64,000 nt of DNA, taken from assembly GCA_029378245.1 (NCBI GenBank), contig JARKIF010000013.1, positions 1,178,001 to 1,242,000 of the forward strand. Direction: 5' to 3'. The notes under the pieces are model-generated. The model ran no database searches. It saw only the letters and a program-made list of their open reading frames with translations, and had not been told where the DNA came from. The translations under genes were made by a program, and so were the position numbers. Numbering within the stretch: the stretch's first letter is position 1; each line of letters opens with the position of its first letter. Positions 1 through 64,000 of the stretch are shown here, piece after piece. Origin of the DNA: Roridomyces roridus. Taxonomy: Eukaryota > Basidiomycota > Agaricomycetes > Agaricales > Mycenaceae.

Positions 1-599
1 GCCACCAAAGAGCCGTGGCCAAACGATGGTGGAAGTTCTTCAACCCTGATAGGGTGTGAGGTGGTGACAATCACCTCGCCTGTGTCATTGGGGCACTCCT
101 TAGGATTGGAAGAGTTGCCCTATACATGCTTGAGACCTCTGATTGAAGACTACTGGCAGGCCATGGGCACCTTTGCCGTGTTAGTGGTCACGACTTCATT
201 GACCAAGGGCTTCACAACCAACCCACTTAAGACCAGATTTTTGGGCCCAGAATTGCTCAACAGACATTGAATTATCATCCAGTCCTATTTCCAGTTGCAC
301 CTGCAGCATTGAGTCCAGGTAAAAGATCAAACATGCGGATTTGACAGAAACCAGATTTTAAAATGGATCACTTTCATTTTTGTGATCGCTCTGCTACAGC
401 AAGGAGAGGGTCAAGCGACTCAATATTTTACGGGTATATACTAGACACTGTAAGCTTCCTTCGAAGACCTTAACATCGCCCAGAAGTGGCGTGGCTGTGA
501 AGCAATGCATCAAACAATTTCGAACCAGGCATGATCCATTACTTTTTCCGACTCAGTGTACGTGCCGTGGACAGGGAAGATGTAGCAACTAAAGTGAAT
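1..599. other. no recognisable gene
   Basis: Only short open frames are seen here, the longest a 69-codon plus-strand frame at 61-270 that resembles nothing I know. None of the TTAACGCGTTAA-like motifs found beyond the KDZ gene occur here. If this is still inside the KDZ element, its left end lies outside the window. Confidence 0.4.
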
Positions 600-2448
600 C
601 TAAGCTAGGCGGACCTTTTTGGGAAATCGCTCCTCCCGCTCGTCCTCTCCGTCTCCCTCCTCGCCCTCGCTCTCGATGTCCGTGAGGTCGCTCATCTCGC
701 CAGGCTCAGCCTCTGCCCACACCTCGACCCGCGTCCGACCCGTGTAGTTGCCAACCTTCACATCCTTCCACAGGGAGAATTTGGTGAGCGCGTTCTTCCA
801 ACGCGCTTGACGTGCCTCCTCACGCTGAGCGCGATCCTCCTCCGTAGCAGTAGCCTCCCACGCGAGGTCGGATTGGAATCCGTTCGCTACCCAGCGAAAG
901 AGTCCTCCAGCGGAATATTGGATGATGGAGAATCGCTCCTCCCCAGCCTGGATAGGAGTGTTGGAGTGGGTGACTACGGCGGAGGGGATAAGGACGCTAT
1001 ACCCGGCTGGGAAGCGAATGATGAGGTTATAATCCCAGAGCACGATGTGCCCGCCCTTGTCGGCGTCGAAGGTGCTGGGCGCGCCGATGAGGCAGAAGCC
1101 ATCCGCTTTGTTGCCGCGGTCGGCGTGTGGGGGTGAGACCGAGAAGGGGCCGAGGTTGAAGGTGGTGGCAGCAAAGGGACTGCGAGGGAAACCCCGCTTG
1201 AGACCAGGGTGGTGGTGGAGGAGATCGTGCTGGTTGCTGCGGTAGTCGGAAAAGATTGGGTGGCAGAGCGCTTGAAACGGAGCTGAGAAAAGAATTAGAG
1301 ACGAAAGGGAATGAGGAGAGCGAGAGACGTACGGATGGGATACGTGGCCATGCGACGAACATTGGGGTCGGCACGGACCTCGTCCATGACTTGTGCGTTG
1401 TGTGTCGAGGAGCACTTGACGTTACCAACGCTTCCCATTCCGCCACCGAATGCATAGCCGTCAGTGTGGGTGGGGAAGCCGGCGTCGTCGTCGAACGACC
1501 TGCGATGCTCGTAGGCAGCCTCAGGAAATGACATCCTCTCCCGCGCCTCACGCAGCTTGTCAGCCGCCTTCTCCCGCACAGTCCTCCACTTCTCGCCAGG
1601 AAGGGGAGGGGCGACGAGGACGCCGATGATGTATCCCGTCCGATCGACGAGTACATGCGTCTTTCTTTACAGAAAGTTAGTAAAAACGAAAGGTAAAGGA
1701 TGACGTAGCACGCACTCTCCCTCCCAATTGACAAAGCGCATGTGCGCCTTCAAGAACTCGGTATTGCGTGCGTGTGCAAGGAGGGGATGCTTGAGGGGTT
1801 GGCGCGCACCCGTCCAGCGTGGTTTGGATGCATGGAAGTCGGCGGCAGAGAAGTCGACTTTGACGGCAGAGGAGACGGCGGCTTTCTTGAGGATACGGTG
1901 GGGAGGTGCAGGCGTCGTTGGTCCCTCGTCAGCCTCACGCGCAGCAGCCTGGCGTCTGTTGCGATCGTGAGCGCGCTTCTTGATCTTGGCCTTCTCTTTG
2001 CGCGAGAGGGTTGGAGTGGAAGTCGAGGCGGGTGTGACGTGGTCGGAAGACGGAGACAATGAGGAGGCGGAGGACTCGAGAGGCTCAAGCTCCACGTCTT
2101 CCCCGTCGACAGGTAGCCCCAGATCTTCGTCCGCGATGCGTCGCGTGTTTTCAGCAAAGAGGGCGGCGCGTAAGTCAAAGGCCTCGCAGACAATGGGTTC
2201 TCCAAAATCTTGACGACGTGAGCACAACTGAGGAGTGAGGGGGAATGGAAAAGGAAATAGAAGATGCAAGAAAGACGCCCTCGCCCTGCTCTGATGTGGG
2301 AGTTGGGCAGAGGGCGCTGAAAGAATAAAAGGACCCTTCGAATCGGCCCTGCTCTGATGTGGGAGTTGGGCGCGACTCGAAGGGCAAACGAAAGGGAAGG
2401 AAGGTAAAGTAGAATGAGGCATGAAGACGCACCTGAGGTATCGTTCAT
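600..2448 (-). CDS. TET/JBP-like 2-oxoglutarate/Fe(II) dioxygenase
   Basis: Four exons (2433-2448, 1716-2208, 1333-1664, 600-1282) give an in-frame product of 507 residues. The N-terminal third is acidic, then Lys/Arg-rich, and low in complexity. The C-terminal half carries the double-stranded beta-helix signature: HxD as His-Ala-Asp near residues 333-335, the GGHIVLWD stretch, a distal His in SAVVTHSNT near 386, and an Arg in GEERFS near 397 for 2-oxoglutarate, followed by GGLFRWV. This pattern matches the large basidiomycete TET/JBP family, whose members oxidise 5-methylcytosine in DNA; nuclear action is inferred from the family. The tail is acidic and ends in a basic KKVRLA. The first intron is long (224 nt), and an upstream in-frame ATG at 2592 would add 48 residues, so the start is uncertain. 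It lies divergently from the KDZ transposase, as reported for fungal TET/JBP genes carried by KDZ elements. Confidence 0.85.
2283..2371. repeat. 26-bp direct repeat inside TET/JBP intron 1
   Basis: The 26-bp string beginning GCCCTGCTCTGATGTGGGAG occurs at 2283-2308 and again at 2346-2371 with no mismatch. The spacer is A-rich. The pair explains part of the unusual length of the first intron of the dioxygenase gene. No function is evident. Confidence 0.7.
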
Positions 2449-2643
2449 CGTCTTGTCCGACCTCGTTGCTGGCAAGCTTGTTTGTATCACATGCAGTGGC
2501 TGGACGCGTCTATTTGCTTGCGCATTTCCTTTCAATTCCAAGCTTTTCGGATGTATAAGCGAGGGTTTTTTCGATTCAACATACATACGCACATACTACG
2601 ATAGGGAGGGGTAGACTACGACAATGGCATACGCGCGAGGATA

Positions 2644-2999
2644 TCAGAGCTTGGCCTGAGTAAAAAAAGTGAGCAAAATAAATCCAAGAAATGCAGGTAG
2701 CGGACGCACCTTCTTCTTTTTAGAAGAAATGAGGTCCCAGGGCCTCTCAATACCCTCGCCATCGAACGTCGCGTGTGCTGTGAATGTACTCTGGCAGGGT
2801 TTGCTGTGTGCATGCGCATGGTAACGGGGTCGGGCGTCGGCGGCAAGGTGGGCGTCAAACCTGTGGGGACGCGTTCGTCAGCCATGGAAAAGGAGAGATG
2901 AGAGAGGGCACATACGTTGTATACCGCTCTCCCGTTGCTGAGTGGGTAGGTGGAAGGTTTGGATGACGAGAAGGAGACGACATCGCGGAGAAGAGACAA
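2644..2999 (-). pseudogene. KDZ-transposase catalytic-motif fragment
   Basis: The minus strand reads through small exons (first part up to about 2999, then 2710-2860 and 2644-2655) ending in a Lys-rich KKKKAKL and a stop. The middle exon contains His-rich sequence, then CQSTF, then DGEGIERPW. The same order (HxxxH, CQ, DGEGIERPW) surrounds the catalytic Glu of the intact KDZ transposase in this window (5400-5525), and nine residues are identical. I read it as a truncated, diverged KDZ piece just upstream of the dioxygenase. It could instead be a small expressed protein or an alternative 5' part of the dioxygenase transcript. Its splice sites look usable, but the product would be only about 80-100 residues. 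Confidence 0.4.
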
Positions 3000-3492
3000 G
3001 GAGCTAGGTCTTTGAAGGCCCAGAGCTAGGTCTTTGATGGCCCAGAGCTCACATTAGAAATCCACGACTGTGGGGTCTTCTGAAATGCCAAGCTTCCCTG
3101 TCCACTGTCAGCAGCTTGCCGCACTTGTATCTGTGCTTGCTTTCATTCTCAGCCATCATTGATTTGATTCTGGGTTCGAATCCTACGCTTCAACAAGTCA
3201 TGTTTTGATTCAAAGTTTTTCGTTCTTCACATCCGGCTCTCTTCCAGTCCCACCCTTCTCTTTTTTTCGTTTTTTATGCAACCAACGAGTCGACTCCGAT
3301 TAGGTGAGTTTCAATTCTGTGAGTGGATGGTTGGGTCTCGACTTCAAAGATTGTAGATTTGATTCGTCATCAACCTCCTCTTCCTCTTCCGTTTGACACG
3401 ACAACTCCGCCCGCCCTTGTAACGCGTCGATTCCCTGCTGACCACAATGAGGCGTCGCTACAACTACAAGCAGATCAAGACCCGCCCAACGA

Positions 3493-6400
3493 ATGTCCAC
3501 CCGGGCTAGCAAAAAAATCAGGCCCCAAGACCGTCCAGCCACGCTTGCCCCAGCCGCTACTGTGGCTCTTGGCAACTCTGACTCCGACGCAGACGACTAC
3601 ACCGTTGTCACGGCGCGTTCGGAGTCCCACCGTGTTTCGGCGGACGGACAGCGTGTCTATCCGATCCGTTTGCTGGCTGTGGCGGGCTCGTCTCCGGTCA
3701 AACGCCAACGCTCGCACAAGATTTCTCCCCCATCGAAACCCTCACAATCGTCTGCCCCGGTGAATGCGGACTGGCTGGGTGACGAACGCTACGACTTGCA
3801 GGAAGAGGATGTGTGGGGTGGGGCGCCGAACGAGGAAGGTGTGCCGGCTGTGAAGCCCAGCGTGCGTTTTCTTTTTTTCACGCACGGTGTTCTGCAAACT
3901 GACAACAACCCCAGGATGAGGCAATGGCGCGGTGGAAGATGCAGCTGCGAGACACCTATCTCGACGCGCTCCTGTGGAGAGATGGGCGTGGCAAAGCGGG
4001 GAACGTCTGTCCTGGGTGCACAGGGGGAGGGGAGGCCTTGTTTCGGTGCGACGACTGCTGTGGTGGCGAGATGTGGTGTGCAGACTGCTGCGTATCCACG
4101 CACGCCCGCCTGCCGCTACACAGAATCTGCGTATGTCCATTATGCTGATTCTCTGCCATTATACTGAATCTTTGCGATAGCGATGGAACGGTGTTTTTTT
4201 TGCAAGACATAGCCTCAAATCTCTGGGACTGCGCGTTCAGCTTGGACACCATCCCACCGGCCGCTGTGCTGCGCCCCACCCAGCGCATGGTGCCTTTCTC
4301 GTCCTCCACGACAACGGATTTCACGAGGTCGCCTTGGATTTCTGCGGCTGCGAGCACCAGGCGCAGGCAGATTCTCGTTGTCCACAAGTTCTTCTGCACC
4401 ACCTCCAACTCCTACGCTTCGGCTGGTATCCTTCCACGGACAAACGACCGCAGACTTGTGCTACTTTCACGGCCCTCGACCGTTTCACCCTTTGTTCCCA
4501 CCAGTCCAAGATGACCGCGTACGACTTGTATTGCATTCTCGAACGCTTGACGGACAACACGGGGGTCGAGCCTCCCGACCGCTACGAACCATTCCTCCGT
4601 ATGGCGCGCCAATGGCGTCATCTGCACCTCCTCAAACGTGCAGGGCGGGGACATGCAGCGTCGGGCTGCGATGGGACCGCGGCGGGCGAGTTAGCGCTCC
4701 TCTGTCCCGTTTGTCCTCACCCGAAGATCAATCTGCCTGAGGGATTCGAGAACGCAGCTCCCGAAAACCAGTAAGTGCATGCTTTTTGGATCAAGACGTT
4801 GGCGAGGCTGATATACATAAGGTGCCTGTATGTAATGACCCTGGGTTTGGACGCCTGTTTCCGGCTGAAGCGCCGGCTCATCTCCAGCGAGCAGCGCGAT
4901 CCCGGCCTCAGTACAGGCTTGAGCTATGTGGTGGAGCCAGAGCCATACCGGGAGTACCTGAAGACAGTTACCGACCAGAAAGAGGTGCGGGCCTCTTTGC
5001 ACAAAAGAAAATAAATACTTACATTTTCGTCCAGATGACCACATGCAGTGGCCTCGCCGCCCTCGACTACGCCAACACCAAGTTTTCACGGGGTTATGCC
5101 ACCACCGGCGTCGTCATGGGCGTCTGCGCTCGCCACGAGTTTGTCCAGCCCAATGGGGTAGGTGATCTTCAGAGAGGCAAAAGGTCCGTTTTTTTTTCCC
5201 TCCTCGCATCGGATTGTATTTAATATTTCGACAGATTCGCTAATACGGATTGGGTCTTTGCCTCCATCCTTCGCCACCTGGACCCTCGCATCCGGAAGAT
5301 CGTATTGTACGACATCGTTTGCCAATGGGCGGTGCACGTCATCGAGCGGCTCAAGGAACTCCCTCCCTTGATGCGGCTTTCGATGCTGCTTCAGCTCTTT
5401 CGTTTCGTCATCCCCAAGATGCACATCCGGGGCCACACCGTGAATTGCCAGGTCCGATACTCCCTTAACTACGTGCCTGGGAGCGGCCAAACGGACGGAG
5501 AGGGCATTGAACGGCCTTGGGCAAATATTGGTGGTATCGCTACTAGCACCAGGGTCAGCGGGCCGGGCGCGAGGCACGACGCCCTCGACTGCCACTGGAG
5601 CTTCTGGAACTGGCTAAAAACCGTAGGCCTTCGTGAGTGCGCTGTGATTGCCTACCGAGGACGTTACTGACGGGTCTTCGTGTAGCCAAGCTCCTTCGTC
5701 GGCGTTTGGACATGGCGAAAGAGGAGGAGGTTGTCCAGAAGGCGGCGTTCGAGGTGTTTACCTTGGAACAGCTGAAACGTGTTCCCGTTTGGCAGAAGAT
5801 GGTGGAGGAATACGAGGCGGATGGAACGAAGCCAAACCCCTACGAGTCCACGGAAAAGGGGTTGACGGAGGCGCAGGTGAGGAGGAAGCTGGAAGATGAG
5901 GAGGAGGAGGAGATGAAGGCGGGGAAAACGCGGGTTAACGACGTCAGCCCGTGCGGATTCGTATCCCTCGGCCTGGAGCTGGAAGATAGCCAGTAAGTTT
6001 TTGCGTACACGCCTTTTATATTTCTGCTCACAGTCGGTCCCCAGGCGCAAGATTCGCCTCCAAGTGGAGCTGAAGAAAGGCGGATCATCTGAGTCATCGA
6101 AGGAGAGCTTGAAGCAACTGCGACGCAATTTTACCACTCGGCTGACGCGTTTCCGCACGCTGCAGGCCACCTACCAACCCTCCGCCATCCAAACCCTCAC
6201 CAGGCGAGAGGTCCCTCCAGAGGAGCTGCCCGAGCAAGTCCCCCTGATGCTGCCGTCGGCTTTGCCACCACACCTCCAAATCTCGCCAGGCTGCATGCCG
6301 GGTCTTGCGGATATCGAGAACACCCTTCGCGAGGCCCAATGCCGCGCCGCCCTCGTTCGCCTTCGGAATCAGTTGCACATCAAGGCGCGGCTTCTGCTTC

Positions 6401-7300
6401 ACAAGCAGAATCACTCCCGCCATCCAGCCCAGAATACGCGCTCGCGGGCTGTGGTGGCTCGGAACGAAAGCAAGATCCGTGCCCATTCGGAAAAATTCCA
6501 GATAGCGTGGCAGGCGAGACTGTCGTTGATGGGAGGGAACGAGGCGGCTGTGGGATGGCCTCGGCTGCAAAAGGCCGACATCCGGTGCATGGAGGATCCC
6601 CAGGAGCTTGCCAAGAAGGGCGAGAAGCGGAAACGCGCGGCCAAGCGGGAGCGCAAATCGCGGAGGGAGGGCGGGCTACCCGAGGAGGATGTGGTGATGG
6701 GTTCGGATGACGAGGAGAACCCGGTGCAGGCAGGGGAGAAGTTCAGAGAGGTCTCGTGGATCTGGACCATGACGGGGACATCTGGGACTGATGTCGAGCT
6801 AGATGAGGGTGAGCGCTTCCGTTGCCTTTTTAGGAAGTGGATTTGATTGAACATTTCACAAAGCTCTACGGATTGAATGGGCCAAGGCTTGGGCACGGTG
6901 TCGGCGTTGGACGGAAGAGCGGCGCATGCTGGAGGAGGAGTGGCGACGCCTCAGCGCCTCCTACAACTATCGCGAAAGCGTATGGCAGGAGCGGGCCAAG
7001 GCTGTGCCGGTAGGATTGATAGATGGTGAAATTGCGGAGGGAAAGCTGGCGTACGCCCTCAAGCAGGCCCAGCTTTACCGGGAGCTACGGGTACGAGCGG
7101 AGGCAGTCTGTACTGCAGCCCCTCTTCGTCGGGGTCAGGCGCGAAAACGCTACGCAGCGCTGCCGTTACCGTACGGGTTTTCTACCGCTGGGGAAGACGA
7201 GGAGGAGGGTGGTGGGCTACTGTCGGACGGGGATGGTAGCGATGGTCAGGGTGACGTCAGCGACGAAGAGCTGCTGATGGGCGGGGAAGTGGATGACTAG
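3493..7300 (+). CDS. KDZ (Kyakuja-Dileera-Zisupton) transposase
   Basis: Nine exons (3493-3861, 3915-4130, 4181-4770, 4822-4984, 5035-5183, 5235-5632, 5686-5992, 6045-6808, 6864-7300) join to 3393 nt with no stop, giving 1130 residues. Order of parts: a low-complexity N-terminus; a CxC2-type cysteine cluster (CPGC, CDDC, CADCC, then HARLPLHR) at about residues 150-190; a conserved WNG/FCGCE block; then the transposase core with LDANFRL-like LGLDACFRL, GLAALDYAN, CARHEFVQPNG, YDIVCQW, KMHIRGH and TDGEGIERPWANIGG. The core holds the expected acidic residues. The C-terminal third is charged and coiled-coil-like. All motifs of the family are present, so the enzyme may be active. ATG 3493 is chosen because the ATG at 3448 soon meets a stop. 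It is divergent from the TET/JBP gene, with about 1 kb between them. Confidence 0.9.
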
Positions 7301-7303
7301 TCT

Positions 7304-7430
7304 ATCGCGTCAGATCCTGGGGTAGATTTAACGCGTTAAATATATGTACTTCTTTTCCCCTCAGTGTCACATTTAACGCGTTAAAACTAAGGGGTGATTT
7401 ATCGCGTCAAGGTCTTCGTCTAACGCGTTA
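7304..7430. repeat. cluster of TTAACGCGTTAA-like palindromes (left part)
   Basis: Three near-identical palindromes (TTTAACGCGTTAAA at about 7327 and 7371, TAACGCGTTA at 7421) plus two half-motifs (ATCGCGTCA at 7304 and 7401) lie directly after the KDZ stop codon. The series resumes at 8563-8850 on the other side of an inserted element. I infer subterminal repeats of the KDZ element, perhaps transposase binding sites. Confidence 0.55.
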
Positions 7431-8498
7431 CAGCAGTTCCTGTAAATAATGTCAATCACCATTTTTTTTTTCGCGTGTTACCAAAAAAGGCAATTTAGCC
7501 TTCTTGCTTGTCGTCTCGAGTCTTCTCTGTCTCCCACCACTCAAATCGGCGCACAGGAGCCTCTGTGAGGCCTTCGGGTGTCTTAGAAGCATGTCGCCGC
7601 CGTTCTACCGCTGAGACGGGTGCCACGGGCCTCAATTACACCGTAATCGTACCTCGCTTTCGCACCGGTATCCTGGCCCCACACCCACCATCGGCCTCAT
7701 CCAAGACTATGTGAAGACCCAGAGAAGCCGTAGGACAACGGGAGATGGAAATTATCCAGGGATCGTGTCGAATCGAGCATTGACCGTCAGGTGTGTATCC
7801 TACGCGCCTGGTCCTCGGCTGCAGCTCAATGTCCTATCGGCCATTCCCATTCTGCACAAGCCCGTGCCGCTCTCAACCACGGACTACTCCATACTATGAT
7901 ACTATGCATACTCAAGGCTCGGCGGGCTTCGACGAATCAGACGACATCGGACAGCAGGCTGGCGCGCAGTCTTGCGTGCGCACGGACCTGGGATTCTCAG
8001 CATCCCTGACGCCCTGCCTCCTGCCGCCGGGCGCGTTACCATCCTGCAACCCGCGGGCCACGCTGCGAGAGGCGAGCGCAAGGCGGGGTTTGCTTGGCCT
8101 GCACCTCACCTTCCGACTCCTTCGTCCCTCACTGCCTCACTTCGACCCATGTGACGATGTCTTTTGTGCAGTGGCCGGTGGCGTCGTCCTTTCAGGGTTC
8201 CTGCTCAGCGCTTGTGAGAGCCCAACGCTGCAGGGATTGCGGGAGTGGACTTGCAGGGGAGTAGTCGGGGACGCGAGGGCGGCCGATCTTTGCACGATAA
8301 TTCCACTGTAGATGACTCTTTCATACACATTGAATCTACTCTATATAACTCATATTCACTTGAAATGACCTCCTTTTGAGTACCGCGAGCCTTGCGAGGG
8401 CAGGAGACACGAGACAAAGGGGAGTTACACAAAATTTCCATTTTGGGAAGACGCGAAAAAAAAAAAATGGTGATTGACATTATTTACAGGAACTGCTG
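7431..8498. mobile_element. TA-flanked TIR element, non-autonomous, 1068 bp
   Basis: Terminal inverted repeats of about 44 bp start CAGCAGTTCCTGTAAATAAT at 7431 and match the complement of 8452-8498. They are near-perfect, differing mainly in T-run length. A TA dinucleotide flanks each end (7429-7430 and 8499-8500), as expected for Tc1/mariner-type insertion. The interior has no recognisable transposase. It sits in the palindrome cluster downstream of the KDZ gene, so it inserted after that element arrived. Confidence 0.8.
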
Positions 8499-8562
8499 TA
8501 AATTAGCGGTCACTTTTTTTTCCTAGTGGTCACGCCTTTTTTTTTTTTGGGTACTCGGTTGT

Positions 8563-8850
8563 CGCATTAGATCCGGGCTACGATTCGGGTTTGTCGCGTT
8601 GAGCCCAGGGTAGCCTAATGTGTTAGATCAATCATCTAATGCGTTAAAATTTGGGGAGGTTATTCTGGCCAGATATGTGATTCCCACGGGTTAACATCAG
8701 TGCCGAGGGGGCCGAGCGATAGCATATATGCCGGCGGAGCCGCGGGGTACCCGGTCTTACCCGTGCAGGCCCGGGATTTGGCCTTTGAGCCTAGCCCTGG
8801 TTTAATGCATTAACGACATGGGTTATAACCCACTTTAATGCATTATTCTA
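8563..8850. repeat. cluster of decayed TTAACGCGTTAA-like palindromes (right part)
   Basis: Variants TAATGTGTTA, TAATGCGTTAAAA, TTTAATGCATTAA and CTTTAATGCATTA occur between 8563 and 8848. Each differs from TTAACGCGTTAA by CpG to TpG/CpA changes. The cluster ends abruptly at the gypsy fragment, which probably marks an element boundary near 8850. Confidence 0.5.
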
Positions 8851-9554
8851 GGTGGATAAGGTGGGACGAACTCCTTCCGACCGCGGAGTTTGCCTACAAC
8901 AGCCATCTCCACTCGTCCACGCAGCAAGTTCCGTTTATGACCGACTCCGGCCGCCTCCCTCGACTCGGGTTTGAGCCTACCGACCTCTGGTCCGACGTCG
9001 AGTCCGCTCAGGCATTCCGGGACCGGATCGCGCACGGAGTCTCCGAAGCTCAAGCCGCGCTCGTTAAAGCCAAGGCGGAGCAGAAGCAGTACTACGACCG
9101 CCGCCGCCTTGCCGCTCCGGACATCAAAGTCGGAGACCGCGTCTGGCTCGATGCTTCGGACATCCGGACAACCCGCCCGTCTCCGAAACTGTCCCACAAG
9201 CGCCTCGGTCCGTTCAAGGTCATAAAGGTCGTCGGAAAGGGAGCCTTCAAGCTCGAGCTCCCCGCCAGTCTGTCCCGCCTACACCCTGTCTTTCCGGTCG
9301 TCAAACTCGAGCTCGCGGTCGGAGACCCGTTCCCAGGTCGACCACACCACGAGGAGCCCGGTCCGATCCTTCCGGACGCCGACTACGGACCGAACGAGTA
9401 TGAGGTCGAGGAGATTGTGGACGCTAAGTTCCGGTATAATCATCTCAATTTCCGCGTTAAATGGAAAGGTTATAGCCACGACCACGACGAATGGGTCCGC
9501 CACGACCGGATATTCTCCGAGGGTCTAGTGGCGGATTTCTACCGCCGAGAATAA
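8850..9554 (+). pseudogene. Ty3/gypsy Pol 3' fragment (integrase C-terminus and chromodomain)
   Basis: An open frame of about 235 residues matches only the end of a gypsy polyprotein. It has the integrase tail (WDELLPTAEFAYN, then KVGDRVWLDASDI and KLSHKRLGPFKV) and a chromodomain (YEVEEIVDAKF to WKGYSHDHDEWV). Reverse transcriptase, RNase H and the integrase catalytic core are missing because the frame starts abruptly at about 8850, next to the palindrome cluster. It is therefore a 5'-truncated remnant. Chromodomain integrases of this kind direct insertion to heterochromatin in related elements. Confidence 0.85.
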
Positions 9555-9893
9555 CGAGCTCCGGAGTGATGGAGTGAGACCAGGGATTGGCCATAGGAAC
9601 GACGGTGAGCAAAGTCCGGTTGGTCTGGCGGAAGAGAGGATCGAGACCAAGCAACCAAGTTGTCGGGACGAGGCCGGAAAACGTCGGAGTCGAAATGAGG
9701 TTGAGTCCGAGCTTGAGGATCGTGAGGAGAGCTGAAGCCGAGAGTGGTGTCCAAGGTGGGGTTTTGACCGGGCGCCTGCAAGGGAACCATCACAGAGAAG
9801 AGACGAGATCTGCGACGGTTTCCAACCTGCGGCGAAGGAATGAGATTGGGGTATGACATGGATGAAGTCAAGAGGGTTTGAGTAGTTAATACT

Positions 9894-10784
9894 GTAATGT
9901 CCGTGCCGGAGGATAGGACAAAGGGCCGGAACCAGAGGTCGGAGGTCGGAGGGTCGGAGGTCGGAGGACCGTGGGATGATGACCGAAGGTGATCCGGATG
10001 AGGTGAACGCTACTCGGAGGGAGAGCGCACCAACCACTTGACTTCCGAGAGAGGATTACTCGGAGACTAGATGGCACAGAGGAGTTGTGGAGGCAACACA
10101 CGTTAATTAACTACTGAGGTACATCAAAGTCGTATCGCCTATATATACTAAGTAAGTATGACACGACCTAATGGAGTCAGAAGTATGAAAGACAATAAGA
10201 GCTATACTACAACAATAAGAGAGAAGAAGATAAAGATAATCACAATAAGGGAAACGCTCAGAAGAACTTCATTGCGTGAAAACCCTATAGGATTGTGCAA
10301 TACGAACAGATCGGATGCATCAAGGTCGGAATGTCCGGATCAGTCGGAAATGATCCGAACCGGAGGAGTCAGAAGGTCCAAGGGAGAGTCGGGAGAGTTG
10401 GACATGCATGGATATAACAACGTAAGATTGTGCAATATGACGTGATCGAATGCATCTTGGATGGAAGAGGCCGGAAGGTCGGAGGGACCGGAGGGCCCAG
10501 AGGGATCGGAGGGCCCGGAGGGATCGGAGGGCCTCGGATCGAAGTCGGGATGACATGGATATAACATAGAACTGCTTTACTGCTCCTGTTGCAACTTGAG
10601 ATTCAAAGGCCTTGGCCTTCAAGTTAGGGAGATCTCGAGAAATTGAGAACATTCTTTCCTGATGGGAGGAGGCGGCTCGCTCGGAAGTCCGATTACTTAT
10701 CTATATCTCTCCAAGTTAGACTCGTCGGTACTTGAGCTTGAGCTTCACTTGGTGACTGAACGGGGTTCAAGTAGTCTAGTATCA
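9894..10784 (+). repeat. candidate 3' LTR of the gypsy remnant
   Basis: After the Pol stop the sequence runs about 300 bp and then starts TGTAATGTCC, a common gypsy LTR start. It has a TATATATA box near 10140 and GGTCGGA/GGATCGGAG short tandem repeats (9938-9970, 10477-10535), and a possible CA end near 10784. No second copy is in the window, so the limits are guesses. Confidence 0.3.
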
Positions 10785-12411
10785 TGATCGGGTCGGTTGT
10801 TGACCAGCCTTTGGCTTATGTAAAGATAAATCACGTGCTCCACGACCAGTTCGTGTTTCTACGCGTTGGCGCTCACATTCTCAGCCCAGGCACGCGTCGA
10901 ACCACAGCCCGTAGCCCAGTGTCTCTCATGAGTACCACATCAACCGAAAGCCCGGACTGTTTGGAGCTTAATATGAGGGAAAGGATCGTTTGGGAGCAAT
11001 TTGGGAGTGGGATGAGTCGAAATCGCTGGAGCCGACAATGGGTCATCGGAAAACAGACACTAGTCATGAAGGACAATGTATTCGAGGTCAATAGTACAAG
11101 AATCGTGACCTGAGAGCGTGGACAAAGCAGGACCACGGACACCTCACTCCCACCCCGACAACCCTACGCCTGGTTTCACCACCGTAGGCACTCCCAAAGC
11201 GGCTGCGGCGTATAGGTGCAATTGCTAAGGCCCAAAACGACAGCCTCAGCTGTACGGAGCGTAGCCGGGGCCCTGGTATCGTGCAGATAAGCGAGGGGAG
11301 TCGGCATCGTCGGATGTGATAGTGGTGGCGCCGCAGGGGTCATGCACAGCAGAGTCAAACGAGACTACAAAGAGGATGAAGAGGACGCAGATCTGGAAGG
11401 GAAAAAGCACGCACCTGTACCCTCTGCCGCATGAAGATTGCTCCGCCAAATTCCACCTGCCGGACACCTTTTGAGAGCCCCCGGTGGGCTGAAAGCTACC
11501 AGATGACAATGGGAAGACCCCTCGCAGGCTGCTACCGCGCGAGAGAGGTGCTCTGGGTCGGCCAGACACCGGTGCAAGGGCCTTGTTGTGAGGTACTCAA
11601 TGTGTCACTCCAGCGGGCGATTTGGTTCGTGGAAACCTTGAAAAAAGGGCACGGGGCGTCGGGGGCGTCCATGAATGCGTTCTTGCGGTGGTACGAGGGG
11701 GTCAGAGTGAGGAACGAGCGAGGAAAGCGCGAGGGAGAGCCAGATCAAATGCCAGCTAGCGATGTTTACATAAGCGAAAAGACTGGTCAACAAGGACCCC
11801 GCGTATGATAACAGACATCATATCAGTTACATCGTGATCGTCAACTGATGTGATCGTACTGTTACAGAGACTAGGGTTCAAGGGTTGAAAACTGATTGAT
11901 CAGCTGATTGTACCCACAGTTGAAATCTCGGCAGCCATGTGACCGCGTTGCCGAGGTGGCCTGGGGTCAATTTTAGGGCTTGCCGAGTACCTCAATCGAG
12001 CATAAGTAACGCTATCCTCGTCCAAGAGAGTTTTGTTTGCAAATTGACTTGTACGATAGCATTCAAAAAAAAAGCGAGATCAAGTTCAAATCATCAAGTG
12101 TGATGCCCGGATCGAACGGACGCGCGCGTTCCGACTCTCTTCCCAGTGGAAGGCCCTGGTTGACTTCGGATGCATGAGTGGCATGTACATGTGCTGCCTT
12201 TTGTTCAACTCCGGTATACCCGGTCCTCCATTGACACCTGAGTCCCAAAATCAATTAACGCCGCCAACCGCGCGCGTTCGCACTGACAGTGAGAAGCGAG
12301 AAACCAGGTATGCATGGTGTTCAGAATCGTCCGTCTGACAGTGTGGGATAAGTAAAGGATGGCCACACCAGGTTCCCAGTTAGGAGACCCACCTTTCCAG
12401 CACCGGCAACT
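10785..12411. other. intergenic, no supported gene
   Basis: Several frames of 60-110 codons overlap on both strands with no family resemblance. Two small landmarks are present: a tRNA T-arm-like hairpin near 12106, and at 11891-11927 a copy of the GATTGATATTTGTTCCCACA-like module also found upstream of the three esterase genes. Confidence 0.4.
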
Positions 12412-14735
12412 CTAAGCCCTCCCCAACAACCCCAGAACGACGCCCGACAGTACACCAACGAAGACCAGCCCAACCGACGCACGCAGTCCGACACCACCGT
12501 TGGGAGGCTTGCTCGTTCCAGCAAGCTCATGATCCGAAAGGCGTCCGCCATTCGACGTCGCCAAGACGGAAGGGTCGGCGGTCACTGCACGCGAAGTCAA
12601 TATCAATCTCAGCAAGGAAGAGGGGCGACGCACCAGTATTCCTCGTCTTGGTCCTCGCAGTTGTCGCAAACGTCACACTCGGCACACCCGCACCCTCTGT
12701 GGACGAATCGTCCGTCAAAAAGACAAGTGCCATGCCCGGAGCAGGTACTTTGACAGTGCATGTCTGCGCCGCGGAGTCGCACACCACGGACTTGATATCC
12801 TCGTCGCCCATCGGGCGACCGTCGGATTCGTAGTGGTAGCCGAATGTCTGGGGGCAGGCGAGGAAGATGAGAGGGAATGGAGGATAGACAAAGTACGCAC
12901 CTGCCCAGCCCATGTATAACTCCCCTTCTGCACCACCGTCGTCGCAGCCAAATACTTGACTTTGACCTCCCCCGGCATCGTCGTCCCCGAAATTGAAATA
13001 ACCGCCTCCACATCATGCGCCCCGGTCGAATCGTCCATGTAATTGATAATGGCAACCCGCTTGGGGACACCGTTCTCGTAGATGGCGTACACGGGCGTAT
13101 AGTCACTGATCCCGTCGATAGGGAGGTCGAGGACTTGAGATTGGTTAGAGGCGCCCATGGCTTCGGCCATGACGAGCGCAGAGTAATAGAGTGGGCCGAC
13201 GGTCCATTGGTGGAAAGACGATTCGTTCGTGGGCGGGGCTGCGGAGGCCAATGAGACGGCGGAAGATGACAAGAATTCACGACGTACATGTGAATGGCTG
13301 AAACAAAAAGCATCATCAGCATCCGTCCAGCGAAGAATCGAGACACGTACGTTATAAAAGACATTCTGCCCACCCAAGTGGAACATGGCGCCAGAAAAGT
13401 TGGAGTGCGCCATCGTCAACACATAGTCGATTCCCCATAGCGCCGCGGTGAACGAGTCGGAGATACCCAGGAACCCACCGCATGACGCCTAGCGCAGGTT
13501 TAGCACGCAAACGAAACCACGAGGAGGCCGCACACCGTGTTGGTCTCAAACATCAAGAACGGCTTGTTCTTCGTCTGCGCATACGCCGTATCGTTGAGAT
13601 ATCGAGTAACAATGTTCTTGGGGGCCTGGTGCGTGAGGTACTTGGGAAGCTCCGTCTGCGGGTCGACAATCTCGCCGCCAGTATTAAACATTAATGCGCA
13701 ATTGTCCGCAGGATATCTGCGCGGCGATGAGTATTCCCGTCGTCAAGCGATCCAAACACTCACTTTTCGACAGCCAAAAAGGCCAAGTTGTCGGCAAACT
13801 GGTCGACGAAACCAGTATCCCACTGTTCCTGCGGCGTCCAAGCAAACGACGCCAGGTTAGGCCCGATGAGCACTGTCCTCGCACGCCCAGTGTCATCGCT
13901 CCCATCGGAAGAAATCTGATTGATAAAGTCGGAAAACTCGCCGAGGTAGTCGTTTGGGCCATACGTGCCGCCACGGTGACCGTGGAGGGTGTAAAAGTCC
14001 GGCTCGTTTCCCGCCTGCAAGCCGAGCAGGTAATCGCCCAGAATCTCGTCCGAGGCACGGACGATGGCGGTGTCAAATGGCGTGGTGACGAACCACGGCA
14101 CACCGAGGAACCAGTGAACGTTGACGAATGAGGAGATGTTGCGCATGAGGTACAGGAGGTCGCGAGTGTAGTCGAGTGGGGGTGTCTGCGTCGTACCCGT
14201 CACGCCCGTGAGGTTCTTCTCGAGAATGCGCCCGTTGTCAAGTGTGTCGACGAGGACGGCCGACTCCTGAGTGTTACCACCGACACGGACCATGACCGAG
14301 CCTGCACGTTGCTGGATGTTGGCCATGAGGTTTAGGAAGGGGACCTGGATGAGCGTCGAGTTATTGCCCACTGAGCCAGTGTTAGTGGGAGGATACCCCT
14401 AGAGTGGGACAGTTACGCACGGACTTGATTCGTTACGGACATTTCGATGGAGAAGCCGATGAAAGAGCCCTTTGCTTGATGGACATGCCAGTCGTACCGG
14501 AGTTTTGGAGCTGGACGGGCAATGTGGTGAGGACCGAGGCGCTGGGGAGCGGAGGCGCGCTCAAGGAGGTGGGATTGTAGGCTGCAGGGCCGGTATACGT
14601 CCCTGTCGACGTCGGGTCAGCTCCGGAGGCCGAGGTCGTGAATGCCGCTTGGTCGCCTTGAGCATGGTAGACCGTGATGGCGGCATGGCCGAGACGGAAG
14701 AGTAGAGAGAGCGCGAGGAAGATTGAGCGCCCCAT
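12412..14735 (-). pseudogene. GH79 family glycoside hydrolase, secreted, frameshifted
   Basis: This reads as a GH79 enzyme (beta-glucuronidase/heparanase-like, acting on glucuronosyl ends of proteoglycans or plant cell-wall arabinogalactan). Exon 1 (14421-14735) begins with a signal peptide (MGRSIFLALSLLFRLGHA). Later exons carry LQAGNEPD with the acid/base Glu, and FLMFETNTASCGG with the nucleophile Glu, followed by a beta-sandwich domain. The end has a Gly/Ser-rich linker and a hydrophobic tail (GLRASVGLVFVGVLSGVVLG), suggesting a GPI anchor. At least six introns of about 50 nt are readable, including a 10-nt micro-exon that encodes the bridge into the SPPTNESS segment. Within exon 1, near 14468-14473, the frame jumps between MSIKQ and KGSFIGFSIEMS with no room for an intron. 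This is a one-base loss in an A-run, or a sequence error. The rest is intact, so the break is recent or artefactual. Confidence 0.85.
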
Positions 14736-15797
14736 TCTAAGTGGCGAACGTCAGGAGGACAAGGGTCGAAGCCAAGACTTCAAGTCAGGGACGCCAAGAA
14801 TACTGAGACAATACAATCTTGCGCAAATTGAGGCTGGCGGCATTGGCGTGCAGTGAGTCGGAACTGTAAAATGGAGCTCCTTGGTAAGGATGGAAAGAGG
14901 TGGTGAGTGTGGCAAGAGGACAAGCGGCGTTGGCAACGGAGTTCCCGTCGATCATGTGCACTTAAGTAGTTCACCATTGCCAGCCACTCTGCGTCACATT
15001 TGCGATATTTCGACGTAGGTGCTGGACCAAGTCTCACTTGTTTTTCGGCCGTTGTTGACCAAACCGTGCCGCGCAGATTCATTCAGCGGACAAGAAATTT
15101 TCACCTCCGGAACTCGAGTCGATGAGCTAAGAGCTTCGAGTGCACGCTAGAAAATTGAGTCACGGAAAGACATGCAGTGTCAAAGGGGACAATTCACATA
15201 CGGTGGGCTTGCGTGGGTCAAAATTACAGTAGATCCCGGATGTAATACTCGTATGGATCCGAAAGCCGAATCGAACAGGTGTTTGGCAGTGGGCACTCTG
15301 CCTTCCGAGAAATTATGGAGTCACGCCCCGAGTGGAATCTTGGAGTTGCGAGCCAGGTTTAGCAAATTTGAAGATGGCTGGAGGGCACAAAACAAAATCT
15401 TCCTCCTATGTCCCAGTGTATTGTTGACAGTGTATTGTTGACTCTCGCTCGAATCGAACGGGCGTGGGCCACTTGAAACTTGAGCTTCTTTGAGGACACG
15501 CCATCTTGGCGGCCATCGGTCTTTGCCTCGCATCTTCAAACTAAGCCGACTGGAACAGTATCAGACCTATTTCCTTATCCGTGGCTAGACTCGAGAACCA
15601 GTCTGTCTATGAGATGTCTGTCTATCGACAAGTCATAGACAGACCAACTTCTGGTATAATCCGTGGCATTAGATGCACCAAAAACTTTGGCTCGGAAACA
15701 CCCAAGTCCGATACCCGAATTGAACGGGCGTTCCGCAATGCTGATCAATTATTGCCGAACCTTTAGGTTAGGCTACTCCGAGCAAAAGTTGGGTGGC
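14736..15797. other. intergenic, no supported gene
   Basis: No frame resembles a known protein. Two T-arm-like hairpins (about 15447-15463 and 15714-15729) belong to the dispersed family described at 38.1-38.8 kb. Confidence 0.4.
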
Positions 15798-16144
15798 TGT
15801 ACCCATGTATTTGTACCTGTATCAAATTGATTAACCCCCGGGGTCGTTTTGGAGTTCTGCCATGTACTCTGTGTTTACACTTGTATTTACAGGACTTATT
15901 TTCTCCACCTTTGCACCGATTCGACTTGATCGGTCTTTGGCAGCTCTTGTCTTGCTGGCGCGCGGCTTTTGTCGGCGTACTTTCCCTTCGGGCCCCCGGG
16001 GACGCGAGGCGTTGGCGTCGGGCGAGGCGTGAACCGACGCGTTTGATCCGTTCGACCATCACTCCGTCTCTTGCTCTCCGCTCCATCTTCTAGTGGCGAA
16101 TTGCCGGGCTGGCCATCGGCGCTGTGGCGCGTCCATCTCCAACA
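15798..16144 (-). repeat. copia 3' LTR (diverged)
   Basis: It shares about 120 bp at its outer (TGTTGGAG) end with 19575-19683, and a weaker similarity at the TATA-containing end. It is preceded on the minus strand by a polypurine tract. The left limit is approximate. Confidence 0.55.
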
Positions 16145-19100
16145 CTCCCCCTCAGACCGGCAAGAGCCCATATGTGCTGACTCTTCGTACTCGGCCCGTG
16201 GGTGGTCGATTATGCATCGTTTCGGGAGGCGGCCCTACTCGATGGTGTGGCTCGTCTCTCCTTCGTGCGAGCTCCGTAGGCTGCGACTGGGTTCTAGTCG
16301 GTATCGCTGGTGTGCTCTTCTCCACGCTCGTCGATGAGACTGTCGTGCGTGACGGCTTCTGCGATGAGCCAAATGATTGGTGCGTGTCCCGCTCGTGCTC
16401 TTGCGTGCGTGTCTTGATGATTCGGTTTCGAATAGGTCTATCTCAGCTCCAAATCTCCTTGGCTACCCCTTGTCTGCTCGCTGCCCAGGTTCCAGCCTCG
16501 GGATTCCACGGCGTCGAATGAAGCGTTCAAACGATTGGTGGTGGATGATGTGGTGTACATCTCTGGGCGCGACTCCTCCGAGATCTCATACGTGCTCTGC
16601 TTGTGCTCTTCCCCTCATCGTCTCCTTCCTTGCTCATTGCCACACTATCCCTGGCAGCTTCCGTTGTCGTCGTCTCCAGAACTCTTCGGACGTCTAACTT
16701 GGATGTGGGGTGGACTCTTAAAGGGTCGGCTGTCATGCTCGCGTTGGCGGATGGGTGTGATGATAGGGTTGCCTGTGGAAGGGCACGTTGGCTGCGACGA
16801 TGTCTGAAGTGCTGGGGCTCGACTTGGTTCACGCTTGCGATCGTGACTCAGCGCTCAGCGGTCGGCGTCTCCTACCTCGACTCTGTCTGCGCTGGTGGCT
16901 CCCCCTCACGCGGCGCTGTCGTCTGGATGACCACGGAATACGGGGCTTGCAGCGTTGTTTGCGGGAGATTGCGGCTCGGCGTTCTCAGCTCCCCCTTGAG
17001 CTGCAGACCGACCGGTTCTGGGTGCTAGGCGTTGGCTATATGACTGTGTCTGTACGCCTCACTCCCACAAATCAAAATATTCCCTCGTCTTCTCGCGACT
17101 CCATCTTCAGCTGGACAGTTCAGTTTGTGCATTGGCTCACGATCTCGCTCGCGTATGTACGTCGGCGGGCTTGGTGTCCAAATGCAAGCTTCCAGCGACA
17201 TCATTTGTCATCTTGGTTGCGCGGCCACTTCTCGCTCGGGCTAGCTCGGGCATAGTCCCAGGTCCTCGGCTGCTCCGTCTCGGTGTGTGCGCGCTGGGTT
17301 GTTGCTCGTCTTGATCGCGGTGATGTATGTGCTCTAAACCTACTATAGAAATCGACAACACTCGAAGAATCTAACCGTCGAGATACAGACGAATCTATAT
17401 CCAACTAACCCAATCACGAAGCTCCGGGGCGAGTGACAACTATTGAATAGCGGGAATGTGGCGAGTATAAGTCCCTAGTACAGGGCCTTGTAAAGGTTGT
17501 AGGGAATTGGGTGATATAGTCTCGGATACGATGTCGAAACAAAGTATTGTGAATTGAGATCCTTGATATGAACCAAGAATGACGATTCTAAAGCGTTTTG
17601 TAGATGGTAAAGCTTCACAGCTAACACAAAAGATAGATTGAGTTTGGCTAAAGCCGGGTTTTGCAATAAAGCAGGTTTTTGGGTCTCTCGATCCCTTTTT
17701 ACACTGGTATCCGAAGATGACAGCGACCGATACAACACGGATTTCGTAGATTCCAACACTTCACAACTCTGGACACACAAATAACCCTTGACAGACACAC
17801 GGTACGACACAATCCAACAGATACTGATTCCAACACTCTGATTCACACTCAAGTCACACACACAATAGCCAACAAACAAATATTTAGATTTTCAATAGCG
17901 ATTGCTTAACTACGCAATGCACCGTCGAAAGCCTCGGACAAAACCCTTGATCGCAGCTGGTAGCTTGCTAGTGGGGGAAGTATCCGCTGCCCTCTTGGGT
18001 AGCACTCTATCTACTTTATACGGGTCTGAGAATCATATGATAGTACAAACGAATGGCGCAATAATTAGAAATGTCCTTGGTATCTGGAATGGAAACACCC
18101 TGATTGGTTGATTAGAACCGGCATCGTGTACGGCCGGTGTGCCAAGCCATGATTCCGCGTGGCGGACCTGTCGATCCGTGACTCCAACATTGATCCATGA
18201 CTCGACTGATTTTAGTGAAGTCGTATCCGACCTCTCCCTTGATTGTATACCCTCCAGACGTACGCCCATAGGTTGTAGGTCCAGAACGATACCCATATCT
18301 CCGACTACCTGTCCCGGATACCAGCAGATACTAGTTCGAAGACTAGTATCCGACCCGGATCCTCCTTGTCCCGACTGCTGATGACAACTACGTCACTCCC
18401 TTCGGACCCGCTTCGGCGGTCTACTCATGTTTCAGGCTTTTCGGCCGACTTGCCCATCATCCCGTGAACTTCCGAACCTCCGAATTGCACTCGCACCAAG
18501 GTTCGAACAGCTGACAATCGTACAACGGTTAAGAACTTGTTTAATTGGCGTATCCCATTGGTAGAGCAGGTATCCACAACTCCTACATGTTTCGGAGTGA
18601 GCCCGTCGGTCATATTCAGGTAAATACCCTTCAACCCGTACAGTACTCTTAAGTATCCACCACACTGACTGTCTCTGGGCTCAACATCAGTCTTGTACTG
18701 AGATGACTTAGCTAGGATACTACCTTTGAAATCGTGGAAAACGCGCGTTTTCAAGGGCAGTCAAATTCCATGCTTATCAGCGGCATACATGCCCTCGTAT
18801 GTGACTGGTTGCACTTTCGTCTAGGTTCGCGCGACTACGGGCTCGGACGGCTGTCTCGTCCCGAATAGTCATCACTCGAACAATCGCGCCGACACACAGT
18901 AGGTTGTGTGCGGAAGCCGGTGCTGATGGGACGTCGAGAGTCTTGCTTTCGCGTCGAAGACTGTGCGTTGGTATGTGTCCAACTTCGTTGTTGTTGTTGG
19001 GTCCGTTGATCGTTTCGAATGTCCAGCTAGTACACGTTCGAGTAGAACTCTGTCTCGACGTCGTCTGCCCAAATAACCTTCTCCGTTCCCATAGAACTCG

Positions 19101-19394
19101 GGCTTTCTCCCTCGTTTCCTCCGCCTCTTGACCAGCAGTCTGCGGAGACGTGACCCTGTCGGCCACAATTGGCGGACATGGAATCATGGTGGTGACGTGT
19201 GAGGTAGTAGTGTGGGTATCTGAATCCTCCAGACGAATGTGAGTTGAATCAAATCAGACCCGCTGAAATTTATGTTAGATCCTGAAAGTCAGTAGTTAGC
19301 CTTGAACGGTTCAGGCTGATGAGGATGATAAGGTATGGGAGGAACAGCTTGAGGTATGCAGTGGATTCAGCTATGGGCGGGGCCCATAACCTAT

Positions 19395-19683
19395 TGTAAA
19401 ATGTGGGGCAAAACTCGTATCCTTCTACCGAATACATGACTCGTATTTATACAATTATATGGGAAACGACGAGAACGTTCCATTATGTTCCACACCATTC
19501 CATATGCGTCCATGCGTTTCTTGACTGCCCCAGCCGGTGCCCGAATCGCACAGGATTGTGGCGGAGGCGAGACGTTGGCGAGACGCGTACCGACGCGTTT
19601 GATCCGAGTCCCTCTTGCTCTTCCATCTTCTAGTGACGAATTGCCGGCTGGCCATCGGCGCTGTGGCGCGTCAATCTCCAACA
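19395..19683 (-). repeat. copia 5' LTR with adjacent PBS
   Basis: Bounded by TG and CA, 289 bp, with TATAAATA near 19442 (minus strand) and GGTTATGGGCCC immediately inside the element. Confidence 0.6.
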
Positions 19684-21092
19684 GAACTTCAGCTCGAGTT
19701 GGCGGGCAGGCGGCAGGATATGGGGCGGGGATGATCCGAATGGGGCGCGGACGCCGGAATTGACATGAGTTCTGCGAGAACTTGAAGAATGTGATTACGG
19801 TGTTAGTTGGATCAAATTCCCTAATCGGTGTAGCCCAATTTGCTTGCAAATTGAAAACAAATGGGGCAAACTTGCAAACTAAAAAGGAAATATTTCACGT
19901 GAACACCGGCAACTTGGCACTCTCCCACGAGTGCTCGCTTGGTGCTCGCGCGCTGATTTGGGTCTCTTTCAATCGTATCTCACTCGATCCTGCACCATTT
20001 TGTGAGATATAAGTCACATCTCAAAGGTACGTGGAATGGTCATGTATTTATCAATCTTGTGAGGTTTGTAGATTCGGAGAAGTATTATAAATTGATAGCT
20101 TGATGCATCACATGTGTGATATGAAACCGGTCGGGGAGCTTTCTACACTATTGGGAATCTGGAAATGAATGGCGGGTCAAGTGAAGGACCTCTCAAGGCC
20201 AGGTATATCACGCTATTGGTGCATGAAGACTGTTTCTCAGCTCTTGAACATGGAATCCCAGCATTACGGGAAATATCATCATGGCATCCATGCTACGCAC
20301 GGCAACAAATCAACGACACGGCAGATACTTGTCAATGAAGTACATCTGCTATGGCCTCACATTTCCCACACAGCAAGCCACTTGGCGACTTGAAAGTAGC
20401 TCTCTCTGATCCAGATCAATTTCTTGGGAAGGGCAACTCTGCCAAGTTTCCACAGGGAAATTATCTACCATTGAATCAAAGGAGTGGAATAGCACTAGAG
20501 TGTCACACCTGAAGTTGCCGAGGGAAGGCGATCAGAAGGAGGGGTGTTGAGCATGAAAGATCATTGAATCATGATAACATCATTGATGCGTCATCTCGGC
20601 ACCGCTTCATCTGCAGCACCTGTCTGACTGATTCCGAGTAGATAACAGTGGTGCTGCTTTGTAGGACTCAGATGGACAATAGCCTAGTGAGTTCTCTCTT
20701 TCTCTTTCCCTTCCCTTTCCTTTTTTGGTGAATTTTTTGTAATTCTTTTGGGCACCAACAAACACCGTCACCGAGCCCCAGAACTTAGTCCAATGGGGGT
20801 CGTTTCAGTTCGGGACCTCGGGTGGCAGTAAAATCGCCTGAAACTTGTTGCTTCAGATCCAATCCGTTTTCATGATTAGGTGCCAGTACTACATTGCTAC
20901 TTGCTATATGAAGAGGCGGCGCGCGGGCGAGGGAGTGGGGAGCGTAGCTCCCCACGGACGAGAAACGCGCCGACACCTCGACTTGACGATATATACTGAA
21001 TCTACTTCCATAGCCCACATCACAAAATAACTACGGTGTTTAGCGGACATGAAGATGTGGACTCCGTGCCCGAGCGCTGACGCTTGGTCGAC
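19684..21092. other. intergenic, no supported gene
   Basis: AT-rich stretch with only short frames. No tRNA, repeat or coding signal that I can support. Confidence 0.4.
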
Positions 21093-21100
21093 TACTGGAT

Positions 21101-21627
21101 TAGGGTCCCCTGACAATTCCATTTGAGGGAAAATAATTAATTGTCAGGCTGACTGTCAGAACTGATGGTCAGTTCTGACGATTGACAATTGACAATTGCC
21201 TTTTATGGAAATACAAGCTAACACGGGTCCAGGCGACTCGGAAGAGCCATCATATTGTCTGCCTACTATTTCGATAGAGTGGCAAGCAGTGAGAAGACTC
21301 GAGAGAGCAGGGACTGGCCTCTGAAACTTGATACCTGCCCGATCCGGAGCTCGGTGATCTGAGTGCCCGTGCATCAGTGTTGCATCAGCGGCAAATCAGC
21401 GGTGGGCAAGCTGAACTTGATCGTATTCGGTGGAATTGTTGACGGAGCGGTCCGGCTGATCATTTATTGATGGCAACAACACTTCGGAGGCGGCTGCCGG
21501 CCACCTGCAGTCAGTCAATTGTCAGGTCAATATTTCTGCCCTTGCGAAAATAATTAATTGTCAGGGCCTGATCTGACAGTCAATTGTCAGGTCGCTGACT
21601 ATTGACACGAATTATCAGGGGACCCTA
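21101..21627. mobile_element. hAT-type MITE, 527 bp
   Basis: The ends are TAGGGTCCCCTGACAATTC and its near-complement, and a perfect 8-bp direct duplication TACTGGAT flanks the element (21093-21100 and 21628-21635). TAGGG ends with 8-bp duplications are the hAT hallmark. Inside, AATTGTCAG-like words recur at least six times in both orientations. No transposase is present, so it depends on one elsewhere. Confidence 0.85.
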
Positions 21628-21876
21628 TACTGGATAAGTAGTAGATACATGCTTCTTAAGCTCTACCATAGGAATATTGAGCACAATTTGAAGTCAAGCT
21701 TCTAAGGTTCGGCAAACGCCGCCTGCGGCCATATCCCCAGTCATGTATAGAGGCATGTCAATGAGCAGACTGGCGGAGTTTTGTCAGGAGGTAAAAGATG
21801 TAGCCCTGGTACATATTTCAACCAGGATTTGTGGGACGATGTAAAAGATGAAAACTAAGATTACGAAGAAGGAAAG

Positions 21877-21893
21877 GCCCGAATCGAACGGGC
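21877..21893. repeat. T-arm-like hairpin of a dispersed repeat
   Basis: GCCCGAATCGAACGGGC forms a 5-bp stem with a 7-nt loop, identical in layout to a tRNA T-arm read on the opposite strand. The preceding GTAAAAGAT words and following AGCTCT match the repeat units near 38.4 and 38.8 kb. Confidence 0.5.
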
Positions 21894-22033
21894 TAGCTCT
21901 CGGTGCGATAGTCACGGGTGCTGGAATCCATACATAATCATTACTGGTTTGATATTGTGATGATGACTCCTTGCTTGAACTTCTTGGGCCGTTGGAACAG
22001 GGTTGTACTTGTAAAGTTGAATTGGATTCGTTT

Positions 22034-22079
22034 GAACTGATTGATTGATTGATTGATATTTATTCCCACAGTTGAAATC
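22034..22079 (+). promoter_or_regulatory. recurrent upstream module of the esterase genes
   Basis: A stretch built of ACTGATTGATTGATATTT, then TTCCCACAGTTGAAATC, lies about 260-310 bp before the esterase start. Related copies lie at 40629-40668, 42341-42382 and 42515-42550 upstream of the paralogues, and one at 11891-11927 away from any esterase. It may be a shared promoter part or simply a dispersed repeat. Confidence 0.4.
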
Positions 22080-22282
22080 CTCGTCGTTGGTTGGATTTTG
22101 GGGTGTGGGAGATGACTGAGCTCAGAGACCAAGTCGGGGTAGATCTTCTAAAGTCAAGTCATTCTAAGTTTACTCCTTGAACTGGATCTAGCCATGTGAC
22201 CCCGTATTATGGGTGTGTTCCCATGAACAGGTGCTTACTCGGCTGTAAGTAAGGGACTCCGGGGTCTTGGTCTCCCACCATC

Positions 22283-22289
22283 TATAAAT
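22283..22289 (+). promoter_or_regulatory. TATA box of esterase copy 1
   Basis: TATAAAT lies 54 nt before the start codon in a context (CACCATCTATAAAT) conserved in esterase copy 3, where it is at 42662-42668, 53 nt before the ATG. Confidence 0.6.
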
Positions 22290-22342
22290 CGGTTGCTCGC
22301 TCCCTTGCCACACCCCACAAGACACACGCACCAGCCCCAGCC

Positions 22343-23542
22343 ATGGCAGCAGCAACTACCTCAGAGTTCGGCGAACATGGCCACCTCGCCGTTCTTGACC
22401 CCGAGTTTGCGCCCTTCATCGACTTCATAAACTCCCAGCCTCCGAGTTCCAAGACCGATCTGGGATTACGACGGAAAGAGTTTGAGGATGGGCTGATGGC
22501 GGCTTCCATGAAGATTTATGCCGTTGGGTTGCCTCGCGGTGTGTCCTGTGTTCCATCCGATGGGTATAGAAGTTGAATTGAAAGATAGAGTCCCAATACA
22601 ACATCAAGGACGAGGAAATCGACGTCGCTGGCCCACCCGCAGGCAAGATACGCGTCCGTACACTGGTCCCCACCTCATCAGAGGTCGGCAAGACATACCC
22701 GCTGTACGTCTGGTTCCACGGGGGAGGCTGGGTGGTGGGCAACGTCGAGCTGGACGACTACCTGCTCCGTCAACTGTGCGTCGAGTTTCAGATGTACATC
22801 GCAAGCGTCGAGTATCGACTTGCGCCCGAGCATCGCACTCCCATCCCCCAAGATGATTGTTATGCTGGGATTAAATGGGCGGTGGAAAACCAGGCGCTCC
22901 TGTCTGCCGACGTCAAGAAGGGGCTCTTCATTGGTGGGATGTTGGCGGGCGGCCACCTCACTGCTGTGCTCGCGCAACGCGCACAAGACGATCCGTGGTT
23001 CGAGGGGAGGCCGATCACAGGGCAAATCCTGCAGATTCCAGGGCTCTGTCATCCTGAGGCCGTTCCGGAAGAGTTCGTAACGTTTCCTCTGATCGATCTT
23101 CTGTTTGACGTGGTTCAACAGGTATAAAGCCTCGCTATGCTCATTCAAGCAGAACGAATTCGCCCCTATCCTTCCTGGGGAAGACGTTGGTTGGTTTTAC
23201 GGTGCGTTCCGTGATCACCCTCTGGACACCAAAACTAACATCCCGGTAGAACAACTCGGCGGCTCGCCCACCTCGCCGGACGTCTCGCCCCTCCTACACC
23301 CCGTACAAGCGGGCCTCCCGCCAACCGTGCTCCAAATCTGCGGGCTCGACCCCTGGCGCGATGAGGCGCTCCTGTACAGCAAGATCTTGGAGAAAGAGGG
23401 TGTGAAGACCAGGGTGCATATCTACCCCGGTGTCCCTCATGGGTTCCACTACTTCTCGCCGAACATTACCGCTGCGAAGCGGTGGGAGAGGGAGTATCGA
23501 GAGGGTTTGAGGTGGATTCTGGATGGAGCGCCCGAGGTGTGA
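22343..23542 (+). CDS. alpha/beta-hydrolase-3 (HSL-type) esterase, nucleophile lost
   Basis: Four exons (22343-22538, 22589-23072, 23122-23201, 23250-23542) give 350 residues with no stop. The protein has the oxyanion motif YVWFHGGGW near residue 118, EYRLAPEH, and the C-terminal GLDPWRDE and PGVPHGF with the catalytic Asp and His. The nucleophile motif should read GGLSAGGH, as in both paralogues at 41 and 43 kb. Here codon 22942-22944 is TTG instead of TCG, so the Ser is Leu (GGMLAGGH). The fold is probably kept but ester hydrolysis should be lost. The donor of intron 2 is GTTCGT where the paralogues have GTGAGT or GTAAGT; if it fails, the protein would stop at 23127. It belongs to the duplicated block shared with 42.3-48 kb. 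Confidence 0.85.
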
Positions 23543-23605
23543 CGGATTTGAATCAAACAAATGTAATTCCTCAATGGTAGTTATCGAAATCTTGTTCTTT
23601 ACATA

Positions 23606-25007
23606 TTATCTCCGAGGTAGATCTGGGCCACCTTAAGGGTTTTGCATACCCCACGAAGGGATTATAAGGTTTCCCTGGGTGCTCAGGACATTGAGATGTA
23701 GTCTAGATTCGTACGAACAGATAATGCCTAGCGACGACGGATTTGGTTGCGATTTGATGTCTGTACGAATATTTTGGCATGACAGGTGTCAAAACGGAGA
23801 AATCGGCCTAGTGGGCCAGCGAGGCAGTCCCAGCGCTCTCGTCCACCGCCATGCATCGGAGAGTGGATAGAACTTGTTCAACGTACACGAGACCCTCCGG
23901 ATCATCTATAGCTACTCTTCAATCCCCTTCAAGCCCTCGTCAATCTGGTGGAGAGGGACGGCCAGCAGCTTGTGATGCTGGAGGAGAAGCGCCGCCTGGA
24001 TCTCCTCATTCGTCAGGACACGTTCGGGGGTCCTGGGGCGTCGTTGCATGATCGCAGGGTGCAGAGGGCCGTGTGGCGCCGCGGTGGATGTATCGAGAGG
24101 AGGGATAGACCACATGAGAAAATGCAGAGGGACAGGATGCGCACGAGTTATAAACCCGCCTCCGCGCGGCCACAGTGCCACGGCACATCAAGGAGACACC
24201 AGGAGGATGAATTCGAAGAGGGAATGGACAAGCCCAGATCAGCAGATGGGGGCGATGAAAGTCGGAGGGGTGGTGAAATTTGCCGGATGATGTCGGATTG
24301 CGAACGGGTCGGAATGGGGTGCACAGTGAGAGAGCTAGGTGTGGCATGAGGGCAAAACCATATGAGCGTATCTTAGGCCCCATTCGCGCCGCCAGCGCTT
24401 TCCTTCCCTCCAAAAAAGTTCCAAATGTTGGACACGTGTAAAGCGAGCGTCGGCGGTCAAAGGCCTCAACGACGACGGAAAAAAATCGCCAAAATCACAT
24501 CAGTGGCCTCTACGGGGTGCCTCAACCATGCTTACCATCCGTGCCAAGTTTCACGCTGGTAGCCCTAGTATTCAGTCTGATACACCGAGCCTAATTCGGC
24601 GCCTCGAAGCCGAGATTTCGACTCGTTGCGTGGGATTTGCACGTCCGTAGCGAACCGCAGAGGAGATGGATGTGGCCAAGGCCGAGTTCGTGCGTAGCCA
24701 GAGGTCTTCCGAGCCGAGTGAGCCCTGGAGCTTGCAAAGATGTGACCTGGTGGTGGAGATACAGGCCGTCGACTGCCAGCGATGCCATGGCCAAAATAAG
24801 AAACCACGTGTTTCGGTCCTCCGCCCCGAACTCTGACAGCCACAGCCTCACGTCAACGTCACCAATCCCCACCAAACTCGGTGTCCGGGGACGTATGTAT
24901 ATGCCCTACGCTATGCTGATAACATTTGGTAGATATTGCCTCTCAACGCTGCACTAGGTCTCAAGTGGCCCACTACTTAGTGTGGCCCACTAGCCAGTCG
25001 GAGATAA
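23606..25007. mobile_element. TA-flanked TIR element, 1402 bp, with empty site in the duplicate
   Basis: The ends read TTATCTCCGAGG and, as complement at the right, TTATCTCCGACTG, with further matching GGGCCAC words inside. TA flanks both sides (23604-23605 and 25008-25009). The paralogous copy at 43957-43958 has the uninterrupted sequence TTTACATAGCATTCC, exactly what removal of the element plus one TA predicts. No transposase is recognised inside. Confidence 0.8.
23912..24181 (-). CDS. hypothetical small ORF inside the TA-flanked element
   Basis: A single open frame of 89 codons. Its last 45 residues (from MQRRPRTPERV to GLKGIEE) look protein-like, with an amphipathic AALLLQHHKLLAVPL stretch. 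I recognise no family. It lies wholly in a mobile element absent from the paralogous site, so it may be a captured gene fragment or chance. Confidence 0.2.
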   Translation of the reverse strand: MALWPRGGGFITRAHPVPLHFLMWSIPPLDTSTAAPHGPLHPAIMQRRPRTPERVLTNEEIQAALLLQHHKLLAVPLHQIDEGLKGIEE

Positions 25008-25041
25008 TAGTATTCCTCAACTCCAGTTGAACAAGTTAATC

Positions 25042-25360
25042 TTAGTTATACGCACACCCCCCGCCGGTGCAGGTGGCGGGTGAGGTTCTTCCATTGAGAT
25101 CGTGGGCTTGCTGGGGCATACGCCTGAGATCCAAGTGGATTGAGTATTCTGCGTTTGTGGGAACATCAAGTACGCACTTGGCGACACCTTGAAGAGTGGT
25201 GTCGACGATGTCGAGGTCCCCCCTTGGCTGAGACTGAATTTTGTGTTAGCTCATTATGTATGTAAGTATTCCGAGCAAGGAGTTCACTGACCACGGGGGT
25301 AGCAGTCGCCAGAGCTACAGCCAGGGCGAGAATGGAAGCAAATTTGATGTTCAACTGCAT
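25042..25360 (-). CDS. small secreted protein, copy B
   Basis: Two exons (25292-25360, 25042-25233) encode 86 residues. The N-terminus is a clear signal peptide (MQLNIKFASILALAVALATATP). The mature part is short, with a single internal Cys (VAKCVLDVP) and a C-terminal CTGGGCAYN, so three cysteines in all. No domain is recognised; small secreted proteins of this size are common in Agaricomycetes. It is convergent with the esterase. A second copy at 44.1-44.3 kb is truncated by a stop, so this is the only full-length one in the window. Confidence 0.6.
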
Positions 25361-25589
25361 TGATGCGATTTGGGACTTGGGATGTTGTAGAAAGTTCCTA
25401 TCCGTTCAATGGGGTGTCCAACGCCGCCCCCAACCGCCCGAACCTGATATTGCCAATGGTCGTGTCTTGTTGCGACGGGAAGGAGATGAAAAAAAACTAC
25501 TCTTGAGGTCTAGCGGATCTCAAGCTCGGCCAGTGGTGCAATTCATTCAAGTGTTGACTACCAGACATGCTGCCGCGGAACCGGGTCCA

Positions 25590-25969
25590 TGTGCTGCTAC
25601 GGCGAAGGCGCTCTGTGCCCTCGGGGGTGGGTGGCACGTTCTCGGATGACGTGAGAATTGGCATCGAGGGGGCGTGTGCTGCGGATAGATGCCGCCTTCT
25701 TCTTACGCAAGAGGCACGGCGTGAAGGAAGGGGACAATCCGGTTGGGCGACAACCCGTACGAGGCAAAGTCGGAAGGAAAGGTGAGCGTCTCGATGGCTT
25801 CCAGCTCGGAAACTGCCATGGAGGTAGGACGGGAGCGGACATAGACTCCACGAACGGAGCTGGTAGGAGAGAGAGGACAGTTAACGTCAAAGTCCTCGGG
25901 GTTGTCAAATTGGAAAGTGATTGGGCTGAGGAATTCGGAGGCGTTTGGTGAGATGGGGTCGGTAGACAT
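25590..25969 (-). pseudogene. truncated copy of the 292-residue gene
   Basis: The start (MSTDPISPNASEFLSPITFQ) and the next 85 residues match the intact paralogue at 45254-46132. The frame is then lost after RKKKAASIRSTR, where several bases differ. The 3' half is missing: the sequence joins directly from the ACCAGACATGCTGCCGCGG block to the region upstream of the secreted-protein gene. About 1.2 kb present in the other copy (44470-45692) has been deleted here. Confidence 0.75.
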
Positions 25970-26559
25970 GTCGGAGATTCAGAGCTGGGGCAGACTCATG
26001 AATGAAAGAGAGCTGTGGACGCTCACCGCTGCTATATACTCTCCGGAAACAATGGGCCATTTCGGGTAGCTTGTATACCAAATGGGATTGCGCCACTCGT
26101 TTGTGCGCAGACGAACAATGCAGCCGGGAGCTATTGGTCGAGTGGTACGCTTCAAGGTCCTCCCTCGTCGACTCGTTGACCGCCACAACGACGGTGTGCA
26201 GGCAGGAGTCGCTGGACAGTGGTGAGAAATGGTAGGCCAGAGGAATGCTTGGTTCCAGCTCGATGCGGCGAGCTTGTATCGCAGATGCCCAACACGTTAC
26301 ACAATGAGTCAATGACGCAGAGATTGAAGCCTTGCGCTTGGGCCTGAGACTGACACCACCGCATTCCAGATTCCAGAATTGCAGGCCGTCCAAAGGGCTC
26401 CAAAAGATTCACGACAGCAGATCGCCAGAGCGCCCAGTGCGTCGTCGGGGTCAAGCAGAGAGGCGGAGCTGGCCACGTGGCCCCGCCATCACGGTGCTGA
26501 CGTCATCACCGCTTGGCTCTCCTCCTGCCGCCATGCATCTTCCCTAGGCCTGCCTCATT

Positions 26560-27165
26560 ATGCTTACCCGACCTCTTCTCTTTCGCATACGTACACCCGC
26601 CGCCATACGCCACTCTTCCTCCGCCATCGAGCGACTCAAAAACCCGGACCGTGGAGGACAGAATCTTACTCAGCGATACCGCCGCCTTGAACAATCGTTA
26701 CACGGAAAGGAGGCATTGCAGCGCGATAAACGCGAGCTGGAGGTAGTCGGCACCGGGGACAATAGCGCCATTACGACGTCGGCGGCACGTGAAGGAGGCT
26801 ACTACTTTCGCGGTATCGAGGTACCGCAGAAGCCACGGGCGCCGGAATCTGACGGTGCGTCGTTGAACTGCTCTTGAAACCTCAGAACTCACTCCAACAT
26901 AGAATGCTGCATGTCGGGCTGCGCAGTGTGCATTTATGACCTTTACGAAGAGTCTCTCACAACGTACCGCACAGCCGCTGACGTTTTTCGCTCGAAACTC
27001 GTCATTGCGGGCATTCCCTCGGCAGAGTGGCCCGAGGACCTCCGGTCCTCTACAGATGTAGGCATATCTGTGCCCGCGGACACGAGGGGCGCGACGCTGA
27101 GCGCGTTCGAGGCATTGGAAAAGGCGTTGGAGGAGAAAAAGCGGGCATCGAGACCCTCCGAGTAA
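26560..27165 (+). CDS. OXLD1-like (oxidoreductase-like domain) protein, copy B
   Basis: Two exons (26560-26854, 26903-27165) encode 185 residues. The N-terminus is Arg-rich and free of acidic residues (MLTRPLLFRIRTPAAIRHSS), fitting a mitochondrial presequence. A Lys/Glu-rich helix follows. The conserved core lies across the splice site: EVPQKPRAPESDECCMSGCA, with the CCxxGCxxC cysteine cluster and then YDLYEESL. This is the oxidoreductase-like family, small probably mitochondrial proteins of unclear biochemistry. The gene is nearly identical to copy A at 46681-47286, and both are intact. Confidence 0.85.
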
Positions 27166-27439
27166 ATCATGTTGTGCACTCTATCCCGCGAATCTCTCAT
27201 CGCCTCTGTCGTTGCAGCCAAGGTCCGACCGGAAAGCTCGAGGATCTTTATGAAGGTCTTTGGTGGCTCGCTTTTAGCCGGCGGTGAGGGTTTTCGATTG
27301 TAAAATTCTACCTTCACCGCGTGTCCTCGCACCGTTCAATACCATCGTCTTTGCGCTTCTGTCGTCTGCGTCTAGTGTGGTCAGCTTCTCCGAGTCGTCA
27401 ATGACTTGACTGCTCAAAAGCTCCTGTCCCGTCGATGAT

Positions 27440-27748
27440 TTGTCTGTTTGTGCCCTCTACTGTGAACAGCAACGCAAAGCCTCATGGCCCGCAGTAGTTC
27501 CGACGTCGACTTGGTATTCGATTGCGTACATTGACAAATCGGAACAAGAACACTGTGCCCTGGCTTCCTCTTTATCCTCCCTCATCTGCGTATCGGCTTG
27601 GTGGTCGTTTTCACCTGACGAAACGCCTCAACAGGATGTCCTGCCATACTCCCAGGATGATAGGTGTGCAGATTCCATCGCTACATACTCACCTTTGTTA
27701 ACGGGCACACAGAAGTCTCGCTCGATCCGAGAATACAAAGAGCCGTGA
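27440..27748 (+). CDS. hypothetical ORF conserved between the duplicates
   Basis: An open frame of 102 codons whose central 60 residues (from RKASWPAVVP to SPDETP) are kept in the other copy at 47515-47751, with one in-frame 6-bp indel. Preservation of frame across an indel hints at coding, but there is no family match and the two ends differ. It could equally be conserved non-coding sequence of a young duplication. Confidence 0.2.
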   Translation: MSVCALYCEQQRKASWPAVVPTSTWYSIAYIDKSEQEHCALASSLSSLICVSAWWSFSPDETPQQDVLPYSQDDRCADSIATYSPLLTGTQKSRSIREYKEP

Positions 27749-27752
27749 CATG

Positions 27753-29186
27753 TCAGCTTTCCACCCGGGAGACCATCGTTGAGGCCCTATTGCGGAGTGG
27801 ATCGCGACGATGCATGCTTAACCCGCAGCTCGCGTAAGTCCGCCTGGCGTCAGGTATCAGGTGCGCGTGCCCGTCTCCTCCCTTCCTCGTCAGTCTCACA
27901 TCCCGCAGGACAGTAACTGGATGTACACTGCCCTCTCGCATCTCCAACCTACGCTCCTCAACCAGTCCTTTGAATCCTACATTGTCCAACACATCTTCAC
28001 ACCCCTCGGCATGCGCGCGTCGACGTATTCGGTGGCTGAGGCTGAAGCGCAGGGAACCTTCGCACACGGGCATCACTGGTCCATGAAAGATTTACGCGTG
28101 GGGCGGAATGGCACGCGGACTGCTACGGTGCCATACTTTTAGCGTCCCGGGGAGGAGAGAGTCTGGGCGGGAGCCGCGGGGATTTTGAGCTCTGCGCGTG
28201 ATTTGGAGCGTCGTTATCAAGTTTTTCTCTCAGGACGAATCTGACAGCACGTAGTCGAGATGGCCCGCGATGCTCCTCAACAATGGACGACATCCCGAGA
28301 CCAACGAGACGGTCATCCCAGAGAATGTCGTTGAGCACACCACGCTCGGTAGGGTAGTCCTACTGCCCAAGGCAGAGTTCCCCGAGACGAGCCCGAAAGT
28401 CTACGGGTGCGGGCAATCTCGCTTCTCCTACCGCGGGCACGAGATTCTCGAGCACGGTGGGAGCAATCCAGGCTTCAAAACCATCGTCTCGCGGTTGCCA
28501 CAAGACGACTTTGGCGTGATCGTGCTCTCTAATGACGACGCGTACGTGTCATGGAGCCCTTCAAGTTCGCCATTATCGACAAGATGCTGGGACTGGAGCC
28601 CATTGATTGGAGGGCGCGCTACATCGAGGCGGATGTCAAGGCGCGGAGGGAAGCGGTAAAACCACCACGCCCTCGACCAGTCGCTCCCACACAGTTCGAG
28701 GCGATGGAGGGTGTGTTTGAAAACGGGGCGTATGGCATCCTCGCACCGTGCTTCGTCTCTACGTCGAGTTCCCGACGATGTATCTCTGTGCTGGCTGACC
28801 CTGCAGTACGGCGGATTGTCGACCCAAACATCCCGACGTTCATCGCGCCCTTCAAACGGACGTTTGCGATGCATGTAAGGCTAGAGCATTGGCAGGGGAA
28901 CGTGTTTAACGCGAGCGTGGTGTGGTCGAATGGGGATGTCCGGCGGAAGGAAGGGTATGCCACGGGCATGGACACGGGCATGGGGAGCACGGGACTCGAA
29001 GATACGGGAGACGTCGTGGTGGGATTGGACAATCACTTCGAAGCAGAGTGGGTTCCGCCTAGTGCAGATAGCGTTGGAGGCTGGGCGTTCCGTGGTGACT
29101 TTTGGGGCAAGTTTGGCGAGGTGAGGGAGTTGGAAGGGAGTGTCGAAGAGAAGGCAGAGGTTTGGTTTGGCAGGGTAGAGGCTTGA
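27753..29186 (+). pseudogene. serine beta-lactamase-like hydrolase (class C type), broken
   Basis: Blocks typical of fungal beta-lactamase/transpeptidase-like hydrolases are present: DSNWMYTALSHLQPTLLNQS (in place of the YxN motif), IFTPLGM, GHHWSMKD, WAGAAGILSSARDL, LLNNGRHPETNETVIP, YGCGQ, and HGGSNPGFKT, which carries the family's HxG-like motif. A C-terminal domain starts at EPFKFAIIDKMLGLEPIDW. The N-terminal part with the catalytic SxxK is absent. The CAG expected after VPYF is TAG (28140-28142), and the frame breaks again near 28549 before EPFKF. The missing N-terminus coincides with the edge of the segmental duplication at about 27850. Confidence 0.8.
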
Positions 29187-29777
29187 GAGTAGAACTAGGC
29201 TGCTTGGGAGAAGACGACGCGTCGATTCACGGAAGCAATTATGTCATCGGCTTCGGAATCGGACCTCCTTTTCTCCTCTTGACCTCATCTTCCAAAATGC
29301 AAACGACCGCAGACCCCTACCCCAAAGGCCTCACTCACCCGACATCGGACCTAATCAAATCCATCGAAACGCTCTACGTCCGCCCTCGCTGGCTCTTCGT
29401 CCGCGTCGAGACCGAGAAGGGCATCGTCGGCTGGGGAGAGGCTACACTCGAAGGTGCTCTACCATCTACATCCATCGTTCTCAGCATCAAGTAAATATGA
29501 CGGACAGGCCACACTGAGGCTGTGGAAAGTTCCTTTGCGGATCTGCGCGAGCGGTTCGTCGGCTGGGATAGCGCCAACATTGAGGACATTTGGCAGACTG
29601 CGTACCGACTGAGGTTCTATCGCGGTGGCCCAGTGTTAATGAGTGCGATATCTGGGTACGAGTTTGCCCAATTCTTCCATGCCACTCATTTGACGAACCC
29701 AGATTGGACATCGCGTTGTGGTACGTTCGCTTTTTTGCTGGGTTTATTCATCAACCTTGCGGTTTCGTAGGGATATC

Positions 29778-31097
29778 CACTGTGAGACCTGGAGGACATG
29801 ATTTTCATGTGCCCAGGTACCCCCCGATTCATGTGCCAATGTAATGAATCTCACAGAGGAGCCCATGAAGATCATGTCGTATTCAGTGAAGTACCATTTC
29901 GCGATTCATATGCGTTTTCGACATTTTCATGTGCCATTTTCATGGTGTCTGGACATGAAAACAGGGCTAGACCTCGTGAGTGCATTTGGGTTCATTGGAT
30001 GGGATAATGAATAGCGGTTGCAGTCACACCGAATTTCGGATACAAGTAATATGATTTTCAAGATGCATCTACATAACACAGCCAGTGGCTACTGCCCGCG
30101 CCCCGCCCACCACGAGCTATCACCAACCCCATTCCCGGGCTATCCCACCGTGCATCGCTGTGGTCGGTGAACATATCGACCTGCGGGAAAGGACTGAGGG
30201 ACGAATGTCGTAGGAATGAATATGATGTCAACGCACCAAGTGAAAAAGCTCCAGCGGCTCGGAACAGGGTTTCGGAAGGAGAAGGCGGTACAGGTACGCA
30301 CCTCGTCTGCTAGTAACACAATGGACTCTGAACTGAAGGAACAATGGCTTCAAGACAAAGTGAGGACATGTTCAGTGATGGAGTGCAGCTTGTGACGCAC
30401 CTATACCCGCTGCGAATGCCATACCCTCCAGCCCCACCACCGGTAGTTGCGAAGACGAGTCAGAAGCCGCAGTCCGGGGATGGGTTTGTATGAGTCCGAC
30501 GGTCCAGGGTGAATTCCGAGTCAACACTCAAGGGCGTCCTGAATGGCCAGAGACAACCCTGTGCTCTCTGTTGTCAACTACGATGGTGGTGCATGCGAGG
30601 GTATTGGTGTGAAGAGACGACACGGGGTGTCGTTGACGAGGCGGAGGGAAAGGGAGGAGAGCGTTGGGAGGAAGGTGTGGAGTGCCGTGACATGCGTGAC
30701 ACCAGTGACCTCATCCGCAGCACTGCTCCACACCCACCCATCTGAGCGCAAGCCTTCAAGTCCTCCGTCCGAATACTAGGTCTATGCTGTCCTCGGGGAG
30801 GGCAGAGGGAAGGGGTAATTGATGGGTCGAATCTGCAGTGCCATTGAACAGAATTATTTTTTCTCGTTGAATTTCATGATTGTCTCTCTGATTCTGGGTC
30901 TACTGAGACCGGGGCGTCTCTCATGAAGTTCACCGAAGAGAACATGATTCCGAATCCACGCATAAATCCAACAGAAATCACAAAATGTGCCCTCACCAAC
31001 CCGAGGTGCCCGACTCGGTCATTTCATGGCATCGGCCATGAATTCACTCACTCATGACGCGAGCACATGAAAATCAGGTGCCGATGTTTTCACAGTG
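29778..31097. mobile_element. CACTA/EnSpm-type element, non-autonomous, 1320 bp
   Basis: Both ends start CACTGTGA (left CACTGTGAGACC, right complement CACTGTGAAAAC), and a perfect 3-bp duplication ATC flanks the element (29775-29777 and 31098-31100). CACTG/CACTA ends with 3-bp duplications define this superfamily. Subterminal TTTCATGTGC words repeat near both ends (for example 29801, 29934 and, as complement, 31066). No transposase is visible. It interrupts the GATATCAAG codons of the galactonate dehydratase exon. Confidence 0.85.
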
Positions 31098-31519
31098 ATC
31101 AAGGGTAAAACACTGGGCGTTCCAATCTGGCAGCTCCTCGGCGGCAAAGTGTACGCGTCTCTAGTTACACGCAAATCGAGGCTCATCCCCGCAGTCGCAA
31201 TCGCTGCCAGGTCTACAGCTGGATCGGTGGCGATCGTCCGCAAGACGTGCTCGCCGAGGCACAAGCACGCAAAGACCAGGGTTTCACCGCAGTCAAGATG
31301 AACGCCGTCGAAAGTGTGGGTATTTTATAAACATCCTTCCCTTCCGAGACAACCTCGCCTTCAGATCGGCTGGCTCGACTCACCCCGGGCTCTCGAAGGT
31401 ACGATCGAGCGAGTGAAACAAGTAAAGAGCATAGGACTGGACGTTGGGCTCGACTTTCACGGGCGGGTGCACCGTCCGCTCGCAAAGCAGCTCGCCAAAG
31501 CGCTCGAGCCGCATCACCC

Positions 31520-32040
31520 CATCAGGAAAATGTCTGAGGGAATTTGTTGGTGTACCAGATATATTGGTCGCTATAGTATGACATAGACGAACGCTCAGAG
31601 CAACATAGTCCATGTAGGCTCTGGAGTCTCTGTAGTCCACTCTCACAGCTTTGTAGGACAACATAGATCTCACCAAAGGCAATGGGGCACCATGTTGTTC
31701 CAACTGGAAAAAATGTAGGCCAGCATGAACAAATCGTAGTGATCAAATTAAACACATCTTACCGCTAACATGCTCACTTTGGTTCCCATGTGTTTCCTTA
31801 CATGTAGTGTCTCGGTTCAAGTCCTGCCCCTCCATTTTTCCCCCTTTTCTCGACTTATTCTAGGTTTACCCTTGAGAAATCCGATTCTATAAGAACTCTC
31901 CAAAATCACTTTCAACATGATCCCGCATCGTGAATCCACAGGAGATTGTGTATTGAGGCAGTATAAACGGCGGGGGAACACCTTCCCATCATTTTGTTGT
32001 ACCCCCACCACTTCGGCATTTCGGCAGGGATATTTTTCAT
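31520..32040. other. transposase 3' flank inside the Plavaka element
   Basis: About 520 bp between the left terminal repeat and the transposase stop codon. Only short frames occur, and no nested element could be recognised. Confidence 0.4.
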
Positions 32041-35000
32041 TCAAGCAAATCTATCTCGAGTGAAAGTATCTACAAGTATGTACGGATTAAGATAGAACAT
32101 GGGGGAAGAGTCCAAAACATTGGCTGAAGTCCATTTGGTGTCGATGTTCTTCCCGCATTTTGCAATCAAATGGCAACCGCGGATGATTTGCGTGACGGAG
32201 ACAACGGCGGCGCGGCGACGATGGAAGGTCGTGGAGCGATGTGTTGTGAACATGCCCGAGACAGGCTCGCGTCGATTGAGTGGTGTAAACCACTCGACGT
32301 AAGCAAGAGGATGAGGGAAGGAGCCAAATTGAGGGGGAAGCTGAAAGATGGCACGAATTTGAGCAGGACGAAGACCTTGGTCCGATGAGAACACCAATCA
32401 ACAAGAGGAACAAAAGGTGCGCACCGTCGATCCCGGATGAGGGGGTATACGAATCCTCATCCTCAGCGACCAGCGCTGTATCAAATATCGGCGGCGTCGC
32501 TGGCTTCCGCTGGCGGGCGGGCATTGCAGGTGTCGCCCGAATACGCCAAGTTCGGGACTGAGAGGAGAGATATCGGTTCTTGGAAAGATGGAGGACAACT
32601 TGATTGTAGAGATCGAAACGGTCGTGGTGGCCAGGGAGAATGGGGGAGGACTTGAAGTGACGTTTGAGGAACACGGTGAGCGCAGGGATAAGGTCTTCCG
32701 TCCCATGTTGGGCGAGAAGATGGCCCACGGTGACGTTGCGGTTGGCGGGGCTTTTGGCGACTGTGTAGGAATGTAGAAAGGGTGCGAGGTCGGTTCGGGG
32801 TGGATTGAGCTCCGTGGTGATGCGCTCGGCCTGGTCATCAGGCTCCCCTTCGTCATCTGAATCCGCCTGGGAAGCACGGGAGAGCACACCGTGGTACCAG
32901 TCCAGGTACGACACACGCCGAGCGACGGCTTCTTGGCGTTGCAGCCAGAGCGCCATCTGCTCGGTGTAGTCCCGGCGGTTGGTAGCACGGTACGCCTTCT
33001 TGGCAAAGTCGATGTGCAGGCGTTCTGGAGACTCGGTGTTATATCCGTCGGGGCTGCCGAGCGCACGGATACTGTCGACGTAATGCTTGATCATGTGGAA
33101 TTTGGGGATATTGAAGTGCTTGCGAACGCCGTGCTTCACGAGGACTTTCTTGTGTCTGTGAAAGGTGGAGAGGGAGGTTTTGAGGCCGGTGAGGGAGCGG
33201 ACGGTGTGAGACTGAAGTTGAGCGTAGTAGATGAAGTCAATCAAGGCTTTGATGACGGTGAGAACATCGTTGCTGACAGCACCCGCCATCACTCCGACGA
33301 ACACACGCTGCATCTCTTTGTGCTCCGTCCCCGTCCACTGGGATATTGACGAGATCCCCTTCTTGAAGTGGCGCAATCCGGGAGAGAAGTTCATGGCCTT
33401 GAATCTCGCGTCTAGCTCGTCCGAGCCGATAAGCTCTTCACACCACCGAACGAGATGGTCTTTGAAGACACCCTTGTGCAGCTGGTGGAGGAGGTCGGGG
33501 GTGAAACAAAGGAAGATGTTGGTGTGGGGAAGCTCGGCCCAGAAAGGTGTGTAGACTGCGCGAATCCCATCAGCCTCAAATTGAGCCGAATTCTTGCGCG
33601 TGCGGTAGTCCTCCAGCACACGTAGAGTCGTCTCCTCCTCGCGCAGCAACGAGTTGACGAGCTCACCCCGCTTGTCATGCGTCACAACGCACATGGGACA
33701 CCGGCTCTCCTTGCAGCATGCCACAAGACACTGCTCCGGAAAGTCGGCGACGTAGGCGGCAAGGATGGGGAAGACACGGCGAATGAAGCCGTCCGCGCAG
33801 ACCATCTCGACGCCCTCCTTGCCTGCGGCAACGAGAGGCTTGAGGAGGAGGGACATGCAGTGGTGGAAGAGGCGGTAGCCAGCGAGAGAGCGTGTTCCGT
33901 CGGTGAAGCAAGTGAGCTTTGAGACGGGTAAGTACCCTATAAGCACCGTGGCGTGTGCAGATGGCTGACGCCGAATCTCTTTCGAGATGTTCCCAATCGT
34001 CAGGTAGACTGGCCAAGCAGTCTTATCACCCTGAAAGTTGGACAACTGGGTCTTGTCGGACGAGATGATGACCCCGGTGACGCACGCCCCAGGAGGTAAG
34101 AGTTCCTGCAGTACATGTTAGCCACGACCTCACGATATGCAGGAAAAGACCCACCTGGGTCTCCCACCACCACTGCGCCGTCCACATCTCATCAATAATC
34201 CGACTGTCCTCGCTTCCATCCTCACGACCGTAGACCCTCTCCGGTGCATACGCCATGCAGTCCTTGAAGGCGGGGTTGCTCATCAAGTCCTTGATGCATT
34301 CGACAGGATCACGGCGCCACAGCTCGAGATCCTCGGCCATGAGCTCGCCATCTTCATCGAGGCGATTACCGGCTGCTGTGACAATCTCGCAAGTCCAGTC
34401 GGGACCTTTTGGGAGCGTGTCAATTTTCTTGAGGAATGAGCGGTTGTTGTGGAAGGAGAGTTTTGCCGCCTTGGTCTGCAGAAATTGGTGAGTGTCGTTT
34501 GTCTCGTGCAAATCTTGCATTGGTACTTACGATTGGTAGCTTCAAATACTCTTCTGTGGCCGTCTGATTCACGTTCTTCGAGAGCCACTGCGCCAAGTCC
34601 CACTCATCGCTGTCCTTGAATGGAGCAAACTCCGAGTCACCGCTCCCCGCTTGTTCATGGCGCATCTTCTCAAACAAAGTTTCCCCAACTCCCACCGGTG
34701 TACCAGCATCCCCAGGAAAGGGTTCGACGAATCGCTTGCGATACGCGGGATCGTCTTCATCGAGCACCTCCTCAATGCTGGCGCGATGGCTCCGAGGCTC
34801 ACCAACGAGTTCCGGCGGTGGTGGAGTATCGACGCGCGGAGGAAGAACAAAGTCGTCGCCAACACCTAGGTCGTTGTCGTCTTCGGAGAGCACGGGAGAC
34901 AGTGGGGGTGATGGAGCGGGCGACGCGGCAGGCGCCGGCTCATCGTCTTGTTCTTCCCTCGCAACAACAATAGCACCAAGCGCTTTCGCCCACTGTAATC

Positions 35001-35088
35001 GACACGCAGGTGTGTTCCCAATATGACGATTGACTCCAGCGGCGGTATTGACCGAACGTCCACAGTACTGGCAGCGAAAAATTGGCAT
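32041..35088 (-). CDS. Plavaka transposase
   Basis: Four exons (34531-35088, 34155-34475, 32425-34105, 32041-32375) give 964 residues in one frame. It starts with a C2H2-like zinc finger ([18 protein letters not shown], then CRLQW), followed by an acidic, Pro-rich linker. The core is the Plavaka domain: [66 protein letters not shown]-like [47 protein letters not shown] and [21 protein letters not shown]. The C-terminal exon carries [15 protein letters not shown] and the [11 protein letters not shown] segment. These proteins are CACTA-related DDE transposases common in mushrooms. Nothing is missing, so it may be active and would be the enzyme that moved this element into the host gene. Confidence 0.9.
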
Positions 35089-35455
35089 TGCGGAGAAGAT
35101 ACTCTAGCTCGAGGCGGGACCTGGCGGGACAACGCCGTATGTGTTTCAAGTCCTCCTAAACTGTATTGTCTGAACGTTGAGCCGCCTTGTCTTAGCCGAC
35201 CGCAGTCGATCGACTGAGTGCCTGGTGCATCAACAAACAACGCACTCTCCCCTTCCCCGACCACCATGTTGACCGTGCTCCAACAACGACAACCACCTCA
35301 ACGTGACCTGTTGACTGCTCTCCAACAACGACAAGCACCTCAAGGGTATAAAACCAGGCGGACACCACTCGACTTTCCCCCGTTCCCTCTCTGCAGCAGA
35401 ACTCCGACGCTCACCAGCCAACCCCAGCACACTACCACCCAACCGACCCTGAACT

Positions 35456-36544
35456 ATGTCTCTCAATCAAGCCCCCGCTGCTCGTCGTGGCCGCTCTTCT
35501 CACCCTGCTCCTACCGCGGCGCGCCCCACTCGTGCCGCGGACGAGATCACCAGGGAGGTGCTATCCCTCGCGATCACCTTCTACTGCTGCTTCCTCAGTG
35601 CGCGCGACGCTTTCCCAGACCAGGCCACAGAGATGAGCTTTGTCAAAGAGGCTTGGGACACGGCGTGCTACAATCGCAATGTCGATATTGAGCTCACACC
35701 GACTCTCTCTAAGCTGGTATGTCTTTCCTCTCCCGTGATCGTTCCGAATTCAAAGCTCCTCTAGATGACCAATCGTGGCTCTCATCTCCGGGGCGAGCTC
35801 AAGACCAAGATCAAGCCCATGGTCGAGCTTATGTTTGGCTTCAAGAGCGGGCAGAACAAGAAGACTATCAAAGCCAATCGCGATCTCACCGAGAAGCTCA
35901 AGGACGATCTGACTTTCACATTCAAGGTATGTCATATCTATATTCCGATTGAGACTATTCGTTAATACTCATGCAGGATATTGCGGCGCGCAAGGGCATC
36001 TATCGTAACCCGCTTTTCCAGAAGGCCGTCAATGCCATGTGGTTTGTTAATACCCGCGACGAGGCCGTAACGCAGCCGCAGATGTTCAACCCTTTCCCCC
36101 TCCCAGGCTTTGCTCTTGTTATCACCGTTGTACGTCTTTTGCACGTTCTTCGTTGGATCCTTCTGACTCATCTGCTTAGACGGAGCATCTGATTGATGAG
36201 TGGGCCACTGGCATTCGCTCTGACATCCCGTTCACGGCGCACGACTACCGTGACCTTTATCAAACCCATATCAACGCTCTCCGCCGCTTCGAGGAGAAGA
36301 CCGAGAAGTACGGCATTCTCGACAACATCCTCGTTCGCCTGCACAACATCGGCCGGCACGTTATTTCTACTTTTCCATTTCATGTCTTCTCACAGCGTGT
36401 CGCAGCTTCCACTCTGGGGCTCAGCCCATCACCCACCACGCTCCCCAGCCCGCCATCACCGACGCGACCATTGCCGCTGCCATTCTGGAGTACCAGGAGG
36501 ATGAGGAGACTGAGACTGATGGTGAGGACGGTGATGACGCTTAG
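35456..36544 (+). CDS. DUF6532-domain protein carried by the Plavaka element
   Basis: At least four exons starting at ATG 35456 (exons to about 35716, 35765-35924, 35977-36129 and from 36181). The product has an Arg/Pro-rich N-terminus, then a helical domain with conserved blocks ITFYCCFLSARDAFPD, RNPLFQKAVNAMWF, LPGFALVITVTEHLIDEWATG and YQTHINALRRFEEKTEKYGI. This is the DUF6532 family, an Agaricomycete-specific domain of unknown function. The last exon boundary is unresolved, but the frame with an acidic end (EDEETETDGEDGDDA) and stop at 36544 fits best. It is divergent from the transposase within the same terminal repeats, so it is cargo or an accessory factor of the transposon. Confidence 0.75.
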
Positions 36545-37126
36545 ATTACTTGTATCCTTTTTATTCGCCCTCAATGCTCATTATGTTATTTATTCATTTC
36601 TTGTGGATGCTTGATTCAGTAATGCTGGCTACATCCTATTGTACTCCGGCTACTTTGTTCAACATTGACGGATGTAGGCTATTGGACAATGAGGATATGA
36701 CCATATGTAGTACAAAAATAGTATTGTATGCAAGCTACCCAGACAAATGTAGTACAATATTTCACATACTGAGTGACTACGTCGAGCTATATTGAGGGGG
36801 GGTATCAAATCTGCTATGACCACTACATTGGCAACGTAGGTCCACATACTCATCCGGATTTTTCCTGATGCCGCTCTTTATCGAGGAGCCGCTTCTCCCT
36901 GGGCAGCAGGAGGAGATTAAAACGCTGTATGGGATGACGGGCATTCCCATCGCCGTGCGTATTCACCTATCCTCAACTCATCAGCTGAAGACTCGGAGAA
37001 CAGCTTGGGGAACGCTTGTTCACGCGGCAAGACGTAAGACCGTATTTCAAGGCTGGGTGTATCGACATCGTGCAACCGGACGTCGCGCACGCCGGAGGGA
37101 TCAGCGAGACGAGGAGAATTGCCAAT

Positions 37127-37465
37127 AGGTGCGTTCAAAGTTAAAATTTCACCCGGTGTGCAACGGGTTGTGCAACGGGTTTTGGATTTCCACAACGAGT
37201 GTCGCACCGGGTTTTTTGGATGGTGCGTTCAAAGTTGAAACCCGTTGCGATGGCTGGTTTGACGGCGCCTAAGAAGCACTACCCGCTGATCCGGTGATTA
37301 CCGACGCAGGAACTCGGCAGAAACCCATCACAACGGGTTTTGGCCACAACGGGTTTCGCTCACCGGATAAAAAGTCGGTGAGCAAAAAACCTGTTGAGCA
37401 AAATCCGGTGTGAAATCCACAACGGATTCCACACCGGGTCCTCATCGTCAACTTTGAACGCACCT
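37127..37465. mobile_element. MITE with 3-bp target duplication, 339 bp
   Basis: Perfect 16-bp terminal inverted repeats AGGTGCGTTCAAAGTT are flanked by AAT on both sides (37124-37126 and 37466-37468). The inside repeats AACGGGTT words in both orientations. Removing it with one AAT restores the ANMVETYDV reading of the host gene across the next intron. A 3-bp duplication fits PIF/Harbinger or CACTA. A Harbinger transposase gene lies 1.5 kb away, but its own ends could not be found for comparison. Confidence 0.85.
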
Positions 37466-38142
37466 AATATGGTAGAGTGCGTACCCTTCCTCCTTCCTCC
37501 CATCCAAATGACAATGAACTCAAATACGCGCAGGACATACGACGTCGGATTAGCACCCCACTGCCCTCTAGGCCCCATCGCCTTCGCAGCATGCCTCCAA
37601 CTCGGCTTCTCCATGCCCAATTTCGTCATCTGCGAGATGAGCTGGCAGATGCACTACAACGCCGCCTCGCATGACCTCCACACGTACATCTCCAACCCCG
37701 AGGTCTTTGCCGTCAGCGAGGGCAGTGTTTCGTTGCTTGAGGGTGCTGGGTTGGGGATTGTTGTTGATGAGGAGAGGGTGAGGATGGAAGATGGGGAGTT
37801 TAGGGAGGGGAAGGTTGGGGCGTGGAGGAATCCTGTTTGTGAGTGATTTCTTTGCTGTTCAAGTTGTTTATATGGGTTGTGGATTGATTCTTTGGTTGTA
37901 GGGCGAGGGCCGGATGGGGCGTTGCGCGAGTGGTGATATCGGGCAGTGGTGGTCGTTCCGGAGTCTTTTCACAACTTGTAACTTTACAGACTGATCCACT
38001 ACTCAGGGAGATAAATGTATAACGCGATTCATGATCCAAGAGAATGTGGTTCGTTCGAGTGGTTTACACCCTTCCCTTCACCGACGACGTGCTCCTCCTC
38101 CTTTCTACCTCCCCACGGGGTGCGGTATACTACCCTCCTTAT

Positions 38143-38818
38143 TAGTTCAGGGACTTTAAAAAACTGCATTTCTGTGCGGTTGACAGGGGAAAACAATATT
38201 TATCTTCGGCGGCTGAGGTGCGATACCCGAATCGAACGGGCGTTCCACGTTCCGCACTCCTAGTAAATGCTGATCAAGTCACTTCACTGAGCAGGGTTTT
38301 GTTTTGTCTTGGCGAGGGTTGTGAGTAGGCAAAGCATTGTCTTGGTCTTGGGTGCATCCGAGTCTTTCAACGAAGTTTGTTCGACGGTGTAAAAAGATTT
38401 ACGACGACGCCATAATGGTATATACTCTGGCCCGAATCGAACGAGCCAACTCTGTCCCAAGTAATTTCGTTGCTGGCCACGAGACCCGCGGGGTGTCAGG
38501 TATACTTACTTACTCTCCCCAGAAATTGAGGGACTTGTTCAAAGACGGTCAGTGGCTAAACTGCATTTCTGTGGGTGCCATTAGAAAAAGATGTCTTTGT
38601 TGATGTCGACCCAGGTGCGATACCCGAATCGAACGGGCGTTTCGCACTCCGCACTCTGCTTCCAATATAGAGCCACATCACTCAGCGGTATTTTGAACTT
38701 GACAATTCCTGGCTAGATTTATGAGGAGGCTTTCATCGAGGTTGTAAAAGATTTCGACAGGGTCCACATTATGGACTCTGGCCCGAATCGAACGGGCCAG
38801 CTCTATCTCAAGTAAGGC
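38143..38818. repeat. two diverged ~320-bp repeat units with T-arm hairpins
   Basis: Unit 1 (about 38143-38465) and unit 2 (about 38527-38818) share the order: AACTGCATTTCTGTG, GGTGCGATACCCGAATCGAA, GTAAAAAGAT/GTAAAAGAT, then TCTGGCCCGAATCGAACG. Each unit has two hairpins shaped like tRNA T-arms (38225, 38430, 38622, 38781). The start of a further copy (GGAAATTGAGG, then ACTGCATT) is at 40391-40430. They may be tRNA-derived, SINE-like repeats, but no complete cloverleaf could be folded. Confidence 0.55.
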
Positions 38819-39031
38819 CCTGATCGGGCGCCGAGGCTAGCAAGCCGTAACCAGAGCGGCTGAGGTCCGGAGTTATGCCTAGCCAGATCATGATGAGCCA
38901 GAGGGTTGTCAGGCACCGTCGGAGCAGCCGGGCCGCGTAGTAATCAATGTATTGTCATCGCTGGAAGTCTCTGCTCGTCGTCTCCCCCGTCGCCACCACT
39001 GCAAAAGCGCGTCTGGCCCCAACCCAACGAT

Positions 39032-40386
39032 ATGCCGCCCTCCGCCCACCCCTCCGCTACCCATGCAGCGGAGCTGGTGCATCACAAAGCACGTAAAAAG
39101 CAGGAATACGACCGGCGCCGCCGCACCTTCGTTCTTGCCACATTGACGTGTATGGTCGTCGCAATTACTGCTTCTCTGCGCCTGGACGTCGTACCCATTC
39201 CCATGCACACATCAATCCTCACCGGGCAGGGCTGGCTTGACGAACTCATCACCGGTCATGACCGCCGATTCAAAGAGAATCTGGGCATGGCAAAACACGT
39301 CTTTTTTCGCCTGTCTGTCGAGCTGCAGATGTTCAATGGTCTCACCAGCACCAAGCACATTTTGGCAAACGAAAAACTCGCCACTTTTCTGCACATGGCA
39401 CGCACAGGCAGCAATTCACGCTTGTTGCAAGAACGGCTACAACGCAGTGCGGACACCATCAGCAAGTACGCAACTCTTGTCGCGTCTTTTCGAGTCCTAA
39501 ATGTGTCTCATATATTTTCAGGTCAATTCACACCATTCTGAACTGCCTGACGGGCTCGTTCTATACAAAACACGTTCATCTACCCCCCGACAGCACCCCT
39601 CCCGAGGTCAAGGCGTCAGGGAAGTTTTATCCATACTTCCGCAATGCTCGGGGTGCCATTGACGGCTCACACTTCCATGCCTGGGTAGCCTCCGAGGCCA
39701 TGGCACGGTACCGGAACCGCAAGGGTTTTATCGGGCAAAATGTGCTGGCTGCATGTAATTTTGCTTTGCTATTCGTCTACGTGCTCAGCGGCTGGGAGGG
39801 CAGTGCCTCGGACTCACAGGTCTTCAACTACGCCCGCCGATCCGATTTTGCTGTACCCGTTGGTAAATATTACCTTGCGGATGCGGGATTTCCTCTGTGC
39901 GATGCTCTCATGGTCCCGTACAGAGGTATACGCTATCATCTCAAGGAGTGGGGCACTGTGAAGTAGTGGTAAGCATTCATTCCAATACATATCTCCTCTC
40001 AACGCATTCCTGTCAGGCCCCGTAACTACAAGGAGCTTTTCAATCTACGTCACGCTCAGCTTCGAAACGCGGTCGAGCGCATCTTTGGCATTCTCAAGCG
40101 CCGCTGGGCCATGTTCTCGCGCGCCCCAGAGTATTCGGCGGAGACGCAGGCCCAATTTGTGGCCGCTGTGTCCGCACTCCACAACTTCATCCGTGTTTTC
40201 GACAACGCGGATGAGGCGGATGACCTTGCGCCAGAGCTCATCGTTCGTGACGGCAACCAGGGTGGCCCGAATGCTCCTCACGCTCCTCGGCGAGAGAGTT
40301 CTTTGCAAGATCTTGTCACAAACGACCCCCCACAGATTACGCCCGTGCTGGCTATGAGACCCACGGGTGTGAGGCATGCCGCATAG
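39032..40386 (+). pseudogene. PIF/Harbinger transposase (DDE_Tnp_4) with amber stop
   Basis: Three exons (39032-39465, 39522-39968, 40017-40386; an in-frame ATG also exists at 38906) cover 1251 nt. The DDE motifs are present: GAIDGSHF (first Asp), GSASDSQVF (second Asp) and RNAVERIFGILKRRW (Glu), with FIGQNVLAACNF, YYLADAGFP and SALHNFIRVF between or after them, as in HARBI1-like enzymes. One TAG (39964-39966) interrupts the frame two codons before the second intron, where a Gln-like codon is expected; a single C to T change would cause it. The last Glu and the C-terminus lie beyond the stop, so the protein should be inactive. Terminal repeats were not found. Confidence 0.85.
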
Positions 40387-40628
40387 GTACCCTCCCCGGA
40401 AATTGAGGCGGTCAATGGCTGAAAACTGCATTCCGACTTTCCTACAAGTTCAAGGCCTGGATCCAACCAAAAAAGAGGAATTAATGTATCAAAGGCCCCG
40501 CATGTGTTTCGTATGGATTCCTTTGGCAAGTAGTTCAAGCTGAATTGATTGAAGAGAGAATATTTGCCAAGGTGTATTCGTTGACCTACCGAGTTTAGCC
40601 CAGTTGAAACTGAAGACATCAAATGGAA

Positions 40629-40668
40629 CTGACTGATCGCTTGATATTTGTTCCCACAGTTGCAATGT
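40629..40668 (+). promoter_or_regulatory. recurrent upstream module, esterase copy 2
   Basis: GACTGATCGCTTGATATTTG then TTCCCACAGTTGCAAT, about 200 bp before the esterase start at 40866. Same word order as upstream of the other two copies. Confidence 0.35.
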
Positions 40669-40865
40669 CCGATCGCGCTGTGCGCATTACGGCTGGCCGG
40701 CTCACTCGGCTATAGTGAGTCTTAGTTATTCATAATTCGAGGGCCATCTAATAAATCGGTTGCCCGCCCGCAGCCGCCCGCCCGAAGAAGTCCATCGGTG
40801 TAACATTCATGCCGTGAACCGCTCTAGTATAAGACCCCCCAGCACACATCCACCCACAGCAAACC

Positions 40866-42085
40866 ATGTCAGCAGCAGCAGCCTCCGAATACGGCGAATA
40901 CGGCTACCTTGCCATTCCCGACCCAGAGTGTGCGCCCTTCATGGACGCCATGCTCTCTTACCCCCCGGGTCCCACCGATCTGGAATCAAAAAGGAAGCAG
41001 TTTGAGGGTATGATCTCGGTGGCCAAGGTGAACTATGGTGCTGGTTTGCCTAAGGGTGCGTCCTGCGTTCCATCCGGCGAGACCAGGGTTGACTTTGCAC
41101 GTTAGAATCCGAATACATCGTGAAGGACCAAGAAATTCACGTCGCCGGCCCACCCGCAGGCAAGATTCGTGTTCGTACACTCGTCCCCACTTCGTCGGAA
41201 GAAGGCAAGACGTACCCACTCTACGTATGGTTCCATGGCGGTGGCTGGACGTTGGGCAACCTCGAAGTGGACGACTACCAGCTCCGTCAGCTATGTGTCG
41301 AGTTTGGAATTTCCATCGTCAACGTCGAGTATCGGCTGGCGCCAGAGCATCCATCTCCCATTCCCCAGGACGATTGTTATGCTGGGATTAAATGGGCGGT
41401 GGAGAACCAGGCGTTGCTGTCCGCCGACGTAAAGAAAGGGTTCCTTATTGGTGGGTTGTCGGCAGGCGGGCACATCACTGCTGTGCTCGCGCACCGCGCG
41501 CGAGACGATCCATGGTTCGAGGGTAGGCGGATCACAGGGCAGATCATGCAGGTTCCAGGGGTGTGTCATCCTGAGGCCGTTCCGGAAGAGTGAGTCACGC
41601 CGCCTCTCTAAGTCTTTCGAGTTGTTGATTGACGTGGTTCAAAAGGCATAAAAGCTCGCTACTCTCATTCAAGCAGAACCAATTTGCCCCTGGCCTTGCC
41701 GCAGCAGACATTAACTGGTTTTATGGTGTGTTCTCCTTTCTCACTCTCTGGCTCCGCGCACCCACATTCCGAATAGAACAACTCGGCGGCTCCCCCAGCT
41801 CGCCGGACGTCTCGCCGTTTCTGCATCCCGTACACGCCGGCCTTCCGCCCGCCGTCTTCCAAATCTGCGGTATCGATCCCCTGCGTGACGAGGGGCTCTT
41901 ATATGGTAAGATCTTGAAGAGGGAGGGGTGTGAAGACCAGGGTGCATACCTACCCCGGCGTCCTTCACGGGTTTAACTACCTCCTGCCCGACATTGCCGC
42001 TGCGAAGCGGTGGGAGAGGGAGTATCGGGAGGGTTTGAGGTGGATTTTGGACGGGGCGCCCCATGCGCGAATAAAATCCAAGTAT
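40866..42085 (+). pseudogene. alpha/beta-hydrolase-3 esterase, copy 2, frameshifted
   Basis: It has the same four-exon layout as the copy at 22.3 kb. Exon 2 is intact with YVWFHGGGW, EYRLAPEH and an intact nucleophile motif GGLSAGGH. In the last exon, near 41931-41940, an extra G (GAGGGGTGTG against GAGGGTGTG in the paralogues) shifts the frame after ILKREG. The predicted protein therefore ends without the catalytic His. The other frame continues cleanly (VKTRVHTYPGVLHGF to LRWILDGAP), so the lesion is a single base. The original C-terminus is also altered after GAP. Confidence 0.85.
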
Positions 42086-42340
42086 TGAACACACAGTGTA
42101 TAGGACATTTGGAGGAATAGATAAACACAGCGATCGAAAACCTCCTCTTGACATAGCTCTTCCATTGAATTGCCTCGCTGTATCTTGCTCACAGTCGACG
42201 CAGTCAGGAATACTTCACCTGAAACCGAATCAAACGGGCAAGCGCACCGTAAGGTACTTAGTCGTCTGCTAGTTGTTCAAGCAAGTTGTACTTGTCACTT
42301 GTTGATTTGAATTCGGCATCTGCATCGGACTCTGAAGTAT

Positions 42341-42550
42341 GAACTGATTGATCGATTGATATTTGTTGCCACAGTTGAAATCCTCGTAGTTGGTCAGATT
42401 TTGGAAGTGGGAGGTTACTTACTGAACTCAGAGGAAAGACATCAGGCTAGATCTTCTACTATTCTATTCGTATTCCCTCAACTGAACCAGCTTGACAGCG
42501 TCAGACTTCAAGTGGACTGATTGACTGATATTTGTTCCCACGGTTCAAAT
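42341..42550 (+). promoter_or_regulatory. two copies of the recurrent upstream module, esterase copy 3
   Basis: Copies at 42341-42382 (ATTTGTTGCCACAGTTGAAA) and 42515-42550 (ATTTGTTCCCACGGTTCAAA) lie in tandem, 170-380 bp before the third esterase start. Confidence 0.35.
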
Positions 42551-42720
42551 CTAGTTGTGTGACCCATGATCATCTTACGGTCGTTTGTGCGTGTGTCCAT
42601 GCACAGGGCCTTAGTCGGTTGTCACAGAGCCCGGATACCGGGGTCTTGCTCTCCCACCATCTATAAATTGATTGCCTGCTCCCTTGCCACCCCACAACAC
42701 ACACGCACCGAAACCACTCA

Positions 42721-43912
42721 TGGCAGCAACTACCTCAGAATTCGGCGAACACGGCTACCTCGCCGTTCCCAACCCCGAGTCTGCGCCCTTCATCGATTTC
42801 TTCCGCTCCCAGCCTCCGCCTTCCGAGACCGATCTGGGACTACGACGGAAACAGTTTGAGGATGGGCTGATTGCAGCTTCCAAGAAGAACTATGGTGTTG
42901 GGTTGCCAAACGGTGTGCTGTGTTCCATTCAGTGGGTACACAAGTTGACTTGAAGGATAGAATCTGAATACACGATGAAGGACCAAGAAATTCACGTCGC
43001 CGGCCCACCCACAGCCAAGATTCGCGTTCGTACGCTCGTCCCCGCTTCATCTGAAGAAGGCAAGACGTACCCGCTCTACGTATGGTTCCACGGAGGCGGC
43101 TGAGCGGTGGGCAACGTCGACATGGACGACTACCAGCTCCGTCAGCTATGCGTCGAGTTGCAAATTTCCATTGTCAACGTCGAGTATCGGCTGGCGCCCG
43201 AGCATCCAAATCCCATTCCCCAGGACGATTGTTATCCTGGGATTAAATGGGCGGTGGAGAACCAGGCGTTGCTGTCCACCGACGTGAAGAAGGGGTTCCT
43301 CATTGGTGGGTTGTCGGCGGGCGGGCACCTCACTGCTGTCTTCGCACACCGCGCACGAGATGATCCATGGTTCGAGGGCAAGCGGATCACAGGACATATT
43401 ATGCAGGTCCCTGTGTTGTGTCATCCTGAGGCCGTTCCGGAAGAGTAAGTCCCGTCGACTGCGTTGACCTGATGACTGACGGGGATCGAAAGGTATGAAA
43501 GCTCGCTATTATCACTCAAGCAGAATGAATTCGCCCCTATCCTTCCTGCAGCAGATATGGATTGGTATTATAGTGCGTTATGTGTTCTCCCCCGCATATC
43601 AACACTGAAATCTCGATAGAGCAACTCGGCGGCTCCCCCACATCGCCGGACGTCTCGCCGCTTCTGCATCCCGTACACGCTGGCCTCCCTCCCGCCGTCC
43701 TTCAAATCTGCGGCCTCGACCCCCTGCGCGATGAAGACCTCTGGTACGGGAAGATCTTGAAGAAAAAGAGTGTGAAGGTCATGGTGCATACATACCCCGG
43801 AGTCCCTCATGCGTTCAACTACTTCCTGCCGCACATCACCGCTGCGAAGCGGTGGGAGAGGGAGTATCGGGAGGGTTTGAAGTGGATTTTGGATGGAGCA
43901 CCCGAGGTGTGA
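42721..43912 (+). pseudogene. alpha/beta-hydrolase-3 esterase, copy 3, nonsense mutation
   Basis: Same exon plan as copies 1 and 2, start MAATTSEFGEHGYLAVP. The Trp codon of the HGGGW oxyanion motif is TGA (43101-43103), so translation stops at about one third of the protein. Downstream everything remains readable: GGLSAGGHLTAV with the nucleophile Ser, GLDPLRDE, PGVPHAF with the His, and the same IDGAPEV-like ILDGAPEV end as copy 1. Copy 3 belongs to the duplicated block, and TATAAAT at 42662 is conserved with copy 1. Confidence 0.85.
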
Positions 43913-44073
43913 AGGGAGCAAATCAAACAAATGTAATTCTTGAACTGTTCTTTACATAGCATTCCTCAAGCACCTGGGTTACTACCACACCCCCCGCCGG
44001 TGCAGTTGCCGGGTGAGATTCTTCCATTGAGACCATGGGTTGGCTGGGGCATACGCCTGAGATCCAAGTGGAT

Positions 44074-44281
44074 TTAGTATTTTGCTTTTGCGGGAACATC
44101 AAGGGCGCACTTGGCAACTCGAGCAGTGGTGTCAACGCCGTTGAGGCCGTTTGGCAGAGTCTGGTCGGAATTCTTTAGCTTATCAAGGATTCCGAGCACG
44201 GAGTGGACTGACCACGGGCATAGCAGCCGCAAGAGTTACAGCCAGGGCGATAATGGAAGCAAATTTGATGTTCAACTGCAT
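44074..44281 (-). pseudogene. small secreted protein, copy A, truncated
   Basis: The signal-peptide exon (MQLNIKFASIIALAVTLAAA) and the splice sites match copy B at 25.0 kb. In exon 2 the codon after AKY is TAA (44074-44076) where copy B has TCA. The last 24 or so residues, including the CTGGGCAYN-like tail, are not made, although the downstream DNA (43985-44073) still matches copy B. A TATA box (ATATAAAG, complement of 44332-44339) sits about 52 nt before the start. A truncated secreted peptide of about 50 residues might still be made. Confidence 0.65.
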
Positions 44282-44750
44282 TGAGGCGATATTGGGACTC
44301 GGGATGTTGTAGAAAGTTCCTATCCAACCTGCTTTATATGCATTCCTCCCCGCCGCCGCCAAACCCGAACCTGATATTGAAATATTGAAAACAACTGTAA
44401 GGAGATGAAAGAAACTACTCTTGAGGTCTAGCGGATCTCAAGCTCTGGTGCAATTCATTGAAGTTTTGACTCCCACGCGTAAACGGTGGGAGTCCCACGC
44501 GTATACGCCATTGATACCTCCGCCCTCCGCGATGCCGAGTCGGATTTGAGTCGGATGCCCGTTCGTCCTCCTTTGCGTATGGTCTCCTCCGTATTTTATC
44601 GGGGTCGACGCCACCAAGATGAAATCTCCGGGTAGCAGATCAAACGGTTTATACTTAGCAGCATTTTCGCAGCACAATCTTGAATCTGTGGCTCTAAATT
44701 TGCCTTGAGGGAATCCAAAATAGCTTAGTATTGTCGCAGGAAATAGACGA

Positions 44751-44815
44751 GTCCCGTACTGCCGCAGTCCCGTACTGCCGCAGTCCCGTACTGCCGCAGT
44801 CCCGTACTCCCGCTG
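44751..44815. repeat. 16-bp tandem repeat, about four units
   Basis: GTCCCGTACTGCCGCA repeats at 44751, 44767 and 44783, and as a diverged fourth unit at 44799. It lies in the stretch deleted from the other duplicate. Confidence 0.8.
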
Positions 44816-45253
44816 CCAGGTACTTTGCCGCCGACAATTGCAGCATTCAAGTCACTTCAATGTGATGTTTTCAATTCCGGGTGAACAACACTTTGCGGAA
44901 TTGGTCGACAGGCCAAGTAAATTTACTCAAGAGAAAGCTCCATATTATAGGTCGAACCGTGCCCCATCATGAAGTTTGACATTCGATGTCGCAAAGGAGA
45001 GTGAAGGAAGTATCGCAGTTGAATAAAATCAAGTACAAAAAGAACAAAGAGTAGGCAGAACGATCCGAGGTGGCGCAGGTAGTGGAGGGAAGTAGGGCAT
45101 GAAGCATAGGTGGCACCGTGGCACACATAGGTAGACGGGTAGAGGGAGTCGGACGCCCACAATGGAGGAGAAGGAGGGGACTGATACAACAAGTTAAATC
45201 AAAGTAGAAGTCAAGTGAAAAGAGGAGAACGAAGAAAGGAGAAGGAAAGAAAA

Positions 45254-46132
45254 TCAAATCGCGGCCGCACAGGACTGCCCATCATCCTCGCCCCAGCCCC
45301 AATAGTGCGCCGACAACGCACGCAGCTTGGCCTGCTCCTCCTTGGTCCAGTCGCCCGGAGGGAGCCCATCCCAACTGTCGTATTCGTACCCATCCGCGAT
45401 GCTGGAAAACTGGTTGTGGGTGTGGTTGTGGGAGGAGGGGACAGCGGTTGTGAAGCCAGAGAACGAGCGAGAGCGGCGCACGCGGTTCTTGCGCTCCATG
45501 GGTGACTCGGACTCGTCGACACCGGTTGTGGTGGGTGGTGCGATGTTGATAATGGGGCCAAGGGCAGGCGCAGCTGCCTTGCCAACGGTGTCCGCGCGCA
45601 CCCGTGAGCGGAGGGAGAACTTGGTGGAGAGCTTCAACTCAGGCTCGGTGGGAGCTGGGATGGATTTCAAGCTTGGTTGCTTGCGGTGGAAGATACCAGA
45701 CATGCTGCCGCGGAAGCGGGTCCATGTGCTGTTACAGCGAAGACGCCCTGTGCCCTCGAGGACGGGTGGCACGTTCTCGGAGTCGTCAAAGATGACGTGA
45801 GAAGTGGCATCAAGCGGGGTGGTGCGTGTGCTGCGGATAGATGCCGCCTTCTTCTTACGCGCAAGAGGCACGGCTTGAAGGAAGGGGACAGTGGGGTAGG
45901 GCGACAAGTCGTATGAGGCAAAGTTGGAAGGGAAGGTGAGCGTCTCGACGACGTCCAGCTCGGAGACTGCCATGGAGGTAGGACGTGAGCGGACATAGAC
46001 TCCGCGCACGGAGCTGGTAGGAGAGAGAGGACAGTTAACTTCAAAGTACTCGGGGTTGTCGAATTGGAAGGTGATTGGGCTGAAGAATTCAGAGGCGTTT
46101 GGTGAGATGGGGTCGGTGGACATGTCGGACAT
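45254..46132 (-). CDS. hypothetical 292-residue protein, full-length copy
   Basis: A single-exon frame with start MSDMSTDPISPN. The protein is Ser/Pro/Thr-rich and probably disordered for most of its length, with a Lys/Arg patch (LARKKKAASIRSTR), a second basic Ser-rich patch (RKNRVRRSRSFSGF), and a C-terminal acidic-aromatic part (YEYDSWDGLPPGDWTKEEQA). I recognise no domain. Basic Ser-rich motifs of the RRSRSF type are often kinase targets, so a regulatory role is possible but not shown. The other copy (25.6 kb) has lost its 3' half. The gene is divergent from the OXLD1-like gene, with about 550 bp between the starts. Confidence 0.6.
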   Translation of the reverse strand: MSDMSTDPISPNASEFFSPITFQFDNPEYFEVNCPLSPTSSVRGVYVRSRPTSMAVSELDVVETLTFPSNFASYDLSPYPTVPFLQAVPLARKKKAASIRSTRTTPLDATSHVIFDDSENVPPVLEGTGRLRCNSTWTRFRGSMSGIFHRKQPSLKSIPAPTEPELKLSTKFSLRSRVRADTVGKAAAPALGPIINIAPPTTTGVDESESPMERKNRVRRSRSFSGFTTAVPSSHNHTHNQFSSIADGYEYDSWDGLPPGDWTKEEQAKLRALSAHYWGWGEDDGQSCAAAI

Positions 46133-46680
46133 TCAGAGCTGGGGCAGACTCGTAGATGAAAGAGAGCTGTGGACGCTCACCGCTGCTATATACTCTCCGG
46201 AAACAATGGGCCATTTCGGGTAGCTTGTATACCCAATGGGATTGCGCCACTCGTTTGTGCGCAGACGAACAACGCAGGCCGGGAGCTATTGGTCGAGTGG
46301 CACGCTTCAGGGTCCTCCCTCGTCGACTCGTTGATAGCCACAATGACGATGTGCACGCAGGAGTCGCTGGACAGTGGTGAGAAATGCTAGGCATGCTTGG
46401 TTCCAGGTCGATGCGGCGAGCGTGCACAATGAGTCTTGGATGACGCAGAGATTGAAGCCTTGCGCTTGGCCCTGACACCACCGCATTCCAGATTCCAGAA
46501 TTCCAGGTCGTCCAAAAAGCTCCAAAAGGTTTCACGACAGCAGATCGCCAGATCGCCAAGCTTGAAGTGCGTCGTCGGGTCAAGCAGAGAGGCGGAGCTG
46601 GCCACGTGGCCCGCCATCACGGTGCTGACATCATCCTCGCTCCTCCCGACATGCTTCATCTTCCCTAGGCCTGCCTCGTC

Positions 46681-47286
46681 ATGCTCGCCCGACCTCTTTC
46701 CTTTCGAATCCGCACACCCGCTGCCATACGCCACTCCTCCTCCGCCATCGAGCGACTCAAAAACTGGGACCGTGGCGGACAGAATCTTTCTCAGCGCTAC
46801 CGCCGCCTCGAGCAGTCGCTACGCGGCAAGGAGGCGCTTCAACGTGATAAACGCGAGCTGGAGGTCAGCATTAGCGACAGCAGCGCCCCAACGACGTCGG
46901 CGGCACGTGAGGGAGGCTACTACTTTCGTGGTATCGAGGTACCGCAGAGGCCAAGGGCGCCTGAATCTGACGGTGTGTCCACTTGAACTGCTCCTTGAAC
47001 TTGAGAACTCAACTCTAGAGTAGAATGCTGCATGTCAGGCTGTGCAGTGTGCGTTTATGACCTTTACGAAGAGTCTCTCACAGCGTATCGGACAGCCGCT
47101 GACGCGTTCCGCTCAAAGCTCGTCGTTGCGGGCGTTCCCTCGGCAGAGTGGCCTGACGGCTTCCGGTCCTCGACAGATGTAGGCATATCTGTGCCTTTGC
47201 ACACGAGGGGCGCGACGCTGAGCGCGTTCGAGGCATTGGAAAAGGCGTTGGAGGAGAAAAAGCGGGCATCGAGACCCTCCGAGTAA
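46681..47286 (+). CDS. OXLD1-like (oxidoreductase-like domain) protein, copy A
   Basis: Two exons, the first ending at 46972 and the second starting at about 47024. It has the same length and layout as copy B: an Arg-rich presequence (MLARPLSFRIRTPAAIRHSS), a charged helix, and the CCMSGCAVCVYDLYEESL core spanning the splice site. Differences from copy B are scattered substitutions, mostly conservative, with no frame damage, which suggests that both copies have stayed under selection while their neighbours decayed. Confidence 0.85.
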
Positions 47287-47959
47287 ATCATGTCGTGCAC
47301 TCTATCCCGCGAGTCTCTCATCGCCTCCGTCGTTGCAGGCAAGGTCGGACCGGGAAACTCGAGGATCTTTATGAAGGTCTTCGGTGGCTCGCTTTTAGCC
47401 CGCGGTGAGGGTTTTCGATTGTAAAATTCTACCTTCACCGTGTGTCCTCGTACCGTTCAATACCATCGTCTTTGCGCTTCACCCAGTGTGGTCAGCTTCT
47501 CCGAGTCGTCGATGAATTACCGGCCCAAAAGCTCCTATCCCGTCGATGACTTGCTTGTTTGTGTCCTCTACTGTGGACCGCGACGCAAGGCCTCATGGCC
47601 CGCAGTAGTTCCGACTTACTATTCGATTGCGTACATTGACAAATCGGAACAAGAACACTGTGCCCTGGCTTCCTCTTTATCCTCCCTCATCTGCGTATCG
47701 GCTTGGTGGTCGTTTTCACCCGACGAAACGCCTCGACAGGATGTCAAGTGATACTCTCAGGATCATAGGTCCGCAGATTCCATCGCTACATACTCACGAC
47801 CTCTGCTAACGAGCACACAGAAGTGTCGCTCGATCCAAGAATACAAAGAGCCGTGACGTGTCAGCTTTCCACCCGGGAGAGCACCGTCGAGGCCGTATTG
47901 CGGAGTGGATCGCGACGATGCATGCTTAACCCGCAGCTCACGTAAGTCCGCCTGGGTTC

Positions 47960-50900
47960 AGATGGTCTTTCGCATTCAAACCATAGCAACGATAGAGTTC
48001 ATCCGGGCGCGATCCTGACTGTGCAGTGCACCCACCACAAACCGACATCGAATCTCACAACGCCGTCGATTGCAGTCAGAGAGTTCGCGTACCAGGATAT
48101 CGTCCGAGATATCTGTGTCGACGGTACGTGCCGATGGACTCTTCGTCTTCGCTGTTTATACGAGCAGCAGGAACTTCGATTGCCGGGGACTCGGACCTCG
48201 CCATGCACATCGATATCGGCGACGTTCGTCCCAAGTCCGATTGCTTGTCCGAGGCTAATTTCTTCCAACAGGCGCCGGAGACACTCAGCTTTATTTTCAA
48301 GATCCTGAAAGTCCATGAAAGGTGCGTATCATAGTGGTGTTGCCTGGCCCCAATGACAGTTGAAATAGGCCCGTGGTGCAGATATCCAGCGAGTCTATCT
48401 CAGTCTTTCAATGTCCTCCGTGACTGATGTCAAATCGCAGTGGCCCGTGTGAACGAGGCCTTGCGTGGTCGTGGGTTTCATTATTTGAGCGTTCAGCGAG
48501 TCGATGGATCGTCCGAGTTTGAGCGTCGACTCGCGAGTACGCCGTATCCGCAGACAATACCATTCACGTTGTGAGGCTCCTCTCGCCCTGTCCATCCGTT
48601 TTTCAACTGATCTGGCTGAACAGCTCCTTGAGCCCCGACATGCCTGATCTTCGGCTTTGTCTGCTCCGGAGGCCGTACTACATCTGGCCCCTCAAGTCTA
48701 TGGTCAAGTCCTCGTCGTTGACGTGGGCGGAGGCTCTCAAGCTTGTTTCGGCCGCTCCTCTGGAAGGAGTGGGTGAGAATCCATGCAATCTTATTCACCG
48801 CCCTGATACTGACCCTTTCTAGAACACACATTCCCCGACGTCCCCGAAATCTCCATTCATTTGGTACGACGGAAGCTCGAACAGGTCTTGGAGCAGGGCA
48901 AGGAGGCGATCTCGCGACGAACACGTCTGCTTGACCGCCTGGGGCCTTATCGAGCTTTGTTTGAAAATATAGCGCGAGTGGCGGGCTCTGCTGCCGAGGT
49001 GGGCAGGCGAATCTTTTCTCAATGGTAGCACTGACGCTGTATTTAGTACCATCCAATCGCCAAGAGTATCTGGGAAGGATTGAAAGAGATTTATTCGGTG
49101 CGTTTCTGGGTACTCCTACATGCTGTCGACTCCAACTGATCTCAACCAGACTCTCAGCGAGTTGGAGGAGTGGGATGAGAAACTACTCGAAGTCCTCGAA
49201 GACATGACTCGATTCCTCCGATACGTCAACGAATTCAAATGCTTTACCAATTTCCAGAACTATGAGAACAATATCAAAACACTCGAACCCGAGATCATTC
49301 GTGTAGGAAATTTGCTTTCTAAATATTACAAGCATGGTCGGTTGGATTTGTAACGATTGATGAACGCGCTCCGTTTTGATTCAACTTCTAGGGATCTCGT
49401 TCCAAATGGAAATGGCGGAGTACAAGCAGATTCGACGACGGTTTCAGCGCTGGACTGCTGAGTTTCAGGAACGGGTCATGTTGGAGACCCTCAAATTGAC
49501 GCAGACTTTGCCAGATATGATGAAGACCCAGAATGCTTTCTGTGAGTCTTCCAAGTCCTTCGTCAATGTATATACACTGACGACCGCAGTTCACAAGGAG
49601 CGCAATGACATATTGAACGGTTTACGTCCACAAGGCACCGATCGGCAGAGGCCTCTTCCTGGATGTCTCAAAGGCACTCGAGAAGACGTCTTGGAAAAAC
49701 TACATTCCTTCCTCGCTAAGGAGGACGCGCCAAACATCATATGGGTCAAAGGCTTCCCGGGATCTGGCAAATCCTGCATCTCGCGAACGCTCGTCGAGCA
49801 TTTGACGGGTACTCCCACCTTTGGCTCCAGCTTCTTCTTCGAGCGCGGCGGCGGAGTATTCGCTTCGCCCTCTGCCATGGTCCGGACACTTGCCGCAGAT
49901 CTGGTCCGTCGGCACGAATTCAAAGAGGCCGTTACGGAGATCGTGCAGACACGCGGCATGGACTACAACACGACGGCAGTCGTAGAGCAATTCCGTCAGC
50001 TTGTCCAAGAACCCTTGAGGGCATCCCTTGCGCAGGAGAGCGCCCTAGTCGTGGTTCTGGATGCGCTCGATGAATGCGGCGGCCTCGACAAGCGTTGCGT
50101 TCAAGACCGAGACGATGTGCTCGAGGTCATCAAGCTATGGGCTACGCTGGAACCGACGCGGAGGCTCGTGGTGACCAGCCGAGACGAGGCTTCTATCGCC
50201 GCGGTTCTGGGTCCCATTAGTGAATCGTTGGAATTGCGGTTGAGCAGCCAGGAGGTCACGCGGGATATCGAGGCGTTTTTGAAGAGGGAGTTCCAGCGAA
50301 TAGCCCACTCGTATTGCATACCCACCCCTTGGCCAACGGAGGAGGAGATTGCTTCTCTCGCAAAGAAGGCACACGGACTCTTCGTATGGGCAGCTACGCT
50401 CGTTAAATTCATCGATCAGCCGGGGCCTCAGGACGCTTTGGAGCAGATTCTCTCTGGCGACACGATGGTACATGGCGACATAACCAAGTTGTACCGAGCC
50501 ATCCTCAAGATTTCGTTTTACCCAGATGGCGACAAGCGTCGTTTATCCAAGAAATTTATGGCCGAGTTCCACACGTTCATCGGGGCCATCGTGACTGCGA
50601 TACGTCCGTTGGAAAGGGCTAGTCCGTTGTTCGAAATTCTTGGCGTGGACGCGCAGCAGTCGAATTTCATCTGCTCGCGGCTGCGGTCGGTTCTCACCGA
50701 AGACAAATACCACGAGTTGCGTTTCGACCATCAGTCGTTCAACGAGTTCTTGGTCGAGTCGGACGATTGCCAGAGCTGCTTTCGGATCAATCCATCCAAC
50801 AGTCGGAGGGAGATAGCTCGCGCGCTCTTTACCACGCTCCAAGGCCTCGAATTCGATCCCTACAAGTTCCCGAGTTCCTACAAGTCAAATCCCAAGGTAG

Positions 50901-52544
50901 AACGCATCCGCAGCAAGTACATCTCACCTCGGCTCCGTTACGCTTCACAATTCTGGGCGGATAGTCTCTCTGAAGACCTCTCAGGAGACGCACAGATTCT
51001 AGCGTCTTTGAAAACCTTTTTTGAAACCAAATTCCTGTTTTGGTTGGAGGTACTCAGTTTGACGGATCAGATGTCTGGCGCGCTCGACCAGCTACGTCGC
51101 GCTGCCAAATGGCTGGGCGTGAGTGGTCCTTTTGTGTGTTCAAGTTGAAAACTAATTTTGTCCCGAGGCTTGCGAATTGCAGGCACTAGTGAAAGACGCT
51201 ATAGTCTTTGTCGAATCATTCCAGGAGTGTATGGGCAAGAGTGCGCCCCACATCTACCTATCAGCCATGACGTTTGTCCCAGAAAACTCCAAGATCCGTC
51301 AACTCTACTCCCCATTGATTAATCCTTGCGCCACCGTAATCCTACAAGGCGCCGATGAGTTCCGTGAAGGCCGGGCGGAAATTCCAGCAACCAACGTCCA
51401 CATTCCGGACGTGGAAGACCTGATGTATTCCCAAGCCTTCGAGGGGCATGCTGGGCGCATTCTCTGCGTGGAGTTTGTGCACGGCGAATACGTCGCTTCC
51501 GCTGGTTCTGACGGGTCGATTCGATTCTGGGACCCACTCTCCGGCGTCCCGGTGTTGAAACCTTTCGAGACCCACGCTGGCCCAGTTACGTGCCTCGCTT
51601 ACGCCCGCGATGCAAACCTTTTGGTGGCCGGCTCCCGTGATACCAGGGCGTCGGTTTGGGATCTGGACAAGCTCGAGCTGGTTGCCGAGTTGAGGCACGA
51701 GAGCCCAGTCACTCGCGTTGCGATATTGCCGTCCGGTGCCGTGGTCGCGACGCTCTGCAAAGACAATATCGTGCGCTTTTGGCATGTCGCGACGCAGAAA
51801 AAGTGCAGAGAGTCGTTCCGAGGGCATAGCGGTTGTGTCACCGGCATAGCTTTCCTCTCGGAGGACATTCTCCTCTCCAGTTCCGAAGATCGCACCATTT
51901 ATTCGCATTGGGTTTCTCTCGATAACAGCGAAGTATTCCTCACATGCAAGTTCGCCATCTATTCCTTTGCACTCGACACATCAGCCGGCGTTCTTGCAGC
52001 CGCGTGTTACAGCTGCATCGCCATCTGGAACCTATCGCCTGAAGACACCCCACTCGAGACGTCGGTTCACTATCTGGCGCAAGGTTCTCATGAACTAGAT
52101 TTGGTCGCCATTCATGGAACTCTTCTCGCCACTGCCAATGGGAGAAATAAAATCCAAGTCTGGGATCTGTCGTCTCGACAGCGCATATTCGCGTCCTTGG
52201 AGGGACACAGGGACATGGTCACCAGCTTGGCGTTCTCTCCTGACGGTCGACGGCTGATTTCGGGCTCGATGGATAAGACGGCGAGGGTTTGGGACATGGG
52301 AGATGGAATAGGTGGAGGTTTCATGGAGGGCTCCAGAATGGGATCGGAATCGGGTTGGATTGAGGGGCCGGGGAGAGAGTTAATTATTTGGGTGCCGAAG
52401 GCGTGTCGCAAGAGGTTGTGTTGGGGCAGGACACTTGCGGTGATTGACGGGAAACCGATGGTGCGGCTGTCTGTGGATCTGTCACTGATGGGAGAGAGGT
52501 GGTACAAGGGAGCCGTAGTGAACACGGAAGTTGGGGTGGAATAG
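47960..52544 (+). CDS. NACHT-WD40 NLR-like STAND NTPase
   Basis: A large multi-exon gene. Exons before 49376 are short and I could not settle the start (probably between 47960 and 48070). They encode a soluble N-terminal region, then a helical segment (EQVLEQGKEAISRRTRLLDR, TLSELEEWDEKLLEVLED). The NACHT domain is in 49392-51129: P-loop GFPGSGKS, Walker B LVVVLDALDECGG, and sensor-like RRLVVTSRDE. After one intron (acceptor just before 51183) follow at least six WD40 repeats (AFEGHAGRILCVEF, SDGSIRFWD, SFRGHSGCVTGIAF, SLEGHRDMVTSLAF, DKTARVWD), ending at a stop at 52544. Such proteins act as intracellular sensors in fungal non-self recognition. The N-terminal effector type is unclear. The duplicated block ends just upstream of it. 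Confidence 0.85.
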
Positions 52545-52591
52545 ATTCAATCGAGATGGCGTGTTTACTGTCGAAAAAGGATGGAAAAAAG

Positions 52592-52674
52592 TGCCCACTA
52601 GCCGATTCGAACGACTGATCTTATCATCACGATGCACATACGAGTGATACGCTTTACCCCTAAGCCAAGCGGGC
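52592..52674 (-). tRNA. tRNA-Thr(CGT) with 11-nt intron
   Basis: On the minus strand the acceptor GCCCGCT pairs with AGTGGGC (one G-U pair), followed by a D-arm GCTT/AAGC, an anticodon stem TATCA/TGATA with loop CTCGTAA, variable loop AGATC, and a T-arm AGTCG/CGGCT with loop TTCGAAT. The mature RNA is 72 nt. An 11-nt intron (TGTGCATCGTG) interrupts the loop after position 37, the canonical place. The A box TGGCTTAGGGG and B box GTTCGAATC are intact, and a six-T terminator follows directly (52585-52590 as A on the plus strand). Confidence 0.93.
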
Positions 52675-53224
52675 ACTGTGACGGACACATCCATGTAATT
52701 TGTCGATATACCCAATCGCTCTCGCCTCTGTATTCTCGTTGTGCGTGAACTTCAAGTTCACGGTGAAGGAGCGGCAGATTCGCAAAGTTGCTACTTACTC
52801 ACCGAATTCATCGAGGCTACAAATCATCACAAGCGCATCATCACTCCGAGCCTCCGACGGCGGCAGCGACTTGATTTGAACCAGTTGCTCGGAGTTCCTC
52901 GGCCGAAACGTAGTGTCATAGTCCAAAAAAAAAAGAGGGCCATCCGATCACTGTCCGTGTCAATGCTCTGTGTGCCACCCGATCTTGGTTTCCAAATTGT
53001 GCGGCAGTTGAAGGAAACACGAATCTGCCTGGCCAGCTCCGTTTGACATTGGTGAGATCGTCAGTATCAATGCCACGCGGAGCCATCAACGCCACAAGGC
53101 AGGCTGTCGCCACGTCCCACGGCGCCCTCATGACGAGTACCACTTCGGATTCACACGTCGTGCATGCCGGTGCTTTGTCCTCCTCCTTCTTCCTCCTCTC
53201 CTCGACGACGTTTATGACCCCGCC

Positions 53225-54852
53225 ATGGCTGAGGCTCCCGATGTCGAACTCCTGTGCGTGGCCTACGATACTGCTCGGGACGACGGCTGACGAGACCTAC
53301 TTGAAGCTTTGGGCCACTGCTTATCGGGGTGTTGCTGAATACGACCCTCTATGGTGTGCGTCCGCCCGCGTTAACTGCCTTGGCAGTCCAACTCACTTGA
53401 TCAGGTCATGCTCGTCCAGGTATACTTCGCAGAATCCGCGTCGCCGACAGCACTGAATACCTGTCTGCCTGGCCCTTAGATGTTGATGTACTTTACACGT
53501 TACAGACGGTGTGTCCCAAGTATCGTCCTCCGTCGTGGAATCACACTGACCACCCTCCTTAGTGACAGAAAGTGGTTCCGCCTGCTCGTGAGCTTCTTGT
53601 ACACACGCCGGGGTCCAACTGTGAATTTCCAGGCACTATACCTGCTGATAGCGGAGACCGCCAATACCATCTTCGATATTGGGCTAATCTACGAGCCTCT
53701 AATAGTGCGTTACGGTGCGTTGCATATACACTCAGCTGCTTGACCCCCACTCAAGCGGAAACCTCCCTTCAGCGACGGCCAAGGCTCTGGAGATATCCCC
53801 CCTCAGTGCGTGTCCACCAATCCTCGATGTGTATGTATCCCTCTGATTCTTCCGTCCCAGTGCTGAGACCAGGTTCATCATTTTCACCTTCAATTGGTCG
53901 CTAAACTAAACATACGTACAGACGCGGCGTTGACGGTGAGTAAGATCCTTCCGTTGATGATTCGGTCGCTCATGCCCGGTGGACCAGGTGGCAATATCCA
54001 CCCCGGTCCAATTCTTTGTCGCATGGAGAGTCAAAGCACTAACCCAATCCAACGTCCTCCCCGCCCTCATCTGCATCCTATCCATCGCCTCTCTCGGTTC
54101 GCCTTCCACCTTCCCGGCGTCTTGATACTTACGTTGTCCCGCAGTGGGCGGTATGTCCGTAACAGTCAACGTATCCCTCCAGCCCGAATACGCCGATTTT
54201 CCAAACTTCAATCCATACGTGATCACTTGGCTGAGTACCACGGCGGCGTGCGACGTGCTTTTGAGCACTGCGCTCATTCATTCATTGGTTTGTCTGGTAT
54301 CGACATCCGATTCCAACACTGACTATCTTTGTTAGTACACCCGTAAATCGGGAGTCACACCGACCGACCGGCAAGTCGACAGAATCATTCGCAGTACGCA
54401 CCTTCTTCTCTTTGGACTCCAGGTTTTGACACGGGGTACAGTGACGGTTCAAACCGGCTCCATAACGGCCATCGCCGCGCTGTTGGATCTCTTTTCGTTT
54501 CTGTTCAAACCTGTGAGTTTCAGAAACCGTCCTTGCTCAGCGTTCTGATCCAAATTAGAAAACTACCCTGTGAGTGCGGAGGTATTTTCCGGGACAATTT
54601 GCTGAGTTTCGCCGTCCAGCAACTTTGTATGGGACTTTCCACTCTCAAAACTATATACCAACGCCCTGCTCAGCACGTACGCTCCACCCGTTTCTCAGAC
54701 TTGAACCAAAAATGAATCAATCTAGGTTGAACGCACGCCCATGGCACGAAGAGTCGCTACGTGATACGATGAACGTGTTATTCGAACAAACGCCCACTGG
54801 GAGTTCCTCCGCGACAGTATGTCCGACTCGTACCAAGGACTCCTCGTATTGA
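53225..54852 (+). CDS. DUF6534 seven-transmembrane protein
   Basis: A gene of many short exons. The start MAEAPDVELL is spliced into FGPLLIGVLLNTTLYG, then VMLVQVYF, DRKWFRLLVSFLY, and the family signature LYLLIAETANTIFDIGLIYEPLIVRYG. After this come a VSTPVQFFVAWR-like helix region, SLQPEYADFPNFNPYVITWL, SGVTPTDRQVDRIIR, TVQTGSITAIAALLDLFSF and the end FPLSKLYTNALLSTLNARPW. This is the DUF6534 family, membrane proteins with about seven helices that are expanded in Agaricomycetes and have no known function. The acceptors read cleanly around the start and the last exon; the middle exons are assigned by eye. The start ATG at 53225 is chosen because the first donor and acceptor restore the GPLLIG frame. 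Confidence 0.75.
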
Positions 54853-55800
54853 ATATGCTGCAGGCACCGATAGAACTGCGACGCCGACAGGAACTATCAA
54901 CATTCCATGCAGCTCCTGGTGCTGTGAACGATCTGGAAACCGGTATCTCAACGGATACATATAAAATTAGCTCGATATGAGCCTTTAGGCGTTGTTGTAT
55001 TTCTAGTGTAGACGATTCATTCCACGCTACCGTTCGATTCGGGTGTCGCACTTCAGCGTTTCGTTGGACCTTTTGCAATTGCGGATAAGGCCCGGATGCA
55101 TTGTCTATGCAAATATTTGAAGCAAAATCTTTTGAAAACCGTCACATGAATTTCGCGGCCTTACCGCCTGAGCTTGCCATTTTTCTATGGTGCCCAGCGA
55201 GTCAACAGTAATCGGTTCACCGTTGATGCCTGCAGTTCTCTGCACTCACCACTTGGAAATTGCAAGCGAGGACTGTCTGCTTCAGCAATATTTATTCTTC
55301 ATTGAACCGAAGATTCTGAGAGATCTATCAGCTTTATAAAGTCCAGCACATCACGGGCTACACGACTGTGCCACATTCCCTGGTTCACTTGTTTCTGTTC
55401 TCCAGCTTCCCAATTTAAATCACCTCACCTCCTCTTCAAGTATCGAACTCAAATGCCATTCAGGCATCTTTGCCAATCATTTGCAACCAATAGCCGGAAG
55501 GGCTTTCTTTTACATGAGAGAAACAGTACCTCGCTCGGTTGGCCGTTGACCAGCGAGCACGGTCCGTCAAAGTCGCATTCAGGGTGGAGATTCGGTGAGT
55601 TGAAAGTGGGGCAACCGCTGAGTCGAGAGTCGACTGCCACTTGAGTAACTCTTGGAGTAGCAGAATCAGCGCTGTCGTTCGATCCGGCCTGCCCATACTA
55701 TCCGGAGGGAATCCCTGTTTTTGCTCCTCGTTTCTGACAATCGTCGACTCTCCAAATAGAAATTGAGCAACATTCAATTCCTTTCAGTAAACCAGTCCCT
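54853..55800. other. intergenic, no supported gene
   Basis: Short overlapping frames only. No repeat or RNA signal that I can support. Confidence 0.4.
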
Positions 55801-57167
55801 TCACGTTACCATCTTGAGCAAACCATCCCTCAACGAAGTAGTAAACTCCTCCCCAAACTCAGCGTCCACGCTCTTCAACCCCCACGTCACCGAGATAACC
55901 AACCCACCCTCCGGGTCCCCAATAACGTTCACCCCCATCGCAGGCCCAATCACCGAATCACCCTGCCCCCAAACCAGGTCTCCCATTTTCCACTTGTCCG
56001 AATCGCTGGGTGCATCATCATGATTGACGCGCCCAATATTTGACAGCGTAACGGAAATCATCCGTTTCTTACCCAACGACGCGCGATTGAACGCCTTTGA
56101 ATCCCCCATCCACGAAAGGAAGCCGAGGTTCCCGGCCGCGTATGCCTTGCGCTGGGCGATTGAAGCCGTCGTGGCCGCAGCGCCGTCCCACGAAAAGGCC
56201 GCGTGCAGGGGTGCGAAATCCTGAACGCTAGCGACGTAGTTGCATAGGTCATCCGTCCGGGCAACCGACGTGTCGATGAAGGGACGCAGGGAGACGGGGA
56301 CGTTGATGAACGCTGTTGTGAAACCCGATCCTGCGATGAGCCGGGAGAGTGTGACGACTATGAGCTCGTAGAGTAAGCCCGTGATGCTGGCTCCGTGCGA
56401 GCGGCATGCGGAATGCAGCTTTTCGGTGGTCGAGGACGGAATGGTGATGAGCCGGAAGTGAGTTTTTGTGCTGGTGACAGATGCAGGGAAGGCTTTGCCT
56501 GTCCAGGACCAGTAGGCCTGGTTCAGCGGGCCTGGGAGGAGGCCGAAACAAAGCATCTTAAAGGAGGCGGACCACGAAGGGCGCGTGTTTATGACGTCAA
56601 AGACGCTAGGGGGGAACGGAGTGTCGGGGACGTCAACGACGGAAGACGGGGAGAAATCATGATCAGATGTCTTGTGGAGCGCGCGCAGCAGCGAACGGTG
56701 GAATGTAACAGCGCTCAGCCCATCGCCAATGACGTGATTCATCGCTAGGAGGACAAGATTCCCTGGAAGCACCTCCACTCGCCAGAGCGGCATGTCCTCC
56801 TGCGAGGGGTCGAAAACTCGAGACAGCTGCTCTTCCATGGCAGTCTGAACGTCTTTGTTCGAGAATTCCACCACACGCGAGAGGTCGATGCGAGGGAGAC
56901 GAAAGAAGGCGACGTCACCGTCGAATCGTACGCCGAGCGGCGCGTGCGCCTCGATCACGTTCTTGAGGGCGGGAAAGAGAATTTCCTTGGTGAGCGGTGT
57001 GTCTCCTCGCGTCGTGTAACGAGCGGAGAGCGCGATACAAGTGTCCATTCCCTGGAAACACCGGGCAGCATGGTATTTCTCCATGCCGTCTGCAACACGA
57101 GAGCTTAGTTGCTTGGATTGGTTTGAGGTGAGGACTGACCGAGCGGGCGTAGTCTCTGGCTTGACAT
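55801..57167 (-). CDS. alcohol acetyltransferase-like (AATase) acyltransferase
   Basis: Two exons (57140-57167 and 55801-57089) give 438 residues. The first exon encodes MSSQRLRPLDG and is joined to MEKYHAARCFQGMDT, the usual N-terminus of fungal AATase-family proteins. The catalytic HxxxDG motif is MNHVIGDGLSAVTFH near residue 130, followed by FINVPVSLRPF and SWDGAAATT in the second half. The family belongs to the CoA-dependent acyltransferase/condensation fold; members make acetate esters or acetylate other alcohols or sterols. The substrate cannot be told from the sequence. The frame is intact with normal splice sites. Confidence 0.82.
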
Positions 57168-57634
57168 GGTGGTTGGTGCAAAAGATGAAACACTGGTAGA
57201 AATCAGGGGCTGGGCGCCGTGATGCGCACTACGGATCAGCAGATGACGGTAAATACATCAGACCGGATTGAACAGGTCAACAGGGTTGTCTACTTCTTCA
57301 GGCATTCAAGTAAATGACCCTTAGTATATTGCCCGACCGTCCATGAACGGCCATATGCATCGTCCCTGTTCAAGTACGCACAGCATCTACCTCTGAGTAC
57401 ATGCTGAGTACCTCTAGAGTACTCGAAATTGTAAGAATGCGATGAAGTTGATCTGGCAGTACGATAGAACTTCCTCGAGGCTGGTGGGTTACAACTCGTT
57501 TACCAATTATTATTCACCATCTCTTGAACTCAGTGATCACGGCATTGTGATCCGACATCCCATACTTATGACAAATGTTGGACAAATGACAAACATGTGT
57601 GTCCTTGTGTGTCCACATCTTGTCCTGCACCACC
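57168..57634. other. divergent intergenic region
   Basis: About 460 bp between the starts of the acyltransferase (minus) and the kinase-like gene (plus), presumably holding both promoters. No clear TATA box was found. Confidence 0.4.
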
Positions 57635-58959
57635 ATGAAGTTAAGCCTCGATGTGCCACCGGCTGCCCTGGGTAAAATTCCTTCCCAACCTCTTCTCCAT
57701 TCATCTGATGGATCCCGCCTGCAGCACTGGCCGCCCGCGAAGCTGATCACGGCGACGAACTCACAAGCTCCATTCGGCCACTCATGTATCGGGCGGTTTC
57801 CTGTCGGTTTGGCAATACAGAAGAGCCGGAAGGCGGGACTACCTCTGTAATCATCGGACACAACCCCCAGATCCATGGAAGCGGTATCAGGTTGGCCATC
57901 TCGTATGAGCGCAACACGAAAGTGCTTGATTGCGCGGAAAATCTGGCTTTACTCGAGGACAACCAGGATCAGGGTCTCGATGAAACTACGATAAAAAAGG
58001 TGTGCTATCGTCCTGTCGCCGTGCCCCTCTGAGACTGGGCGCAGATTCTTCCGAAAATCGACACGCTACCAGGCTGCAAAACGATCGTCACTTTCGAAAC
58101 TCTCGCTGACGGCTCATTCCATCTCGAATCTCACATAGAGATCGAAAAGAGAGTGGAGGAAGTTTTGAAACCCATCGAATGTCCCTCGGTCCTACTCTCC
58201 GACCTGGTTTGCATCAACGTGTTATCAACTTACGTGTACCTCGTCAACGCTCCATGCCTTGGCCGCGCGGTCTTCAAAATTCCGCAAGAGCCCGAGTTCG
58301 AGTTCGAGCCCGATACTTCCTTTGCTCGATCCCTCGAATTCTTTCTCGGGCTCCCGGATGTTGAGTTCCTCATTCGGCCAAGCCACATCGTGCTTGACAC
58401 GGCCGACGTTCTGCGCGGTTTCTTGATGGAGTATTATCCAGCGTCGTCCCTCGCTCATGTACTCCGGCAACATCGGCAGAACGAACTCACGGGGAAACAC
58501 GCACTCGGCACAGAGCAAATTCCCTGGGCCGTTAAACTAGCGTGGGCAACAGACATCGCGGCGGGCGTCGCATGGCTCCATTCGCAGGATATATTTTGGG
58601 GCGATCTCAAACTGGCCAACGTCGTCCTCTGCACCGACGGGCACTGCAGGCTTATTGACTACATGCCCGATGGTCACACTAAGGGTTGGTGCCCGCCCGA
58701 GTGTGCTGACGCTCTCCCCGGGATGCATCCAGATACTGTCGAACCATGCCACGACGTATTCGGCTTGGGGCTGATCTTGTGGAGCCTCGGTTCCCGCGAA
58801 GTGGTGACGCCGGAACAGGGCGATCGACCGGGTCCTGGTTGGATGTCGGAGATGCCGTATGAGTGGTTTGGTCGACTTGTTGACCGGTCGATGGCGAACG
58901 AACCCGGGGATCGCCCGACCGCGGATCATATGTACCAGACTCTCGTCTCACATGCTTGA
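57635..58959 (+). CDS. atypical protein kinase
   Basis: Three exons (57635-57671, 57725-57999, 58045-58959) give 408 residues. An N-terminal region of about 180 residues without a known domain is followed by a kinase fold: AVFKIPQEP with the ATP-site Lys, the hinge MEYYPASSL, AGVAWLHSQDIFWGDLKLANVVL, LIDYMPDG, and a C-lobe with DVFGLGLILWSL and RPTADHMYQTL. The HRD motif is WGD and DFG is DYM; the catalytic Asp, Lys and Asn of DLKxxN and the metal Asp remain. GDLK-type loops are frequent among basidiomycete-specific kinases, so activity is possible. An in-frame ATG at 57599 could add 12 residues. Confidence 0.78.
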
Positions 58960-59810
58960 CCCCCATGCTCAATATATGTACATCGTGTCGATGTAGTTAC
59001 GGAGGCCTCACAATTCAATGCACATTCAATTTTCAGTTCTGTACATGGCTGGATCCCGAGACACATTTTTTGACCACACTATTCTGCACTCCTGACACAA
59101 CTCCACCGCCACGAGCGGCGACCTTCCAGACCTGTAGGAGATGATGAGCTCAGGCCAGGTAGCATAGGGAGGAGACGGACCTCAGTGTGAAGGGCTGCCT
59201 CTGAAGCCCGCTCTCTTGGAGCAATCGGGGGCCCCGCACCACACCCCAGTGGTCACGGCATAACTCTCTTTGGACCCACACGCCCTCTTTCTCCCAGTTT
59301 GCGGATCCGTCGGCGCTCTGGGGCAGTGCACGTAGCGCGACGTGTGTCTCCCGCACTTATAGACTCTGGTGACCGTTCCGCACATCGTTGTTTGATTATG
59401 AGCGGGGGTGCTGCTGCTGGTGGTGGTGCGGGTTCAAAGGGAGTGGGTCCACTGGTATTTGCCGGTCGGCTTTATATCCCAAAGACCTGGGACCCACAAA
59501 AGTCGGCCCCATGACGCTTCACGGTCAGATTGAATCAAAGAAAGACACGGACCGGAAAGTGGCACCGTCCGCCTCGAAGCCGGCCATTGCATTTACTGTG
59601 CTCGAAAGCGCACAAACGTTTCGACCACCAAGAGTGATGCAACTCAAGTCTCTAAGTCATGGTCAAGAGCTTCGTGGGGGTGATAAGCTTACGGAAAGGC
59701 TCGAGCGATAACTGAGACTACTATGAGCTCGCGCAGATTGAACGAATTTTGACACCCGGTGGTGATACAAGTTACAGAGGATTATGCAGTCAAGAGCTGA
59801 CTTTGACTGC
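58960..59810. other. intergenic, one doubtful short ORF
   Basis: A 38-codon plus-strand frame (59399-59514) begins with Gly/Ala-rich sequence and ends FAGRLYIPKTWDPQKSAP, which looks protein-like, but no splice partner or family was recognised. Nothing else is supported. Confidence 0.3.
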
Positions 59811-60470
59811 CTACAATTTTGCCTGGAATGGCCGTCCCAGCACGTCCCCCTTCCTGCGGAATAGGCCTCGAGTCAGCTCAAAATCGCACAAATGAGATAC
59901 ATAAACCGAAACTCACGGAAGTTCAAGGAGCGGGACGACCGCCGGTCCATGATCCACGCCGAACGCAGACGCCGATAAAGCGACATTGAGCCACAATCCA
60001 GAAGACCAGTCGCCGGTGAGATAAAAATTAGCCTTTCCCGAAACGATATGGCGGATGCCGAAGGATATGGGGATCCCCCTTTTCAGGTTTCCCTTGACTT
60101 GAGCGAGTGGGTACGGGGATCGACTGGCGACTTTGATGGAGAATGTCGCTTCCATTTCGAGGGTTGAACGGTCGATCCATCCTTTAAGCTCGGAGGGAAG
60201 AGTGAGGGACAAGACGCAGGGAGAGGGTTGACGACGTACGATCCAGGTGAAGTCCCAGAGCGGCAGCTGGATGTCGATGCCCAAGCGGGATGGGTTGCTA
60301 TGGTCTGGAATGGAAGATGCTTGGATGTGCTCTACTGTGCCGTTCGCCGACGGTGCGTCGGAAGAATCGTCCTGCCCTGCAATCCATTCTGAGGCGCCGA
60401 CGTCAGCGCCTGAGGATGGGACAGTAGAGTGTGGCAGATGAGAGGCAAGGGCAACTTGAGCGTCCATCAT
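59811..60470 (-). CDS. hypothetical protein, 198 residues
   Basis: Two exons (59917-60470 and 59811-59853) with a clean GTGAGT donor and GCAG acceptor keep the frame (597 nt). The first 60 residues are Ser/Ala-rich and likely flexible. The rest is a beta-strand-rich domain (DIQLPLWDFTWIV, CVLSLTLPSELKGWI, MEATFSIKVASRSP, GKANFYLTGDWSSGLWLNVAL), which could be a lectin-like or lipocalin-like sandwich. This is only an impression from strand spacing. There is no signal peptide or membrane segment, and no family is recognised. Confidence 0.55.
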
Positions 60471-61570
60471 GTTGAACTGCGAGTCTGTTCCCAGGCTTGC
60501 GGGCAGCCACGTATGAATCCTGGCGATTGTGGGTGTGTGTGGAGAGAAGCTATTTGAGCAGTCATTTACGTCGACGGATCACGGTGACTACGTAAAAGCC
60601 GAGTCGGAGTCAAGCGAATCGCTGATGCCGTCCTCCGTACAACGAAACCTGTCGGTGGGTTTTTGTTCGGAACAATGGAAGATGACAGAAGAAAGCAAAA
60701 ATATCTTCAAGTACTTCCAGAGTACAAAAAATTGCGCAGGGGGCTGCAAGATCACCAGTATGGATCAGGCCCGATTCGAACGGACGCGTTTAGATCAACA
60801 AGATTCTCTCTGCGCATGTTCAACTGTGGACCTCCGGTTGCCAGTCAAGTTGTACGTACATACTGCAGAGAAATAACGTACACTCTGTTGAAACTATCCG
60901 TGAATCGTAATTCGTTCGTTAGGTCCCGTTCCGTTCCTCGTCGCACACGTCCATCACTCACTCACAACGAAATCACCCTCGTCCCAAACTCCGCCACAGG
61001 ATGCCTCGATCTCGGTCCCGGACAGCTCAAAAACATCAACCCAGTGGGGATCTGCAACCTCCGTGCCAGCGACGCGACATTCGCCGGCGTGAACGCGTCT
61101 TGTGCGATGATCTGCGCAATTAATTCGAACCTCAGTTATACGATTCGAATCACCAAGACCAAACCAAAGCACTTACGAGGTCAATGGATTTCCGGAAACG
61201 CTTCGTCATACGGCCGTCAGAATCAGACGTTGAGATAGGGAGGGGAAGAAAAAACCCCACTCTTGGCATTCGCCTCAAGCTCCGACGGAATCCGCTCCCC
61301 ATCCTCCTCGTCACCACAAAAATGCACCAATCTTCATGCACGACGTCTCCTCGTTCTCCCGGACGTACAATATCATATGCAGGAGATGGTTGATCTACGA
61401 ATCTACGATCGTCAGCCGTGGAAGAAGAGGCGGGAGGAGAACGCACCTCATCCGTCTTGACAGCGATCCCTATCGCCGACGCTTCAACCTCGCCATAAGC
61501 CCGACCAACCACTTGCCCACGTGTTACTTGCATCCCAGTGGTGCAGCGTCGGGTACTGGTCGTGCACCCA
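60471..61570. other. intergenic, no supported gene
   Basis: Frames of 65-190 codons overlap on both strands without family features. A T-arm-like hairpin (about 60769-60785) resembles those at 12.1 and 38 kb. Confidence 0.4.
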
Positions 61571-61891
61571 TTACACGATACCGAGTTTCTTGAGAAGTTC
61601 GCACACGCCGATCGCGAGGATGCTGATGAGGACGCCGCCGTTCAAGACGATGATGGCATCCGCGACGACCCAACGTCGTAGCCACTCGCGGGCACACATA
61701 AAAATGAGATTTCTCTGTAAACAGGCTGAATATAACGACTGACCACTTGCGCAAGAACGCTCAATACATGAGCACCGTCGAGGAGTACCGACAGGGGAAC
61801 CACCGCGATCAACAACACCGACATGAGCGTGTTCAATATGATGGCTGGCAGATGCAGATTGCGCAACACGAGCGGGAAATGCACTGGCTTA

Positions 61892-63663
61892 TTGCAGTTT
61901 GCATAAAAGTTGGCACATCAGTGATTTGATCATTTGCCGCGCACCCGGATACTGATCTGATCAAAGATTGCCTTGTATCTCCGCAACCACGGCAGCTACT
62001 GCCATGATTTTACTACCTAAATTCATGATTCTCGAGCGCCGAATTTATGCATATAATAGACCAATGGAAATCCAGTTTTTTGTCTGAACCTAAACACCGA
62101 GTTCTCGGATTTTCCTGCGAGAACGCGGCGCTCAATCGACATGGTTCAAACACAAAGAGAGGTCAATTTAGTCTCCTGAACAGCCTCCCGAGGTCAGATA
62201 TATTTTACAGTACGGGTATCGGCACCAGTGCGGGTCGGATCACAGGGGTGATCCGTGCTGACGCATACACCGCTCTCCCTTGGCTCTTCCTCTCCCTTCT
62301 GCCTCTATACACATCAAGAAGCCATACCCAAGGACGCCGCTACGTCAATGGAACTTAAACAGAGCCTCAAGAACGTTGAATCCGCTCTCGACGCACTGAA
62401 AACGTCGACATTCTCACTTGCCAAGTCAGGAGTCACGTCTGCAGGCATTCAGACGCATCACAACGTGGAATCGGGTGATACACGCAGGAGCGAGGCTGGG
62501 GGAGACATATCCGTCGCTGGGACATTGTGGTGCGTCACCTAACTCCTTCACTCTGCCCTTTTCACTGACTGGCTATAGTACTTATTGTATCCACCTGCAA
62601 GTCATCCATGGCCGAGCGACTATCCCCTTGGACGACCGGCCCACCGCCTAACGTGTAATAGGAGGCGTGATGGCTTGCATCTGCGTCGCTTCTTGAGCCG
62701 AGACCCCCAGCTGCATCCCGTGCAATACCCTCGACTGAATTCTACCTCCACCGTGACCACTGTTCTCCCTACCCCTCTCCCTCGCGGGCTGCGATATCGG
62801 TTGCCTGTGGGGGTTGTCCCCGGACCTTTTTCCGGCTGCTGCCTGCTCCCACTGTCGTAGCGCGCATCCGGGACGATCACACATATGATGTGACCGACTC
62901 GGCTCTTCCTACTGTCCGTAATCCTAGTCCCATGAATATACAATTTGGAGAGGTTGTCGGGGGATCTATTTGGGGCCCTTTTCATGTTTGAATCAAGTGG
63001 ATCGAGCTGTCCGTTCTTGCAGGAAAAATCAGGAACCATTTGTTTAGGTTCAGAATAAAGTTTTGAATTCTGTTGGGTTCTTATACTGAAAAATTCAGGC
63101 ATCCAAAACTACGAATTTGGGTAGTAAAATCATGGCAGTAGCTGCCGTGGTTGCGGAGATACAAGGCAATCTTTGATCAGTATCCGGGTGCGCGGCAAAT
63201 GGTCAAATCACTGATGTGCAGTGATGCTTGAGGGGCGATAGGGCCTCAAGCGATAGGGGCCCTATCTGGCCCTAAATTAGGGCCCTATCGAGTCTGGGGT
63301 CAAGTCATAGGCCCTATTGAGGTCCTAAATCTTATCTTATCTTATCTTCACGTGACATTACAGAGACCAGGAGCCTCTGAGACACCTTGGAAACGGGGAG
63401 GTAACAGAGGAGCAAGAACTCACAGCCATCAATGCAACTGCAGAGTAGATGGAGCCGCAGAAATCAACATATCAGAGCATATCAGAGAATCAAACCCATC
63501 ACGGACCTATTTCCTTTTTTGGCCACCCGCCTCGATAGGGCCCTATCGCGGGGCCCTATTTATAGGGGATTAGGGCCTCATAGGGCCCTATCGGTCGGCG
63601 GGGGTCGATTTAGGGGCCCTATCAGCATCACTGCTGATGTGCCAACTTTTATGCAAACTGCAA
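61892..63663. mobile_element. TA-flanked element with ~300-bp terminal inverted repeats
   Basis: The ends start TTGCAGTTTGCATAAAAGTT, and the inverted repeats can be followed, with growing divergence, from 61892 to about 62210 and from 63663 back to about 62930. TA flanks both sides (61890-61891 and 63664-63665). No transposase is visible in the 0.7-kb middle. A hAT MITE (63219-63633) sits inside the right repeat; without it and its duplication the element is 1349 bp. It interrupts the permease gene. Confidence 0.8.
63219..63633. mobile_element. nested hAT-type MITE, 415 bp
   Basis: The ends CAGTGATGCT/AGCATCACTG are flanked by a perfect 8-bp duplication CTGATGTG (63211-63218 and 63634-63641). 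The left inverted repeat of the host element (about 61919-61935) shows the empty target. The interior is packed with GGGCCCTA/TAGGGCCC words in both orientations, able to form many hairpins. Confidence 0.88.
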
Positions 63664-64000
63664 TAATTCGGCCGATGTACTACGGCGTGCCTAAGACCAA
63701 TTCAGTGACATGCGAGTCAGTGATAGAAGAACGCACATTCGAGTCCAGTGAGACCGAGCATCCCCAGACAAAATCCGCAGAATATTTGTCGGAGAATGGA
63801 CGATGGGGACGCCGTACTGCCCAGATGCCAATTTTGCTGCAACTGTGCATTACCGATCTGACCCCAGTGGATGGCAGCGAATACGCTGAGCATCACAAAG
63901 ATGAGCCTCTAACGAACCCGTTTCTTCTTAGGCTCGAATCCAGCCTGTCCATGAACAAGTGTCGATAGACAGGCTGGTCGATCTGAGTTTGAATTGGGTG

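Follow-up and report, generated by a model that had tools for sequence, protein, structure and literature searches.

A probable ageing copy of a large Kyakuja-type DNA transposon with a TET-like dioxygenase, a KDZ transposase and a small third gene in Roridomyces roridus

Three genes at the right end of the element

The window, that is, the whole stretch of 64,000 nucleotides analysed here (G000:C35:1178001-1242000), belongs to a 90.8-Mb fungal assembly and carries a TET/JBP-like dioxygenase gene and a KDZ transposase gene in head-to-head orientation. The dioxygenase gene lies on the minus strand at 600..2448, in four exons (2448-2433, 2208-1716, 1664-1333 and 1282-600) that encode 507 aa, and the transposase gene on the plus strand at 3493..7300, in nine exons (3493-3861, 3915-4130, 4181-4770, 4822-4984, 5035-5183, 5235-5632, 5686-5992, 6045-6808 and 6864-7300) that encode 1130 aa. 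In both exon models, which are predicted from the sequence and its homologues, all introns are of the GT..AG type and the spliced frames are free of internal stops, as the first-pass annotation had proposed. The first intron of the dioxygenase gene contains two identical 26-bp repeats (2283-2371).

The transposase combines a CxC2 domain (Pfam: PF18803, E 4.8e-38) with a KDZ domain (Pfam: PF18758, E 7.7e-34), and thus has the KDZ domain with a cysteine cluster by which KDZ DNA transposons are recognised. Its dN/dS to the copy at C477 is 0.127. The first reading had credited both proteins with all catalytic motifs; the motifs are indeed present, but the transposase carries a window-specific change at residue 495, which is Glu in 58 of 58 relatives. 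Overall it departs at seven of the 252 columns conserved at ≥95% among 60 relatives, and at least two of these departures, residues 422 and 495, are specific to the window. As the C477 transposase departs at 4 of 228 conserved columns, the excess in the window is small. The transposase of a second copy, at C13, has a deletion and two stops.

The dioxygenase shows, in order, the motifs HAD, THSN and EERFS. The AlphaFold model of P0002, a partial protein of 333 aa from the C13 copy that is 98% identical to the window dioxygenase, has CcTET, NgTET and TET2 as its top structural matches, and predicts a double-stranded β-helix fold whose nearest neighbour is TET and in which HxD..H is present. CcTET of Coprinopsis cinerea (8jkk, 7w5p, 7vpn) is the closest solved fold and shares the HxD..H metal triad; it differs in that the identity is 14-16%, in being missed by sequence and profile searches, and in its residues at position 331 and at the spacing of position 337. 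No TET was retrieved when solved structures were searched with the dioxygenase family by phmmer and by profile, and the window dioxygenase does not match the Pfam Tet_JBP model at its curated cut-off. One relative, P0030, reaches 26 bits against a cut-off of 34.9, and 12 of 39 relatives match at E ≤ 1, the best with E 3.7e-4; a search of the whole genome with the Tet_JBP profile gave zero matches, as did its control, and is therefore uninformative on absence. The TET/JBP identity given in the first reading is thus supported by the predicted fold, not by sequence search.

At the position of CcTET residue 331 (metal Asp +3, an equivalence set by spacing rather than by residue-level structure alignment) the dioxygenase has Asn, in a column that is invariant in a 55-row alignment (A4), so that the AG-type mark, Gly or Ser at this position, is absent. 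At the spacing of CcTET Asp337, which may be shifted here, at least 90% of the A4 rows have Cys. The PE-type mark HxE is likewise absent, the window having HAD and at least 90% of the rows the Asp. A dioxygenase with what, judging from the model, is a TET fold, but without the tested marks of the AG and PE types, is new here. Its dN/dS is 0.15 to the copy at C90 and 0.22 to C477. Residue 350 is Ser in the window and Gly in 60 of 62 relatives, and we considered whether such changes set the window dioxygenase apart; this was rejected, as its count of departures among the columns conserved at ≥90%, 2 of 59, lies within the 0-2 of 57-59 seen in other R. roridus dioxygenases (eight of 72 rows, P0003-P0074, were dropped by eye as partial or mis-spliced).

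A third gene, which the first-pass annotation had missed, is located between these two and shares the strand of the dioxygenase. It is a small gene at 2644..2983 (minus strand; exons 2983-2916, 2860-2710 and 2655-2644) encoding 76 aa, and its middle exon resembles the transposase region around DGEGIERPW. The search that finds it also retrieves KDZ exons, at 33-46% identity and with weak E values of 0.001 to 0.7. It was found at 12 loci (E 3e-13 or better), 11 of which share an identical three-exon layout, start and stop and encode 76-83 aa, with length changes in threes; the copy at C334 has lost its frame through a gap of 17 bases. These loci represent six distinct sequences, with dN/dS values of 0.12-0.45 over the 15 pairs. 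In the subgroup of 11 KDZ loci at least 88% identical to the window KDZ exon, the small gene is present in all 11 elements, each time between the TET and KDZ genes, and is intact in 10, while at the twelfth locus (G000:C113:677794-677994) neither a TET nor a KDZ match is listed nearby. None was found beside other KDZ loci, where it may have diverged beyond the reach of the search. A fusion to the dioxygenase, for which the sequence offers an acceptor in a suitable phase, was set aside because annotated relatives start with a Met of their own a few residues ahead of the shared start. The conserved small KDZ-derived gene is new here. Truncated transposases elsewhere can act as regulators, and our best guess is that the small protein is a truncated transposase with such a role.

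Extent, ends and insertion history

Alignment with other copies in the genome, which the first-pass annotation had suggested as a way to find ends and target duplications, yielded both. Comparison of the window copy (C35) with those at C13 and C477 places the element at window -13902 to 8863; it is thus far longer than the unit of 600-7300 previously proposed and starts upstream of the window, at C35:1164098. It measures 22,766 bp, or 14,819 bp without three nested insertions, and holds the dioxygenase and transposase genes at its right end. The ends read CAGCTGGTCC.. and ..GGATAAGGTG, with 5'-CA..TG-3' termini, and form imperfect terminal inverted repeats (TIRs) of ~70 bp, the right one at 8784..8863 (minus strand, ending in ..GGTG-3'); alignments of the 80-bp ends score 32-45, against a shuffled maximum of 7. 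A 7-bp target site duplication, GGACGAA, follows at 8864..8870, and the identical heptamer stands just before the left end. Three copies were examined: those at C35 and C477 have such a duplication, and the one at C13, which is 99% identical to the C35 copy, has no clean one. When the C35 flanks are joined, they form a single open gypsy integrase frame of 133 codons; its downstream part lies at window 8871-9554, as a gypsy integrase-like frame split by the transposon, and the upstream half lies beyond the left end of the element, where the window does not reach. The C477 copy, of 14,703 bp, is flanked by TCTGTTT and sits inside an accessory ORF that belongs to a related element. Since the ends are defined, the target duplicated and a gypsy frame interrupted, the two genes move together, as had been proposed.

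The three nested insertions of the C35 copy are all absent from C13. The first (C35:1167575-1172879, left of the window) is 5,305 bp long, with CA..TG ends and a 7-bp duplication, GATTAAG; no KDZ is detectable in it, and it is perhaps a non-autonomous Kyakuja relative. The second, of 1563 bp, has its right part at window 1..558, a TIR beginning with CACTGAGTCGG.. and a TA duplication, and is high-copy, with 27 other matches to 1-560 among the matches listed. The third (7431..8498) is 1068 bp long, with 69-bp TIRs and a TA duplication. To the left of the dioxygenase gene, eight minus-strand ORFs were compared, five of which match C477 and five C90; a Pfam scan of seven of the eight gave no match up to E 0.1. 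The element ORF 6389-6991 (L022-L023) is cysteine-rich, with two similar repeats, is matched in C90 and C477, and has no Pfam match.

Linkage, apparent exchange and CpG decay across the genome

Among the 78 TET loci of the genome, 48 lie within 10 kb of a KDZ locus, a zone that makes up 2.1% of the genome (38 pairs are head-to-head, nine tandem and one tail-to-tail), and 30 have no KDZ within that distance. The number of KDZ loci, at least 103, is a lower bound, and near-identical loci, whether duplicates or second haplotypes, were counted separately. That the two genes came to lie side by side accidentally or through segmental duplication, rather than as parts of one element, might be suggested by the comparison with C477, in which identity rises sharply between the genes, near window 3400: dS is 0.47 in the KDZ gene and 1.7, near saturation, in the dioxygenase, and intron identity is 51-88% for most KDZ introns and 49-57% for TET. 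We nevertheless regard this reading as extremely improbable, because it is contradicted by the element ends and the interrupted gypsy frame; the duplications, the different flanks around shared ends and the frequency of linkage among TET loci also speak against it.

The copy at C90 shows the reverse of the C477 pattern: its dioxygenase has a dS of 0.68 to C35, and its main exon is 86% identical in amino acids to the C13 protein, while the transposase shares 47% in the compared exon. We built trees of 18 TET and 13 KDZ rows, from 13 two-gene loci hand-chosen among the 48 pairs, plus outgroups in the TET tree. In the TET tree C90 joins C35 and C13 (100/99), and in the KDZ tree it joins C157 and C105 (97/100), which have a tandem gene order like C90; the KDZ bootstrap is not fully settled, and rows C235b and C20 are either long or poor in data. 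From the order and spacing of its genes, which resemble those in C157 and C105, we infer that those of C90 form one element. As the two trees disagree, the dioxygenase appears to have passed between two KDZ lineages, and this exchange, read from sequence comparison, is new here.

The dN/dS values to C477 and C90 indicate that both genes have been kept by selection over the long term. Against the 99% identical C13 copy, the ratio is 0.62 in the TET gene and 0.49 in the KDZ gene; both values come from few changes and are what decaying copies would be expected to give. Polarised with C477 as outgroup and in matched contexts, a count that replaces one biased by its definition, C-to-T type changes in the window lineage number 14 at 681 CpG and 4 at 1744 other C/G (9-fold, p 1.6e-5), and in the C13 lineage 5 at 671 and 3 at 1744 (4-fold, p 0.04). 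Of the 102 transitions counted along the entire element, 68 lie in YG/CR contexts (5-fold). In the TET-less insertion 3, for which eight of ten copies were compared, the changes are 9 at 1256 CpG and 7 at 3447 other positions (3.5-fold, p 0.02). Decay at CpG is thus no weaker in the TET-carrying element than in a TET-less one of the same genome. The observed/expected CpG ratio is ~1.0 in the element, 1.01 and 0.97 in two of the three nested insertions and 0.45 in the remaining one; as ~1.0 is thus also found outside the TET-carrying sequence, no TET-specific effect is seen, and we rejected the hypothesis that TET spares the element from losing CpG. Nested insertion 2 (window 1-558 and upstream) stands out with its 0.45 against ~1.0 around it. 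Matches to C5 DNA methylase are also present in the genome (7 rows). On the simplest reading of these sequence patterns, the copies were once methylated at CpG and are now decaying, with no visible protection by their own TET. The first-pass annotation had taken the intact genes as the mark of a currently active copy; given the three nested insertions, the high dN/dS between copies 99% identical, the altered invariant transposase residue and the CpG decay, the window copy looks old, and activity is weakly supported at best.

A probable resident element and the proposed role of its dioxygenase

We conclude that the element reaching into the window is probably a large TET-carrying DNA transposon of Kyakuja type, present as an ageing, resident copy, an assignment made from the 7-bp duplication, the CA..TG termini and the TET and KDZ genes. 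TET-carrying Kyakuja transposons have been described in Agaricomycotina, with KDZ and TET in one element, 7-bp duplications and CA..TG termini, as here (Kojima, 2025; PMC12730594). Two Laccaria Kyakuja families in that account have no TIRs, unlike the element here, an absence that is descriptive of Kyakuja rather than defining; the element further differs from those described there in its extra small KDZ-derived gene and in a TET without the AG mark at 331. A term search of the main text of that paper found neither "Mycena" nor "Roridomyces". KDZ1-3 of Cryptococcus neoformans, elements of ~9-11 kb whose mobility has been shown, also have KDZ transposases and TIRs, but carry CxC1 rather than CxC2 and have 4-8 bp duplications, and the accessible part of the report mentions no TET gene (PMC12810828). 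TIR motifs have been characterised for KDZ and Plavaka elements of Marasmius oreades, again with no TET link mentioned in the part accessible, so that TIRs are no novelty in elements of this kind (PMC8290104). A literature search requiring all terms returned no paper on transposable elements of Roridomyces roridus or on TET dioxygenases of Mycena, and in the literature searched, which mostly excludes subscription papers and was accessible in part, neither the small gene nor a transfer of TET from one Kyakuja lineage to another is mentioned, nor do these fungi figure in such a context.

In the mechanism that we propose, the transposase would move the element by cut and paste via its ends, possibly modulated by the small protein, and the dioxygenase, supplied in trans by any copies that are expressed, would oxidise 5-methylcytosine on element DNA and so aid the transcription or transposition of relatives. 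Inserted copies would become methylated and decay at CpG, and the dioxygenase would be a module exchanged between KDZ lineages. Escape from CpG silencing, already proposed for TET-carrying Kyakuja (Kojima, 2025; PMC12730594), is in this case an unproven suggestion, and the CpG decay of an element that carries TET counts against our account, as do the lack of a clean duplication at C13, the failure of sequence searches to reach a solved TET, the weak Tet_JBP scores of relatives and the 30 TET loci that have no KDZ within 10 kb. The same lack of any sign of protection in the window copy would fit a dioxygenase that instead restrains transposons, its oxidised cytosine recruiting repressors or keeping TET and KDZ expression low: 5hmC/5fC on transposable elements has been linked with silencing in two mushrooms, and expression was weak and confined to few TET genes (Licyte et al., 2022; PMC8889193, accessible in part). 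Conservation on a transposon at low dN/dS suggests a benefit to the element, although self-restraint could be selected too, and we consider restraint unlikely. Somewhat less likely still is that the main substrate of the enzyme is a different base or RNA (6mA, RNA 5mC or a CMD1-like addition) rather than 5mC in DNA. The low identity to CcTET and the Asn and Cys at the spacings of its Gly331 and Asp337 point that way, but human TET2 has Asn (N1387) at the Gly331 position, which fits the use of 5mC.

Going beyond the resident, ageing element itself, we tentatively picture, at rather less than even chances, a three-gene lineage of TET-carrying Kyakuja elements with a transposase, an exchangeable demethylase of a TET subtype outside the AG, PE and PU types and a 76-83 aa KDZ-derived protein that regulates or assists the transposase, the demethylase modules being swapped from one transposon lineage to another within one genome in an arms race with host methylation. 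The ends of a transposon that carries a demethylase gene are now precisely placed in a relative of Mycena, with a dioxygenase family that the Pfam TET model barely detects; a conserved third gene is added, and the dioxygenase appears to move between transposon lineages. The CpG scars provide a testable handle on self-protection by transposon-borne TET, and so far speak for no protection of resident copies.
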